Shown here: piece after piece, positions 1 through 48,922 of the stretch | Layout of the letters: every line of letters starts with the position of its first letter | How positions within the stretch are numbered: position 1 is the first letter of the stretch | Source: a virus | DNA length: 48,922 nucleotides | IMG/VR virus record: IMGVR_UViG_3300037153_000047 | Span: 1-48,922 of that record | Reading direction: 5' to 3' (one strand) | Translations under genes and position numbers: made by a program | The notes under the pieces: model-generated | The model's input: only the letters and a program-made list of their open reading frames with translations | Databases searched by the model: none | What the model was told of the DNA's origin: nothing

Positions 1-120
1 GGAGCGGAGAGACACGAAATATTTTTAGTTTCTGCCCACGCAAATCAGCAGTCCAGTTCGGTCGCCACCAATGAAAACGCCGTGTGGAAAGGTGACTGGA
101 TTACGACCGGAAACAGATGA
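1..120 (+). CDS. 3' end of a gene cut by the window start
   Basis: Frame 1 is open from the first base to a TGA at 118-120, giving a 39-residue C-terminal piece that ends in WITTGNR. The other two plus frames stop earlier (at about 33 and 80). No family is recognisable. The piece lies just upstream of the terminase genes on the same strand. It could also be a chance open frame. Confidence 0.4.
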   Translation, partial: GAERHEIFLVSAHANQQSSSVATNENAVWKGDWITTGNR

Positions 121-136
121 TTTCTCCACCGAAAAC

Positions 137-164
137 AAGGTTAATTAAAATTAGTCAAAGCTTC
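137..164 (+). repeat. 28-bp dyad repeat, copy 1
   Basis: This copy has the left arm AAGGTTAATTAAA and the right half ATTAGTCAAAGCTT, one base off consensus. It ends 5 bases before the TerS start codon. It is one of twelve copies in the window, all in this orientation. No Shine-Dalgarno sequence lies between it and the ATG. Confidence 0.9.
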
Positions 165-169
165 ATACT

Positions 170-754
170 ATGGCAAAACAACAAACCATCGAGACTTCAA
201 TGCTGGCGCGACTGTTGGACGTTACGCCGAATTATATTCTGAAACTGACACAGCAAGGCGTGATTAATCGCGCCATTGACGAGGACGGGAAGGAATTGCG
301 TGGACGTTACTCGCTCTTGGCGATACGGGATTACTGTCGCTGGCTGCGCGCACAGATGAAAATTGGCGATTCTGGCGAGTCGACATACCGGATGCTGCGC
401 AATCAGAAGGTCGGCGCGGACGCGGAAATGGCACAGCTGCGGTTGAAGGAATACAAAGGGCAGCTGCATCACTCGCGCGACGTTGAATTTGTGATGACCA
501 ACATGGTGACATTTTTCAAGCAACGCGCTCTGGCTGTGCCGTCGCGGACGGCGCGATTGTGTGTCGGCAAAAAATTCCGGCAGATTTTCGACACGCTTTC
601 AGACGAAATCGCGCTCTGTTTGCGGGAACTTTCCGGATACGACGCCGCCAAATTCGCCGCCGCATCGAGGGCATATCGGGAATCACAGGGCATTGACCTC
701 GAAAGTTTGAATGGCGAAACCGAATCCACAGACGACGAAGCTGTCGGCGGTTGA
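170..754 (+). CDS. Terminase small subunit, Nu1-like
   Basis: This 194-aa protein would recognise phage DNA and recruit it to the large terminase. The first 35 or so residues look like the winged helix-turn-helix of lambda Nu1 (MLARLLDVTPNYILKLTQQG). They are followed by a helical stretch with the family pattern of R, AEMAQLRLKEYKGQLHHSRDV and VPSRTARL. Its size is near that of Nu1. It lies directly upstream of, and overlaps by 44 bp, the large subunit, which is the usual order. A dyad repeat ends 5 bases before its ATG and there is no clear ribosome-binding site. Confidence 0.85.
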   Translation: MAKQQTIETSMLARLLDVTPNYILKLTQQGVINRAIDEDGKELRGRYSLLAIRDYCRWLRAQMKIGDSGESTYRMLRNQKVGADAEMAQLRLKEYKGQLHHSRDVEFVMTNMVTFFKQRALAVPSRTARLCVGKKFRQIFDTLSDEIALCLRELSGYDAAKFAAASRAYRESQGIDLESLNGETESTDDEAVGG

Positions 755-2690
755 AAGCGCCGAGCGTGATCGATTTTTCTGGCAGACGGCGAACTACGTC
801 TGCTCGTTCGCTGCGATTGCGCGGCCACCGTCAAAATTAAAGCTGTCCGAATGGGCGGACAGGCATCGCATTCTGTCGAGCGAAAGTTCGGCTGAACCTG
901 GGCAATGGGTGACTTCAAAAGCGCCTTACGAGCGTGAAATCATGGACGCGATCAGCGATCCGTTTTGTCCGCGTGTGGTTGTGCAGAAGGCGTCACAAGT
1001 GGGAATCACTGACTCGGCGATTTTAAATCCGGTCGGTTACTTCATGGACGAAGATCCGTGCCCGATTCTGGTCGTGCAGCCGACAATCGAACTGGCGGAA
1101 GCGTTCTCCACGGATCGATTGACGCCGATGCTGCGCGACAGCCCAAGGTTGCGGAACAAAGTTTCGGACGTTCGTTCGCGGGATTCGAGCAACACGCTGC
1201 GCAGAAAATCTTTCAAAGGCGGCTACGTGGCGCTCGGCGGTGCGAACAGCGCGGCATCGTTGTCCGGTCGTCCGGTGCGCGTGGTGTTGCTGGACGAAGT
1301 GGACCGCTATCCGGCCAGCGCAGGGACAGAAGGCAATCCATTGCAGCTGGCGATTGCGCGGACTTCGGCATTCTGGAACCGCAAAATTGTAATCGTATCC
1401 AGTCCAGGAATTAAGGGCGTTTCCCACATCGAACGGGAAATGGAGGAAAGCACAAAGGAACACTGGTATCTGCCTTGTCCGGATTGCGGGACAATGCAAA
1501 TCCTCGAGTGGGACAGAATACGTTTCCGCGATTACACGCACCGCTGTCTTTCGTGTCACGAGCACAACGAAAAACATTTGTGGCTGGCGGGCGAGGGCGA
1601 ATGGCGGGCGCACACGCCTCGCGGCGGACGGATTTTGACTCGCGGTTTTTATTTGTCGGGCCTCTATAATCCGTGGATCGAATGGGACGTTCTGGTCGCG
1701 GAGTTCATGCGAGCGGTTCGCGCCAACGAGGAAGGCGACATCGAGCCATTGAAAGCATTTCGCAATACGCGCCTCGGTCAGTTGCACGACGACACGGGGC
1801 AGCGCGTGGAAATCGACCTTTACAAGGATCGCCGCGAAGTTTACGAGCACGAAATTCCAGACGGCGTGCTTGCGTTGACTGCTGGCATTGACGTGGGCGA
1901 CTACGGATTGAACTACGAAATCGTGGGCTGGGGAAAAGGTCGGGAATCGTGGGGAATCGAATACGGAATCTTGGACGGTGATCCTCGGGAACAGGACGTG
2001 TGGGATTTGCTGGACGCGCACGTCTACAAAAGATTTTTCACGACTAGCGACGATAAAAAAATGCGGGTGCGCAAAATCGCAGTCGACTCGGGGCACGCGG
2101 CTGATTTCGTTTACGTTTACACGAAAGCGCGGCAACCGCGCTGCATCGCGATCAAAGGCGAAGGCGGTCTCGGCAAACCGTTCATCAAAGGCGCTGGAAC
2201 ATTCACGAAAACAAATCGCGCCCGACTGCAAACGTTGGGCGTTGACAGTGGCAAAGAGGAAATCGTCAACCGACTGATGGTCGACAAACCTGGCGCTGGC
2301 TTTTGTCATTTTCCAAAGCTGATGAACGGCGACGCGGCACGCGGCTACGACGAAGAATATTTCAAAGGGCTGACTGCGGAACGACGCATCGTGAAAGCGA
2401 AACACGGTTTCCGGACTTACATCTGGACAAAACGATTGTCACAGCGCAACGAGCCATTCGACTGTCGCAATTACGCGCTCGGCGCGATGGCGCTGCCATA
2501 CTCGGGCATCAAGCTGGACACAATGACGCGGGATTTGTGGACGACTGCGGACACCAAAGCGGAGCAGGCTACCACGCCATTCGGGGCACAGGATCGCCGG
2601 ATGATGGAAACGCCGGAAGCGATGCGTCAGCAACGGGAAGCGCAGGGCAAACCGCCTAAGTTCGGGGCGCAAAATCGCGGTCTGTTTTAG
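711..2690 (+). CDS. Terminase large subunit, lambda GpA family
   Basis: This 659-aa protein is the ATP-driven DNA-packaging motor and nuclease. The N-terminal ATPase has a Walker-A-like segment (QKASQVGIT, about residues 92-100) and a Walker B (VVLLDEVD, 191-198). A zinc-knuckle-like CPDCG...CLSCHE pair lies near 256-283, as in other GpA proteins. The C-terminal RNase-H-like nuclease begins around TAGIDVGDYG (about 388), with further motifs AVDSGHAADF and RNYALGAMALP. The start at 711 overlaps the small-subunit gene by 44 bp, suggesting translational coupling. A dyad repeat follows the stop. Confidence 0.95.
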   Translation: MAKPNPQTTKLSAVESAERDRFFWQTANYVCSFAAIARPPSKLKLSEWADRHRILSSESSAEPGQWVTSKAPYEREIMDAISDPFCPRVVVQKASQVGITDSAILNPVGYFMDEDPCPILVVQPTIELAEAFSTDRLTPMLRDSPRLRNKVSDVRSRDSSNTLRRKSFKGGYVALGGANSAASLSGRPVRVVLLDEVDRYPASAGTEGNPLQLAIARTSAFWNRKIVIVSSPGIKGVSHIEREMEESTKEHWYLPCPDCGTMQILEWDRIRFRDYTHRCLSCHEHNEKHLWLAGEGEWRAHTPRGGRILTRGFYLSGLYNPWIEWDVLVAEFMRAVRANEEGDIEPLKAFRNTRLGQLHDDTGQRVEIDLYKDRREVYEHEIPDGVLALTAGIDVGDYGLNYEIVGWGKGRESWGIEYGILDGDPREQDVWDLLDAHVYKRFFTTSDDKKMRVRKIAVDSGHAADFVYVYTKARQPRCIAIKGEGGLGKPFIKGAGTFTKTNRARLQTLGVDSGKEEIVNRLMVDKPGAGFCHFPKLMNGDAARGYDEEYFKGLTAERRIVKAKHGFRTYIWTKRLSQRNEPFDCRNYALGAMALPYSGIKLDTMTRDLWTTADTKAEQATTPFGAQDRRMMETPEAMRQQREAQGKPPKFGAQNRGLF

Positions 2691-2722
2691 TAACGTCCGC
2701 CTGTATCGCAGGGCATAAAAAG

Positions 2723-2750
2723 AAGGTTAATTAAATTTAGTCAAAGCTTC
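2723..2750 (+). repeat. 28-bp dyad repeat, copy 2
   Basis: The left arm is AAGGTTAATTAAA and the right half TTTAGTCAAAGCTT. This copy sits between the TerL stop and the 3' end of a minus-strand gene, whose stop codon (2749-2751) overlaps its last bases. Here the repeat is therefore not simply a leader of a plus-strand gene. Confidence 0.9.
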
Positions 2751-2958
2751 ATGCCGAGTCATACGGCCGGATATTTTTGCCTGTGGTGCGGCTGGCCCAC
2801 TCGCATAAAACGTTGCGAGCGATTGCGGATCGGTAGCCGTGGCCACTGGTCTCGCGCTGGATTAACAAGTCCATCACGGCGCGTGGAACTGTGCATTCGA
2901 GGCGATAATCGCCGACTCGCGGTCGCCCGCGTCCTCGTTGTGCAATCTTCACCTGCAT
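2749..2958 (-). CDS. Small ribbon-helix-helix-like DNA-binding protein
   Basis: This 69-aa protein has a basic start (RGRPRVG), a beta-strand-like YRLECTVP, then two helices (AVMDLLIQRE and YRSAIARNVLCEWA). That is the layout of Arc/CopG ribbon-helix-helix proteins, which bind short palindromes as dimers. The family call is from pattern only. I start it at the ATG at 2958; an in-frame ATG at 3000 would add 14 residues. It is antisense to the late operon and its stop codon touches dyad repeat copy 2, which makes it one candidate for a protein that binds the repeat. The overlapping plus-strand frame from 2751 reads like a shadow. Confidence 0.55.
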   Translation of the reverse strand: MQVKIAQRGRGRPRVGDYRLECTVPRAVMDLLIQRETSGHGYRSAIARNVLCEWASRTTGKNIRPYDSA

Positions 2959-3070
2959 GGCGCGGACTTTACTCCCGCTGCCAGCGTGGTGGCAATGCAA
3001 AATTTTTCGGCTTAGTATTTTTTACGCCTTTTTTTCTGCGGTTTTGTCTGATAGGGTCGCCAGTTTTGGA

Positions 3071-3382
3071 ATGCCGCAGCCAAATGGAATCGCCGTTATC
3101 ACACCGCGTGACGAAGTCACTGGCGATCCTATCGTGCCTTTCACATGTCCGTGGGCGCAGGACGGTTTACGACGGGCCATGGAAGGCATGGTCGGCACTG
3201 GCTCGGGCGTAGAAGGCTACGGCATCGGCAGTCGTTGGGTCCGGTTTCGCACAGCTGCGGAACAGGCTGCGACCGTCGATTACTGGCAGAAAATGGTGGA
3301 ATACTACTGCGGCGCGGCTGCACTTCCGCCTTGGATGACTGGACGCGACACAGCTTGTCGCATCGTTCCGCGTGACGTATGA
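3071..3382 (+). CDS. Head-tail joining protein, gpW-like position
   Basis: This 103-aa protein lies between the large terminase and the portal, where lambda has gpW. The start at 3071 (MPQPNGIAVITPRD) is preferred over 2957 because the upstream stretch overlaps the minus-strand gene and reads unlike protein. The segment WVRFRTAAEQAATVDYWQKM resembles the helical part of gpW-type proteins, though weakly. It overlaps the portal start by 4 bp (ATGA). The ribosome-binding site is poor. Confidence 0.6.
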   Translation: MPQPNGIAVITPRDEVTGDPIVPFTCPWAQDGLRRAMEGMVGTGSGVEGYGIGSRWVRFRTAAEQAATVDYWQKMVEYYCGAAALPPWMTGRDTACRIVPRDV

Positions 3383-5079
3383 AAACGATCAACGGTCACA
3401 ACGGTCACGCTAAAAGATTTCCGGCTGGCACGATCCTGGACTCTCGCGGCCAGCCATTTTTAAACTCGGCGGTGTTGTCTCCGGTGTTCGGCGGTGGAAC
3501 AGGCTACGGACAATACGGCGCGAACTTATCAAAAAATGCACTAGCGGGCTGGTTGTTTCGAGGCGGGGACGCCGATCAGGATATCGGCTACAACGCGCAA
3601 GTGTTACGAGAACGAAGCCGCGACGCGTTCATGGGCATCCCGCTCGCGGCTGGTGCCATTGAAACGATGGACACTAACGTGATCGGTGAAGGTCTTTATC
3701 CTGCGCCTAACGTGGACGGTGAAGCGTTGGGACTGACGCCGGAGGAAACGACCGCGCTGAACAACGAACTGGCGGAAAAATTTGACTGGTGGGCTTGTGA
3801 TCCTCGGGAGTGCGACTGGGGCGCGCGTGACGATTTCTACACGCTGCAACACACCGCGTTTCAGTCGATGCTCCTTTCTGGCGACTGTCCGATTTTGTTT
3901 CCACTGAAAGCGCGACGCGGAAATTTGTTCGAACTGAAACTACGTGTGCTGGAAGCCGACCGGATACGCGATCCGCAATTCGTCGATCCGAACAAAAACA
4001 TTTTTAACGGCGTGGAACTGGGGCCGGACGGGGAACTTGCTGCGTATCACGTGAGCGAAGTTCATCCGTTGTCGGTGTTGCGGTATCGTTACTACGGAAT
4101 CACGCAGGGCAAAACTTATCGCGTGGAGCCATTCGGGACTCTGTCGGGTCGGAGAAACATGGTGCTGCTGATACGCCCCGAACGTCCGGAACAACGTCGG
4201 GGCGTCCCGATTCTTTCTGTGTGTCTGGAACTGCTGAAACAACTCGGCCGCTATACGGACGCGACGGTGCTCGGCGCGGTGATTCAATCCTACTTCACGG
4301 CGTTTATCACGCAGGAATTTCCTGATCCGCAGATCTTTGATTCGCTGCTGACGGAGGAACAGAAGGCGGAAATCTGTAACTTCAATCCATACAACGTGCA
4401 GCTTGGCCCAGGCATTGTGAACTTCATGCGGCCTGGGCACGCGGTGAATTTTGCCACGCCCACGCAACCACAATCGACATTCGGCGACTTCACCATTGCG
4501 GTTGCGAAATTCGTGGGCGCTGCGGTTGGCGTTCCATACGAAGTCCTGTTAAAACAATACAACGCCAGCTATTCGGCATCACGTGCCGCCCTTCTGGACT
4601 TCTGGCGGCGCGTGCGCAAGCATCGGGCGCAAGTGGTGACACAGCTGTGCCAGCCAGCTTACGAGGAATGGCTGACAGACGCCGTTTTGTTAGGCCGTAT
4701 TGAAAATTTCGCGGGCGACTTCAACGATCCTTATGTGCGACGCGCCATGTTGCGCTGCATTTGGACTGGCAATTCTGCTGGCAGTCTTGATCCACAAAAA
4801 GAGGTCGCGGCTGCGGACATGAAAGTGAAAAGCGGTTTCTCGACCATTGAACGCGAATCGATGGAGCTAAACGGGAGCGATTGGCGGGACAATGTGCGAC
4901 AACAGGCGGTGGAGAAACGGGAGTTCGACGACAGCGACCTAACTTTTCCACCGGATCGCTCAGGCGGCGGCGGTGGCGGGTTCGGTGGCACGCCTTCGCC
5001 GCAACGTGGTCAACCAGCTGCGCGGACGCGGCGATTTTCTCGATCCGCGACAGCGTCAAGCGGGAGGCATTATCGATGA
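3379..5079 (+). CDS. Portal protein, lambda GpB family
   Basis: This 566-aa protein forms the ring at the head vertex through which DNA is packaged and the tail attaches. Family features are the early RSRDAFMGIPLAAGAIETM, then LQHTAFQSMLLSGDCPILFP, and late SRAALLDFWRRVRKHRAQVV. The last 40 or so residues are Gly- and Arg-rich with a run of glycines and are probably disordered. It overlaps its neighbours by 4 bp at both ends (ATGA type), which indicates coupled translation with the protease gene. Confidence 0.93.
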   Translation: MKTINGHNGHAKRFPAGTILDSRGQPFLNSAVLSPVFGGGTGYGQYGANLSKNALAGWLFRGGDADQDIGYNAQVLRERSRDAFMGIPLAAGAIETMDTNVIGEGLYPAPNVDGEALGLTPEETTALNNELAEKFDWWACDPRECDWGARDDFYTLQHTAFQSMLLSGDCPILFPLKARRGNLFELKLRVLEADRIRDPQFVDPNKNIFNGVELGPDGELAAYHVSEVHPLSVLRYRYYGITQGKTYRVEPFGTLSGRRNMVLLIRPERPEQRRGVPILSVCLELLKQLGRYTDATVLGAVIQSYFTAFITQEFPDPQIFDSLLTEEQKAEICNFNPYNVQLGPGIVNFMRPGHAVNFATPTQPQSTFGDFTIAVAKFVGAAVGVPYEVLLKQYNASYSASRAALLDFWRRVRKHRAQVVTQLCQPAYEEWLTDAVLLGRIENFAGDFNDPYVRRAMLRCIWTGNSAGSLDPQKEVAAADMKVKSGFSTIERESMELNGSDWRDNVRQQAVEKREFDDSDLTFPPDRSGGGGGGFGGTPSPQRGQPAARTRRFSRSATASSGRHYR

Positions 5080-6248
5080 AAGAATTTTACAAATTTCGTT
5101 GCGCTGCGGATGACGCCGACAGCGCGGAACTTTTGATCTTCGACGCCATCGGCGACTGGGAGGACATGGGCGAAGTCTCGGCGAAAATGTTGGCGCGCGA
5201 CTTGGCGAAGCTGCCTGCGAGTGTGAAGCGCCTCGACATTCACATCAACAGTCCTGGTGGCTCGTTGTTCGAGGCGTCCGCGATTTATTCGCGCCTCGCC
5301 GATCATCGGTCGAAGAAAATGGTTTTTGTGGACGGCCTCGCTGCGAGCGCGGCATCAATCGTGGCGATGGTCGGACACAAAATTTATATCCGCGCAAACG
5401 CGCAAATGATGATTCACCTGCCAAGCGGCATTGCCATGGGCAACGCGGACGACATGCGCAAAATGGCTGCTGCGCTCGATAGCGTGACAGAATCGATGCT
5501 GAACGTTTACGCGTCGCGGACCGGACAGGAGCGCGACGATATCCGGCAAATGCTTGCCGACGAAACGTGGCTCGCGCCGGACAAAGCGGTGGAACTGGGG
5601 TTCGCCGACGAAGTGCGCGGCGTGGTGAAAGCGGCTGCGCAGATCGACGCGACTCGCGCCATATTCAACGGAGCGGAGTTCGATATTTCAAGATTTCATA
5701 ACCTTCCGGCGTTTCACGCCTACAAACCAAAGGACAAAACCATGCCTAGCAAAGTAAAAAACGAGAAGAAAAAAGACGACGACGAAAACGGAAATGGAAA
5801 CGGCAATGGCGAAGGTGACGAAGGCAAAGAGGAAACTCAAACGCCGACTCCACCTGCGCAGACGCCGCATCCACAGACGCCAGCAGCGCAACCGACACAA
5901 CGCACTGATCCTGCGGCAGCGTCGGACTTCGACAAGGGAATTGCTGCCGAGCGCGCTCGAGTGAGCGCGTTGCAAGCGCTGGATCGGCCAGCAACGCACG
6001 AGATCATCGTCAACGCGATCAAAGACGGCAAGACGGCCGCCGATGTGACCGCCGCGTGCATCGACGCAATGGACAAAGCGGGGAAGCAAAATGCGCGACG
6101 TGAGGACGGGAAAATCCTCGGTCAGATTCCAGGCTCGGAAGGCGGTAACGGCGGGACTGACGACGAGAAAAAAGCTTTTGGCACCTTGATTAAAAACAAG
6201 GTGGCCGAGCGACAGAAAACGATGCGGTTCCAACACAGTCGCAACTAA
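5076..6248 (+). CDS. Head maturation protease (ClpP fold) with scaffold domain
   Basis: This 390-aa protein would cleave scaffold and itself during head maturation. The ClpP-like domain has DIHINSPGGSLFEA (54-67), a probable nucleophile Ser91 in GLAASAAS and a probable His114 in MMIHLPSG. The acidic partner is less certain. From about 223 the chain becomes Lys/Asp-rich and then Pro/Gln-rich (disordered), ending in a helical scaffold-like tail. I chose the start at 5076 because GGAGG precedes it and it overlaps the portal stop. A longer frame from 4881 is mostly portal shadow. Confidence 0.9.
   Translation: MKEFYKFRCAADDADSAELLIFDAIGDWEDMGEVSAKMLARDLAKLPASVKRLDIHINSPGGSLFEASAIYSRLADHRSKKMVFVDGLAASAASIVAMVGHKIYIRANAQMMIHLPSGIAMGNADDMRKMAAALDSVTESMLNVYASRTGQERDDIRQMLADETWLAPDKAVELGFADEVRGVVKAAAQIDATRAIFNGAEFDISRFHNLPAFHAYKPKDKTMPSKVKNEKKKDDDENGNGNGNGEGDEGKEETQTPTPPAQTPHPQTPAAQPTQRTDPAAASDFDKGIAAERARVSALQALDRPATHEIIVNAIKDGKTAADVTAACIDAMDKAGKQNARREDGKILGQIPGSEGGNGGTDDEKKAFGTLIKNKVAERQKTMRFQHSRN
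5742..6248 (+). CDS. Nested scaffold protein (internal start in protease gene)
   Basis: An ATG at 5742, in frame with the protease, is preceded by AAGGA with normal spacing. It would produce a separate 168-aa protein starting MPSKVKNEKKKDDD. This matches the lambda arrangement, in which the scaffold Nu3 is encoded within the protease gene C. The product is highly charged, low-complexity and then helical, as expected for scaffold. Separate expression is inferred, not shown. Confidence 0.65.
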   Translation: MPSKVKNEKKKDDDENGNGNGNGEGDEGKEETQTPTPPAQTPHPQTPAAQPTQRTDPAAASDFDKGIAAERARVSALQALDRPATHEIIVNAIKDGKTAADVTAACIDAMDKAGKQNARREDGKILGQIPGSEGGNGGTDDEKKAFGTLIKNKVAERQKTMRFQHSRN

Positions 6249-6277
6249 CAACGCAGTAGACGAAAGGAAAAATCACT

Positions 6278-6709
6278 ATGCCAATCAAAGGTTCAATCAA
6301 TCCCTTCACGAATGTGTTGGGGCTGGGCATCCACACCACGTGGAAAATCTACCGCTATCCATTTGAGGATTCGGGCGGTGAAATCATCGGGAACATGAAA
6401 GAAGGTTATCTGGTCAAGTTCAACGCCACGGGCGATGCTGTTGCTGGCGCTGTAGCGACTGACGACGCTGCGCTCGGTGGCATCATTGTCGGCCTGCCTG
6501 GGCCGGAGGAAGACGAAGCGGTCGCGCCACTGACGGTTGCGGTGGCTGTGCAAGGCGAGTTTAACTACAACCAAGTTCATTACGCGAATGCACACGCGGT
6601 TGTTCCGCCTGCGACGCCAGCGCCGATCTCGCCTGCAGGTGTGGCGCGGTTGCGTGAATTAAACATCTTCCTCGATCCTGCCATTCCGGCAGGCGGCTTG
6701 CAGCCGTAA
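6278..6709 (+). CDS. Probable head decoration protein
   Basis: This 143-aa protein lies between the protease and the capsid protein, the place of lambda gpD. The sequence is rich in Ala, Gly and Val with repeated beta-type stretches (AVAGAVATDDAALGGIIVG and APLTVAVAVQGEF), typical of small capsid-stabilising proteins. A clear GAAAGGA precedes the ATG. The assignment rests mostly on position. Confidence 0.6.
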   Translation: MPIKGSINPFTNVLGLGIHTTWKIYRYPFEDSGGEIIGNMKEGYLVKFNATGDAVAGAVATDDAALGGIIVGLPGPEEDEAVAPLTVAVAVQGEFNYNQVHYANAHAVVPPATPAPISPAGVARLRELNIFLDPAIPAGGLQP

Positions 6710-6749
6710 TTCGCAGTCACCACAACACAAACAGAAGGACAACAAAACT

Positions 6750-8135
6750 ATGGATCCTAACTATGAGCCAGTGACGCTTCTCGAAGCGTTCGAACAGGGG
6801 CCACTCGTTCACACATTCCTGCGTGATACATTTTTCGGTGGCCGTGAATTTCCGCCGACGAACATGGTGGAATTTGATTTCAAGCGCGGACGCCGGAAGA
6901 TGGCACCATTCATTGCGCCGCTGATCGGCGGCAAAATCGTGGAGCGCGAAGGATACGAGACACGGTTCTTCCGTGCGCCTCGTCTCGCGCCAGTTCGTAA
7001 TTTGCGCGTGCCAGATTTGGAGGCGCGAATGATCGGCGAGACAATCTACAGCGGTCGGACGCCTGCGGATCGCGCTGCGGAACTGCTGGCCGACGACGCG
7101 ATCATGCTCGACGAAATGATTACTCGTCGGGAGGAATGGATGTGCAGGGAAGTGCTGGTCAACGGAGCAATCACGGTGACTGCCGACCACGGCTACGTGG
7201 AGCGGATCAGCTTCCTCGAAAGCGCCTCCGGCGCAGTCGACAACCATTTCACGCCGTTGAACGGCAAATGGGACACGCCGGCCTCGACGCCACTCGGAGA
7301 TTTCGAGGCGGCGCGGTTGAATCAAATTCGCGTGTCAGGTGTCGCGCCGAACGTGGCGCTGCTTGGAACAACTGCGGCTGCGGCTTTCGTGAACAACGAG
7401 AACGTGGCCAAGTTTCTGGACAGCACACGCTTCCAATGGGCGACGGTCGCGCCGATCATCCAAAGTGATTCGGTGGTGCGACTGGGTCGGGTGCCAGGGC
7501 TGGAACTTTACACCTACGCCGAATACTTCGAGGACGACCTTGGCCAGCTGTTCCCGATGTTGCCGGACAATCTGGTTCTGCTTGCGTCGACCAACGTGCA
7601 GAACAAGATCGTTTACGGCGCATACACGCAGCTCGAGGATGCGAAGGCAAAACGCTACGTGACTTATCAGACCAGCAGGATTCCGTTCGTCTACGGAGAC
7701 GAGGAAAACGGTCACCTGTTTTATCGTCTGACTTCGTGTCCGTTGCCGATGCCGAACGACATTCTGGCGTTCACGCTGATCGACGCGGTCGATCCGGCGA
7801 CGACGCTCGACCGTGATCCGACGCGGGTGCCGTATCTGAAACGGCTCGGTGAAGAAAAGGGCGAGCGCGAGGAAGGCGAAGGGCCAGAACTGACCGAGGG
7901 CAGCGATCACACGCCACAGGAGGAAAGCGATTCGAAGTTCGGCAAGCTTCCTGGTGGGCGCACTCGCGGCGAGGGTGAAGGCGAGGAATCGGACGGAAAC
8001 GATACCGACCTCGATTCGATGACCGTCGACGAACTGCGACAGACCGCAGACGACGAAGGCGTGGACATTCCGAGCCACGCAACCAAAGCGGAAATCAAAA
8101 AGGCGATCAAGAAAGCGAGGAAAGCCAACCAATAG
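6750..8135 (+). CDS. Major capsid protein, lambda E family, with charged C-terminal extension
   Basis: This 461-aa protein forms the head shell (HK97 fold expected). Family features are the opening LLEAFEQGPLVHTFLRDTFF, then FDFKRGRRKMAPF, and ADRAAELLADDAIMLDEMITRREEWM. The core ends near residue 360. The last 100 or so residues are unusual: an acidic Glu/Gly stretch followed by a short helical domain (MTVDELRQTADDEGVDIPSH, then a Lys-rich helix). That domain looks like the HeH/Rho-N/SAP-type fold often found on nucleic-acid-associated proteins. It might be displayed on the capsid or face the DNA. Confidence 0.92.
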   Translation: MDPNYEPVTLLEAFEQGPLVHTFLRDTFFGGREFPPTNMVEFDFKRGRRKMAPFIAPLIGGKIVEREGYETRFFRAPRLAPVRNLRVPDLEARMIGETIYSGRTPADRAAELLADDAIMLDEMITRREEWMCREVLVNGAITVTADHGYVERISFLESASGAVDNHFTPLNGKWDTPASTPLGDFEAARLNQIRVSGVAPNVALLGTTAAAAFVNNENVAKFLDSTRFQWATVAPIIQSDSVVRLGRVPGLELYTYAEYFEDDLGQLFPMLPDNLVLLASTNVQNKIVYGAYTQLEDAKAKRYVTYQTSRIPFVYGDEENGHLFYRLTSCPLPMPNDILAFTLIDAVDPATTLDRDPTRVPYLKRLGEEKGEREEGEGPELTEGSDHTPQEESDSKFGKLPGGRTRGEGEGEESDGNDTDLDSMTVDELRQTADDEGVDIPSHATKAEIKKAIKKARKANQ

Positions 8136-8140
8136 ATCGG

Positions 8141-8168
8141 AAGGTTAATTAAATTTAGTTAAAGCTTC
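8141..8168 (+). repeat. 28-bp dyad repeat, copy 3
   Basis: The left arm is AAGGTTAATTAAA and the right half TTTAGTTAAAGCTT, with one C-to-T change. It begins 6 bases after the capsid gene stop and ends 5 bases before the next start codon, which has no Shine-Dalgarno of its own. Confidence 0.9.
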
Positions 8169-8173
8169 CTGCC

Positions 8174-8542
8174 ATGAGTTTGCGAGAACAATTCGAGCCG
8201 GACCTTTCCAATATTTTCATCAATATTGGCGAGTTTGCGACCGAGCGCGAGTTCCGCATTTCAGACGGGCACGGAGGCTTTACGGTGTTCAAATGTCCTG
8301 TGGTTTGGGACAAAGACGCTGTGAGACAACAGCCAATCGTCACGATTCATGGCGTGTTCATGGGCGACGTTCGTTGCTACATCGAACACAAATATTTGCC
8401 ACGCGCTCCGGTTGCGGGTGAACTGATCTATTCGCCCGCCAACCAGCCGTGGGAAGTCTTGGACTGTGTCGATGCTGAAAGTCTTTACGAATTGGCGCTT
8501 TCGGCTTCGCGGTCGCAACCGTCGCAATACGGAAAGAACTGA
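8174..8542 (+). CDS. Head-tail connector protein
   Basis: This 122-aa protein directly follows the capsid gene and precedes the gpZ homologue. Small beta-rich proteins at this place act in head completion or head-tail joining (FII-type). The sequence has alternating beta-type segments (PIVTIHGVFMGDVRCYIE and GELIYSPANQPWEVLDC). The function is inferred from position. The dyad repeat ends 5 bases before the ATG. Confidence 0.6.
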   Translation: MSLREQFEPDLSNIFINIGEFATEREFRISDGHGGFTVFKCPVVWDKDAVRQQPIVTIHGVFMGDVRCYIEHKYLPRAPVAGELIYSPANQPWEVLDCVDAESLYELALSASRSQPSQYGKN

Positions 8543-8545
8543 CCA

Positions 8546-9115
8546 ATGGTGGCCCTCACGATCAGCGGCGATCAGATGATAAGACTCGAGAAAGCTGTCG
8601 GTCAGATCAAAGACGGCGTGCCGAAAGCGCTGGCCGCTGCGATAAACCGCACACTGAACAAGGGGCGGACAGAAGTGAAACGTGCAATCAGGCAGGACTA
8701 CTTGATTAAAGCGAAAGACATTCCTGCCAAGGTGCGCGGCGTTAATCCGACGCGACTATACAACGGGCAATTGTTCATCAAAGATACAATGCTCGACTTG
8801 AACAAGTTTCCGTTCAGACCACGAACGGTGCAGCGCCGGAAAAACAAAAAGATGTTGTTCGTCCAGGTGAAAACGACAGGCGGCAAACTGATGCCGCACG
8901 CATTCGTAGCGGCGATGCCGAGCGGATACGTCGGGCCATTCGAGCGGCGGGACAAACCGAGTCTGCCAATCGACAAGCTGATGGCGATTGCTACAGCGAT
9001 TATGGCGAGTCAACCACACGTGATGACAACGGTTCGCAAAGCCATGGACGAAACGTTGGACACAGCAATCGGGCAACAAATCAACAGGGCCATGGCGCGA
9101 GTGAACAAAAAATGA
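8546..9115 (+). CDS. Minor tail protein Z-like (GpZ family)
   Basis: This 189-aa protein has the start typical of the prophage minor tail protein Z family: a helix with VPKALAAAINRTLNKGRTEV, then KRAIRQDYLIKAKDI. Lambda gpZ acts in tail completion at the head-proximal end. The protein is basic. It overlaps the next small gene by 4 bp (ATGA). Confidence 0.75.
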   Translation: MVALTISGDQMIRLEKAVGQIKDGVPKALAAAINRTLNKGRTEVKRAIRQDYLIKAKDIPAKVRGVNPTRLYNGQLFIKDTMLDLNKFPFRPRTVQRRKNKKMLFVQVKTTGGKLMPHAFVAAMPSGYVGPFERRDKPSLPIDKLMAIATAIMASQPHVMTTVRKAMDETLDTAIGQQINRAMARVNKK

Positions 9116-9270
9116 GTGCACAAAAAATTCTGCTTGCGTTGGCGATCATTGCATTCGTCATCGGCGCGTTGCTTCCGGTAATCGCGCCAGCTGGATCGCC
9201 GAGGAACATCAACTGGCTGTGTCTCGGACTGGCGTTCGCTACGGGCGCGTGGTTCGTGACACTGCACTGA
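9112..9270 (+). CDS. Small two-helix membrane protein
   Basis: This 52-aa frame has two hydrophobic segments, LLALAIIAFVIGALLPVIA and WLCLGLAFATGAWFVTL, joined by a short polar loop. Its ATG overlaps the gpZ stop. The role is unknown. A membrane protein in the connector block is odd; a part in lysis or DNA entry is possible but unsupported. Confidence 0.65.
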   Translation: MSAQKILLALAIIAFVIGALLPVIAPAGSPRNINWLCLGLAFATGAWFVTLH

Positions 9271-9274
9271 ACGT

Positions 9275-9427
9275 ATGGGATTAATCCTGCTTATCATTTT
9301 GATCCTGCTACTGGTGGGCGCGGTTCCGCGCTGGCCTTACAGTCGGTCGTGGGGTTACGGGCCGAGCGGCATCCTGTTCGTTCTGTTAATCGTCATCATT
9401 ATCATGCTGCTGCTTGGACACCTCTGA
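9275..9427 (+). CDS. DUF3309-like small membrane protein
   Basis: This 50-aa protein has a hydrophobic helix, the motif AVPRWPYSRSWGYGPSG, then a second hydrophobic helix. This closely matches the short bacterial DUF3309 family, recognised by the PRWPYS..WGYGPSG signature; its function is not known. It follows the preceding membrane gene by 4 bases, so the two form a pair inside the virion operon. Confidence 0.75.
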   Translation: MGLILLIILILLLVGAVPRWPYSRSWGYGPSGILFVLLIVIIIMLLLGHL

Positions 9428-9430
9428 TCT

Positions 9431-10111
9431 ATGGGACTTCCTGCGCCAATCACAAATCCGGACTTGGGAGTTCGGACGCTGTCTGCTTTCGACCTCGAGA
9501 AAACTCTGGTGGCGTTTATCACGCAAATCTTCACGGACGCATACAGGCTGGACAATCCCAAACTTAACCTGGCGCAGCCGGACACCGTGCCGTTCGATCC
9601 GACTGGACGGGCGCAGACGTTGGAACAGAAGGTGCCGCCGCAAGTGGTCAGAGGGCGGGTGCCGCGAACGGTGACAGGCGAAATTGAAGTGGACAAATTG
9701 CCGGACGTTCCGGCGATCATTGTGCAGGCTGTGGCTGGCACAGTGGAAAAGGATCAGACCAACGTGACCGTGCGAATTTTGTTGAACGCTTACGACGAAA
9801 ATCCGGACTCTGGCGGCTACCAGGATTTGACGAACATGGTGGAAGCGCTCTCAATTGCGCTGACCAGCTACGGGCAGGGTGCAATCGACCACGCTTATCC
9901 GATCATTCTGCCGATTGAATGGCGACACATCGAGGCGCACACGTTTCCGCATTTCGTCGCGGAAATGACTACACACTGGCAATTACCGAGCGGACGGCCG
10001 ATGCCGGACTTGACAGAAGGAATGATTCCTGCGGAACAGATCGGGATTCGCACGCAGTTTAATGATTTTCCGGACAATCCGGAAGTCTATCACTTTCCGC
10101 CCATCGAATGA
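9431..10111 (+). CDS. Tail terminator or neck protein candidate
   Basis: This 226-aa protein lies between the gpZ homologue and the sheath, in the position of tail terminators and neck proteins. The segment VRILLNAYDENPDSGGYQDL followed by NMVEALSIALTSYGQGAID is a pattern I associate with phage tail-completion proteins, but the family is not certain. It overlaps the next gene by 4 bp. Confidence 0.5.
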   Translation: MGLPAPITNPDLGVRTLSAFDLEKTLVAFITQIFTDAYRLDNPKLNLAQPDTVPFDPTGRAQTLEQKVPPQVVRGRVPRTVTGEIEVDKLPDVPAIIVQAVAGTVEKDQTNVTVRILLNAYDENPDSGGYQDLTNMVEALSIALTSYGQGAIDHAYPIILPIEWRHIEAHTFPHFVAEMTTHWQLPSGRPMPDLTEGMIPAEQIGIRTQFNDFPDNPEVYHFPPIE

Positions 10112-10428
10112 AGAAATTAAAAGGACAACTAATTTACGTCGGGCCGATGTTTCCGCAGATCGGCTTGCAGCGCGGTTGCATTTTCCGGAACGGCGTGCAC
10201 AAAAATTTCTACAAGCTGTTCGAAGTTTGTCCGGCGTTCGCGGAACTGTTTGTGCCAGTGGCAAAATACGCCGCCATCCGTCGAGAACTTGCATTCGACA
10301 TCGGTCGGCAGATGTGCGGCACCACTGGCAAATACGTTACTTTCTATCGTGAAGTCGAAAGCTGGCTCGCAAAACGAGCGAAGAAAACAAACGAAACAAC
10401 AAACACAGGAGTAAAAATCCATGCCTAA
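10108..10428 (+). CDS. Hypothetical protein before tail sheath
   Basis: This 106-aa basic protein is not recognised. It overlaps the genes on both sides (4 bp and 8 bp), so it is translated with the neck and sheath genes. Its sequence (YVGPMFPQIGLQRGCIFRNG) suggests a small folded tail-assembly or connector protein. Confidence 0.6.
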   Translation: MKKLKGQLIYVGPMFPQIGLQRGCIFRNGVHKNFYKLFEVCPAFAELFVPVAKYAAIRRELAFDIGRQMCGTTGKYVTFYREVESWLAKRAKKTNETTNTGVKIHA

Positions 10429-11920
10429 TCTCGGACCTTTTCCACACGGCGTCAGCTGGGCTGACGTTCCTACAAGCGTAATCTCGCCAGTTCCGGCTTA
10501 CCCAGGAATCAACGTGGTTTTCGGGGCAGCGCCGCTGCATTTGACAAAGGACGGAAAAGATTTCGTCAATGTCCCACGCATTTACAACAGCTACGAGGAA
10601 GCGGTGGCCGAACTCGGTTACTCGGATGACTGGGACAAATACGATATCTGCGAGCACATGGATTCTGTGTTCGTGGAGTTCGGCGTTTATCCGGTCATCT
10701 ACGTGGCCTGCAACGATCCGGAAGCTGGCGCTGTGGCGATCACGCCGAAAACGGTGACGCTGGTCAATGGCCAAGTGGACACACAAGAGGAATTGATTGC
10801 GTGGACAATCGTGGTCAAAGATCAAGCGGGCGCGACGACTTACGAGGAAGGAAAAGACTACGTTTTGTCGCACTCGAAAACCAATACGACAATCATTACG
10901 CGATTGGCGACAGGGACGATTCCTGCGGACAATTCGCAACTGCAACTCTCAGGGTCAAATCCAAGCACAACGCCGATTACGTCGGACGACATTATCGGCG
11001 GCATCGACATTGACACTGGCAAGCGCACCGGACTGGAAGTGATCGAAGACGTTTTCCAAAAGACGGCGCGCGTGCCAGGTGTGATCGTTTGCCCGAAGTT
11101 TTCACGCGATCCGATGGTCGCTGCGGCAATGGAAGCGAAAGCGGAGAACATCAACGGTTGTTTTGCCTGCACATGCTTGGTCGACGTGGACGCTTCGGCG
11201 GTAACAAAGGCGCAGGACGTGAACGAGTGGAAAACGGTGAACAACATTGTTTTCCCTCGACAGCAATGCTTGTTCGGTCGTCCGGCACTGGTGGGAACAA
11301 GCGGGCGCAAGGTATTCAATTTCGCCAGCCAGCAAGGGCCACTGATGCAATGGACAGACACGTATCGCGGGAACGGCCTGCCGTATCATTCGCCATCGAA
11401 CAAAAACTTGCGCATGAACGCGCTGCTGTTGGATGATGGGAGCGAACTGCCGATGCATCTAATGGACGCCAACATGCTGAACAGTCAGGGTGTGGTGACG
11501 GCGCTAAACTGGATCGGCGGCTGGCGTTCGTGGGGCAACCGGACGGCTGCGTATCCGGCCAACTCGGACGTCAAAGACATGTTCATTCCGGTGCGCAGAA
11601 TGTTTGACTACATCGGAAACACAATCGTGCTGACCATCTGGCAGAAGGTTGACGAGCCTGGAAACCGCAGGCTGATCGACGCAATCGTAAACAGCTTGCA
11701 GCTGTGGCTGGACGGTCTGACCAACACGGAAGCGTTGCTCGGTGCGCGGGTGGAATTTCGTCACGACGAAAATCCGACCACGGAAATTCTGAACGGCCAC
11801 TACGTGTTTCACGTTTACATCGCTGTGCCGACACCTGCGGAGTGGCTCGATTTTCGGATCGAATACTGGATTCCCTACATTCAGCAATTGTGGCCGGCGG
11901 ACGACCAGCTGGAATCTTAA
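10421..11920 (+). CDS. Contractile tail sheath protein (P2 FI type)
   Basis: This 499-aa protein polymerises around the tube and contracts during infection. The N-terminus (HGVSWADVPTSVISPVPAYP) and the C-terminal EWLDFRIEYWIPYIQQL fit phage sheath proteins, as does the mid-region VFQKTARVPGVIVCPKFSRD. Its length is normal. ACAGGAG precedes the ATG. The tube gene follows, separated by dyad repeat copy 4. Confidence 0.9.
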   Translation: MPNLGPFPHGVSWADVPTSVISPVPAYPGINVVFGAAPLHLTKDGKDFVNVPRIYNSYEEAVAELGYSDDWDKYDICEHMDSVFVEFGVYPVIYVACNDPEAGAVAITPKTVTLVNGQVDTQEELIAWTIVVKDQAGATTYEEGKDYVLSHSKTNTTIITRLATGTIPADNSQLQLSGSNPSTTPITSDDIIGGIDIDTGKRTGLEVIEDVFQKTARVPGVIVCPKFSRDPMVAAAMEAKAENINGCFACTCLVDVDASAVTKAQDVNEWKTVNNIVFPRQQCLFGRPALVGTSGRKVFNFASQQGPLMQWTDTYRGNGLPYHSPSNKNLRMNALLLDDGSELPMHLMDANMLNSQGVVTALNWIGGWRSWGNRTAAYPANSDVKDMFIPVRRMFDYIGNTIVLTIWQKVDEPGNRRLIDAIVNSLQLWLDGLTNTEALLGARVEFRHDENPTTEILNGHYVFHVYIAVPTPAEWLDFRIEYWIPYIQQLWPADDQLES

Positions 11921-11926
11921 CAACGG

Positions 11927-11952
11927 AAGGTTAACTAAAATTAGTCAAAGCT
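11927..11952 (+). repeat. 28-bp dyad repeat, copy 4
   Basis: This copy has two changes: AAGGTTAACTAAA on the left and a right end AGTCAAAGCT followed by AA. It lies between the sheath and tube genes. Unlike other left-arm copies, it is followed by a good Shine-Dalgarno (GGAGG) 20 bases before the next ATG end. Confidence 0.85.
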
Positions 11953-11972
11953 AAAACGGAGGCGAAAACAAA

Positions 11973-12500
11973 ATGCAAATTCCAAATCACGTAGCGAACT
12001 ACTCGATCTTCAAAGACGGTCGTCGGCTGATCGGACTGGCCGATGTGACTCTGGCCAACATGCAGAACTTGAACGACACGCTGAAAGGGTCGGGCATCTT
12101 CGGTGAAATCGAAATGCCTGTGCAGGCGCACTTCCAGTCGATGACGGTGACGCTTAACTGGCTGACAGTCGTGGACGACGCGCTGCTGGCGTCGATACAG
12201 GACGGCGCACAGCTGGACGCGTGGGCGGCGCATCAATTGCACGACAGTGGAACGAACAGGATCATTCACAACGGCTGGCGTTATGTGATGGGAACCGCGC
12301 CGAAAAGTTTTAATCTCGGCAAACTCGAGGTCGGAGCGAAGGGCGAAGCGGTGTCGGAATACGAACTGATTTCGGTTCGCATCTTCCGCAACGACCGCAT
12401 CGTGGCGGAGATCGACAAGGAAAACGCCATCTGCCGCTGGTGGAACGGCGTGCAACTTGTGGACAGTGCTGCGCGCATCCGGCAACTAATTGGTTTGTAA
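11973..12500 (+). CDS. Tail tube protein (P2 FII type)
   Basis: This 175-aa protein would form the inner tail tube. The opening IPNHVANYSIFKDGRRLIGL and the GIFGEIEMPVQAHFQSM stretch are typical of FII tube proteins, and size and position directly after the sheath agree. GGAGG precedes the start. Confidence 0.9.
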   Translation: MQIPNHVANYSIFKDGRRLIGLADVTLANMQNLNDTLKGSGIFGEIEMPVQAHFQSMTVTLNWLTVVDDALLASIQDGAQLDAWAAHQLHDSGTNRIIHNGWRYVMGTAPKSFNLGKLEVGAKGEAVSEYELISVRIFRNDRIVAEIDKENAICRWWNGVQLVDSAARIRQLIGL

Positions 12501-12532
12501 AGTCCTAATCCTTCGGCGTATGGTCTCGGACT

Positions 12533-12961
12533 ATGCAAACCAACGACCAAACAGAAACAGAAGTCGCCGAGACTAATCGTCTTGCGGGAAACACAGAGCA
12601 CGAAGCCAAAGAGTTCCGAGAAATCGCAGTCGAATCGCCACAGCCTCCGTGGCATTTGAAGATCGAGCCTCCGGTCGAGTTCGACGGCGAGAAATACAAG
12701 GAACTTGTTTTCGACTTCGATGCGATGATCGGCAAAGATTTTGTGCGAGCGGAGCGCACGTTCACTCGCATCTACAAGCCGGACAAGAACGAAACCGCCG
12801 TGCTGCCGGAAATGAAACACGAATATCAGTGCGTCTTGGCAGCGCAAGTGGCGGACGTTCCAATCGGTGTAATCTATAAACTTCCTCGGCGGTATTACAT
12901 TCCGCTGCGGCTACAAGTTTTAAAAGCCTGTGGCAGCTCGCCGGACGAGGACAAAGCGTAA
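12533..12961 (+). CDS. Tail assembly chaperone, zero-frame product (P2 E type)
   Basis: This 142-aa protein precedes the tape measure, where P2 carries gpE. The middle (FDGEKYKELVFDFDAMIGKDF) matches the tail-chaperone pattern. In P2 and many other phages a second product arises by -1 frameshift near the end; a suitable slip site is present here at 12919-12925. Both products would coat the tape-measure protein during tail growth. Confidence 0.8.
   Translation: MQTNDQTETEVAETNRLAGNTEHEAKEFREIAVESPQPPWHLKIEPPVEFDGEKYKELVFDFDAMIGKDFVRAERTFTRIYKPDKNETAVLPEMKHEYQCVLAAQVADVPIGVIYKLPRRYYIPLRLQVLKACGSSPDEDKA
12919..12925 (+). promoter_or_regulatory. Programmed -1 frameshift site T TTA AAA
   Basis: In the zero frame the codons are TTA (12920-12922) and AAA (12923-12925), preceded by T. 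This is the canonical X XXY YYZ heptamer. A slip by one base re-pairs as TTT AAA and continues in a frame open to 13119. No downstream structure was calculated. Confidence 0.8.
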
Positions 12962-13119
12962 CCGCGCTCCTACGCTCGATCACGATGCGTTTGGCGCGAG
13001 CCGGATGCGGCGGCGTCGACTACTGGATGGGGCTGCCTATCGACGAACTCTCGCGGTGCTTGCTGGAACTGGTCGAACAGCTGAAAGCCGAAGCCGATGC
13101 CGAACAGAATGTGAGGTGA
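12925..13119 (+). CDS. Frameshifted C-terminal extension of tail chaperone (E' type)
   Basis: After the slip, 64 more codons are read, giving a 195-aa fusion (131 zero-frame plus 64). The extension includes RLARAGCGGVDYWMGLPIDE, which has the short W..LP.DEL pattern seen in E'-type chaperones. The frame is open well upstream of its only ATG (12985) and that ATG has no clear Shine-Dalgarno, which favours frameshifting over a separate gene. Confidence 0.75.
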   Translation, partial: SLWQLAGRGQSVTALLRSITMRLARAGCGGVDYWMGLPIDELSRCLLELVEQLKAEADAEQNVR

Positions 13120-13128
13120 AAATATAAA

Positions 13129-15342
13129 ATGGCTGCTGCTGGTCACCGAGAGTTTGAATGGATCATATCGGTCGGCGCGAAGTTACAGGCGAACTTTCGC
13201 GGCGTGATGCAGGCGGCTACAAATCGCCTCGCCAAACTGAAATCGACTGCGCTGTCGATGGGAAAAACCATCGGCTTGTCGCTTGTCGGAGGGATTGCAG
13301 GCGCGTTCGCCGGATTCGCAATCGCCGACATTTTCAAGTCGATCTTCGGCGGGGCGATAGAACAGGCAGTCGAAGCGCGGCACCGCACACGCGAACTAGG
13401 TGCCGCGCTGATGAAAAACATCGAGATCGCCAAAGGCGGTGAAGTGATGGCCATGCGCCAGCTGGATTTGATCTACAGACAAGTCGACGCGCTCAAAGAA
13501 CAGGGCGTGATTTCCGAGGACATGTATAAGCAGACCGCCGTGACGCTCGCGGAAATCGGCGTGCCGACACAGCAAATCATCGACTCATTGGAACCAATGG
13601 GCGATTTGATTGCGCAGCTCAAAGGGGTCAAAGCGAGCGAGGGCGATTTCGTCGAACTGTCAAACGCTATGGGTCGCGCAATTAACACGGGGCAACTGCG
13701 GCCACTGCGACAATACATCAAAGATTTGACCACGGCAGACCAGATTCAATTCAAAGCGCTGGCGACGCGGGATGAACAATGGAAATTCCTTATCGACAAA
13801 ATGAAATACGCTCGCGGCGCGAACATCCGCGAGGGCAAGACCGAGGAAGGAACAGCGAAGCGGTTGCAGAACAGAATGCAACAACTGCGCGAGGAAATCG
13901 GTTACAAGCTATTGCCGATACAGGCAAAGATGGCGGAACTCTGGATGAAAATTTTGTCGGGGCCGATCCAGCCAGCGATTCTGCGGACACTGGACGCAAT
14001 CGGCAAAGCTTTCGACTGGGTGGTCGACCTGCTTTACGAATGCAACAAAGCGGCTGGCGAAGGCGAAGGCGGACTCTTGAGCACGCTTGCGAACCTTGGA
14101 AAGACCATCGGCGAATTGGTTGCGTCACTCTGGAATTTGGGCGCGGCGCTGCTCGGGTTCGACACCAAAGATTCCGTGTCGGCAGTCGATCTTTTGAAGG
14201 GCGCAATCAAGCTGCTGAACTGGGAACTGAAAAACGAAATCTGGATTTTGCAAAAGGTTGTCTGGCTGCTGAAACAAATGCGTGCTGTGATTCCGAGTCC
14301 GCAAGACCTTAATCCGTTAAAGCCTTCCAACTGGTTGAAGCCGACTCCAATGGCGCGTGGACTGTGGAAAGGAATGGGAAGTCTGTTCGGCGGCGCGTGG
14401 AACGCTATCGGTCAAATCGGTGGCGGCGGTGGCGGCGGCGGTGGCGGCGGTCTGCCAGCTGGCGCGGGTGCTGGCGGCGCGACATACACGCCGACTGCGG
14501 CACAGGTGGCCGGAACTGCGGACTTGAATCTCGCTGCGCAACGTGCGGCGCTGGCAAACGAATTGAAGGATCCTGCGGTCGCGGCGCGGTTTTATTCCAA
14601 CATGCAGACAGAAGTCGGTGCGGGCAATCCTGCTCGGGCACAGGCTTACATGGAAACGGTTTTCAACCGTGCGCTGGCTCGCAACAAATCGCTAATGGCG
14701 ACAATCTCTGACACTGGCTATTATCCGGCGGTCAGTCTGCAAAACCAAAACGTCAGCAAAAAGAACATTGAAGCTTACAACGCGCTGCTGGATCAAGTCG
14801 TCGCGGGCAGCAACATTTCTGATTACGCCACAGGAAACGAGAGCGGCAACGTTCACTCCGGCGGTGCGCACGTTAGTTTCGCTTCGGGCGGTGAACGGTT
14901 TGTGCATGAAAATGCCGACGTTGCTTGGATTCGTCGGCAGAAACGACTTGCGGAACAAACGCCAGCGGTCGCGGCTGGTGGCGGTGCGCCTTACTACCTC
15001 GCAGCGGCTCGCGGGATGCAGCTCGGCGGCGTGGTCAGCGGATTGACCAGCGCAATCCTCGGCGAGCGCGGGCCGGAGGCTGTCATTCCGTTGGGCGGCG
15101 GTCGCCGCGCGACTGGACTTCTGGATTTCGCGTCACGCGCTCTTGGCTTTGGCGGGATCGGCGGCGGAACTCGCAACCATTTAAATTTCATGCCGAACAT
15201 TACGATCCACGGCAACGCTGGCGAAATGGAACAGCGGGCCATGGACTCGCGGCTGCGCGATTTGGCGCGGGACTTTATCAACCAATTTGTTCGTGCGCAG
15301 ACACAGGAACGGCGACTAAGCTTCGACTCGGGTTATGGCTAA
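13129..15342 (+). CDS. Tail tape measure protein with possible wall-hydrolase segment
   Basis: This 737-aa protein sets tail length. The N-terminus has a hydrophobic segment (GLSLVGGIAGAFAGFAIADI), the middle is helical, and the C-terminus has the motif GERGPEAVIPLGGG found in many tape measures. A run of glycines at about 430-440 links to a segment near 485-600 (FYSNMQTEVGAGNPARAQAY, METVFNRALARNK, YYPAVSLQ). The order of acidic residue, NRA and YYP resembles SleB-like or transglycosylase-like muralytic domains, so this part may locally open the cell wall. That assignment is tentative. It overlaps the X gene by 8 bp. Confidence 0.85.
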   Translation: MAAAGHREFEWIISVGAKLQANFRGVMQAATNRLAKLKSTALSMGKTIGLSLVGGIAGAFAGFAIADIFKSIFGGAIEQAVEARHRTRELGAALMKNIEIAKGGEVMAMRQLDLIYRQVDALKEQGVISEDMYKQTAVTLAEIGVPTQQIIDSLEPMGDLIAQLKGVKASEGDFVELSNAMGRAINTGQLRPLRQYIKDLTTADQIQFKALATRDEQWKFLIDKMKYARGANIREGKTEEGTAKRLQNRMQQLREEIGYKLLPIQAKMAELWMKILSGPIQPAILRTLDAIGKAFDWVVDLLYECNKAAGEGEGGLLSTLANLGKTIGELVASLWNLGAALLGFDTKDSVSAVDLLKGAIKLLNWELKNEIWILQKVVWLLKQMRAVIPSPQDLNPLKPSNWLKPTPMARGLWKGMGSLFGGAWNAIGQIGGGGGGGGGGGLPAGAGAGGATYTPTAAQVAGTADLNLAAQRAALANELKDPAVAARFYSNMQTEVGAGNPARAQAYMETVFNRALARNKSLMATISDTGYYPAVSLQNQNVSKKNIEAYNALLDQVVAGSNISDYATGNESGNVHSGGAHVSFASGGERFVHENADVAWIRRQKRLAEQTPAVAAGGGAPYYLAAARGMQLGGVVSGLTSAILGERGPEAVIPLGGGRRATGLLDFASRALGFGGIGGGTRNHLNFMPNITIHGNAGEMEQRAMDSRLRDLARDFINQFVRAQTQERRLSFDSGYG

Positions 15343-15661
15343 CATCGACATTCCAACTCCTGGTGGGATTCCGGACTTTGTTCCGGTGCCGATGCTATCG
15401 GTCGCGCCATTGCCGGTTGCTAAGACGGGACGCATCTACGTCACGACACAAGGCGACTGGTGGGATTTGATTGCGCTGCGGGTCTACGGAATGAAACGCG
15501 GCGACGACCATCTTATGCACAAGCTGATCGAAGCGAATTACGTGCTGCGCGACATTTCAAACTTTCCGGCGGGCGTGGCTGTGATGGTGCCGGACGTTCC
15601 GGTGCGGACGGAAATTCCGCTTGTGCCGTGGAAATCGGCTTACATCGGGACTTCGCCATGA
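15335..15661 (+). CDS. Tail protein X, LysM-like
   Basis: This 108-aa protein carries one LysM-type domain: YVTTQGDWWDLIALRVYG, LIEANYVLRDISNFPAG, VMVPDV. That is the hallmark of the P2 gpX tail protein, a small hub or tape-measure-associated component. It overlaps the tape measure and is followed by an intergenic repeat. Confidence 0.88.
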   Translation: MANIDIPTPGGIPDFVPVPMLSVAPLPVAKTGRIYVTTQGDWWDLIALRVYGMKRGDDHLMHKLIEANYVLRDISNFPAGVAVMVPDVPVRTEIPLVPWKSAYIGTSP

Positions 15662-15790
15662 AACGCGCTAGGATCGTTTTAAATTGGTTTTGTGTGTGTC
15701 GGTGCAGTGGTGCATCAGGTCAGGGTGACAAAACGATTCTAGGACAATCGTGGCGCGATTGTGGCGGGTTCTGGAATCGGCTTCGTTGTC
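15662..15790 (+). repeat. Large intergenic repeat, copy A
   Basis: This non-coding gap holds CTAGG boxes at 15668-15672 and 15739-15743, 71 bp apart. Between them are a T/G-rich stretch, then GTCGGTGCAGTGGTGCATCA and AAAACGATTCTAGG; a G-rich tail (TGGCGGGTTCTGGAATCGGC) follows. Three related copies lie at 29490, 34550 and 46728. The repeat is why I reject the longer start at 15750 for the next gene. Confidence 0.75.
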
Positions 15791-15815
15791 TGTTTTGGAT
15801 TCGGAGGAATCTAAA

Positions 15816-17009
15816 ATGATTACACAAGTCCGCGCTGCGCGTCCGGCGATCATTCTCGGTGGAAAAGATTATTACAGTCAGCTTGCGCCGTATCTTTTGA
15901 ACTTGATTTATCAGGACAATTGCGACGGCGAGAAGGCGGACGACTTGCAATTCCAGCTGGCCGACCGCGACCGCAAATTCATCAACGAATGGATGCCGGA
16001 CTTGGGAACAACGCTGGACGTTCAGATCATCGCGGAACGCTGGTTCGCGCCGAACGCTTCGCCGCTGATTCTGGACTGCGGCTCGTTCTGGATTGACGAA
16101 GTGGAGTTCGATCTTCCGCAGCATACGGTATCGGTGAAAGCGTGCAGCTTGCCGACGACCGCACACTTGAAAGTGAACAACGAGGCGCGGCACTGGGAAC
16201 AGACTGACTTGCTTAAAATCGTGACGCAAATCTCGCAGGAAAACGGTCTGGACGCGCCGATATGGGAAAGCAAATATCTGCCGCAATACGCGAACGTGGA
16301 ACAGAACAACGAGAGCGCTTTGTCGTTCATCAAAAAACGGGCACAGGAAGCGAAGCTGGCAATCAAAGTCCATCGCAACCGGATCGTGGTATTCGACGAG
16401 GAAGATTACGAGGCGAAACTACAGGACTTCGAAGTGATCTACGGCCAAGCGGCTGCGGCTGGCGGCAAAAGTTTTCGCATGGAAGCGGCGCAGTTCATGG
16501 TCAAAAACATGGACACGCAACACATGGCGACGGTGTCGCACTTGAATCCGGACACAGGGAAAAATACGCAGGGAGTTTTCACAGGCGAAGGAACAACGGG
16601 GCAGACTTCTCCGTCGCGCTCGAGTTTGCTCGGCGGCGGCCAGACCAACTGGAAACAGCACGTGCCGATGAATCCGGAACAGGGCGAGAACGGCGACGGG
16701 GAAGGCGAGAACGGCGACGGGGAAGGCGAACTGGTGCTGCTGACGGAAGGCGGCGTGTCGGCTTGGAACGACAACACACCTGGTGGAATGCGCAAAGCGA
16801 AAGCGGTGGTGCGCGACGCCAACAAAGATCGTGTGCGCGGCATCATCAAGATGGGTCTCGGCAATCCGCTGGTCGCAGCGGGATCGACTTGCAACGTGGT
16901 CGGCTGCGGACAGTTCGACGGCAAATGGTTCGTGGAAAGCGTGCAACACGAGCTGGCGGAAATGTATAACACCACGCTAAACGTGCGACGCTGCTTGACT
17001 GGCTACTGA
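15816..17009 (+). CDS. Baseplate hub / late control protein D (P2 GpD)
   Basis: This 397-aa protein is the hub partner of the spike, related to T4 gp27. I chose the start at 15816 because GGAGG lies 8 bases upstream; an upstream in-frame ATG at 15750 is inside repeat A. Family features are MITQVRAARPAIILGG, the LQFQLADRDRKFINEWMPDLG segment in two parts, and LSFIKKRAQEAKLAIKVHRN. Near residue 290 there is a tandem repeat of EGENGDG. The end (MYNTTLNVRRCLTGY) is typical. Confidence 0.9.
   Translation: MITQVRAARPAIILGGKDYYSQLAPYLLNLIYQDNCDGEKADDLQFQLADRDRKFINEWMPDLGTTLDVQIIAERWFAPNASPLILDCGSFWIDEVEFDLPQHTVSVKACSLPTTAHLKVNNEARHWEQTDLLKIVTQISQENGLDAPIWESKYLPQYANVEQNNESALSFIKKRAQEAKLAIKVHRNRIVVFDEEDYEAKLQDFEVIYGQAAAAGGKSFRMEAAQFMVKNMDTQHMATVSHLNPDTGKNTQGVFTGEGTTGQTSPSRSSLLGGGQTNWKQHVPMNPEQGENGDGEGENGDGEGELVLLTEGGVSAWNDNTPGGMRKAKAVVRDANKDRVRGIIKMGLGNPLVAAGSTCNVVGCGQFDGKWFVESVQHELAEMYNTTLNVRRCLTGY
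16683..16724 (+). repeat. Two 21-bp tandem repeats inside gene D
   Basis: Two identical 21-bp units follow each other, with a further partial unit after them. They encode EGENGDG twice in an acidic linker. They preserve frame, so copy number could vary without breaking the protein. Confidence 0.85.
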
Positions 17010-17012
17010 ACT

Positions 17013-17756
17013 ATGGGACGCAAAAATTTACTCTCGGACACGGACTACACCAGCGGTCACGACAATCGCTACGGTGCGACGGTGCTGATGGGATTTGTCT
17101 CCAAGATCGAATGCACGGACAAACGCTCGAGCGTGCGGGTGATTTTGCCGGACAGACTGGATCATCAGGACAATCCGGTCATCACGAAACCTGTTCCGGT
17201 GTTGCAAGTGGCGAGCGCGGCAAAGAAAAGTTTTTGTGTGCCGCGACTGGGCGACACGGTGGCATTAATGAAAATGCCAAACTCGACCAGCGATTATTTT
17301 GTGATCGGGAGTTTTTACACGCCGCGCAATCCGCCGCCTGTGTCTGATCCGATGCTGGATCACACCACCTACGACGACGGGTCGATCATGGAGTTCAACG
17401 CCTCCAACGGCACGCTGACCTGGAAACTGAAAGGCGACGTTCTATGGACCAACGAGAAGGGCGCGACGCTGAAATTTAAGGAAGCGGTGACGATTGAAAC
17501 GGATGGCGACGTAAACATCAAGCCAGTGGGCGGGAGCGTGAACATCGAGGCAGGCGGACTGATTTCCCTCAAAGGGACGATGAAATTCGAAGGCAACATC
17601 GATCATACTGGCAACATGGTGACGCATGGGACGCACACGGACAATCTCGGGCATCACACCAGTTCGCAGCGGGACGAACGGATTGACCAACTGGAAAAAC
17701 GTGTGGCCAGATTGGAGCGAATCATTGAAACTCTGACCGGAGGACAACAGCTTTAA
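17013..17756 (+). CDS. Baseplate spike protein V (P2 GpV)
   Basis: This 247-aa protein would form the membrane-piercing spike. It has an OB-fold-like N-terminal part (VSKIECTDKRSSVRVILPD, FCVPRLGDTVALMKMPN), a beta-helix-like repeat (WKLKGDVLWTNEKGATLKFK), a THTDNLGHHT segment with possible metal-binding His, then a short coiled coil (IDQLEKRVARLERIIETL). The stop codon lies inside dyad repeat copy 5. Confidence 0.9.
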   Translation: MGRKNLLSDTDYTSGHDNRYGATVLMGFVSKIECTDKRSSVRVILPDRLDHQDNPVITKPVPVLQVASAAKKSFCVPRLGDTVALMKMPNSTSDYFVIGSFYTPRNPPPVSDPMLDHTTYDDGSIMEFNASNGTLTWKLKGDVLWTNEKGATLKFKEAVTIETDGDVNIKPVGGSVNIEAGGLISLKGTMKFEGNIDHTGNMVTHGTHTDNLGHHTSSQRDERIDQLEKRVARLERIIETLTGGQQL

Positions 17757-17775
17757 TTAAATTTAGTCAAAGCTT
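17749..17775 (+). repeat. 28-bp dyad repeat, copy 5 (near-palindromic form)
   Basis: Here the left arm is AGCTTTAATTAAA rather than AAGGTTAATTAAA, so the copy is close to a full palindrome with TTTAGTCAAAGCTT. The stop codon of gene V (17754-17756) lies in it, and it ends 6 bases before the next ATG, which lacks a Shine-Dalgarno. Confidence 0.9.
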
Positions 17776-17781
17776 CATACC

Positions 17782-18279
17782 ATGACGGAAGGAATTTACG
17801 GAGCGATCATTTTCGGGAAAGCGCAAGGCCGCATAATGACCTTCGAGGACATTCAGCGCCGATACACTGGGCGCTTCGGTTCGCACATGGTTCATTTGCA
17901 AAAACCGCTTCTGGAATGGGCTGGAAACGATTTGATCGAACTGCGAATGAAAGTGAATCTGAACGCTGCGTGGTGCGGGAATCCGCTGCCGCTGTTGGCG
18001 GAATGGCATCGCTTTCACGAGGACGCTCTGGCTGCGCCACTCTTGGTCGGCGGTCAGCCAATGGCAGGCGGTCAATCGCTTTTTGTGATTACGAACATGG
18101 AGGAATCGCACAAACACTGGCTGCGCGGCGGTCGACTGATTGCGGTCGAACTGGCAATCGAATTCAAAGAATACATACCGACGACTGCGGACACGGTTTT
18201 CTTATACGGAACATCGGGCTTCGTGACTGGACTTTTGACTACACCGCAGATTGTGCCGCCACTTTTGCCAACAGGATAA
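17782..18279 (+). CDS. Tail protein U-like (P2 GpU)
   Basis: This 165-aa protein shows the GpU pattern: a central WHRFHEDALAAPLLVGGQPM, then LFVITNMEESHKHWLRGGR and VELAIEFKEYI. P2 gpU acts in tail tube completion. It follows gene V, slightly away from the usual U-D order. The dyad repeat serves as its leader. Confidence 0.78.
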   Translation: MTEGIYGAIIFGKAQGRIMTFEDIQRRYTGRFGSHMVHLQKPLLEWAGNDLIELRMKVNLNAAWCGNPLPLLAEWHRFHEDALAAPLLVGGQPMAGGQSLFVITNMEESHKHWLRGGRLIAVELAIEFKEYIPTTADTVFLYGTSGFVTGLLTTPQIVPPLLPTG

Positions 18280-18283
18280 GGTT

Positions 18284-19126
18284 ATGCCAAGCATCGGGAC
18301 AAATCCGCCGCCGCCAGTTCCACCTGGCTCGACGCCTCCGAAAATTATTAAGGACACGCCGCCTGTTCCGATTACGTCGAAATTCGTGGGCGCGATTCCG
18401 AACACGGGCGCGAACTGGCGATTGCAGTTCTGCGACGCGGACGGGACGCCGCTGAACATGAGTTCATTCGAGGCCATCGACTTCGGGGCGATCAGCTGGA
18501 AAGAAATTTTCCAGAACATCAAAACGATTCTGGCGACGCCGCTTTATTCGGCTGCGCTCGAGCGCACACTTGGAATCGACTCGCGGATTGTGGACTTGCC
18601 AATTCTGGAAGCGAGCCAAAAAGTGGTGGCAATTCTGGACGCGGTCGCGCGTTGGGAAAACCGCTGCGAGATTTTGAAAATCGACTTCGATTATGCCGAC
18701 GCGCTGGCCGGACACGTTGGGGTGATTTTGAAGCTGAACATTCATCCTGTGATTTGGGGAACAGGCGTGCCTTACACGGCGCAAAATGTTTTCGCTACGC
18801 CGGACAAAGTAAAGCAATCGCCGCCAGTGATTCAGTCGAAGGAAATTCCTGGCCCACCTGGGCCTCCTGGGGCGACTGGACAACGCGGGTCGCTCTGGTT
18901 CAGCGGATCGTCTTCGCCGCCTTCGGGCGACATGGTTCCAATCGTGATACAAGGTCAATCGCATGGCGTGCAAGGACCGCAGGGCGAAGAAGGTCAGCGC
19001 GGGTTTGTGTGGCTGACTGGCGCGGGCGATCCGGTGACGCCGCTCAAAAACGACATGTATCTGAACTCGACAAACGGTGACGTCTGGCAGTTCGACGGCA
19101 CAACGTGGAGGCGCACCACACAATGA
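18284..19126 (+). CDS. Baseplate wedge gp25/W-like protein fused to collagen-like repeat
   Basis: This 280-aa protein has a Pro-rich start and then, at about residues 60-155, a gp25/GpW-like domain (ISWKEIFQNIKTILATPLYS, LERTLGIDSRIVDLP, VRVI-like end VGVILKLNIH). After about 190 come collagen-type triplets (GPPGPPGATGQRG) and a second short set (GPQGEEGQRG). The wedge domain starts sheath assembly; the extension probably forms a trimeric stalk. Fusion of these two parts is unusual. The chosen start is just after the U stop. Confidence 0.75.
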   Translation: MPSIGTNPPPPVPPGSTPPKIIKDTPPVPITSKFVGAIPNTGANWRLQFCDADGTPLNMSSFEAIDFGAISWKEIFQNIKTILATPLYSAALERTLGIDSRIVDLPILEASQKVVAILDAVARWENRCEILKIDFDYADALAGHVGVILKLNIHPVIWGTGVPYTAQNVFATPDKVKQSPPVIQSKEIPGPPGPPGATGQRGSLWFSGSSSPPSGDMVPIVIQGQSHGVQGPQGEEGQRGFVWLTGAGDPVTPLKNDMYLNSTNGDVWQFDGTTWRRTTQ

Positions 19127-19650
19127 GTTGGGAACAAGTGGGCAACATTCGCGGGCCGCAGGGAATACCTGGGCCTCCAGGTGGGACTGTGGTCGAGGGA
19201 ACACAATTCATCATCGGCGAGATTCCCACAGGCGCGTTGAACTCGATTAATAAGATTTTTACGGCCGCAAATCCGTTCGCGCCGAACTCGCTCGAGGTAT
19301 TTTTAAACGGGCTGCGCCAGCGACGTTCAGATGATTATGACGAAATCAGCAGCACACAATTTCAATTCGTTGCTGCGCCGAGGGCGAGCGATTCAATTTC
19401 GATTGACTACGTGCTTCCGTCGCCTGTGCTGGTGCCAGTCATCGGCGAGATTCCGGTCGGTTCGATCAACGGGAGCAACAAAGCGTTTTCGACTGCTTAC
19501 GTTTACGCGCCGAACATGCTGGCGGTGTTCCTGTGCGGTCTGCGGTTGCGCCGGAGCGATGATTATTCGGAGACTGGCGCACAGTCATTTCAGCTTGTAG
19601 CTGCGCCGCTGGTCGGTGATACACTCTCGGTCGATTACTTCCAACCATGA
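19123..19650 (+). CDS. Fibre protein with two repeated beta domains
   Basis: This 175-aa protein starts with a short collagen-like piece (GPQGIPGPPGG), followed by two copies of a domain of about 70 residues. Each runs from IGEIP.G..N..NK.F through LEVFLNGLRQRRSDDY (first copy) to a YV/YF end. The same domain ends the next protein. Such domains are common in phage fibres. It overlaps both neighbours by 4 bp. Confidence 0.75.
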   Translation: MSWEQVGNIRGPQGIPGPPGGTVVEGTQFIIGEIPTGALNSINKIFTAANPFAPNSLEVFLNGLRQRRSDDYDEISSTQFQFVAAPRASDSISIDYVLPSPVLVPVIGEIPVGSINGSNKAFSTAYVYAPNMLAVFLCGLRLRRSDDYSETGAQSFQLVAAPLVGDTLSVDYFQP

Positions 19651-20762
19651 ACACACAAATTCGCGGCTCCACGCAAATCTTCGATACTTCGATTCCGTAT
19701 TCGAAATTCTCGGACGCGCTGATAAAAGCAGACGGCATAATTCCGATGGCTGCGACGCTGAAAATGTCGAGTGCGCCGCCGACGAATCCGCTGGCAAATG
19801 TAAACTTTATTCAGAACGTCAAAGATCCCGTCAACTTGCAGGACGCTGCGACGAAAGCTTACGTCGACGCTGCGGTGGCGGCTGTGGTAAGTTCATCGCT
19901 GACTGCCAAAGCTGCGACGACTGCTAACATCACGCTTGCAAATACGCAGACAGTCGACGGTGTCGCGCTCGCCGCGAACGACGTTTGCTTGGTCAAAAAT
20001 CAGTCGACCAACTCACAGAACGGCGTTTATCGCGTGATCTCCGGCGGGCCATGGCAACGCGTCACAGGCATGGACACTTGGGCGGAAGTGCCAGGCGCAA
20101 TCGTCAGCGTGCAACAGGGAACGGTGAACGGCGACACGCTGTGGTTATCGGTCGCGGACGCGGGCGGAACACTTGAGACAACCGCGATCACGTTCACGCA
20201 AGTGCCAGGGCCGACCGACATAATCGCTGGCGCTGGACTGACGCGAACAGGACAACAGATCGACGTGATCGCTGCGGACAGTTCACTCACGATTAACGCC
20301 AACGACATTGCGGTGCATCTGGCAACCAACGCGGGATTGGTTCTCGCCGGCGGCGGCGGTGGAATCGCAATCAATCCGGATGCGAACTCGTTGTCGCTGT
20401 CGAGCAATTTGCTGGCGGTAAAGTTGAATGCAGGAGGCGCGATTGCTAGTGGCTCGAGCGGTCTGGCTGTGAATGTGGACAACACTTCAATCTACATTGT
20501 CGGCAATCAGCTGGCGGTGAAAGCCGGTTTCCCGACCGGACGCCTTGTTACGCGGGAAACGCCGAGCGGAACGATTAACGGAACCAACACGGCTTTTTCG
20601 CTTGCGACCGCGCCGAATCCTGTGGGCTGCGAACAAATTTATTTGAACGGGATTTTGCTGAACGGCGGCGCGGGCAATGATTACACAATCGCTGGCGCAT
20701 CAATCACTTTTGCGACTGCGCCTTCGAGCGGCGATGTGCTGCTCGCTATTTACTGGAAATAA
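19647..20762 (+). CDS. Tail fibre protein
   Basis: This 371-aa protein includes the fibre motif AATKAYVDAAVAAVV near residue 67. It continues with a beta-rich part (ANDVCLVKNQSTNSQNGVYR) and Thr/Gly/Ala repeats with regular N-D/A patterns. Its last 75 residues are a third copy of the beta domain from the preceding gene (TPSGTINGTNTAFSLA, QIYLNG). It is a probable receptor-binding or fibre shaft component. Confidence 0.75.
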   Translation: MNTQIRGSTQIFDTSIPYSKFSDALIKADGIIPMAATLKMSSAPPTNPLANVNFIQNVKDPVNLQDAATKAYVDAAVAAVVSSSLTAKAATTANITLANTQTVDGVALAANDVCLVKNQSTNSQNGVYRVISGGPWQRVTGMDTWAEVPGAIVSVQQGTVNGDTLWLSVADAGGTLETTAITFTQVPGPTDIIAGAGLTRTGQQIDVIAADSSLTINANDIAVHLATNAGLVLAGGGGGIAINPDANSLSLSSNLLAVKLNAGGAIASGSSGLAVNVDNTSIYIVGNQLAVKAGFPTGRLVTRETPSGTINGTNTAFSLATAPNPVGCEQIYLNGILLNGGAGNDYTIAGASITFATAPSSGDVLLAIYWK

Positions 20763-20766
20763 TTTT

Positions 20767-22098
20767 ATGCCACTCACACAAGTCAGAGGCGGACAAGTGC
20801 AGGACGGTTCGATCCAGCGCGTGGACCTCGATGTGTCGACTCCTGGTCAGTCGGTGATTCGCAAGGCAATTGCTGGCAATGGAATTTCTATCGGTTACGA
20901 CGGCGCGGACGCTGGCACAGGCGACGTAACAGTGAACATGGCTGCGATTGCTCCAGGTTCGATCCTCGGCAATATAACAGGTGCGCCGCAACCTCCAGTG
21001 CCAATCACTTCGTGGGCGAATCCGTCGTGGCTGACTTCTCTTGCGTGGACAAAGATTACTGGCGTTCCGTCGTTTGAACCTGCGCTCGGCAATCCGGCTG
21101 CGAACGGTTACATTTTATCTTCGTCGGCTGCGGGTGCGCGTTCGTGGATTCCTGCGCCGAGCGGTGGCGGAACAATCACGCTGACAGGCGACGTGACAGG
21201 CAGCGGAACAACGAGCATCGCCACCACGATTGCAGCGAACTCGGTGGGTGCGTCGGAAATTGTAGCAAACTCAATCGGTGCGAGCGAAATCAACAACACG
21301 CAGGATTTGGGGCTGGCGATTTTGCAGACCATCAAGATTCCTGTTTCTGCCACAGCTGATTGCCAGACTGTCTTAGGACTTTATCGAAACTCTAGTGGCA
21401 CAGCGGCAGCGGGTTTCGGTTCGCGGATCGAACTCGGCGCGAGCAGTGATACGACTCCGAACAGGGGTCAATGTCTAATCCAATCTCGTTGGAGCGTGGC
21501 TGCTGATGCGACTCGTGCTGCCACAATGGATTTATTCTGCACGCAGGGCAACGGACTTTACGGAACGGCTGTGATGTCGCTTTACTCGAGCAAGGGTGTC
21601 GGTCTTAACGGCGCGGCTGATCCAGGTGCGGGATTTGTGAACGTGCCAAGCGCTGGCGGGTTCAAAATCAACAACGTCAACATTTGGGCACTGCCGGATT
21701 CGGCACAGGGCGCGCCTGTCACGACGGCGGGAACGACCAGCACAGTCGGCGTTATGGCTGGCGTCGGTCAATACATCACGCCAGCAAAAGGCGGCAAGGT
21801 TCTGGCGCTTGCGATGGGTTACGCGCAAATGGACACTGTCAATCGCATTGTGATGGGCGGCTTCCGATATGGCACAGGAACAAAACCAACTCACGGCGCG
21901 GCAACGACTGGCACTGATCCTGGCTCTGGCACATGGGCGTTTTACGCTGCTGTAGCCAATCAATACGCACCGTTCTGCGCGGTCGCTGTGCTTACAGGCT
22001 TGACGGTGGGCACGCAATATTGGTTCGATCAGTGGTATGGCGGGAACGGTGGCACAGTCAAACTATACTCGGTCGCTATATCATTGATCGAATTTTGA
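20767..22098 (+). CDS. Tail fibre / receptor-binding protein candidate
   Basis: This 443-aa protein starts at 20767, 4 bases after the previous stop; a longer frame from 20677 lies inside the previous gene. The N-terminus (LTQVRGGQVQDGSIQRVDLD) and Gly/Ser/Thr-rich body (GDVTGSGTTSIATTIAANSV) are fibre-like. The C-terminal 130 residues form a distinct beta-rich domain, a good place for host recognition. Confidence 0.7.
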   Translation: MPLTQVRGGQVQDGSIQRVDLDVSTPGQSVIRKAIAGNGISIGYDGADAGTGDVTVNMAAIAPGSILGNITGAPQPPVPITSWANPSWLTSLAWTKITGVPSFEPALGNPAANGYILSSSAAGARSWIPAPSGGGTITLTGDVTGSGTTSIATTIAANSVGASEIVANSIGASEINNTQDLGLAILQTIKIPVSATADCQTVLGLYRNSSGTAAAGFGSRIELGASSDTTPNRGQCLIQSRWSVAADATRAATMDLFCTQGNGLYGTAVMSLYSSKGVGLNGAADPGAGFVNVPSAGGFKINNVNIWALPDSAQGAPVTTAGTTSTVGVMAGVGQYITPAKGGKVLALAMGYAQMDTVNRIVMGGFRYGTGTKPTHGAATTGTDPGSGTWAFYAAVANQYAPFCAVAVLTGLTVGTQYWFDQWYGGNGGTVKLYSVAISLIEF

Positions 22099-22107
22099 AA
22101 GGAAACC

Positions 22108-22350
22108 ATGAACATCGAACAACGCATCACAGAACTAAAAGCTGAACTGCACGACTTAACGAAACGTCACGACGCGATCATCGCGGAACATAACCGGACG
22201 GAACAGGAATTTAACACGGCCATTGTTCAGAGCCAGAATCGTTATCAACAGCTCGCGGGCGCGATTGCGGAACTGGAACTGATGCAGCGCGAGAAAAGCG
22301 CGACGGCAAACGGCGAAGTGACGCGGCCAAAAAACAGACTGGCTCGATGA
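22108..22350 (+). CDS. Small coiled-coil protein, possible lysis accessory
   Basis: This 80-aa protein is almost entirely a predicted coiled coil (RITELKAELHDLTKRHDAII). It overlaps the following membrane protein by 4 bp, so it belongs to the lysis cassette. It has no transmembrane segment and no signal peptide, so a spanin role is unlikely. Function unknown. Confidence 0.65.
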   Translation: MNIEQRITELKAELHDLTKRHDAIIAEHNRTEQEFNTAIVQSQNRYQQLAGAIAELELMQREKSATANGEVTRPKNRLAR

Positions 22351-22721
22351 TTACGCTACTGGCAATCGTTACTGCACAGGGAACGGATCATCTTCCAATC
22401 TGGCCGAACCGCGTGTTCAACGTGGTTTCGTGTGTGACGGTCTGGATGCTTGCGCTGTTCGTTAGCTATTGGAAGGCGCATCCGAAATATTTCACGTTTG
22501 CCGACTGGTGGCGCGACGACAGGATGCGGTTCGTCGGCGGTTGTGTGATTACGGTTGCGCTTGTGATTTTGAAAGCGACTTCGTCGACCGTCGATGACGT
22601 TTTGAAATTGCTCGGCTTCCAAGTGTCGAATACTTCCGGCGTGGCTTATGGCTTCGCCATTGCAACGTTCCTGTTGGGACTTAAACCAGTTCAAAAAACA
22701 AATGGCAAAACGCAAACATAA
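22347..22721 (+). CDS. Holin candidate
   Basis: This 124-aa protein has three hydrophobic segments near 24-42 (VFNVVSCVTVWMLALFVSYW), 62-79 (GGCVITVALVILKA) and 96-112 (GVAYGFAIATFLLGL), with a charged end. Its size and its place directly before a predicted wall hydrolase fit a holin, which would permeabilise the inner membrane at lysis. Confidence 0.6.
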   Translation: MITLLAIVTAQGTDHLPIWPNRVFNVVSCVTVWMLALFVSYWKAHPKYFTFADWWRDDRMRFVGGCVITVALVILKATSSTVDDVLKLLGFQVSNTSGVAYGFAIATFLLGLKPVQKTNGKTQT

Positions 22722-23229
22722 AGCAGCGCAAATCGAATCGGAGTGGGTTCTGGAACTCTTGCTGGAACTCGACGTGCCGATCTTTTACACGCCGGACGTA
22801 GGCGAGGAAGGCGACGGCTACGTGGCATTCATCAGCAACTTGGACGTTTGCACGGACGGGACTGGTCCGCATCATGGCGATGAAACGCCACAGGACGAAA
22901 CGGCTTACTACAACGGCGGCAAATTTCTTAATGCGGACAAAGACAAATACATCGTTATCCCGCCGCAGATTCGCTCGATGGTCGGGCCAACGGTGATGGG
23001 TTGTCAGGCGCGGTTGACTCGTTTGGACAGTGGAATTTGGAGCGCGGCAATGACCGGAGAAATCGGGCCGGACGAAAAGACTGGCGAAGCGGCTTACTGT
23101 CTGGCGCGGGAATTAAATCCGGAGGTCTCGGCGAACAACGGTGATTCGCGCCGGATTTATCTTTACGAACTTTGGCCTGGCATTCCAGCGATTGTCGATG
23201 GTAAACAATACAAACTTGAGCCAGCGTGA
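22702..23229 (+). CDS. Putative endolysin, GH75-chitosanase-like fold
   Basis: This 175-aa protein starts with a basic MAKRKHK, with the start chosen over 22648 because the longer form is holin shadow. The order of DVCTDGTGPHHGD, DETAYYNG, DKYIVIPP, GEIGPDEKTGEAAYCLAREL and RRIYLYE parallels family 75 glycoside hydrolases, in which Asp and Glu residues of such motifs catalyse chitosan cleavage. In this place it probably cuts peptidoglycan. The match is by pattern and needs a profile search. It overlaps the holin by 20 bp. Confidence 0.6.
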   Translation: MAKRKHKAAQIESEWVLELLLELDVPIFYTPDVGEEGDGYVAFISNLDVCTDGTGPHHGDETPQDETAYYNGGKFLNADKDKYIVIPPQIRSMVGPTVMGCQARLTRLDSGIWSAAMTGEIGPDEKTGEAAYCLARELNPEVSANNGDSRRIYLYELWPGIPAIVDGKQYKLEPA

Positions 23230-23232
23230 TGG

Positions 23233-23259
23233 AAGGTTAATTAAATTTAGTCAAAGCTT
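23233..23259 (+). repeat. 28-bp dyad repeat, copy 6
   Basis: The left arm is AAGGTTAATTAAA and the right half TTTAGTCAAAGCTT. The start codon of gene J follows at once, with no spacer and no Shine-Dalgarno. Confidence 0.9.
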
Positions 23260-24465
23260 ATGGCAAACGGAACAAACGTCGGAGCGCCGGAATACGGACT
23301 GGATTTTGTGCCGGATATCGATTTCGCGGTAAAGGATCCAACCGTCATCGAATCGGAAGTGATCGCGGATTACGAGAGCGCGTTCAAAACGCTGACTGGA
23401 ATTGCGAAAACGCTGGCACCAGGTGATCCGGTGCGGTTGTTTTTACTTGTGGTCTGTCACTGGCTGTCGCACCAGCGGACGATTATCGATTTTACCGGAA
23501 AAGAAAATTTGTTGAAATATTCTCACGGCGATTACTTGGACAATCTCGGGGCGTTGTATGGCCAGCGCGCCTTGCGGTTGCAGGCGTCGCCCGCGCTGAC
23601 GACATTGCGCTTCACGCTGACTACGCCTTTATCATTCTCGGCAACGATACCAAAAGGAACACAAGTGGCTGCGCCAAGCGGTGTGCTTTTCGAGACGTTG
23701 ACAGACGGGACAATCGCGGCGGGAGCGTTGAATCTTTTTGTCGATGTGCCAGCGCAAGCGCTGCTCGAGGGAACGATTGGCAACGGCTTCGCCGCAGGGC
23801 AACTCAATCAGCTGGTGAACTGGAACCAGCAATGGGCGGTATCGGTGGCGAACACGACCGAGACTGCGGGCGGGAGCGACGAAGAAACAGACGACCAATA
23901 TCGCTATCGCCTCTGGCTGGCCATTGAATCGTTCTCGACTTGCGGTCCTCGGGATGCTTACGAATTTTGGGCGTTGTCAGCGTCGCCGGACATTATCCAA
24001 GCGCAGATTTATTCCGCGCCGGACATTGCGGGCGAAGTCTGGATTTATCCGCTCTTAAAAGGCGGTGTGCTGCCGACACAGGACATTCTCGATAAAGTGC
24101 AGGCGACTTGTTCGGCTGATACGGTGCGTCCGGTGACGGATTTCGTGACGGCGAAAGTGGCGACGGCAGTCAATTTCACTCTGGACATGGACTACTACGT
24201 GCTGTCGTCGAACGAAGTTTTACTGGCTCAAATACAGGCCAACGTGCAACAGGCGGTGACGGACTGGATTTTGTGGCAGCACAGCTACATTTCGCGTGAC
24301 ATTATCGTGGACGAACTGCGGAAACGCTGTCTTGAGGCGGGCGCAAAACGGATCGTGGTGCGCCAGCCGACACCGGATTTTCAGATCATGGGTTACAACC
24401 AGCTTGCAATCTGCACGACTGTGCCGCCTGCGGGAATTAACTTTGCCGGATTCGAGGACGCATGA
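23260..24465 (+). CDS. Baseplate protein J (P2 GpJ)
   Basis: This 401-aa protein is a baseplate wedge component. The family pattern is clear: YLDNLGALYGQRALRL, TIPKGTQVAAPSGVLFET, GGSDEETDDQYRYRLWLAIE, then YLYPLLKGG-type and DIIVDELRKRC near the end. It overlaps gene I by 4 bp. Fibre and lysis genes separate it from the gp25/W homologue, which is not the P2 order. Confidence 0.9.
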   Translation: MANGTNVGAPEYGLDFVPDIDFAVKDPTVIESEVIADYESAFKTLTGIAKTLAPGDPVRLFLLVVCHWLSHQRTIIDFTGKENLLKYSHGDYLDNLGALYGQRALRLQASPALTTLRFTLTTPLSFSATIPKGTQVAAPSGVLFETLTDGTIAAGALNLFVDVPAQALLEGTIGNGFAAGQLNQLVNWNQQWAVSVANTTETAGGSDEETDDQYRYRLWLAIESFSTCGPRDAYEFWALSASPDIIQAQIYSAPDIAGEVWIYPLLKGGVLPTQDILDKVQATCSADTVRPVTDFVTAKVATAVNFTLDMDYYVLSSNEVLLAQIQANVQQAVTDWILWQHSYISRDIIVDELRKRCLEAGAKRIVVRQPTPDFQIMGYNQLAICTTVPPAGINFAGFEDA

Positions 24466-25370
24466 GTTCACTCCTACGCGATACAAAAATCATCGAGCTG
24501 TGCACGCAGTCGATTAATTACGACGCGCAAGTGCAAAGCGGTTGCGAGGCGTTCGACCCGCAAATGGTGGAGATCATCGACGACACAGGACAAGTGATAA
24601 TGATTCCGAACATCATGGGATTGACCAACTCGGATTTGGTCGACGCGCTGGCGTGGCAGTTTCATGTGGACTTTTATGATCCGACTGCGGACTTGGAATT
24701 TCGAAAACAGCTGGTGCAACTGTCGATTGTCTGGCATATGACCAAAGGAACGGTGTCGCTGGTGGAGGAAGTGATAAACACCTACTGGCACGGCGGCGCG
24801 ACTTTGCAGGAGTGGTTTCAATACAAAAATCCGTTTCCGCCGAATTACCCGACTGTGAGCGTGGACGCGCAGCTCGGTTTCATTCCTCCGGCGTCGGTCA
24901 ATGTTTCGACGAACACAATCACGATTACGGCACACGGACTGGCCAATAACAACCAGGTGCGTTTCGTGGTTGGCTCGTTTGCGGTCGGCGGTCGGCTTCC
25001 GACGCCGCTTGTGGCTGGCGTGTTTTACTGGGCTGCGAACGTGACAGCGAACACATTTCAGCTGCGTCCGGCTGCTGGCGGGTCTGTGATCGATCTTCTG
25101 GATCAGGGCGTCGGCGGTTCCAACTCCTGCTGGAAACGCGGCACTGGCAGCTGGCACGACCGCTACCGTTTCATGGTGATGGTCGACCAGACTGTGATTA
25201 ATCCGAGCGACGAAGCGAAAGTGCTTCAACTGATTAATCGCTACAAGCCAGTCAGTCGATGGTGCGAGGCGATTGTTTATTCACGCGCCAGCCAATGCAA
25301 TATCGGATGGGCTGGAATGCTGTTGCGGTTCATCTACAGGACAAGCGAAAAACCGAGGAATTACCCATGA
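24462..25370 (+). CDS. Tail protein I (P2 GpI) with inserted beta domain
   Basis: This 302-aa protein is longer than P2 gpI. The I-type halves are LVDALAWQFHVDFYDPTADL with VWHMTKGTVSLVEEVI, and at the end LQLINRYKPVSRWCEAIVY. Between them, at about 140-225, lies a separate beta domain (TNTITITAHGLANNNQVRFV, AGVFYWAANVTANTFQL) of the kind found in fibre and surface proteins. The insertion may project outward from the baseplate. Confidence 0.85.
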   Translation: MSSLLRDTKIIELCTQSINYDAQVQSGCEAFDPQMVEIIDDTGQVIMIPNIMGLTNSDLVDALAWQFHVDFYDPTADLEFRKQLVQLSIVWHMTKGTVSLVEEVINTYWHGGATLQEWFQYKNPFPPNYPTVSVDAQLGFIPPASVNVSTNTITITAHGLANNNQVRFVVGSFAVGGRLPTPLVAGVFYWAANVTANTFQLRPAAGGSVIDLLDQGVGGSNSCWKRGTGSWHDRYRFMVMVDQTVINPSDEAKVLQLINRYKPVSRWCEAIVYSRASQCNIGWAGMLLRFIYRTSEKPRNYP

Positions 25371-27328
25371 GTTTAGCACAACAAGTTTTTACTGATGCAG
25401 GCAAATCGATGCTCGGTCGCGCACAGGCCAGCGAGACATTGACGATTTCAAAAATTGTTTTGGGCGACGGGAGCGCAAGTCAGGACAGCGATTACTTCGG
25501 GCGCACGACGCTGTTCAACAAACGAATGGACGTCACAATTACGTCGAAGACCGACCTCGGCGGCGGCGTGCTTCTGGTGGAAGGATCGTTTCTCTCGAGC
25601 GCTGCGCCAGCTGCATTTCAGCTGCGCGAACTGGGAATCCAAGCGCACATCGGCGCGGAGGCTGATCGGCTTTACTGCGCGTCGAACGTTTACACTGATC
25701 CACCGGACACGATCGATCCGTCCAGTCCGAGCGTGCAGGCGTTCAAAATCAAACTGATTGTCGACCGGATTCCGAGCGCACAGCTGGTCATACAGATCGG
25801 GCCGACTGAAAATATTACGGGCGAAAACGTGGGATCATCTGCGAACGGGCCAGGATGGTTCAAAGAGGCGGTTGCAAATCTGATGCGCTTCAAGCGTGCA
25901 AAGGCTGGCGCTGGAATTTCAATCGTGGAGGATGCCAGCGGCGATTTCATTACCATAGCGGAAAAGCAGCTGACGCAAAATTTCGATCTTTACGTGCCAG
26001 CAAACAATCCGGATTACGTGGCGGGGCCGAACACTGCTGTCTTCGCGGACATACAAGCGGCACACGATTATCTTTTGCAGTTCCGGATTCCGGCGAACAT
26101 CACGGCCACGATTCACGTTCACGAATTGAATCACGCCATAATGAATTTCGGCGCAGGCGGAACTTCGATTGCGTTTTCGCATCCGGACTCGAAACAGATT
26201 GCGCTGATCGGCGAGGCGCGGGTCGACAAGGCGGTGACAAAAATCCAGTGGGTCAGCAACACACAAAAAGATGTGACTTGCACAGACGTAACGGGTCTCG
26301 CTGTGGGAATGTATGTCTGGCTCGCGCTCAGTCCTGGTTACGGCGGCGGCTGCCAGATTGCCAGCGTCAACACATCGACAAAAGTGGTGCGCGTGAACAT
26401 CTGGAATCAGAGCGGCAAAGCGCCTTACAACACGCTGGACACGAACGCGAATCGGTTGTCGTATCTGCCGACGAAACTGCAAATCAGTCCGAATCCGACT
26501 GTGCTCGGACAGGGAATCAGCTGTCCGAATGGCATCCAGAGCATTCAAAACATTCTGGTGATCGGACATTCCAACGCCAATCTGTCGAACACATATGACC
26601 AGATCAATTACCTATCATACGCGTTCACGCCGAACAGCGGTTCATTGATTAATTGCATGGCGGTCAATGCGCGGCGGGGTCTAAGCGGTGGGACTGGCGC
26701 GGTGTCTCTTAGCGGTGACTGTGTGTTCGCCAACTGCGGTTTCGGGATCGTTGGCGGTTCGCAAACATTGGCATACTACGACGCCTACACTTACATCAAC
26801 GGCTGCGGACAAGGCGTGCTGTCCGGTGGCACATTCGCGCTCGGTTCGATTGTGGCGGGCAACAACAACACACAAGTCTGGCTGAACCATAATCTTTACG
26901 GCGCGAACATTACGGGCGGTGTAGGTTTGATCGGCGGCACATGGTGGGTCATCAACAACTGGACTGGGATACAGGCGACATCGGTAGGAAGCATCAGTCT
27001 CGGCGCTGGCTACGGCTCGTTTCTTTTGAACAACACGATTGACATTCGCGCCCAGGGGCAAAGCTACGTCCGATACGACCGTTGGGAATTGCAGATGCCG
27101 ACTTGCGATCCGGCTGTGCATCAGATCACGCCACCTCCGGCGGGCGCGGATTATTCCTACGAGGGCATCGGCAACCAAAACGCCTGCATCTACGTGCTGG
27201 ACACAGGCAGCGGCACGCGAATGGGCGCTCCGGAACTGACAGGCTCGGACAAAGATTTCCACGACAGGGCGATGCTGATGCTATCGGAGAACAGCGCGGC
27301 TAACGAGAACTTGACAAGCGAAGGTTAA
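25367..27328 (+). CDS. Baseplate-attached tail fibre H with beta-helix end
   Basis: This 653-aa protein begins with a GpH-like baseplate-binding part (VFTDAGKSMLGRAQASETL, LTISKIVLGDGS). The second half (from about 230) has many short Gly/Asn-rich repeats typical of right-handed beta helices and depolymerase-like fibres (NCMAVNARRGLSGGTGAVSL). The start at 25367 overlaps gene I by 4 bp. The stop codon lies inside dyad repeat copy 7. Confidence 0.8.
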   Translation: MSLAQQVFTDAGKSMLGRAQASETLTISKIVLGDGSASQDSDYFGRTTLFNKRMDVTITSKTDLGGGVLLVEGSFLSSAAPAAFQLRELGIQAHIGAEADRLYCASNVYTDPPDTIDPSSPSVQAFKIKLIVDRIPSAQLVIQIGPTENITGENVGSSANGPGWFKEAVANLMRFKRAKAGAGISIVEDASGDFITIAEKQLTQNFDLYVPANNPDYVAGPNTAVFADIQAAHDYLLQFRIPANITATIHVHELNHAIMNFGAGGTSIAFSHPDSKQIALIGEARVDKAVTKIQWVSNTQKDVTCTDVTGLAVGMYVWLALSPGYGGGCQIASVNTSTKVVRVNIWNQSGKAPYNTLDTNANRLSYLPTKLQISPNPTVLGQGISCPNGIQSIQNILVIGHSNANLSNTYDQINYLSYAFTPNSGSLINCMAVNARRGLSGGTGAVSLSGDCVFANCGFGIVGGSQTLAYYDAYTYINGCGQGVLSGGTFALGSIVAGNNNTQVWLNHNLYGANITGGVGLIGGTWWVINNWTGIQATSVGSISLGAGYGSFLLNNTIDIRAQGQSYVRYDRWELQMPTCDPAVHQITPPPAGADYSYEGIGNQNACIYVLDTGSGTRMGAPELTGSDKDFHDRAMLMLSENSAANENLTSEG

Positions 27329-27347
27329 TTAAATTTAGTCAAAGCTT
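27321..27347 (+). repeat. 28-bp dyad repeat, copy 7
   Basis: The left arm is AAGGTTAATTAAA and the right half TTTAGTCAAAGCTT. It contains the fibre stop codon (27326-27328) and ends 4 bases before the next ATG. It marks the border between structural genes and the DNA-modification region. Confidence 0.9.
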
Positions 27348-27351
27348 TTCA

Positions 27352-28164
27352 ATGAAAACCAAATCTGCGAAAGCGCCGCGCCGCGCCGCGCCCTCGATGA
27401 CGCGGGCGGCGGGCGGTGCTAACGGCGGTCACGAAATCGAATACTGGACGCCGGACGATCTTGAGCCATACGCACGCAATCCGAACATTCATCCGGAGGA
27501 ACAAATCAAACTGATTTGCGATTCCATCGAGCAGTTCGGATTCACTACGCCGATTCTATGCGATGAAAACGGAATGATTCTGGCTGGACACGGCCGCCAG
27601 CTGGCAGCGGTGCAATTGAATTTGTCGCACGTGCCTGTGATACGGCTCAAAGGATTGTCGGAAGCGCAGAAACGCGCCTACATCATGGCAGACAATCAGA
27701 TTGCGCGGACAAGCGATTTCGATTTCGATTTGATCGCGGCGGAATTGAAATCCATCGCCGACGAATATCCGGACTTCGAACTTTCCGTGATCGGGTTCGC
27801 AGCTGCGGACTTGACGAAATTTCTGGATCCGCTTTTCGGGAAACAACATCCGGACACTGGCAAGCTGCTGGAAGTTTTGCGGGTGTCGTTTGACGATCCG
27901 AAACACAAGGTGGAGCGCGGGCAGATTTGGGACTGCATCGATCACGCTGTCATTTGCATGGACGTTTTCGACGAATGGGAGAAATGGAAGGACGAACTGC
28001 AACCTGGCTCGGTCTTTCTTCCGTATGCGGGGCCGCTGGTCTTGTTAGGCGAGCGAGCCAAAACGACGCGGTTCGTGATCGTGAATCCACAGGAATTCAT
28101 TTGCGCGCTGATCTTGGACAAGTTCACGGAAGCGAAACTCGGGATTCCGACCTTGCGCAAATGA
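27352..28164 (+). CDS. ParB/Srx-domain protein, probable partner of DpdA
   Basis: This 270-aa protein has a Lys/Arg/Ala-rich start and then a ParB/sulfiredoxin-type domain at about 25-120 (LEPYARNPNIHPEEQIKLI, ILAGHGRQLAA, YIMADNQIA). The last 85 residues (VERGQIWDCI, GSVFLPYAGPLVLLGE, TRFVIVNPQEFICALILDKF) look like the shell of a DNA methyltransferase without its catalytic DPPY, i.e. a degenerate domain. In the bacterial Dpd system a ParB/Srx-domain protein, DpdB, works with DpdA to insert preQ0 into DNA. Here the gene overlaps dpdA by 4 bp, so the same partnership is likely. Confidence 0.75.
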   Translation: MKTKSAKAPRRAAPSMTRAAGGANGGHEIEYWTPDDLEPYARNPNIHPEEQIKLICDSIEQFGFTTPILCDENGMILAGHGRQLAAVQLNLSHVPVIRLKGLSEAQKRAYIMADNQIARTSDFDFDLIAAELKSIADEYPDFELSVIGFAAADLTKFLDPLFGKQHPDTGKLLEVLRVSFDDPKHKVERGQIWDCIDHAVICMDVFDEWEKWKDELQPGSVFLPYAGPLVLLGERAKTTRFVIVNPQEFICALILDKFTEAKLGIPTLRK

Positions 28165-29078
28165 CAAAGACCGGCGGCGACGCGTTCGATCCAAAAGATC
28201 GCCAGCTTTATTTCATCGCCATTAACGCGGACAAGCTACTGCGTGTGGAAAACTTGAATCGCCACCTGCTGTGCGCGGTGAATGAAATCAATGGCGACGC
28301 GCAGCTGGACATTTTGCGCGGCATGATGAAACGCGGGACGCGCATCTTCATCGACTCCGGCATTTTCAATCTGACCATGGAACACGCACGCAAACACGAC
28401 TGCCACATGAACGAGGCGCTCGGACTTGCGCCAGACGAGATCGACGGGTTCGATAATTTGTTCGACCGCTACGTGGAAGTCTGCGGCAAGATCGGCGGCG
28501 ATTCATGGGGCTACATCGAGATCGATCAGGGCGGACGGGAAAACAAAATCAAGACTCGGGCGAAGCTGGAAAAACTGGGGCTGCGTCCGGTTCCGGTTTA
28601 TCATCCATTGAACGACGGATGGGATTACTTCGACTACTTGGCTACGCGATACGACCGCATCTGTTTCGGAAACGTGGTGCAGGCGGAAATCGCGGAGCGA
28701 CAACGTCTGATTTCGACTGCGTTCATTCGGCAAAAGAAATATCCCAAGCTGTGGATTCATCTTCTCGGCGTGACACCGAGCGAGCTATTGCACTCGTGTC
28801 CGTCGTGCAGCTGCGATTCCTCGACCTGGTTGTCGTCGATGCGTTGGGGTTTTTCTGACGCAACCTGCTTCGGGAAGCGCGTCGCCGGCGGGTTCGGGCC
28901 GCAGCTGACTTATCGCTATGGCGCGGCGGCACAAGAGGAAAATCCAGACCGGAACGCCAGCTACATCAAAGGTGAAAAGCTGTTCGCCTACGACGCGGAA
29001 ATCATGGGCCGGAACTGGCAGGCATACGTTCACGATTACACATCAGCGCAAGGTGCGTCTGTGCCAAAAAGATTGTAG
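28161..29078 (+). CDS. dpdA: DpdA-like DNA deazaguanine transglycosylase
   Basis: This 305-aa protein belongs to the tRNA-guanine transglycosylase superfamily in the form found in phages, which swaps guanine in DNA for a 7-deazaguanine. The DSGIF motif at 65-69 carries the usual active-site Asp. Further conserved features are YIEIDQGG (about 118-125), VYHPLNDGWDYFDYL, RICFGNVV, and the Cys-rich CPSCSCDSSTWLSS (213-226), with Asp219 a candidate nucleophile. The start at 28161 overlaps the ParB-like gene by 4 bp; a longer frame from 27927 is shadow. QueD, QueE and FolE follow downstream. Confidence 0.8.
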   Translation: MTKTGGDAFDPKDRQLYFIAINADKLLRVENLNRHLLCAVNEINGDAQLDILRGMMKRGTRIFIDSGIFNLTMEHARKHDCHMNEALGLAPDEIDGFDNLFDRYVEVCGKIGGDSWGYIEIDQGGRENKIKTRAKLEKLGLRPVPVYHPLNDGWDYFDYLATRYDRICFGNVVQAEIAERQRLISTAFIRQKKYPKLWIHLLGVTPSELLHSCPSCSCDSSTWLSSMRWGFSDATCFGKRVAGGFGPQLTYRYGAAAQEENPDRNASYIKGEKLFAYDAEIMGRNWQAYVHDYTSAQGASVPKRL

Positions 29079-29116
29079 AACGTCGCCGGAGACTAACGAT
29101 CAAAAAGAGAGCGCAC

Positions 29117-29491
29117 ATGACAAAAATTTTTATCACTACGCGGTTCGAGGGATTCCATTGCTGGCCGGACGCGCCGGACGAAGTGGCTTTCCTGCGGTCG
29201 CCGCATCGCCACATTTTCCATGTGCGCTGCTGGCGGACTGTGGATCACGACGACCGCGACATCGAGTTCATTCAATGGAAACGGCAAATTGATTTTTCCA
29301 TCCGCACGCTGGCAGGAGAAAACGACACAATGAAATGGTCCTGCGAAACGTGGGCGCGTGCGATTGGCGGGACAGTGGACGCGGACACGGTGGAAGTCTC
29401 CGAGGACGGGGAGAACGGGGCGGTCTGGATTGGCGGCGAGCGGTTAGACAAAGTCTTGGAAGCGGTCGCGCAGCGCCGGAAACAGGGTTAA
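29117..29491 (+). CDS. QueD/PTPS-like protein candidate
   Basis: This 124-aa protein is not clearly assigned. Its start (FEGFHCWPDAP, then HRHIFHV, DHDDRDIEFIQWK) has one His (14) and then a His-x-His (30, 32). That matches the spacing of the zinc ligands in QueD and 6-pyruvoyl-tetrahydropterin synthases (F..H, then HGH). The catalytic Cys of QueD is not at the usual place; there is a Cys at 15. I recall similar phage proteins annotated as unknown. It lies between dpdA and the true queD, which supports a link to deazapurine chemistry. Confidence 0.5.
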   Translation: MTKIFITTRFEGFHCWPDAPDEVAFLRSPHRHIFHVRCWRTVDHDDRDIEFIQWKRQIDFSIRTLAGENDTMKWSCETWARAIGGTVDADTVEVSEDGENGAVWIGGERLDKVLEAVAQRRKQG

Positions 29492-29600
29492 AACACGTTT
29501 TTATGGCTCGGGTGCAGTGGTCCCACTGGTTTGAGGTTGAAACGATTCTAGGGGCATTTGTGGCGGTTTGGGGAACGGTAACGGGCTGCGGGCGACTGGC
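29490..29600 (+). repeat. Large intergenic repeat, copy C
   Basis: This copy shares with copies A and B the stretch ACGTTTTTATG, then GGGTGCAGTGGTCC, GAAACGATTCTAGGGGCATT and GTGGCGGTTTGGGGAACGG. A CTAGG box lies at 29548-29552; the upstream box of A and B is not recognisable. It overlaps the 3' part of a possible minus-strand gene. Confidence 0.65.
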
Positions 29601-29770
29601 ACGCAGGAACGCAGGCCGATGCGCCGACCACACACAGGGCAGTTCGGTCGTTCTGGTTCCGGTTTGACAACTGCGACTGGTGGCGCGGCTGGACGGGACG
29701 CCGCCAGCGCGGCAGCGCGGATTTCTTCGGGCGTGGTTCCGAGAGATTCAAAAATGTCTGCGAGTTTCAT
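29501..29770 (-). CDS. Possible small zinc-ribbon protein
   Basis: This 89-aa frame starts MKLADIFESLGTTPEEIRAA, a plausible helical start, then an Ala/Pro-rich linker and CPVCGRRIG, a single zinc-ribbon half. The last 30 or so residues are encoded by large repeat C and look less like protein, so the true gene may end differently. The dyad repeat copy 8 lies 13 bases upstream of its start on this strand. Confidence 0.4.
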   Translation of the reverse strand: MKLADIFESLGTTPEEIRAAALAASRPAAPPVAVVKPEPERPNCPVCGRRIGLRSCVPVARSPLPFPKPPQMPLESFQPQTSGTTAPEP

Positions 29771-29782
29771 TCGCAGATTTTG

Positions 29783-29810
29783 GAAGGTTAATTAATTTCA
29801 GTCAAAGCTT
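29783..29810 (+). repeat. 28-bp dyad repeat, copy 8
   Basis: The left arm is AAGGTTAATTAA and the right half TTTCAGTCAAAGCTT. No plus-strand start codon follows. The neighbours are a minus-strand gene start on the left and a minus-strand terminator on the right, yet the repeat keeps its plus orientation. Confidence 0.88.
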
Positions 29811-29819
29811 TTCGGGCAT

Positions 29820-29851
29820 AAAAAAACGCCGCCGGATTTCTCCGACGGCGC
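29820..29851 (-). terminator. Rho-independent terminator of the histone-like gene
   Basis: A 10-bp stem with one mismatch (29827-29836 with 29841-29850) encloses a 4-base loop and is followed on the minus strand by a T run. It lies about 25 bases after the minus-strand stop at 29876. The plus direction has only a short T run. Confidence 0.75.
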
Positions 29852-29875
29852 TTTTGGGTTTGCTTGTGTCAGCGG

Positions 29876-30361
29876 TTACGCTGCGGCTGCAACGAGTTCT
29901 TTCAGCTGTTTCTTCGTCACAGGAGCGGGCTTGCCGCGCTCGCCGTGGCGACCAGCTTGCACAAACGTGCGGATGGCGTTGACACTGGCTTTCGGCTCGA
30001 CCTTCTGGATCGCTGCCACCGCTTGCGCGGGCATGAATCCGTGCTTGCCGAATGCGCGGGCAATGGCAATCATGGAGTGGCCGAGGATTGCACGAAGCGC
30101 TTTTTTCTTCGCGGGCTTCGCGGCTTTGGTCGTCGCGGTTTTTTTGGCTGTCTTTTTCATGGTTTTGTTCACTGCGTTTTGTAGGTCTGCAACCGTGATG
30201 CCACAGACTTGTTTGGCGATTTCTTCGCCGTGGTTGTCGAGGATCACGCCTCGAATGTCGTCGCGTGTGGGTTTTTTAATGCCTGCGGCGACGCAATAGG
30301 CGCGGGCATCTTTCAACATTTCTGCTTTATCTGCTGCACTGACTGTTTGCTTGTTTTTCAT
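29876..30361 (-). CDS. Histone-H1-like Lys/Ala-rich protein
   Basis: This 161-aa basic protein has a folded N-terminal part (ADKAEMLKDARAYCVAAGIK), a middle tract of Lys, Ala and Thr (MKKTAKKTATTKAAKPAKKK), then a helical end (RAILGHSMIAIARAFGKHGF, SVNAIRTFVQAGRHGERGK) that could be a winged-helix. The linker resembles the tails of bacterial H1-like proteins that compact DNA. It is alone on the minus strand with its own terminator. The ATG at 30361 is preferred; a GTG at 30376 would add 5 residues. Confidence 0.7.
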   Translation of the reverse strand: MKNKQTVSAADKAEMLKDARAYCVAAGIKKPTRDDIRGVILDNHGEEIAKQVCGITVADLQNAVNKTMKKTAKKTATTKAAKPAKKKALRAILGHSMIAIARAFGKHGFMPAQAVAAIQKVEPKASVNAIRTFVQAGRHGERGKPAPVTKKQLKELVAAAA

Positions 30362-30444
30362 ATGCCTGTCTGTCACTCCAGATTCGGGAAAGCCAACAAG
30401 TTTTTTAAACTTTTTTCATGGTTATTACCATTCCGGCGTAAATG

Positions 30445-30500
30445 TCCTTGCGTGCCTCCCACGCGGGATTTTACTTGAAATTATTTTCGGCGGCTAAATA
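30445..30500 (+). promoter_or_regulatory. Hairpin element X in divergent gap before QueD
   Basis: The perfect hairpin GCGTG-CCTCC-CACGC (30450-30464) is followed by GGGATTTTAC and then a TTTTCGGCGGC block. A similar order (CGTGG-CTC-CCACG, GAGGGATTTACAC, TTTTGGGCGGC) occurs at 32902-32940 before the HNH gene. Promoter-like hexamers TTGAAA (30475) and AATACT (30497), 16 bases apart, overlap this element. A regulatory role is inferred. Confidence 0.4.
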
Positions 30501-30509
30501 CTTGCCCAC

Positions 30510-30959
30510 GTGGTCACCTGCACAAAGGTCTTCGAGCGGTTTCCGTTCGCCCACAGGGCGCACAGGCATGACGGACATTGCAAATTGATCCACGGTCACA
30601 ATTGGTCGTTCGCGGTGACGTTCGCCGCACGCGAGACTGATGCTAACGGGTTCGTGATGGACTTCGGGAAGTTGAAAGCGTTAAACGACAAGCTGAAAGA
30701 ATTATTCGATCACACGTTCGTGGTGAACGAAAGCGATCCGCTGCGGCTGGACTTCGAGCGGTTTCTGACCCTGCACGGCATCGCCAACCTGGTTGTGGTT
30801 CCGGACTGTTCGTGCGAAGGAATCGCCAAGCTGGTCTGGCAGATTTCAAACGCGGTCGCACTGAAAGAAACTGCGGGGCGCGTGATGGTGCGGAAAGTGG
30901 TGGTCCATGAAGACAATTTAAACAGCGCGACTTACGCGCCTGTGGTGACGACAGCATGA
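30510..30959 (+). CDS. queD: QueD, 6-carboxytetrahydropterin synthase
   Basis: This 149-aa enzyme would convert dihydroneopterin triphosphate (the FolE product) to 6-carboxy-5,6,7,8-tetrahydropterin. Zinc ligands are probably His15, His28 and His30 (FAHRAHRH, CKLIHGHNW), and the catalytic Cys is Cys24. Further family features are GFVMDFGKLKALNDKLKE, LFDHTFV and the late CSCEGIAKLVW Glu. The only available start is GTG at 30510, because a stop codon lies 5 codons upstream. It overlaps the next gene by 4 bp. Confidence 0.88.
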   Translation: MVTCTKVFERFPFAHRAHRHDGHCKLIHGHNWSFAVTFAARETDANGFVMDFGKLKALNDKLKELFDHTFVVNESDPLRLDFERFLTLHGIANLVVVPDCSCEGIAKLVWQISNAVALKETAGRVMVRKVVVHEDNLNSATYAPVVTTA

Positions 30960-31189
30960 ATATTTGGGACTACTATTTTAACGAGGACGAATTCAAGCTG
31001 GTCTGTGCCAGCTACGTGTTTTACTGGCAGCAAGTGAACGCGCTCGAGGATTATTTTTGCGACTGTTTTCATAGCTACGGCAAAGCGGTGCCGGACAATC
31101 TGATTGCGGAGCGCGACCGACTGAAAAGACGAATCACCGACGAACGTGCGAAGCTGCAAAAGATTCTCGAGCATGATAAGAATCTCTGA
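30956..31189 (+). CDS. Hypothetical protein between QueD and QueE
   Basis: This 77-aa protein is not recognised. It is rich in aromatic residues at the start (MNIWDYYFNEDEFKLVCASY) and ends in a charged helix (ERDRLKRRITDERAKLQKIL). It overlaps queD by 4 bp and queE by 17 bp, so it is translated with the deazapurine genes. Confidence 0.65.
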   Translation: MNIWDYYFNEDEFKLVCASYVFYWQQVNALEDYFCDCFHSYGKAVPDNLIAERDRLKRRITDERAKLQKILEHDKNL

Positions 31190-31874
31190 AATTTTCGGGC
31201 CAGTGGTGCAGGGCGAAGGCGCACAGATCGGCGTGCCGACTGTGTTCGTTCGCGTGGGCGGCTGCGATTACAAATGCAGCTGGTGCGACACCATGTATGC
31301 GGTGGACACAAAGTTCGCCAAAGAATGGTTGCCAATGTCGGACACGGAAATTGCGCTCGAGATACAACGCCTCTCGGTGAAACCGATTCTGGTGACGCTC
31401 TCGGGCGGCAATCCTGCGCTTTATGATTTCGGTCTTTTGATTGCACGAATGCAAGAGGCTGGTTATCGCTTCACCATCGAGACACAGGGGAGCGTAGCGA
31501 AACCGTGGTTCGGTCTGCTCGATCACATGACGCTGTCGCCGAAACCGCCTTCGTCGGGCATGGTGACGAACTACGCCAGACTGTCCGAGTGCGTGTCATG
31601 GCTGGAACTGCCCAAGGTCAGTTTCAAAATCGTGGTGGCTGACGACGACGATTACGAATACGCACAAGACATTGGGCGGCGCTATCCGCATCACAAAATC
31701 TTTTTGCAGGTCTGCAATCCAATGGTGGGCGGCATCGACTTGAACGGACAGACCAACATGCTGTTGTCAAAATTGCAATGGCTGTCGAACAAGGTGCTGG
31801 CTGACAGATGGTTTTCGGCAACGGTGTTGCCACAACTTCACGTTCTGATGTATGGGAACAAACGTGGCGTCTAA
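31173..31874 (+). CDS. queE: QueE, 7-carboxy-7-deazaguanine synthase
   Basis: This 233-aa radical SAM enzyme would rearrange carboxytetrahydropterin to 7-carboxy-7-deazaguanine (CDG). The cluster motif CxxxCxxC is CDYKCSWC (31-38) in the typical GG-C...WCDT setting. The opening [17 protein letters not shown] and the [12 protein letters not shown]-binding stretch are family features. The start at 31173 gives the usual N-terminus; a frame from 31146 adds 9 unlikely residues. It overlaps the next gene by 23 bp. Confidence 0.9.
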
Positions 31875-32721
31875 AACAATTCTAACTTGGCCGGACATTC
31901 GGCGGCTGATCGAGAAACGACTTCCGGCGGACAAAAAAGTTTACGGTGTTCCACGCGGCGGTTCATGCGTGGCTGCGTTGCATGGAAACATGACAGACGA
32001 TCCAACACAGGCCGAAGTGATCGTCGACGACATAATCGACAGCGGGAGGACACGCGACAAATGGACGAAACTTTTTCCGGCTACACCGTTTCTGGCGCTG
32101 ATCGACAAGACCGATACGCAGTCACAATTTGCTCGGGATGGTTGGATTCACTTTCCATGGGACGCCACGGAGTCGAGCGACATCGAAGATCATGTCGTGC
32201 GCGTGCTGGAATACATCGGCGAAGATCCTCGGCGCGAGGGATTGGCCGAAACACCTGCACGTGTGGTTCGGTCGTGGGCGGAGATTTTCGCTGGCTACAA
32301 GACGTCACCAGAAGCGATTCTGGACAAAGAGTTCGAAGCGGATGGCTACGACGAATTAATTATCTGCCGGAACATCGACTTCTATTCTACTTGCGAACAC
32401 CACATGCAACCGTTCTTTGGTCGTGCGCACGTCGCCTACATTCCGAAACGAAAAGTGGTCGGCTTGTCCAAGCTTGCGCGTCTGGTCGACGTATTCGCTC
32501 GCCGCCTGCAAATCCAGGAACGATTGACCGCGCAGATCGCGGACGCGCTCGAGCAACATCTGCAACCGCTCGGCGTGGCTGTGCTGGTGGAGGCGCAACA
32601 TTTCTGCATGGTCTGTCGCGGAGTGCGCAAACAAAACAGCTGCATGACGACCAGCAAATTGACTGGCCTGTTTCGAAGTGCGGAAGCGCGAGGAGAATTT
32701 CTGGCTCTGGTGGCAAGATGA
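31852..32721 (+). CDS. folE: Phosphoribosyltransferase-GTP cyclohydrolase I fusion
   Basis: This 289-aa protein has two parts. Residues 1-105 look like a type I phosphoribosyltransferase: [14 protein letters not shown] (30-43) and the PRPP-binding loop [12 protein letters not shown] (56-67). Residues 111-289 are GTP cyclohydrolase [14 protein letters not shown], the zinc motif CEHH (181-184), [20 protein letters not shown], and [16 protein letters not shown] with Cys252 as the likely third ligand. FolE starts deazapurine synthesis by turning GTP into dihydroneopterin triphosphate. The fused transferase is unusual; it might recycle guanine released by DpdA. An alternative start is GTG at 31864. 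Confidence 0.88.
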
Positions 32722-32870
32722 ACACTGAACTACAAACACAAACGGACGCGGTCGTGAAAGCAATCACGCACTTGGAAACAACGCTGCATCAGGACGCTCT
32801 TTTGGTGCTGATGTGTCTCGGGGCGCTGCTGGTTGTTTTGTGCGTGGTGATGCTCCTGCGGCGCAGTTAA
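32718..32870 (+). CDS. Small single-span membrane protein
   Basis: This 50-aa protein has a polar start ([20 protein letters not shown]) and then one hydrophobic helix ([20 protein letters not shown]) ending RRS. Its ATG overlaps the folE stop. It is the last gene of this run. Role unknown. Confidence 0.7.
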
Positions 32871-32897
32871 TTACCGCGAAACAGGCAAAAGTCGCTC

Positions 32898-32935
32898 CTC
32901 ACGTGGCTCCCACGGAGGGATTTACACGATTTTGG
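32898..32935 (+). promoter_or_regulatory. Hairpin element Y before HNH gene
   Basis: The hairpin CGTGG-CTC-CCACG (32902-32914) is followed by GAGGGATTTACAC and TTTTGGGCGGCC, matching element X at 30450. An A-rich stretch (32941-32958) follows. The two copies lie 60-95 bases before a gene start. Confidence 0.4.
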
Positions 32936-32974
32936 GCGGCCAAAAAAAATTTAAAAAAACCGTTGTCTTTGGTT

Positions 32975-32992
32975 GGAGCCACCTTAGGCTCC
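32975..32992 (+). promoter_or_regulatory. Leader hairpin covering the HNH ribosome-binding site
   Basis: The 6-bp stem GGAGCC-ACCTTA-GGCTCC ends 4 bases before the HNH start codon. The only GGAG near the start is in its 5' arm. Folding would either hide it or bring it closer to the ATG, so translation may depend on the hairpin. Confidence 0.5.
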
Positions 32993-32996
32993 GGCC

Positions 32997-33422
32997 ATGA
33001 ACGACAAGCAAAACAGACGGGAAAACTGGCAGGGCATGAACTGGATTCGGCAGGAGAAACGCCTTGCGATTTATCTGCGCGACGGACTAAGCTGCTGCTA
33101 CTGTGGCGAGGCTGTGGAGAACGGCGCGACGCTGGCTTTGGATCATGTGAAGCCAGTCATCAAAGGCGGTTCGAATCATCACAGCAATTTGGTTACGGCT
33201 TGCACACGCTGCAACTTGAGCAAGAACGCTCGCAGCGTTAAGAAATTCGCGGAAGCGACAGCGGAATATTTGAACCACGGTATCACAGCCGAACAGATTT
33301 TGGCGCACGTTCGCAAGCAGGTCAAAATGGACTTGCCAATGGACGACGCCAAGAAACTAATCGAGCGACGCGGCAGCGCGGCGAAAGCGTTGGCGGCTGC
33401 TCGGTCAAACACAAACAACTAA
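32997..33422 (+). CDS. HNH endonuclease
   Basis: This 141-aa protein has the HNH pattern in residues 30-75: CCYCGEAVENGATLALDHV, then GGSNHHSNLVTACTRCN and LSK. Two CxxC pairs would bind zinc, with the His of LDHV and the Asn/His that follow as catalytic residues. A helical tail follows. Such proteins may act in packaging, as homing nucleases or in host DNA breakdown; its place away from terminase argues against packaging. Confidence 0.88.
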   Translation: MNDKQNRRENWQGMNWIRQEKRLAIYLRDGLSCCYCGEAVENGATLALDHVKPVIKGGSNHHSNLVTACTRCNLSKNARSVKKFAEATAEYLNHGITAEQILAHVRKQVKMDLPMDDAKKLIERRGSAAKALAAARSNTNN

Positions 33423-33440
33423 AAAGAAAAATACACACAT

Positions 33441-33986
33441 ATGAAATGCCCAAGCTGCAATAAATTCTGCGGTCTTGAAATGCAGGATCCGGAAAACAAC
33501 AACATCGAGTTCGACGCGACCGACCTCGACAACATCACACTGAGCGTGGAAGTTCACATCGTTCGTAACAGCGAATGCTGCGGCGACGAGTGCAAGGAAT
33601 ACACGTTCAACACTGACGCGGAACTGGACGCTGCGCTGATCGACAAAATGGAACAGGCGCGGAAAGACAATCCGGACATCGAGTTCGAAGCGGAGGAAAG
33701 TTCGCTCTCGCCGCTCGAGGAAGGCGGACACCGCTACAAGAAATCCTACTACGGTTTCACAATGGAAATCGGAATCGGATACAATAAACCGACTGCGCCG
33801 CGCACAGCGGAGCAGCAAGCGGAACTGGACAAACTGACCAACGACTACACGACGACAAACGCATCGCCGGAGCTACGTGCTCGCCGTTCGGAATTGTTCG
33901 CGATTGGCCGACCGGAGTTCGTTTCGCTTGGCACAGTGACAGTCGAGGACAAAATCGAGGCGTCCGGCATGGACGAATTGAACTGA
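33441..33986 (+). CDS. Hypothetical acidic zinc-binding protein
   Basis: This 181-aa protein starts MKCPSCNKFCGLEMQD and has a second Cys group (ECCGDECKEYTF, about 46-58), suggesting a zinc ribbon split by a beta strand (ITLSVEVHIVRN). The middle is acidic (DIEFEAEESSLSPLEEGG). No function is known. It overlaps the next gene by one base. Confidence 0.7.
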   Translation: MKCPSCNKFCGLEMQDPENNNIEFDATDLDNITLSVEVHIVRNSECCGDECKEYTFNTDAELDAALIDKMEQARKDNPDIEFEAEESSLSPLEEGGHRYKKSYYGFTMEIGIGYNKPTAPRTAEQQAELDKLTNDYTTTNASPELRARRSELFAIGRPEFVSLGTVTVEDKIEASGMDELN

Positions 33987-34204
33987 TGACTAAATACATC
34001 TACTTCGAAGATTTCGTCGGCATGCTGGTCGGGCCATTCCATTCACAGGCGGACATCGACGCGCACATTAAATTCTGCGAGGATCGCGGCGACGCTGCGG
34101 ACGTGGTGGAAATCGTGGACTTCGACAGCGAGCGATTTCACAAGCTGCTGGCTGACAACGACACAATGACTCCGGAGGAAGATCGGAACTTCAAATTCGA
34201 CTGA
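33986..34204 (+). CDS. Hypothetical small acidic protein
   Basis: This 72-aa acidic protein (FEDFVGMLVGPFHSQADIDA, DVVEIVDFDSERF) is not recognised. It is coupled to the zinc-binding protein upstream and followed by a strong terminator, so the pair ends this plus-strand transcript. Confidence 0.65.
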   Translation: MTKYIYFEDFVGMLVGPFHSQADIDAHIKFCEDRGDAADVVEIVDFDSERFHKLLADNDTMTPEEDRNFKFD

Positions 34205-34222
34205 CGATTCGGACAAGCAAAT

Positions 34223-34468
34223 TCAACCGCCGCTCGGGAAACTGGGCGGCGGTTTTTTTGTCTCCATTGCCAGCGCGTATTCCAGAGCATAGGCGACGAA
34301 CAGGGGATCGTTTTTCTGGCGCGTGACTGCATTAATGCGCTGCATGATCGGCGACAGGATTTCGTCTGCGCAGCGGCGGGCGAACGTGCCGCCATCGCAT
34401 TCGTGATACAATTTCCAGACGCGCTTGCACTCGGCGTCTGTGAGCAGTTCTTCAATGGCAATTTTCAT
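34223..34468 (-). CDS. Hypothetical protein, 81 aa
   Basis: The sequence (MKIAIEELLTDAECKRVWKL, HECDGGTFARRCADEILSPI) looks like a compact helical protein. Its last residues are encoded by the terminator stem. On the minus strand the dyad repeat copy 9 lies 12 bases upstream of the start. No family is recognised. Confidence 0.6.
   Translation of the reverse strand: MKIAIEELLTDAECKRVWKLYHECDGGTFARRCADEILSPIMQRINAVTRQKNDPLFVAYALEYALAMETKKPPPSFPSGG
34225..34259 (+). terminator. Strong Rho-independent terminator, usable both ways
   Basis: The perfect 9-bp stem AACCGCCGC/GCGGCGGTT (34225-34233 and 34246-34254) is followed by a run of T. It lies 21 bases after the plus-strand stop at 34204 and overlaps the end of the convergent minus-strand gene. 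Confidence 0.9.
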
Positions 34469-34480
34469 CGGGTTTCGTGG

Positions 34481-34508
34481 AAGGTTGATTAAATTTAGTC
34501 AAAGCTTC
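34481..34508 (+). repeat. 28-bp dyad repeat, copy 9
   Basis: The left arm is AAGGTTGATTAAA and the right half TTTAGTCAAAGCTT. It lies upstream of a minus-strand gene but keeps the plus orientation. Large repeat D follows within 45 bases. Confidence 0.9.
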
Positions 34509-34549
34509 GTCACAGGGCAAAATGGCGGTTTTACCTGTGAAACGCGGTT

Positions 34550-34670
34550 TGAAAACGCTCTAGGATTGCCGTAAACGCGTTTTTATGTAGGGGTCGGCTG
34601 TGGTGACACTAGGGCATTTCTGAAAGCGCGATAAACACAAACGTCGCGTGTTTGGCGGCGGTTTGGGTTC
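34550..34670 (+). repeat. Large intergenic repeat, copy D (divergent)
   Basis: CTAGG boxes lie at 34560-34564 and 34609-34613, only 49 bp apart. The segment CGTAAACGCGTTTTTATG, then GTCGGCTGTGGTGA, matches the middle of copies A-C. The G-rich tail (GGCGGCGGTTTGGGTTCGGC) lies further right, after an insert of about 30 bases. Confidence 0.6.
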
Positions 34671-34673
34671 GGC

Positions 34674-34820
34674 TCAATGACGCCGTTTTCGGACAGGACG
34701 CCGAAATCCGTGGGTCGCTTTGTATGCGCCAATCTGTTTGCGCGTCCACAGCTTGCCGGAGGGCGAACGATACAGGCGCTGGCCTCGGCTGTTCTTTCGA
34801 TTGGTTTTTACCCAAGGCAT
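34674..34820 (-). CDS. Small basic protein, 48 aa
   Basis: This frame reads MPWVKTNRKNSRGQRLYRSP, then SGKLWTRKQIGAYKATHGF and a basic tail RRPVRKRRH. The RLYRSPSGKLWT part reads like a real fold, perhaps nucleic-acid binding. Overlapping plus-strand frames look random. The function is unknown. Confidence 0.55.
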   Translation of the reverse strand: MPWVKTNRKNSRGQRLYRSPSGKLWTRKQIGAYKATHGFRRPVRKRRH

Positions 34821-34894
34821 TTTATCAAGACACAAATTGCGATGGTCGCCAGAACGACAATGTCGCCGACTACAATCATCGCCACGACTTTCAC
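34808..34894 (-). CDS. Possible membrane microprotein, 28 aa
   Basis: From GTG at 34894 the frame encodes MKVVAMIVVGDIVVLATIAI then CVLIKCLG, almost one transmembrane helix. AGG lies 5 bases upstream. It overlaps the next gene by 13 bp. A longer frame from a GTG at 35041 is possible. The remaining 200 bp to 35092 hold a TTGACA hexamer (35003-35008) but no convincing -10. Confidence 0.35.
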   Translation of the reverse strand: MKVVAMIVVGDIVVLATIAICVLIKCLG

Positions 34895-35092
34895 ATAGCC
34901 TGTTTGTCCATTGGACTGGCGAGCGGCCGCCTTAACTCGACCGCCCGCCAGCTTATCTGTTATCGCACTTCGTCGGCGCGATTGTGCCACAGGAAAAGTC
35001 TCTTGACAAGTGCTGACGGGATAGATTACGAGTCGAGGCACTTATGCAGTTCAATCGAAACAAACAACCAACAGAAAGGAAAATAAAAAAAT

Positions 35093-35572
35093 ATGAAATC
35101 ATTCGTTGCATTAATCACAGTTCTCGGTGACGCCGCTGGTGGAGGCGGTGGCACAGGAATTTGGGGCGGGGCAAATGAACCGTTCCCAACGCCGCCAATC
35201 GTTATTCCACCGGATCGACCACCTGGAATTTGGGGCGGTCCGATTGACCCTTATCCGGATCAGGGTTTGCCTGGCCGACCGCCGCACATTTGGGGAGGCG
35301 GCAACGAGCCGTTCCCGACGCCGCCGATTGTGATTCCGCCTCCGAACTTCACGCCGCCGCCAGATGTGAAACCGCCGCAGGCAGGCGAACCGCCTGTGGG
35401 AATCGGTGGCGCGCAGCCAGTGCATCCGATAGTGACGCCGCCATTCATTCTGGTGCGTTACCCAGGCTACGGCTGGATTGCTGTCGCGCCTCCGGCGCAG
35501 CCGCCGCCGACGACGCCACCTGGCACGGAACCGCCGCACGTTGAACATCGCGGCGGCATTGGCAAGAAATAG
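35093..35572 (+). CDS. Proline-rich repeat protein
   Basis: This 159-aa protein is built from Pro/Gly repeats: IWGGANEPFPTPPIVIPP, GIWGGPIDPYPDQGLPG and IWGGGNEPFPTPPIVIPP, ending with a short folded part (FILVRYPGYGWIAVAPP) and a polar tail. Pro-rich GIW(G/P) repeat proteins occur in several phages without known function. AAAGGAAAA precedes the ATG. It is flanked by a terminator. Confidence 0.75.
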   Translation: MKSFVALITVLGDAAGGGGGTGIWGGANEPFPTPPIVIPPDRPPGIWGGPIDPYPDQGLPGRPPHIWGGGNEPFPTPPIVIPPPNFTPPPDVKPPQAGEPPVGIGGAQPVHPIVTPPFILVRYPGYGWIAVAPPAQPPPTTPPGTEPPHVEHRGGIGKK

Positions 35573-35592
35573 GTCGTGTCTCTGTAGGATGA

Positions 35593-35636
35593 ACGCGCAC
35601 GTTTTGACTTCGGTCGGGCGTGCGCGTCTACTTTTT
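35593..35636 (+). terminator. Rho-independent terminator after proline-rich gene
   Basis: The perfect 9-bp stem ACGCGCACG/CGTGCGCGT (35593-35601 and 35619-35627) has a 17-base loop and is followed by CTACTTTTT. It separates the plus-strand gene from the convergent minus-strand early array. Confidence 0.8.
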
Positions 35637-35708
35637 GCGACGCTTGCAATATTCGTGCACTGCGATAAGAACTAAAACAATGATGCAAAACAATGTGGCT
35701 GCGCTCAT
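35628..35708 (-). CDS. Membrane microprotein, 26 aa
   Basis: ATG at 35708 overlaps the stop of the preceding minus-strand gene. The product MSAATLFCIIVLVLIAVHEY then CKRRKK is one hydrophobic helix with a basic end. It is the last gene of the minus-strand array, directly before the terminator. Confidence 0.5.
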   Translation of the reverse strand: MSAATLFCIIVLVLIAVHEYCKRRKK

Positions 35709-36136
35709 GGTGCGACGGTTTCTACTTGTTCGAATGTCTCAAACGTTTTCATGGCCACATTGCTTAAATCGGCTGCGCAATGCTGAACGTCGGCATCGGT
35801 CTTGGCGTAAATGGCGTCAATGAGTTTGCGGGCGTGATGGTGAATCTCGCTGGCTGCTTGAAAGCGGTCTGGCTTCCATGCTGTCCAATCGCCTTTGTGT
35901 TCATTGGCGATTAATTCCTTTTCCATGCGCTCGACGAACTGGCGATTGACATATTTCAATTGCGGGACTTGATCGATTTCGGCGATCAAGTCCGCAGTCT
36001 CGATCACATGCTTTTTGGCGTGGTCGCTGCCGGCGTATCGTGCGCACCAGCGTTTCAAGCACTTGCGCAGACGCGACAACAGATCGACTGTGACACCATG
36101 AATGACGACTTCGTTGTGGTCACTGGTGGGTTCCAT
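35705..36136 (-). CDS. Hypothetical helical protein, 143 aa
   Basis: The sequence (VDLLSRLRKCLKRWCARYAG, KKHVIETADLIAEIDQVPQL) is helical and well mixed. No family is recognised. It overlaps the upstream gene by 17 bp and the downstream microprotein by 4 bp. Confidence 0.65.
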   Translation of the reverse strand: MEPTSDHNEVVIHGVTVDLLSRLRKCLKRWCARYAGSDHAKKHVIETADLIAEIDQVPQLKYVNRQFVERMEKELIANEHKGDWTAWKPDRFQAASEIHHHARKLIDAIYAKTDADVQHCAADLSNVAMKTFETFEQVETVAP

Positions 36137-36368
36137 TCTTCGTTTTATCCTCCGGTTTATTATTTGATGCCAGACTGGCTTTGTGGTGGCGGTTATCGAA
36201 TTGTCTTTTTTCCTGCATGGCTACGGCTACTTCATACACAACTTGTTCACGTAGGTCCTCGAATATCTTTTTCAGTTCGGCGCGAGGGACAGCGCGAGCC
36301 TTCACGGAATCGTGCGCCCATTCGCGGACTAAGTTATCCACAGCCGAAACGAAGTTTTCAAACGTCAT
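36120..36368 (-). CDS. Hypothetical protein, 82 aa
   Basis: The start at 36368 (MTFENFVSAVDNLVREWAHD) is supported by AAGGAG upstream; the longer frame from 36491 is shadow of the neighbouring gene. It is helical, with a polar Lys/Asn-rich tail. Function unknown. Confidence 0.6.
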   Translation of the reverse strand: MTFENFVSAVDNLVREWAHDSVKARAVPRAELKKIFEDLREQVVYEVAVAMQEKRQFDNRHHKASLASNNKPEDKTKNGTHQ

Positions 36369-36600
36369 CGCCGCTCCTTGCGCGAACCTTGCGGCGGGTC
36401 GCTGTGGACTTGGTTGCGCCTTTGGCTGTGATGGTGACGAACTCGGCGTCCGGCCAATTCGCGTGCAGCTCGGCCACTGAATCGTAGACAAGCAAAAAGC
36501 CGACCGAATTATCCAGCGGCGAAATGCGCTGCGGCGCTGGCGTCATGGCGAGGATTTTGTCCCACTCCTGCAATTTCATTAAGACGTAACGCTGTTTCAT
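36358..36600 (-). CDS. Hypothetical protein, 80 aa
   Basis: This protein (MKQRYVLMKLQEWDKILAMT, LDNSVGFLLVYDSVAELHAN) has a basic tail. It overlaps both neighbours by a few bases, so it is one cistron of the early array. No family seen. Confidence 0.6.
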   Translation of the reverse strand: MKQRYVLMKLQEWDKILAMTPAPQRISPLDNSVGFLLVYDSVAELHANWPDAEFVTITAKGATKSTATRRKVRARSGDDV

Positions 36601-36836
36601 CGGTTGAATCCGACTTGCTTGTAGAAAAATTCTTCAAGCTGTTTTGATACATCCGCCAGCGCGTCGACGCCGTGGTTTTCGGGATACGCGGCCAGACCTT
36701 CCAGCCACAGGAACATGGAGGCTGCGCCGGACAGGAACACGCGGCGGCATTCGCGGAACTGGATGGAGTGCTCGAGCACATCGGGATAAACTCGACGCAT
36801 GAAATTTTCGAACTCGTCGTCAATGTCGTATTTCAT
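36597..36836 (-). CDS. Hypothetical protein, 79 aa
   Basis: The start at 36836 (MKYDIDDEFENFMRRVYPDV) is chosen over 36911. It is helical (RECRRVFLSGAASMFLWLEG), with a pattern seen in small phage proteins of unknown role. It overlaps both neighbours by 4 bp. Confidence 0.65.
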   Translation of the reverse strand: MKYDIDDEFENFMRRVYPDVLEHSIQFRECRRVFLSGAASMFLWLEGLAAYPENHGVDALADVSKQLEEFFYKQVGFNR

Positions 36837-37111
36837 TTCATGCCCTCGACGATGTTGTGCTCGATGGAAACGTCCTCGGGCGTTTTGCGATCCTCGATGA
36901 CGACAGGCCACTTACAGCGGCGGCGTGCCTGGTTCGTGCGAGCGGTGTCGATTGCTTTTTGCAGATTGGACGACAACTCGCTGCGGATATCTTTGCGCCA
37001 ATCGCTGGCGTCTTCGGCAATGCGACGCAGGGTCGGCATGGCGTTGGACGCTCGCACAATCAGCGCCTCCAAATCGGTTTCGGCTTCCAGTAAACGTTCT
37101 TCGGTGGTCAT
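36833..37111 (-). CDS. Hypothetical protein, 92 aa
   Basis: The start at 37111 (MTTEERLLEAETDLEALIVR) follows GAAAGGAATG. It is a charged helical protein, acidic at the start. Cistron overlaps are 4 bp at both ends. Function unknown. Confidence 0.65.
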   Translation of the reverse strand: MTTEERLLEAETDLEALIVRASNAMPTLRRIAEDASDWRKDIRSELSSNLQKAIDTARTNQARRRCKWPVVIEDRKTPEDVSIEHNIVEGMK

Positions 37112-37464
37112 AACATTCCTTTCGCTCTCATTTTCTTTAGGTGTTTGCGCTCGGCATAATCGTTGTTCCGGCAATCATACGAGCAAAATTTGTGATTGTG
37201 CGACTGCGGGAGAAAAGGCCGACCGTCATACGGACAGTGGCGCAAAAGTTTCAACAGCTTGTCGGCTGCTGCGTTTTGTGGTTTGCCTTCCTTTGCGAAC
37301 TCTTGCAGGGTTTGCACGATAGACTGCCCGACGGTAAGGTCGTCGCGACGATGAATCATTTTTCGTTTGGCTTTCATTTTGCATAAGTTGGCCGCGCCGC
37401 CGATTGTTAGGTCGACGGCGCGGTCGGTTGGTTGACGGACGTTTAACGTTACAGTTTTGTCCAC
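37108..37464 (-). CDS. Zinc-finger protein, 118 aa
   Basis: The C-terminal part has CPYDGRPFLPQSHNHKFCSY then DCRNNDYAERKH, a treble-clef or FCS-type zinc finger that may bind nucleic acid. The start used is GTG at 37464, just before the upstream stop codon; an ATG at 37377 is the alternative. Confidence 0.6.
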   Translation of the reverse strand: MDKTVTLNVRQPTDRAVDLTIGGAANLCKMKAKRKMIHRRDDLTVGQSIVQTLQEFAKEGKPQNAAADKLLKLLRHCPYDGRPFLPQSHNHKFCSYDCRNNDYAERKHLKKMRAKGML

Positions 37465-38495
37465 GTGGACTTTGGCAATTCCAGAATCTCGCCGCCAACG
37501 CGCTGCAATTCAATGCTGCGGTCATACGATTCCACATCGGTTGCGGTGCGGGTGACAGCGTTAATCAACCCGAACAGGCTGGTGCCGTGCTTGCCTTCGA
37601 TCAGATGATTTAACACGGCATCGCGCTCGGTATCATTGAACTTGAAACGCTCGCTGACTTCCTCCACGGCTTCGACGGGTTTGATCTTTTGCTCGGTCGA
37701 GGATTCGAATTTCTCGACCATGGCTTTGAATCGCGCAGGGTCGAACAATCCATCGGCAACGTCGCGCACTTTCATCCAGAATGCGCGGTCATCCATTTCT
37801 TTGGTGGCATCCGTGTAATACTCGGCAGCCGAATCGAGTTCGAACAGCGGGTCGCTCCGGCGTCCGATGTGCGTTCTGGACATTACACGCGGCATTACCA
37901 TTCCATTGAGGCAACGAAGGTAATACAGCAATGGGTCGATCCCGAGAGCGCCCGCGCCGACTTCGCTATTGCTGATGACGACGCCAGCCTGGACAACGTC
38001 GCCGACCATCTTTGCTTGGACTTTGGGCGTGGCTGCTTGAATGTAGAAACGGGTCTCGGTGATGTCGCACGATAACACGGCGCAATTCAATTGCTCAAGC
38101 TTTGGCAGGATCGCCGCTGCTAGGTCGGCATTCTCCAACGGCCGATAACGCTCCGACAAAAATGCGCGGGCGGTATTATCGCCGTTCATCAGTGTGCGGA
38201 GCATTCGGTTTTCCGGTGTGTGCTTCCACCAATGGTTAATGTTCTGCGCCAACAGCGAGGCGTGGTCGCCTGTCATTCGCTCGGCATACTGCGCGGGGAT
38301 TCCACTACGTGCGCAGATTTGCCGGAGGCAATGTCTGGTCGGACTGACGCTGTAATTGTCGCGCTTTATTTTGAATCCGATTTCTCCTGCGTCACTGAAA
38401 CGCAGATGATTTGTCGGCACACGAAAGTCTCGACGCGCTTTCGCTTCGCGTTTTATTTGGCTGGCGACTTCGGCCAGTGGTCTTCCTTGCTTCAT
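37449..38495 (-). CDS. DUF932-family phage protein
   Basis: This 348-aa protein matches the DUF932 family found in many phages and plasmids. Features are HLRFSDAGEIGFKIKRDNYS near the start, FLSERYRPLENADLAAAILP, GVVISNSEVGAGALGIDPLL and RCLNGMV. Its molecular role is not established. GGAGG precedes the ATG. It overlaps the small upstream gene by 4 bp. Confidence 0.85.
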   Translation of the reverse strand: MKQGRPLAEVASQIKREAKARRDFRVPTNHLRFSDAGEIGFKIKRDNYSVSPTRHCLRQICARSGIPAQYAERMTGDHASLLAQNINHWWKHTPENRMLRTLMNGDNTARAFLSERYRPLENADLAAAILPKLEQLNCAVLSCDITETRFYIQAATPKVQAKMVGDVVQAGVVISNSEVGAGALGIDPLLYYLRCLNGMVMPRVMSRTHIGRRSDPLFELDSAAEYYTDATKEMDDRAFWMKVRDVADGLFDPARFKAMVEKFESSTEQKIKPVEAVEEVSERFKFNDTERDAVLNHLIEGKHGTSLFGLINAVTRTATDVESYDRSIELQRVGGEILELPKSTWTKL

Positions 38496-38653
38496 TTTTC
38501 CTCCTGTTTAATGTCGGCGCGGAGTGCGTCGATCTTGGTTTCAACATCGCTCTGGATTTCTTCTAAATCGTCGAGCGTGACTTGCTTGCTGACGGACGTA
38601 TCGCTGAACAAAGCGTCCAGCGCGTCGCGCACAGCTTCGCCTTTTCCTGTCAT
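38492..38653 (-). CDS. Small acidic protein, 53 aa
   Basis: The product MTGKGEAVRDALDALFSDTS then VSKQVTLDDLEEIQSDVETK is acidic and helical. AAAGGAAAA precedes the ATG. It is the first cistron after dyad repeat copy 10 and overlaps the DUF932 gene by 4 bp. Unknown function. Confidence 0.65.
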   Translation of the reverse strand: MTGKGEAVRDALDALFSDTSVSKQVTLDDLEEIQSDVETKIDALRADIKQEEK

Positions 38654-38682
38654 GGGTTTTCCTTTCTGTTTTGCTGCGGTGC

Positions 38683-38711
38683 GAAGCTTTAATTAATTTT
38701 AATCAAAGCTT
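38683..38711 (+). repeat. 28-bp dyad repeat, copy 10 (near-palindromic form)
   Basis: The left arm is AAGCTTTAATTAA and the right half TTTTAATCAAAGCTT, close to a perfect palindrome. Its right end overlaps the first two bases of a promoter-like -35 on the plus strand. On the minus strand it lies 30 bases upstream of the small acidic gene. Confidence 0.9.
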
Positions 38712-38738
38712 GCAAAAATTCTAACAACCGTCTATTCT
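38710..38738 (+). promoter_or_regulatory. Promoter-like sequence overlapped by dyad repeat
   Basis: TTGCAA (38710-38715), then exactly 17 bases, then TATTCT (38733-38738) is a sigma-70-like arrangement on the plus strand. The -35 shares two bases with dyad repeat copy 10, so a protein bound to the dyad would control it. It points away from all genes nearby and toward a terminator-ended short RNA. Confidence 0.5.
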
Positions 38739-38744
38739 GGCTGA

Positions 38745-38821
38745 TGCGATCACACATAGCCGTTGATCCGTGAGGGCTGGCAGTCGGTCGGCGAGACATT
38801 CATGCCAGCTCTCATTTTTTT
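38745..38821 (+). ncRNA. Candidate small RNA, about 75 nt
   Basis: Transcription from the promoter-like sequence would begin near 38745 and end at a strong intrinsic terminator: stem GAGGGCTGGCA/TGCCAGCTCTC (38772-38782 and 38803-38813, one G-U pair) followed by ATTTTTTT. No plus-strand gene lies upstream that would need this terminator. The RNA's 3' end is antisense to the end of the minus-strand gene that stops at 38812. Confidence 0.5.
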
Positions 38822-39063
38822 GGCCAGCCGCGAACGGCAATCTGTGCTTGAACAACCAGCGGGTGATTTTCTATTTTGCTGCGCTCGTCCGGTGTGAGTT
38901 CGCGCAGATTTAATTCTGCGGTGAACATGGTCAGATGACCGCAGTTCCAACAAATGGAGACCATGCCTTCACGCGGCTTCGCGTCGCGTGCGAGCGGGGC
39001 TGTTGCGCGATCCATTTTGTAACCGCATTGCGAACAAACGTTCAGCGGAATTTTTGTGCTCAT
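38812..39063 (-). CDS. Zinc-ribbon protein, 83 aa
   Basis: Two Cys pairs, CSQCGYKMDRATAP and ICWNCGHLTMF, make a zinc ribbon; a helical tail follows (LTPDERSKIENHPLVVQAQI). The start at 39063 is preferred to 39195. It overlaps the upstream gene by 4 bp. Function unknown, common type in phages. Confidence 0.75.
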   Translation of the reverse strand: MSTKIPLNVCSQCGYKMDRATAPLARDAKPREGMVSICWNCGHLTMFTAELNLRELTPDERSKIENHPLVVQAQIAVRGWPKK

Positions 39064-39389
39064 TGTTCGATGATTTCGTGCAGGTGGAAACAATTCGGGT
39101 GAACGTTGACATACTCGGCGCGAGGCGGCAGCAACATGGCCATTGTGACGTCGTCCGGCAGCAACGCGTATCTGGCGTCGCGGATTTCGTCCCACGTAGG
39201 ATAACGATTCGCGCAGCTAATGGACATGTGCCAGCGCAGCGCACCTCCGGCCATAATGGACGGGCCGAGCACTTGCTGGCTGACCATGATTCGCAGATCG
39301 CCTTTTTTGTATGCGCGGAGATTTATTCCTATTGGCAGACCGCCGGAATCGATGATTGCAGGCGCGTCGATTGACTGATACTTACTCAC
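39060..39389 (-). CDS. DUF7694-like phage protein
   Basis: This 109-aa protein shows the pattern LRWHMSISCANRYPTWDEIR then DDVTMAMLLPPRAEYVNVHP and CFHLHE, which I associate with a small phage family of unknown role. I use GTG at 39389 because GGAGG lies 10 bases upstream. It overlaps the previous stop. Confidence 0.65.
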   Translation of the reverse strand: MSKYQSIDAPAIIDSGGLPIGINLRAYKKGDLRIMVSQQVLGPSIMAGGALRWHMSISCANRYPTWDEIRDARYALLPDDVTMAMLLPPRAEYVNVHPNCFHLHEIIEQ

Positions 39390-39777
39390 GGATTGCAACC
39401 TCCACAGCACCCATGATTTGACGCCCGTTGCTGCAATGGATTTTGTAACAGTCCAGCCACGGGCCGTAATGATTTGTTCGGCGATTGTGCATCCACGCTT
39501 CGGGCACGGTATATTTGGTCATCATCTGCGGTTCAAACAGACGGTAAAAATCGCGCCGTGGTATGGTGACATAGGTGTGCTTGCCTTCGATGATAAACGC
39601 GGTCACGACTTCGTTGCGGTTGCGTTCACACCATGCGTGCGCGAACAGGCCGCCTTCGGCTTTGCAGACTGCGTGAACTAAACGCCAGTCGTCCAGATCG
39701 TGGCGGTTTTCTTTTACGATGCGCTCGAGCAAGTCCAGCGCGTCATCGAAACACTGATGCGTAGGTGCGAAGGTCAT
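39382..39777 (-). CDS. Hypothetical protein, 131 aa
   Basis: The start at 39777 (MTFAPTHQCFDDALDLLERI) overlaps the preceding stop; upstream residues of the longer frame are shadow. It has an alpha/beta mix (VVTAFIIEGKHTYVTIPRRD). The HAWCERN and ALDLLERI features are seen in small phage proteins. Role unknown. Confidence 0.65.
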   Translation of the reverse strand: MTFAPTHQCFDDALDLLERIVKENRHDLDDWRLVHAVCKAEGGLFAHAWCERNRNEVVTAFIIEGKHTYVTIPRRDFYRLFEPQMMTKYTVPEAWMHNRRTNHYGPWLDCYKIHCSNGRQIMGAVEVAIRE

Positions 39778-40052
39778 AACGCTCGGCCTCCATCCGGACA
39801 GTGGCATGGCATCGGCATGGAGCACGTTTCGCAGACTGGCGTTGCGTAATGGACGTTGCGCGATTCGTTGACGATTGATACGAACTTCTCCCACGCTGTA
39901 GGCGACAGTTCGATCAAATGCGCGATGTGCTGGCACAGGATGCCGCCAACTAAATCGTGGTCTTGCTCGCTGATCTTGCGCTCGGCTGCGAGTTCGCGCA
40001 GCTCGATAATGTGTCGGCCAATGGTGGCTTCGACTTTTTCTTTATGTGTCAT
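39774..40052 (-). CDS. Hypothetical protein, 92 aa
   Basis: The start at 40052 (MTHKEKVEATIGRHIIELRE) is supported by AAAGGA. It ends with CETCSMPMPCHCPDGG, a small Cys cluster. It overlaps the upstream gene by 4 bp. No family recognised. Confidence 0.65.
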   Translation of the reverse strand: MTHKEKVEATIGRHIIELRELAAERKISEQDHDLVGGILCQHIAHLIELSPTAWEKFVSIVNESRNVHYATPVCETCSMPMPCHCPDGGRAL

Positions 40053-40342
40053 CGGGTGATCCTTTTCAGTGGGAGCAACGGTCCCATGGCAATCAGCCAT
40101 TGCTGAACTTCCTCGTCAGCAATTCGCTGCTTAAACTCTTGCAGGTCGACGCCTCGACCGTCGGTTGACAAATACTCGTCGGCGTGAACGAGTGCGCTGC
40201 CGAGTTTACACAATAATTGCGTGCTCGGGTGTAGCGCGTTTTTCAGTGCTACGGTGCGTTCGGATGCCTCGCTTTGGGCGTCGGCCTGTGCCACACCTGG
40301 TGTAACGTGTTCTGTGCTTCGTGCTCTTTTGGTTTTTTTCAT
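40049..40342 (-). CDS. Hypothetical protein, 97 aa
   Basis: This protein has a basic start (MKKTKRARSTEHVTPGVAQA) and a helical, more acidic second half (GRGVDLQEFKQRIADEEVQQ, WLIAMGPLLPLKR). It overlaps neighbours by 4 bp on each side. Function unknown. Confidence 0.65.
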   Translation of the reverse strand: MKKTKRARSTEHVTPGVAQADAQSEASERTVALKNALHPSTQLLCKLGSALVHADEYLSTDGRGVDLQEFKQRIADEEVQQWLIAMGPLLPLKRITR

Positions 40343-40542
40343 TGCATGTATTTCAATCTTTGTTGCAGCGTCCGCAGCTTGACGCGGAGGCGTGCGATTT
40401 CTTTTTTGTCTGTTGCTTCACACAGGAATTTGTGGACGAAACCGATATCTGTTTCCAGCTGGCGCATACGGCGGGCGCGTTCTTCGCGCTCGATCCTGCG
40501 ACGCTGGCGCTTTGTAATTTCGCCGGAGGGTTTTCCTGTCAT
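40339..40542 (-). CDS. Small basic coiled-coil protein, 67 aa
   Basis: This protein (ITKRQRRRIEREERARRMRQ, then LARLRVKLRTLQQRL-like heptads) is basic and very likely a coiled coil. It overlaps neighbours by 4 bp. It could bind nucleic acid. Confidence 0.65.
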   Translation of the reverse strand: MTGKPSGEITKRQRRRIEREERARRMRQLETDIGFVHKFLCEATDKKEIARLRVKLRTLQQRLKYMQ

Positions 40543-40715
40543 TTAATGCAGCGCCGACGACCGAACAAAAATCGGCGTTGACGATGATTGCTCGGGCGTG
40601 GCGGGGTTTGTGTGAACTTGTCGCACACGCACTCGCGGACTTGGCAGCGGTGGCCAAGATAATGGCGCTCGAGCGGATGCTTGCAGTTCTGGCATTGGTT
40701 GTCTGTTTCTTCCAT
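40539..40715 (-). CDS. Small zinc-ribbon protein, 58 aa
   Basis: The product MEETDNQCQNCKHPLERHYL then GHRCQVRECVCDKF has Cys and His in a C..C..H..C..C.C pattern, a zinc finger. A basic tail follows (RQRRFLFGRRRCIK). Its stop overlaps the next start. It is too small and shifted to be a shadow of its neighbours. Confidence 0.65.
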   Translation of the reverse strand: MEETDNQCQNCKHPLERHYLGHRCQVRECVCDKFTQTPPRPSNHRQRRFLFGRRRCIK

Positions 40716-40717
40716 AG

Positions 40718-41188
40718 CTAATAGTGGAACGGTTTGTGGTGCGTGGCATACGGCAGCTGGTTGCGCAACGCTTGGTAGTCCGGCTGCTCTTGGTTCGTGA
40801 CGCCATACAGCGAACGTTCGTGCGCGGTTGCGCGGTTCATGTGCGTGTCGACATAGGCGCAGCCGAACGGTGCGACCTCGTGAATTGTGCAGCGATCGTT
40901 TTCATCGAGAAAAACGCAGCACTTGCGTCTGCGATCCCAACGCGGTGTGATTGTGCCGACGCGCCGGACTTCTCCGGTCAACGCGTTTTTGACCATCGCA
41001 CCAGGAGACGCCCACAATTGCTTTTTGACATGGGAAAGCGCAATTTCGCGGCTCCAATTTTGCGTTTTCATAAACCAATCGACAATGCGCTCGAAGTCGC
41101 CTGCGATCAGCGAACCTGGCTGACGCTTGCAACAGGCGACGCAATCTTTACAGGCGCAGACGGTGCGGTTGAATGGATTGTCATTCAT
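40718..41188 (-). CDS. YkgJ-type cysteine-cluster protein
   Basis: This 156-aa protein has Cys groups typical of YkgJ/zinc- or iron-chelating proteins: CACKDCVACCKRQPG near the start, KCCVFLDENDRCTIHEVAPF and GCAYVD. The usual pattern C..C..CC...G and C.FL....C.IY/H..RP..C is recognisable. Its role in phages is unknown. It overlaps the upstream gene by 8 bp. Confidence 0.75.
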   Translation of the reverse strand: MNDNPFNRTVCACKDCVACCKRQPGSLIAGDFERIVDWFMKTQNWSREIALSHVKKQLWASPGAMVKNALTGEVRRVGTITPRWDRRRKCCVFLDENDRCTIHEVAPFGCAYVDTHMNRATAHERSLYGVTNQEQPDYQALRNQLPYATHHKPFHY

Positions 41189-41600
41189 CGACGCGCTCCC
41201 TTCTGTCGAAGTCGATTGCGAACGGTTCGGGCATGGCTTTGCCGATCTTTGACAGCGTAGATTTCAAGTCGCGCCAGAACTGTGCTTGCTTGGCTAGACT
41301 GGCGCACTGGCTGACAAACGGATTGCGTTCCGGTCTGCCGTTGCGACGCCACTCGTAATATTCGTCGCGGTAAATGGCGGCACTCCACGCGAGGGTCGCG
41401 GTTGTGCCATAGGTGCGCCGGACGAAACGGCCGTGCGCAGCGGGTCGCGCCCAAATACGCTCGGCGTCCGGATGACCGCCGACGGATGCGCCGGACAATT
41501 CATCTGTGCCAGATGGATTCCACCATTCACAGAAATCGTCTGGCGGTCGATTCGGGTCGTGCGGTGGTTCTTCAGTTTGCTTGTCATTTTTTCGTTTCAT
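41181..41600 (-). CDS. Hypothetical protein, 139 aa
   Basis: This protein has a Pro-rich, polar start (DPNRPPDDFCEWWNPSGTDE), then a helical Arg-rich middle (AIYRDEYYEWRRNGRPERNP) and an alpha-helical end. No family recognised. It overlaps both neighbours. Confidence 0.6.
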   Translation of the reverse strand: MKRKNDKQTEEPPHDPNRPPDDFCEWWNPSGTDELSGASVGGHPDAERIWARPAAHGRFVRRTYGTTATLAWSAAIYRDEYYEWRRNGRPERNPFVSQCASLAKQAQFWRDLKSTLSKIGKAMPEPFAIDFDRRERVDE

Positions 41601-41929
41601 AGTTTGTGCAGCTGTATGCGGATCGATTCGAGTTCGCGCAACACAGCGGGTGTTTGTTTCATGCGCATGAGTGCCGCCTTGCGACGGTTCAGCGCGTTAA
41701 TTCTGTTTTGCCGGACGTTGTAGGGCAATCGCGGCTGCTGCTGTTGCGGACGGAATTTCGCGTCATTGCGTTTCCATGTTCGCACAGCGGCTTGCCAATC
41801 TTTCATCAGCGTGCGCCCGACATACCATCCGTTGCTTTCGTAGTGGTCGAGGAATGCTTGCGCGTCGAATGAACGATATTCGATCTTCGCCGCATACTCG
41901 CGGAGTTCTGCAATCGTAGGTTTTCTCAC
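41597..41929 (-). CDS. Replication-linked protein with helicase-loader-like motif
   Basis: In this 110-aa protein the stretch FLDHYESNGWYVGRTLMKDW then QAAVRTWKRN matches the common C-terminal motif of phage replisome-organiser and DnaC/DnaT-like proteins (F..HY...GW.VGR..MKDW.AAVRTW). A basic helical tail follows. It would act in replication initiation, and the candidate origin lies just upstream of it on its coding strand. Confidence 0.65.
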   Translation of the reverse strand: MRKPTIAELREYAAKIEYRSFDAQAFLDHYESNGWYVGRTLMKDWQAAVRTWKRNDAKFRPQQQQPRLPYNVRQNRINALNRRKAALMRMKQTPAVLRELESIRIQLHKL

Positions 41930-41971
41930 ACTGGCATTGGTTCCTTTCTGTTGTGTTTACTTGCGTCTAAA

Positions 41972-42241
41972 GGTGGCTCGGAGAAGCGGAAAAGAGAAAA
42001 GAAAAAACCGCCAAAAAAGAAAAGCGAAATGTTTGTGGCTCGCCGACTTGCGACGGGGAGTTCGTTGTCCTCGCGCATCGCCTTCCGCTGGCAGTTCGGT
42101 CTATCTCAATACCGACGACTCGCAGGGTTCGTCGGGAGGGAAGTCGGCATCATGCTCTCGCCGAGCGTGTGACGAAGCGCGACGAACAAATACGAGGCTA
42201 GACGAAATCCAATTCTCTTGGCAACAACTATTTTTTCCGGA
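41972..42241. other. Gene-free gap with phased repeats; candidate replication origin
   Basis: The 312 bp between two minus-strand genes has no convincing frame. It holds a purine-rich tract (about 41980-42030), several CTCGC boxes, four 10-bp-spaced units (GACGAA at 42171, 42181 and 42201, TACGAG at 42191) and then an AT-rich stretch (42226-42248). Evenly phased short repeats beside AT-rich DNA and next to a helicase-loader-like gene fit an iteron origin. This is inference only. Confidence 0.4.
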
Positions 42242-42649
42242 TTAAAAAAGGTTGAATGTGCCTTCCTGTTTGACACGGCGCATCATGGATTTTTTGGGCA
42301 GCAATCGCACAGTGAGCGATTCGCGCCGGAGCGTCCAACGCTTGGCTTTGCCACGAGGGCCGCGCTTGGCCCACGACCAGACTTCAATGTCCATGTGATA
42401 GGCGAGGGACTTGGCGACTTCGGTTTCCAAGATTTTATTTGCCCGAGTGGAATGGTGACTGCCGTCTGTGGACTGGACAGCGAGAAGGTGAAAGTCATTG
42501 ACGGCCATCGTGTCGATGAACTCGAAAAGGTCTTGAGTTTTTAACAGACCTTTGTATCCGGCGGGCGTGCATGGCACTTTGCGCTCGCAATTTGCCACGG
42601 TGTAACCTTGTTTGCGCAGTTCGGCCTGCGTGCGTTGGGTGGGACTCAT
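42242..42649 (-). CDS. PD-(D/E)XK nuclease, resolvase-like
   Basis: This 135-aa protein has the start SPTQRTQAELRKQGYTVANC, then DLFEFIDTMAV and LLAVQSTDGSHHSTRANKI. That resembles a phage PD-(D/E)XK family with D..(F)D, then a hydrophobic VQ(S/T) in place of ExK, followed by WSWAKRG. Such proteins may cleave branched DNA. The active-site reading is tentative. Confidence 0.65.
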   Translation of the reverse strand: MSPTQRTQAELRKQGYTVANCERKVPCTPAGYKGLLKTQDLFEFIDTMAVNDFHLLAVQSTDGSHHSTRANKILETEVAKSLAYHMDIEVWSWAKRGPRGKAKRWTLRRESLTVRLLPKKSMMRRVKQEGTFNLF

Positions 42650-42789
42650 TTGTGTGCGACGGATAGAAACACGAATACGATTCCGCCGACAATCAATAAA
42701 GTGGCGACGAGCAATCCTAGCGTGGAAAGGGTAAGGTCGCGCTGATATTGCCGCTGCAAACGGCGATGTTCATTTGCCAGATTTTTCAT
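42646..42789 (-). CDS. Small membrane protein, 47 aa
   Basis: ATG at 42789 follows AAGGAAA. A basic start (MKNLANEHRRLQRQYQRDLT) is followed by one hydrophobic helix (LGLLVATLLIVGGIVFVFL). Unknown role. Confidence 0.65.
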   Translation of the reverse strand: MKNLANEHRRLQRQYQRDLTLSTLGLLVATLLIVGGIVFVFLSVAHK

Positions 42790-43003
42790 ACTTGATTTTT
42801 CCTTCCTTGTGTAGTTTTCGCAGTTCGGGGACAAGATCGATCAGCTCGTAAATGATCCAGCTGCCCGACCACAGTTTAAATTGCTCGCTGGCTTGTCTGC
42901 GAGCCGATGTGCTCATTTGAAATGGGCTGAACGATGGTCCTTCGCGGAGCCGTCCTAATAATTGCAGTGCTCTTTGCTTGCGCGTGTTTGATACCTTTGG
43001 CAT
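42770..43003 (-). CDS. Hypothetical basic protein, 77 aa
   Basis: This helical protein (VSNTRKQRALQLLGRLREGP, ELIDLVPELRKLHKEGKIKY) overlaps the downstream membrane gene by 20 bp. No family recognised. Confidence 0.6.
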   Translation of the reverse strand: MPKVSNTRKQRALQLLGRLREGPSFSPFQMSTSARRQASEQFKLWSGSWIIYELIDLVPELRKLHKEGKIKYEKSGK

Positions 43004-43024
43004 ATTGGTTGTGTTTGCTTGTCG

Positions 43025-43237
43025 TCATGGCGGCAGATCGAATAGGTCTGCCGCCTCTTTTTTGATCTTGGTTTTGCTGCGCCGGAAGCTTTGATTAAAT
43101 TTAGTCAAAGCTTTTTTGCGACCGAACTTCGGGCATGGCGCATAAAGTTTCTGGTGACCGTCACGCCCCAAGACGTAGCCGCATTCACACGACCAGCGTC
43201 CTTGGGCGCACGTTAATTTGTGGGTCAACTCACGCAT
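43025..43237 (-). CDS. Small zinc-binding protein; dyad repeat inside
   Basis: In this 70-aa protein, residues 8-35 (LTCAQGRWSCECGYVLGRDG, YAPCP) carry four Cys in a zinc-ribbon pattern. The following residues (KALTKFNQSFR) are encoded by dyad repeat copy 11, in frame and without a stop. The tail is basic and then acidic. The start at 43237 overlaps the upstream stop. Confidence 0.65.
   Translation of the reverse strand: MRELTHKLTCAQGRWSCECGYVLGRDGHQKLYAPCPKFGRKKALTKFNQSFRRSKTKIKKEAADLFDLPP
43085..43112 (+). repeat. 28-bp dyad repeat, copy 11 (palindromic, intragenic)
   Basis: The left arm is AAGCTTTGATTAAA and the right half TTTAGTCAAAGCTT, differing from a perfect palindrome at one pair. 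It is the only copy lying well inside a reading frame. Confidence 0.92.
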
Positions 43238-43523
43238 CGAGCATGGTTTGGAGTTTGGCGCGAAGCTGTTTCTCCATGTAGGCTCGCGCCATCGCCATCG
43301 GGACGCCTTTGTCAAAAGCGTCGACTGCCGACCGGATCGCTTTGCGGTGTGCGCTGACAATGACAGGGTCGGTGTCTGTTCCGGCTGCGATTATGTCGTG
43401 CGGGATTAATAATTCCAGTTCGCTCTTGCCGCGCTGGTGCGCGGTGTATGCGAACTCAAACGTCTGGCAAAGTTCGGCTATCAGACTGAGGCCGAACCGC
43501 TGATTCTTTTCTCTCTTTTTCAT
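43230..43523 (-). CDS. Hypothetical protein, 97 aa
   Basis: This protein (FGLSLIAELCQTFEFAYTAH, VIVSAHRKAIRSAVDAFDKG) is helical. It overlaps the upstream zinc-finger gene by 68 bp, which is long for this array; both frames look protein-like. Unknown function. Confidence 0.6.
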   Translation of the reverse strand: MKKREKNQRFGLSLIAELCQTFEFAYTAHQRGKSELELLIPHDIIAAGTDTDPVIVSAHRKAIRSAVDAFDKGVPMAMARAYMEKQLRAKLQTMLDA

Positions 43524-43725
43524 AGCGTAGTTTCATTTTGAGGATTGCGACTGCATCTTGGAATACTCGGAGCGCCATGTCGCCACAATACGACCGCTGC
43601 AAAATGCGCAGCGGCGTGACGATCAAATCGTCACAGCGCGGACAACAATGGTCGAGCGTGACCGGATGCGCCGAGCACGCTTTGCGCCTGTCGATGATTT
43701 CTTCCTGACAGACCGAGCAAATCAT
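43456..43725 (-). CDS. Zinc-finger protein, 89 aa
   Basis: The Cys/His set MICSVCQEEIIDRRKACSAH then CCPRCDDL suggests two zinc sites. A helix follows (LRVFQDAVAILKMKLRYEKE). The C-terminal 20 residues overlap the next gene. It overlaps the nuclease gene by 4 bp. Confidence 0.65.
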   Translation of the reverse strand: MICSVCQEEIIDRRKACSAHPVTLDHCCPRCDDLIVTPLRILQRSYCGDMALRVFQDAVAILKMKLRYEKERKESAVRPQSDSRTLPDV

Positions 43726-44864
43726 AGCGACCTCGCTTCATCCAGAAAGTTTTTGGACTTTTTGAATTTCAGCAATGCGCCAAGTGATCTGGAAAGTTTT
43801 TCCTTGGCCTCTTTGCGGGTGCTGCCTTTGGCCAGCTCGTCTTCCAACGCTTTGACGCTGAACTTTAAACATGCATACAGAACGTCGGGGCCGAACTCGG
43901 CGCGGACGACTTCCATTGCTTTGACTTCATCGGTGACGCTGCGATCCATCTTGCGGTTTAATCGCCAGCCAGTAATTGCATCGGGGTCGCGCTCGAGGAC
44001 GGTGACATACTGCGACAGAATAAACTCAATATTCTTTTGCTTTTCTTTCAGCTGCCGGACATGCTCGCCGCGTTCTTCCTTTGTGCGTCGATTGATCGCG
44101 GTAAATCCTTGGTCTGTAATTTCATCGGCAATGGCTACGTCGAGCGCGGCATCTGCGGCGATATACTCGGGACAGATGCGTTTTGCTGTGCAATACTGGC
44201 ACTGGATTGAACCGACAATTCGCCGCTGGTCTGGCTGCTGGATCAGCTGCACGCCGTGGCGCACGTAGTCCAACAGATTGTCGGATTGCTTGCGGTTGTA
44301 GACTCGCGCTTCCCACAGGGAATCGAAGTGGAGCGGATGAATCAACGCCACAACGGTTTCGATTGCGTCCAGTCGCTCGGCGAGCAACGCGCCTTCACTG
44401 CGGACTTGCCAGTTAATGTGAATCGGTGGCGGCGTTGTCCAACCGGATTTGTCGTCGATGACTAACAGGCGACGGGCATGCGGTTGCCAATCGTAACGGT
44501 CGACTCGCGCCGACCAAGTGTGGTTGAAATGTTCGTCGAAATCCCAAATACGTTCTTCGAACTCGATTTGTGCGCCCTCGAAATTGTATTCGTGGACTAG
44601 CTCGGACTCGCCGTAAGCGATGCGCGATGCCAGCCGCGCATCTGAATCGGACAAGTCGGAGAAATCGCCTTTCTCAAGCGCGGCATGGATTCGCTGACCG
44701 CGCAGCGTTGCAGCGTTGTCATCTTCCTTGGGAAGTTTGGCACACAGCGCACGCTTGCCAGGACAGCGGAACTCCGCGTCGAATGCGGACGCGGACGGAA
44801 GTCCCTCCGATTCGATATCGTGTTCACTCGGTGGGGCGTTCGGTCGTCGTCGTTTTTTTGCCAT
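43722..44864 (-). CDS. Cas4/RecB-like PD-(D/E)XK exonuclease
   Basis: In this 380-aa protein, the motif order fits a phage RecB/Cas4-type nuclease: SASAFDAEFRCPGKRALCAK, RGQRIHAALEKG, the catalytic LLVIDDKSG (D-x-K), the helical WQVRSEGALLAERL, and a late Cys set CQYCTAKRICPEY that may hold an iron-sulfur cluster. Next to the ERF gene it probably makes single strands for annealing. The start at 44864 follows GGAGGAAAA; a frame from 45092 is shadow. Confidence 0.82.
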   Translation of the reverse strand: MAKKRRRPNAPPSEHDIESEGLPSASAFDAEFRCPGKRALCAKLPKEDDNAATLRGQRIHAALEKGDFSDLSDSDARLASRIAYGESELVHEYNFEGAQIEFEERIWDFDEHFNHTWSARVDRYDWQPHARRLLVIDDKSGWTTPPPIHINWQVRSEGALLAERLDAIETVVALIHPLHFDSLWEARVYNRKQSDNLLDYVRHGVQLIQQPDQRRIVGSIQCQYCTAKRICPEYIAADAALDVAIADEITDQGFTAINRRTKEERGEHVRQLKEKQKNIEFILSQYVTVLERDPDAITGWRLNRKMDRSVTDEVKAMEVVRAEFGPDVLYACLKFSVKALEDELAKGSTRKEAKEKLSRSLGALLKFKKSKNFLDEARSL

Positions 44865-45102
44865 TCTTTTTCCTCCATTTCTTTGCTTGCGGACAGGTGG
44901 CGAAGTGCGACGTAAATCGCTTTTCGCCTTCGGCTGGTGGCGCACTGGTATAAACCGCGACGGGTTCAAGACCAGCTGCGCGTTCACGCAGGATGATATT
45001 TCCTGCGGGATTCGGGACAGGATCGATTGGCATGCGCCGGCCACGCTCGGTGACCGTCCACACAATGCGAGCGCCGCACGAGCGGCAGACAAAATTACTC
45101 AT
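44824..45102 (-). CDS. Zinc-ribbon phage protein, 92 aa
   Basis: CRSCGARIVWTVTERGRRMP followed later by HFATCPQAKKW is a small phage family with a zinc ribbon split by a beta-rich stretch. The function is unknown. It overlaps the nuclease start by 41 bp and the ERF gene end by 8 bp. Confidence 0.7.
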   Translation of the reverse strand: MSNFVCRSCGARIVWTVTERGRRMPIDPVPNPAGNIILRERAAGLEPVAVYTSAPPAEGEKRFTSHFATCPQAKKWRKKNGKKTTTTERPTE

Positions 45103-45697
45103 TGGAAAGTTCCTCCGATGCGAGACACAACGCGGCATCGAGCAACAAATCTTTTTCGTTCCACGTGCCTTTGTAGGGTTTCGGTATCCATTGTTCAATG
45201 AACCACGACAGACTTTTGGCTGTGAGGCTGCCGAGGGTTTTGCCTTTGTCTTTTCCCCAATGAACTTTGACTTCGCGCCAGTTCTCGAAACCTTCCTGCG
45301 CCAGAATGTCGACAGGCTCAATGTCGTTCGTGGCGGGTGTGCGCAGCTTGGTTTCTCGTCGCTGGTCTAGCGGGTCTTTTTGTTTCGGTTTGGCTTTATT
45401 CTCGGCGTCGAACGCAGCTTCGCCGGAAGGATATTTGCGCGACGTTGGCGCGGTCGCGCTGCCGGAATCTTCGTCTGCTTGTTGCGCTGCCCACGCCTTA
45501 ATGAGATTGGCCTTCGACTTGTCGTCGAGAATGCGACGCAAAATACCAGGCTGCACGGATGACAAGGTTTTGGTGCGACCGTCGATCAATTTCTTTTCCT
45601 CCAACAGTCGAAGCAAAAAGCCGTCTGGAATCTGGTGCTCGGTTAGAAACGTTTTCAACTCGAGGAAATCGGACGCTGCTTTGTGATTGTCGTCCAT
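45095..45697 (-). CDS. Possible nested product: C-terminal half of ERF protein
   Basis: The internal ATG begins MDDNHKAASDFLELKTFLTE and would give 200 residues including the WGKDKGKTLG domain. GAGGAA lies 6 bases upstream, as strong as any site in the array, and the ATG falls exactly in the linker between the two domains. Separate expression is inferred. Confidence 0.4.
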   Translation of the reverse strand: MDDNHKAASDFLELKTFLTEHQIPDGFLLRLLEEKKLIDGRTKTLSSVQPGILRRILDDKSKANLIKAWAAQQADEDSGSATAPTSRKYPSGEAAFDAENKAKPKQKDPLDQRRETKLRTPATNDIEPVDILAQEGFENWREVKVHWGKDKGKTLGSLTAKSLSWFIEQWIPKPYKGTWNEKDLLLDAALCLASEELSNE

Positions 45698-46225
45698 GGT
45701 TGTTTCCTCGTAATTCTTTCCGCGCCGATGACCTTGCGACTTGCGGGTCTCGTCGGTCGCCGCTGCCGCTGGCTGTGTTTTGGCGACGATTGGCGGGCGC
45801 TCGGTGCCAGCTTCGGGATCCTGTTCGTCGGTGACAAAAAAGTTTTTCATCAGGACGTATTTGACTGCGCCAGTGATTGCTTTGTAAACGCCTTTGTCGC
45901 CGGAGTCCCATCCGAGGCCAGCGCCACGGACAACGAGTTTTTCGTCGTTGTCGCCATTGTGGAAAGTGCATTCGACAATGACGCTGACATACACTCCGGC
46001 TTTTCCTTCGCCGTAGTGTGGCTCACACGACACAACGTTCGTGGAGAAATAAACATTTCGCTCGAGCAATCGCGGGCCGAGTATCGCCATCAGCTGGCCT
46101 TCGCCGATGTAGTTATACCCGAAATGCGGATTGCGTTTCGACTTCTCGATTGTGCCGAGGCCGTGTGCGACCTCGATCAGTTTTTTGACTAACGTGGTTT
46201 CTGTGCTTTTATTTTCCTGCTTCAT
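45095..46225 (-). CDS. erf: ERF-family single-strand annealing protein
   Basis: This 376-aa protein has an N-terminal ERF domain (residues 1-130: LVKKLIEVAHGLGTIEKSKR, FGYNYIGEGQLMAILGPRLL, GVYKAITGAVKYVLMKNFFV), which anneals DNA strands in recombination. The C-terminal half contains a separate small domain (VHWGKDKGKTLGSLTAKSLS, WFIEQW) like that of some exonuclease-linked proteins. An internal in-frame ATG at 45697 with GAGGAAAC before it may give the 200-aa C-terminal half alone. AAAGGAACC precedes the main start. Confidence 0.85.
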   Translation of the reverse strand: MKQENKSTETTLVKKLIEVAHGLGTIEKSKRNPHFGYNYIGEGQLMAILGPRLLERNVYFSTNVVSCEPHYGEGKAGVYVSVIVECTFHNGDNDEKLVVRGAGLGWDSGDKGVYKAITGAVKYVLMKNFFVTDEQDPEAGTERPPIVAKTQPAAAATDETRKSQGHRRGKNYEETTMDDNHKAASDFLELKTFLTEHQIPDGFLLRLLEEKKLIDGRTKTLSSVQPGILRRILDDKSKANLIKAWAAQQADEDSGSATAPTSRKYPSGEAAFDAENKAKPKQKDPLDQRRETKLRTPATNDIEPVDILAQEGFENWREVKVHWGKDKGKTLGSLTAKSLSWFIEQWIPKPYKGTWNEKDLLLDAALCLASEELSNE

Positions 46226-46250
46226 TTGAGTTCGGTTCCTTTCTGTGCTT

Positions 46251-46276
46251 GGCGGTCGGCGTAAAAACCGACCGCC
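46251..46276 (-). promoter_or_regulatory. Perfect hairpin in ERF leader
   Basis: GGCGGTCGG (46251-46259) pairs perfectly with CCGACCGCC (46268-46276) around an 8-base loop. On the minus strand it lies between the previous stop (46283) and the ERF Shine-Dalgarno. It lacks a T run in that direction, so it is more likely a stabiliser or attenuator than a terminator. Confidence 0.5.
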
Positions 46277-46282
46277 ATAATT

Positions 46283-46510
46283 TTATTCGATGCCCTGCTG
46301 TATCGACAACAATTGTTTTTCAAGATCGTCGAACTGGACATAATATCTGGCACGTGGGACTAGGCTACTTCTGACCGCCGGAACTTTTCCGTCCGCGACG
46401 GCTTTTCGCATCACCGCTATCGGTGCCCACGGATACTTTGCTTTCAGCTGACGGAGTGCTTCTGCCAGCGGCAGGCGTCCGTCGCTTTTTTGTTTTATCG
46501 CTCGATTCAT
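46283..46510 (-). CDS. Excisionase/MerR-like small DNA-binding protein
   Basis: In this 75-aa protein, LPLAEALRQLKAKYPWAPIA followed by AVADGKVPAVRSS and RYYVQFDDLEKQL has the order of helix-turn-helix then wing typical of excisionase or MerR-type proteins. AAAGGAGA precedes the ATG. It could regulate the early array. The match is by pattern only. Confidence 0.55.
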   Translation of the reverse strand: MNRAIKQKSDGRLPLAEALRQLKAKYPWAPIAVMRKAVADGKVPAVRSSLVPRARYYVQFDDLEKQLLSIQQGIE

Positions 46511-46715
46511 TTTTTGTCTCCTTTCGTGTTGCGGACGGAATGATTTTCAATGGCAGTCCGTTTGCCATTCGCTGTCCGCACAGACGGACGCGGCGCTCGT
46601 CGTCGTCGTTTAGATCGGCGAGAACGCTGTCCATTTTGCTGCGGTATTTTGCATTCGAGTGGAATCGCGCCCAGCGTTGCGCACGCTCGGCTACTTCATC
46701 ATCGGTCAGGGTCAT
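46365..46715 (-). CDS. Hypothetical protein with basic tail, 116 aa
   Basis: The first 65 residues (MTLTDDEVAERAQRWARFHS, NAKYRSKMDSVLADLNDDDE) are helical and protein-like. The rest (KTKKRRTPAAGRSTP) is basic and overlaps the next gene by 146 bp, so it is probably disordered. The ribosome-binding site is weak. Large repeat B lies directly upstream. Confidence 0.5.
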   Translation of the reverse strand: MTLTDDEVAERAQRWARFHSNAKYRSKMDSVLADLNDDDERRVRLCGQRMANGLPLKIIPSATRKETKNESSDKTKKRRTPAAGRSTPSAESKVSVGTDSGDAKSRRGRKSSGGQK

Positions 46716-46727
46716 GCTGCGTGTTCT

Positions 46728-46840
46728 TTCTAGGTTGCGTTTAAACGCGGTTTGTTTGGTTGTCGGCTATGGTCCATCAGGCGGGACAGGGAAAACGATT
46801 CTAGGGCGGTTTATGGCGCGGGAATCGGCATCCTAGTGGC
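46728..46840 (+). repeat. Large intergenic repeat, copy B
   Basis: CTAGG boxes lie at 46730-46734 and 46801-46805, again 71 bp apart as in copy A. Between them are GCGTTTAAACGCGGTTTG, GTCGGCTATGGTCCATCAGG and GAAAACGATTCTAGGGC; a GGCGCGGGAATCGGC tail follows. It has the same plus orientation although the genes here are on the minus strand. The rest of this gap (46841-46929) shows nothing recognisable. Confidence 0.75.
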
Positions 46841-46929
46841 TGGTCTGGTGGCGGGTCGGGCTTATGGTGGAGGGTCGGACGGTAAATATCCATCCGGCAT
46901 AGAAACCACAAACCCGTAAAAAGTCTGTG

Positions 46930-46964
46930 AAAAAAAGGGCGGCAGACGTTGGGCGCGGTCTGCC
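46930..46964 (-). terminator. Rho-independent terminator of the minus-strand 70-aa gene
   Basis: On the minus strand GGCAGAC/GTCTGCC (46958-46964 with 46941-46947) forms a 7-bp stem followed by GCCCTTTTTTT. It lies 40 bases after the stop at 47005. It would separate the helicase transcript from the ERF block. Confidence 0.75.
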
Positions 46965-46979
46965 AGCGCGTGCTACTGC

Positions 46980-47006
46980 AAGCTTTGATTAATTTTAGTC
47001 AAAGCT
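46980..47006 (+). repeat. 28-bp dyad repeat, copy 12 (near-palindromic form)
   Basis: The left arm is AAGCTTTGATTAA and the right half TTTTAGTCAAAGCT followed by AA. It overlaps the stop codon of the minus-strand gene at 47005 and lies beside the terminator. Confidence 0.88.
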
Positions 47007-47217
47007 AACTGCGTCCTGCGGGACAAGTCGGACTGACTGCGTCGCCGCATATGTCGCGGATTTCGCGTTCGGTGACAATGTCGATTGCCGCGTGCAATTC
47101 GGCGTCGCCGCTGAACGACTGGACGAATCCATCGTCGGTGCGGACTGTGCCGGATACACGCGCTGCTGTTTGGCCTTGCGGCGTAAACTCAATCGTGACC
47201 GAGAACGGTTTTTCCAT
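47005..47217 (-). CDS. Hypothetical small protein, 70 aa
   Basis: The product MEKPFSVTIEFTPQGQTAAR then VSGTVRTDDGFVQSFSGDAE looks like a compact beta sheet with a helix (AAIDIVTEREIRDICGD). AAAGGAAA precedes the ATG. No family recognised. Its transcript ends at the terminator downstream. Confidence 0.65.
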   Translation of the reverse strand: MEKPFSVTIEFTPQGQTAARVSGTVRTDDGFVQSFSGDAELHAAIDIVTEREIRDICGDAVSPTCPAGRS

Positions 47218-47238
47218 GGTGTGTGTTTCCTTTCTGTT

Positions 47239-48675
47239 TTAGATCGCCAGCGATTCGTCTAGCTTGTCGTCGTTGAAGATCGACACGCGTTGCAATCGCT
47301 TGCGGACTTTGTCGCAGGCGCGTTCTTCGACTGTGCCAGCGCACCACACAATCTTTTGGATTGAATGCGCGCCTCCGGCACGGTGGCATCGACCGAGCGC
47401 CTGCTTCAAATCGATGCCGCTAAACGTTGGACTGATTAACACGAGGCGCGGTCGGCCTGTGCTCTTGCCGTGGAGCGAGATTCCGAGACCGCCCGCCTTA
47501 ATGTTCAACACGATAAGGTTTTCATGGTCGGCGTTGAATCGGTCGATCAAATCTTGCCGCTGGTCCTGCTTGACTGCGCCCGTGATGGTGTTCGTGGTGC
47601 GCAGCTTGCGACAGACTTCGGTGACGGTCTGATCGAAATTAACGACCACGACAACGGACATGCCTTCGTCGAGGCCATCCTTCGCCATCTGCACGAACGT
47701 GGGAACTTTTAACAGTTCGACTTTCTGCCGCGCTCTTAACAGCTCGGTCAGAACACACGCGCCTTTGTCATCGGCTGCTGCTTCGCGCAGTTCTTCCAGC
47801 GCCTTGTGCATCTCACGGTAAATCGCCTCGATTTCCTCGGCGCTTTCCATCTCGTAGGGTTCACTGATGATTTGGGTTTGCGGGAACATGTCGCCCAAAT
47901 CTGCGATACGGATGCGCGAGCCGTGGAGCGGGAAAATCTGCCGATGAATTTTCGACAGGACATTGCGACCGCCCATGAACTCTAAGCCGAATCGACCTCG
48001 CCGGACGCCATGCGTCATCATCCAGCCAAAGAATTGCGAAGGATGATCGACCAGCCGCGTCAGATACGAGACGAATTTCATGTGCATCGGGTTATCGGCT
48101 GCGGTCGCTGATAACGCCAACACTTTGAACTTGGACTCGATTGCGGCGACGCCGACTTGGCAATTCAACGTGCGATAATCTTTCATCCGGTGGCACTCGT
48201 CGAACACGAACAATCGGTCGACTGGATTCAGCCAGCGGAACTGAAAAACTTTATACGGCTTGCCGCGTGCGGAGACGCGTTCATGCCAGCGCCCGAACAC
48301 GGTTCGTCCGGTGCGCAACATTTCGTAGTTCATGCAATGGCATTCGACTTGGAACAGCGCGGCCATTCTGCGCCACGGCGTGATGATGACCTTCGGGCAG
48401 ACCACGAACAATCGCAGTCCGAGTATGAACGCGACGGCGCAGGCTACAGCGGTTTTTCCTGTGCCTGTGTCGCTGGCGTCGAGTGCGCCGTTGAATCTGT
48501 CGACTGCTATACACAGACGTTTGATTGACGGAAGCTGGAACGAATAATCTTCGCCAGTCTCTTGCCGGATTTGTTCGTAAATCTCGACAACGCGGTCGAA
48601 TCGTTCCTGCATCGCCGGAGGCAAATCGGGTTCTGCGAGTTCCATCGCCACATCTGGAATTTCAAACGTCCTCAT
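47239..48675 (-). CDS. SNF2/superfamily 2 DNA helicase
   Basis: In this 478-aa ATPase, Walker A is DTGTGKT (69-75), Walker B DECH (159-162), motif III SAT (189-191), and motif VI lies in QALGRCHRAGG near the end; LISPTFSGIDLKQALG and VVVVVNFDQTV are in the second RecA-like domain. It would move along or remodel DNA in replication or recombination. GGAGGAA precedes the ATG at 48675; the longer frame from 48825 is shadow. It overlaps the upstream gene by 4 bp. Confidence 0.88.
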   Translation of the reverse strand: MRTFEIPDVAMELAEPDLPPAMQERFDRVVEIYEQIRQETGEDYSFQLPSIKRLCIAVDRFNGALDASDTGTGKTAVACAVAFILGLRLFVVCPKVIITPWRRMAALFQVECHCMNYEMLRTGRTVFGRWHERVSARGKPYKVFQFRWLNPVDRLFVFDECHRMKDYRTLNCQVGVAAIESKFKVLALSATAADNPMHMKFVSYLTRLVDHPSQFFGWMMTHGVRRGRFGLEFMGGRNVLSKIHRQIFPLHGSRIRIADLGDMFPQTQIISEPYEMESAEEIEAIYREMHKALEELREAAADDKGACVLTELLRARQKVELLKVPTFVQMAKDGLDEGMSVVVVVNFDQTVTEVCRKLRTTNTITGAVKQDQRQDLIDRFNADHENLIVLNIKAGGLGISLHGKSTGRPRLVLISPTFSGIDLKQALGRCHRAGGAHSIQKIVWCAGTVEERACDKVRKRLQRVSIFNDDKLDESLAI

Positions 48676-48917
48676 AAAAGTTCCTCCGTGACTTTGCGCC
48701 AGTCTGCGGGAGTCATTTCCTCCGGCTTGAGCGGCGCGGTTTCTTTCAACACGTGTGGGATAATGAGGACGGTTCCGTCCTTGGTTTTTGCCAGACGCCA
48801 GCTGTCGGCTTTTTTGATTATCCACAGCGGATTGCGAACAGCGGAGAACGTATCGTCGGCGCGGATAGTGATTCCGCCAGCGATGCGACCGACTTCCTCG
48901 GTGTAATCTTGTTGCAC
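48672..48917 (-). CDS. Hypothetical protein, possibly cut by the window end
   Basis: This frame of 81 residues (VGRIAGGITIRADDTFSAVR, LWIIKKADSWRLAKTKDGTV) starts at a GTG 5 bases from the window end. The frame stays open to the edge, so the true start may lie outside. It overlaps the helicase by 4 bp. Its function is unknown. Confidence 0.55.
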   Translation of the reverse strand: MQQDYTEEVGRIAGGITIRADDTFSAVRNPLWIIKKADSWRLAKTKDGTVLIIPHVLKETAPLKPEEMTPADWRKVTEELL

Positions 48918-48922
48918 TTTTT

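Follow-up and report, generated by a model that had tools for sequence, protein, structure and literature searches.

Which base would a phage place in its DNA when it encodes FolE, QueD, QueE and a DpdA-type base-exchange enzyme and no QueC? The question is raised by an uncultured phage whose entire IMG/VR record (48,922 bases) is here called the window. Genes for terminase, portal, tail sheath and a head protein mark it as contractile-tailed, and the genes for FolE, QueD, QueE and the DpdA-type enzyme lie within positions 28161–32721. All frames of the cassette are intact, and its features are as follows:

27321–27347, plus strand: near-palindromic 27-nt repeat, one of about 12 dispersed copies, just 5' of the cassette (repeat copies)
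27352–28164, plus strand: ParB-like protein, 270 aa, with a ParB/Srx domain and a short methyltransferase-like tail (PHROG 498/620, PADLOC MTase_II, synteny)
28161–29078, plus strand: DpdA-type DNA-guanine transglycosylase, 305 aa (PHROG 887, predicted TGT fold)
28797–28814, plus strand: CPSCSC cluster in DpdA, adjoining invariant D219 (DpdA alignment)
29117–29491, plus strand: QueD paralogue, T-fold, 124 aa (predicted fold, profile comparison)
30510–30959, plus strand: QueD, CPH4 synthase (PTPS, E 4e-25; residues)
30956–31189, plus strand: small ORF, 77 aa, overlapping both queD and queE (PHROG 22219 only, E 0.002)
31173–31874, plus strand: QueE, CDG synthase, with the CxxxCxxC radical-SAM motif (TIGR03365, E 4e-89)
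31852–32160, plus strand: xanthine/guanine-phosphoribosyltransferase-like (PRTase) domain, N-terminal part of a fusion that continues to 32721 (family profile against the PDB)
32182–32721, plus strand: FolE, GTP cyclohydrolase I, domain of the same fusion at residues 111–287 (PF01227, E 5e-73)

The cassette interval begins with the ParB-like gene at 27352, which belongs to it; this partner, the QueD paralogue and the PRTase domain had been missed in the first-pass annotation. The dispersed repeat is probably a regulatory element.

The presence of FolE, QueD, QueE and DpdA, as first proposed, was borne out for each of them. QueE scores above the NCBIfam TIGR03365 cut-off, and QueD keeps Cys24, the HGH motif, Asp67-His68 and Glu103. 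PHROG 887 is matched by the window DpdA (E 8e-19) and by 34 of 34 members of its family. A PDB sequence search with the DpdA profile gave nothing useful, and it was the fold prediction that settled the identity: the AlphaFold2 model (pLDDT 88.8) has a TGT-type TIM barrel, and its best structural matches are TGTs (best Z 16.9; Z 16–17 over about 265 residues). D65, D122 and D219 are invariant among 34 aligned DpdAs, their correspondence to TGT D102/D280 being by motif alone. The window DpdA gave zero matches in a tblastn search of 50,697 phages (E 1e-5) and scores below the cut-off of the bacterial DpdA equivalog NF041059 (12.8 bits against 200, E 0.04); a close relative reaches distant INPHARED DpdAs, at about 25% identity (24–27%, E down to 1e-11), and relative L060 matches the DpdA of CAjan (E 2e-10), one of the phages shown to carry deazaguanine. 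As part of the cassette, DpdA would most likely swap guanine in the phage DNA for a deazaguanine base. The Cys cluster CPSCSC, which had been singled out as unusual, does exist, and its significance is unsupported, as it is confined to 3 of the 34 aligned DpdAs, those of L001, L002 and the window itself; a metal site was considered and rejected, as the other 31 lack the cluster.

QueC had been described as not visible, with a search for a diverged copy in the rest of the genome suggested. That search, with PF06508, gave no candidate in the 48.9 kb record and was positive in 12 of 14 control genomes; QueC is also missing from the 57.8 kb sister record G002, whose DpdA is 79% identical. For QueF, the record yielded only the shared fold of FolE, below the cut-off. 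Relatives of the DpdA were found on 48 other viral contigs and at 11 genome loci, one of them just a fragment, in Streptomyces, Kitasatospora, Amycolatopsis, Bradyrhizobium, one cyanobacterial bin and two gammaproteobacterial bins. Nearly all of the viral contigs and 10 genome loci show the order ParB–DpdA–QueD paralogue–QueD–(PRTase)–QueE. Among the 48 viral records, which are mostly fragments, FolE is found in 41 (PF01227), and therefore the set that leads from GTP to 7-carboxy-7-deazaguanine (CDG) is usually complete; QueC is found in only two (G027 and G040), both without the QueD paralogue. Of the two outcomes first proposed, insertion of CDG itself or borrowing of host preQ0, CDG as the endpoint of the encoded pathway is thus well supported at the level of the family, and we consider it highly probable that the family makes its product independently of QueC.

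The borrowing of host preQ0 can be judged from the genomes that carry the cassette. Seven of these are actinobacterial (four Streptomycetaceae and three Amycolatopsis, with one complete Streptomyces chromosome among them), and they contain neither a full-length QueC nor a TGT; a supply of host preQ0 is therefore very unlikely there. Weak QueC matches in actinobacteria cover about 60 residues within frames of 540–970 aa, and we took them to be other ATP-pyrophosphatase proteins such as AsnB. At the two loci that were checked (L053 and L058), the cassettes adjoin phage genes, encoding terminase, portal and capsid, or tail and endolysin. Actinobacteria with such prophages appear unable to make preQ0, and they may take it up from outside. 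Completion of the pathway by a host QueC, with dPreQ0 or dADG as the inserted base, gains from the fact that many hosts have QueC, including the cyanobacterial genome with a relative and Bradyrhizobium, which harbours one relative and also has TGT; a few relatives, the two viral records named above, encode QueC themselves, and the host of the window phage may still supply preQ0. Set against this are the seven actinobacterial genomes and the absence of QueC exactly where the QueD paralogue occurs, and we regard completion by the host as improbable. The same genomes bear on a reading without any DNA modification, in which the genes boost tRNA queuosine in the host or are decaying cargo. QueD and QueE do serve queuosine synthesis as well; however, queuosine is out of reach for actinobacterial hosts that lack TGT, the linkage of dpdA with the ParB-like gene is conserved across divergent phages, and the intact cassette frames speak against decay, so that this is the least probable of the explanations, by our judgement barely credible.

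If the host does not finish the pathway, the gene directly 3' of dpdA is the one to look at. Its only family match is PHROG 17812, a family with no function attached, and its profile likewise found nothing useful in a PDB sequence search, so that here, too, the identity was settled by the fold. The AlphaFold2 model, built from an alignment of 36 relatives (pLDDT 92.6), has E. coli QueD as its best solved neighbour (TM 0.71–0.74, E 6e-6), with which it shares the T-fold (Z 12.2, rmsd 2.6 over 105 residues), and the family profile matches that of the cassette QueDs (E 1.8e-6). H14, H30, H32, C76 and E77 are invariant in the 36 relatives; the three histidines fit the zinc pattern of QueD, and an SCE motif supplies the Glu that, by pattern, belongs to the ring-binding site. 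In contrast to E. coli QueD, the protein has no Cys at the catalytic position and no Asp-His pair; C24, D67 and H68, which are invariant in the cassette QueDs, find no conserved counterpart. According to its predicted structure, it is a QueD paralogue rather than a second QueD.

The position of the paralogue links it with QueC. At two loci of one lineage (L027 and L059), QueC lies directly downstream of dpdA, exactly in the slot of the paralogue, and because of this exchange in one slot, both proteins probably act on CDG. When lineages are taken as 90% clusters, about 33 carry the paralogue and no QueC, and two of the four without the paralogue have QueC; this mutual exclusion within the DpdA clade, based on two QueC-bearing lineages, gives a Fisher p of about 0.01 (run with 32 paralogue lineages), and the QueC state requires two changes on the DpdA tree. 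Isolated phages show the same pattern: none of 12 with the paralogue has a full-length QueC, one of the paralogue-bearing phages, Vibrio phage D479, giving a partial QueC match above the cut-off, and all seven comparable phages without the paralogue have QueC, these phages and the other relatives compared being not independent of each other. A third kind of small gene, for which neither Pfam nor PHROG gives a match, replaces the paralogue 3' of dpdA in L003 and L024.

Taken by itself, the proposal that the paralogue acts on CDG is one that we hold somewhat more readily than its opposite. Its likeliest reaction would be the loss of the CDG carboxylate to give 7-deazaguanine, an assignment that we make tentatively, and next likeliest would be the delivery of unchanged CDG. 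Insertion of CDG itself, as dCDG, was one half of the first-pass proposal; on that reading, the paralogue would do no more than carry the base, regulate, or give DpdA its specificity as a subunit. In its favour, no enzyme of the pathway can be recognised beyond QueE in a record that lacks QueC and QueF, and Cui and colleagues reportedly described dCDG in phage DNA in 2023. However, the zinc-site histidines and ring-site Glu, both assigned by pattern, and the use of the slot by QueC in one lineage suggest an enzyme that acts on CDG and may change it before insertion; unaltered CDG is one of two possible products, and we see it as the less probable one, still to be taken seriously.

In most relatives, the ParB-like gene immediately precedes dpdA, and in the window its stop codon and the start codon of dpdA share bases (ATGA). 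The protein matches PHROG 498 and 620 (E 1e-43 and 2e-42), and PADLOC, which finds no Dpd protein, reports it as MTase_II (E 3e-26), with residues 28–205 aligned to positions 9–184 of the 436-position model. By its PHROG 498, PADLOC and tblastn matches alike, it is similar to ParB-fused methyltransferases in their N-terminal portion. A catalytic methyltransferase domain of the DPPY type is absent from its 270 residues: the PHROG 498 match stops at position 211 of 633, and a DPPY motif is not found.

A further part of the cassette is the PRTase domain fused to FolE. A family profile of its first 100 residues (13 aligned members) finds the purine PRTase 1vdm (E 1.6e-17) and matches E. coli XGPRT (Gpt) over nearly its full length (E 1e-11 to 4e-11), the match spanning the PRPP loop, the RGG loop and the W-I-x-F-P-W-E purine-site motif. 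With these two proteins, the domain shares the TW start, the RGG loop, the DD..DSG.T PRPP loop and the W-I-x-F-P-W-E/D motif, and it differs from them in its length of about 100 aa, in the loss of part of the middle and in the fusion to FolE; it scores below the curated cut-off of NF006613 (24.4 bits against 138), and several PRTases have Arg in place of the XGPRT Lys. In the window, L002 and L017, the domain and FolE form one protein; in other relatives it is a separate gene near queD and queE, and only about one quarter of the loci have it. It also accompanies QueC-bearing DpdA phages, namely VpKK5, a Stenotrophomonas phage and Flavobacterium phage immuto, the first two with the same fusion to FolE; such company would be expected if the PRTase salvages expelled guanine, and less so if it acts on CDG. 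We give an even chance to the proposal that the domain recycles the guanine released by DpdA. The fusion could also be read as a sign that the PRTase makes a ribonucleotide of CDG or deazaguanine, which would then be reduced and incorporated by the polymerase, with DpdA acting on another target. The domain is missing, however, from most cassettes and occurs both with and without QueC, whereas DpdA is present at every locus with its Asp positions invariant; furthermore, 7-deazapurines lack the N7 that purine PRTases contact. We consider this reading very improbable.

From the identities of the parts, their synteny, the absence of QueC and its exclusion with the paralogue, as given by sequence and predicted fold, we infer a 7-deazaguanine DNA modification that bypasses preQ0, which we favour by a little as the best explanation of the cassette as a whole. 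FolE, QueD and QueE would convert GTP to CDG, the QueD paralogue would take over CDG in the role that QueC has in other phages, and DpdA, aided by a contact of the ParB-like protein with DNA, would exchange guanine in the phage DNA for the resulting base. The XGPRT-like domain on FolE may turn the expelled guanine into GMP, which would feed the GTP pool that FolE draws on. The complete scheme, a preQ0-independent branch in which the paralogue replaces QueC and converts CDG, the ParB-like protein with its methyltransferase remnant targets DpdA, and XGPRT-FolE couples base exchange to purine salvage, is speculative in this full form, and we put it forward as unlikely to hold in every part.

Among known systems, phages CAjan, Iggy, VpKK5 and Me-ZS1 likewise have FolE, QueD, QueE and a homologous DpdA, and VpKK5 shares the PRTase-FolE fusion; they differ from the window in that QueC is encoded beside DpdA, there is no QueD paralogue and no annotated ParB gene adjoins dpdA. 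By its published gene content, Mycobacterium phage Bipper is like the window in having DpdA, FolE, QueD and QueE without QueC, and a CDG modification was suggested as possible (Hutinet et al., 2019; PMC6884629). The bacterial Dpd system similarly has a transglycosylase and a ParB-type protein as neighbours, DpdB being described as a ParB-like ATPase (PMC12839542); the window differs from it in the lack of a PADLOC Dpd match and in the low NCBIfam DpdA score given above.

The expected products are the same as in the phages said to contain dCDG and dDG; the 2023 work of Cui and colleagues reportedly also predicts an enzyme, DpdL, that would decarboxylate CDG. If the QueD paralogue is this enzyme, as it may be, what remains new is the ParB part, the PRTase part and the exchange in the slot. 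The cassette offers a candidate enzyme for the point at which phage bases of the preQ0 type and of the CDG type part ways, with one slot occupied by either QueC or the QueD paralogue, and it suggests a phage route for handling the guanine that DpdA throws out. Its presence in actinobacterial prophages, seemingly without preQ0 synthesis, makes these a clean setting for identification of the base. Many restriction enzymes are blocked by deazaguanines, and the modification would therefore have a bearing on the conflict between phage and host.

A near-palindromic repeat of 27 nt, with a type sequence like AGCTTTRATTAAATTTAGTCAAAGCTT, occurs in 12 copies in the window, where none would be expected by chance, and several of these copies lie immediately 5' of genes.

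Copies of the 27-nt repeat (window coordinates)
Copies 1 to 4: 137-163, 2723-2749, 8141-8167, 11927-11953
Copies 5 to 8: 17749-17775, 23233-23259, 27321-27347, 29784-29810
Copies 9 to 12: 34481-34507, 38685-38711, 43087-43113, 46981-47007

Two of the nearest relatives (L001 and L002) carry a different palindrome that shares its ends, AGCTT..AAGCTT, with the window repeat, and one copy is again located immediately 5' of the ParB-like gene that precedes dpdA. The repeat and this palindrome are candidate operators or promoters, perhaps co-evolving with a regulator.

Two further window ORFs deserve mention: a head-protein ORF (6750-8132), whose final 50 residues match Arc-like repressor and endonuclease VII profiles, and a minus-strand ORF of 166 aa within the cassette (29876-30376), whose conservation is limited to L001-L003, the nearest relatives.

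The slot after dpdA, occupied by a QueD paralogue in the window and by QueC in one lineage, can also hold a small gene of a third kind, which contains a GHSHF motif and had no match in Pfam or PHROG searches:
L003, 4838-5227: third-kind slot gene
L024, 1669-2055: third-kind slot gene

Tandem duplication of dpdA, around 9080-10870, was seen in Streptomyces and Kitasatospora cassettes (L052, L056, L057, L058). In Fusobacterium phage phiFN37 (L074, 6013-7298), a DpdA/TGT homologue adjoins ParB, and a queuosine-precursor transporter is also present; no synthesis genes were found near this locus.

In phages MA9V-3 and Bakedbeans, a longer ORF carries the QueD paralogue as its C-terminal region:
L078, 4452-5333: longer ORF of MA9V-3
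L085, 4125-5276: longer ORF of Bakedbeans

In phages ACP17, X1, BUCT-ZZ01 and PA5oct (L069, L077, L081, L082), phrog_10773 proteins and/or weak glycosyltransferase matches adjoin the paralogue, and the predicted 7-deazaguanine-type base may be decorated further.
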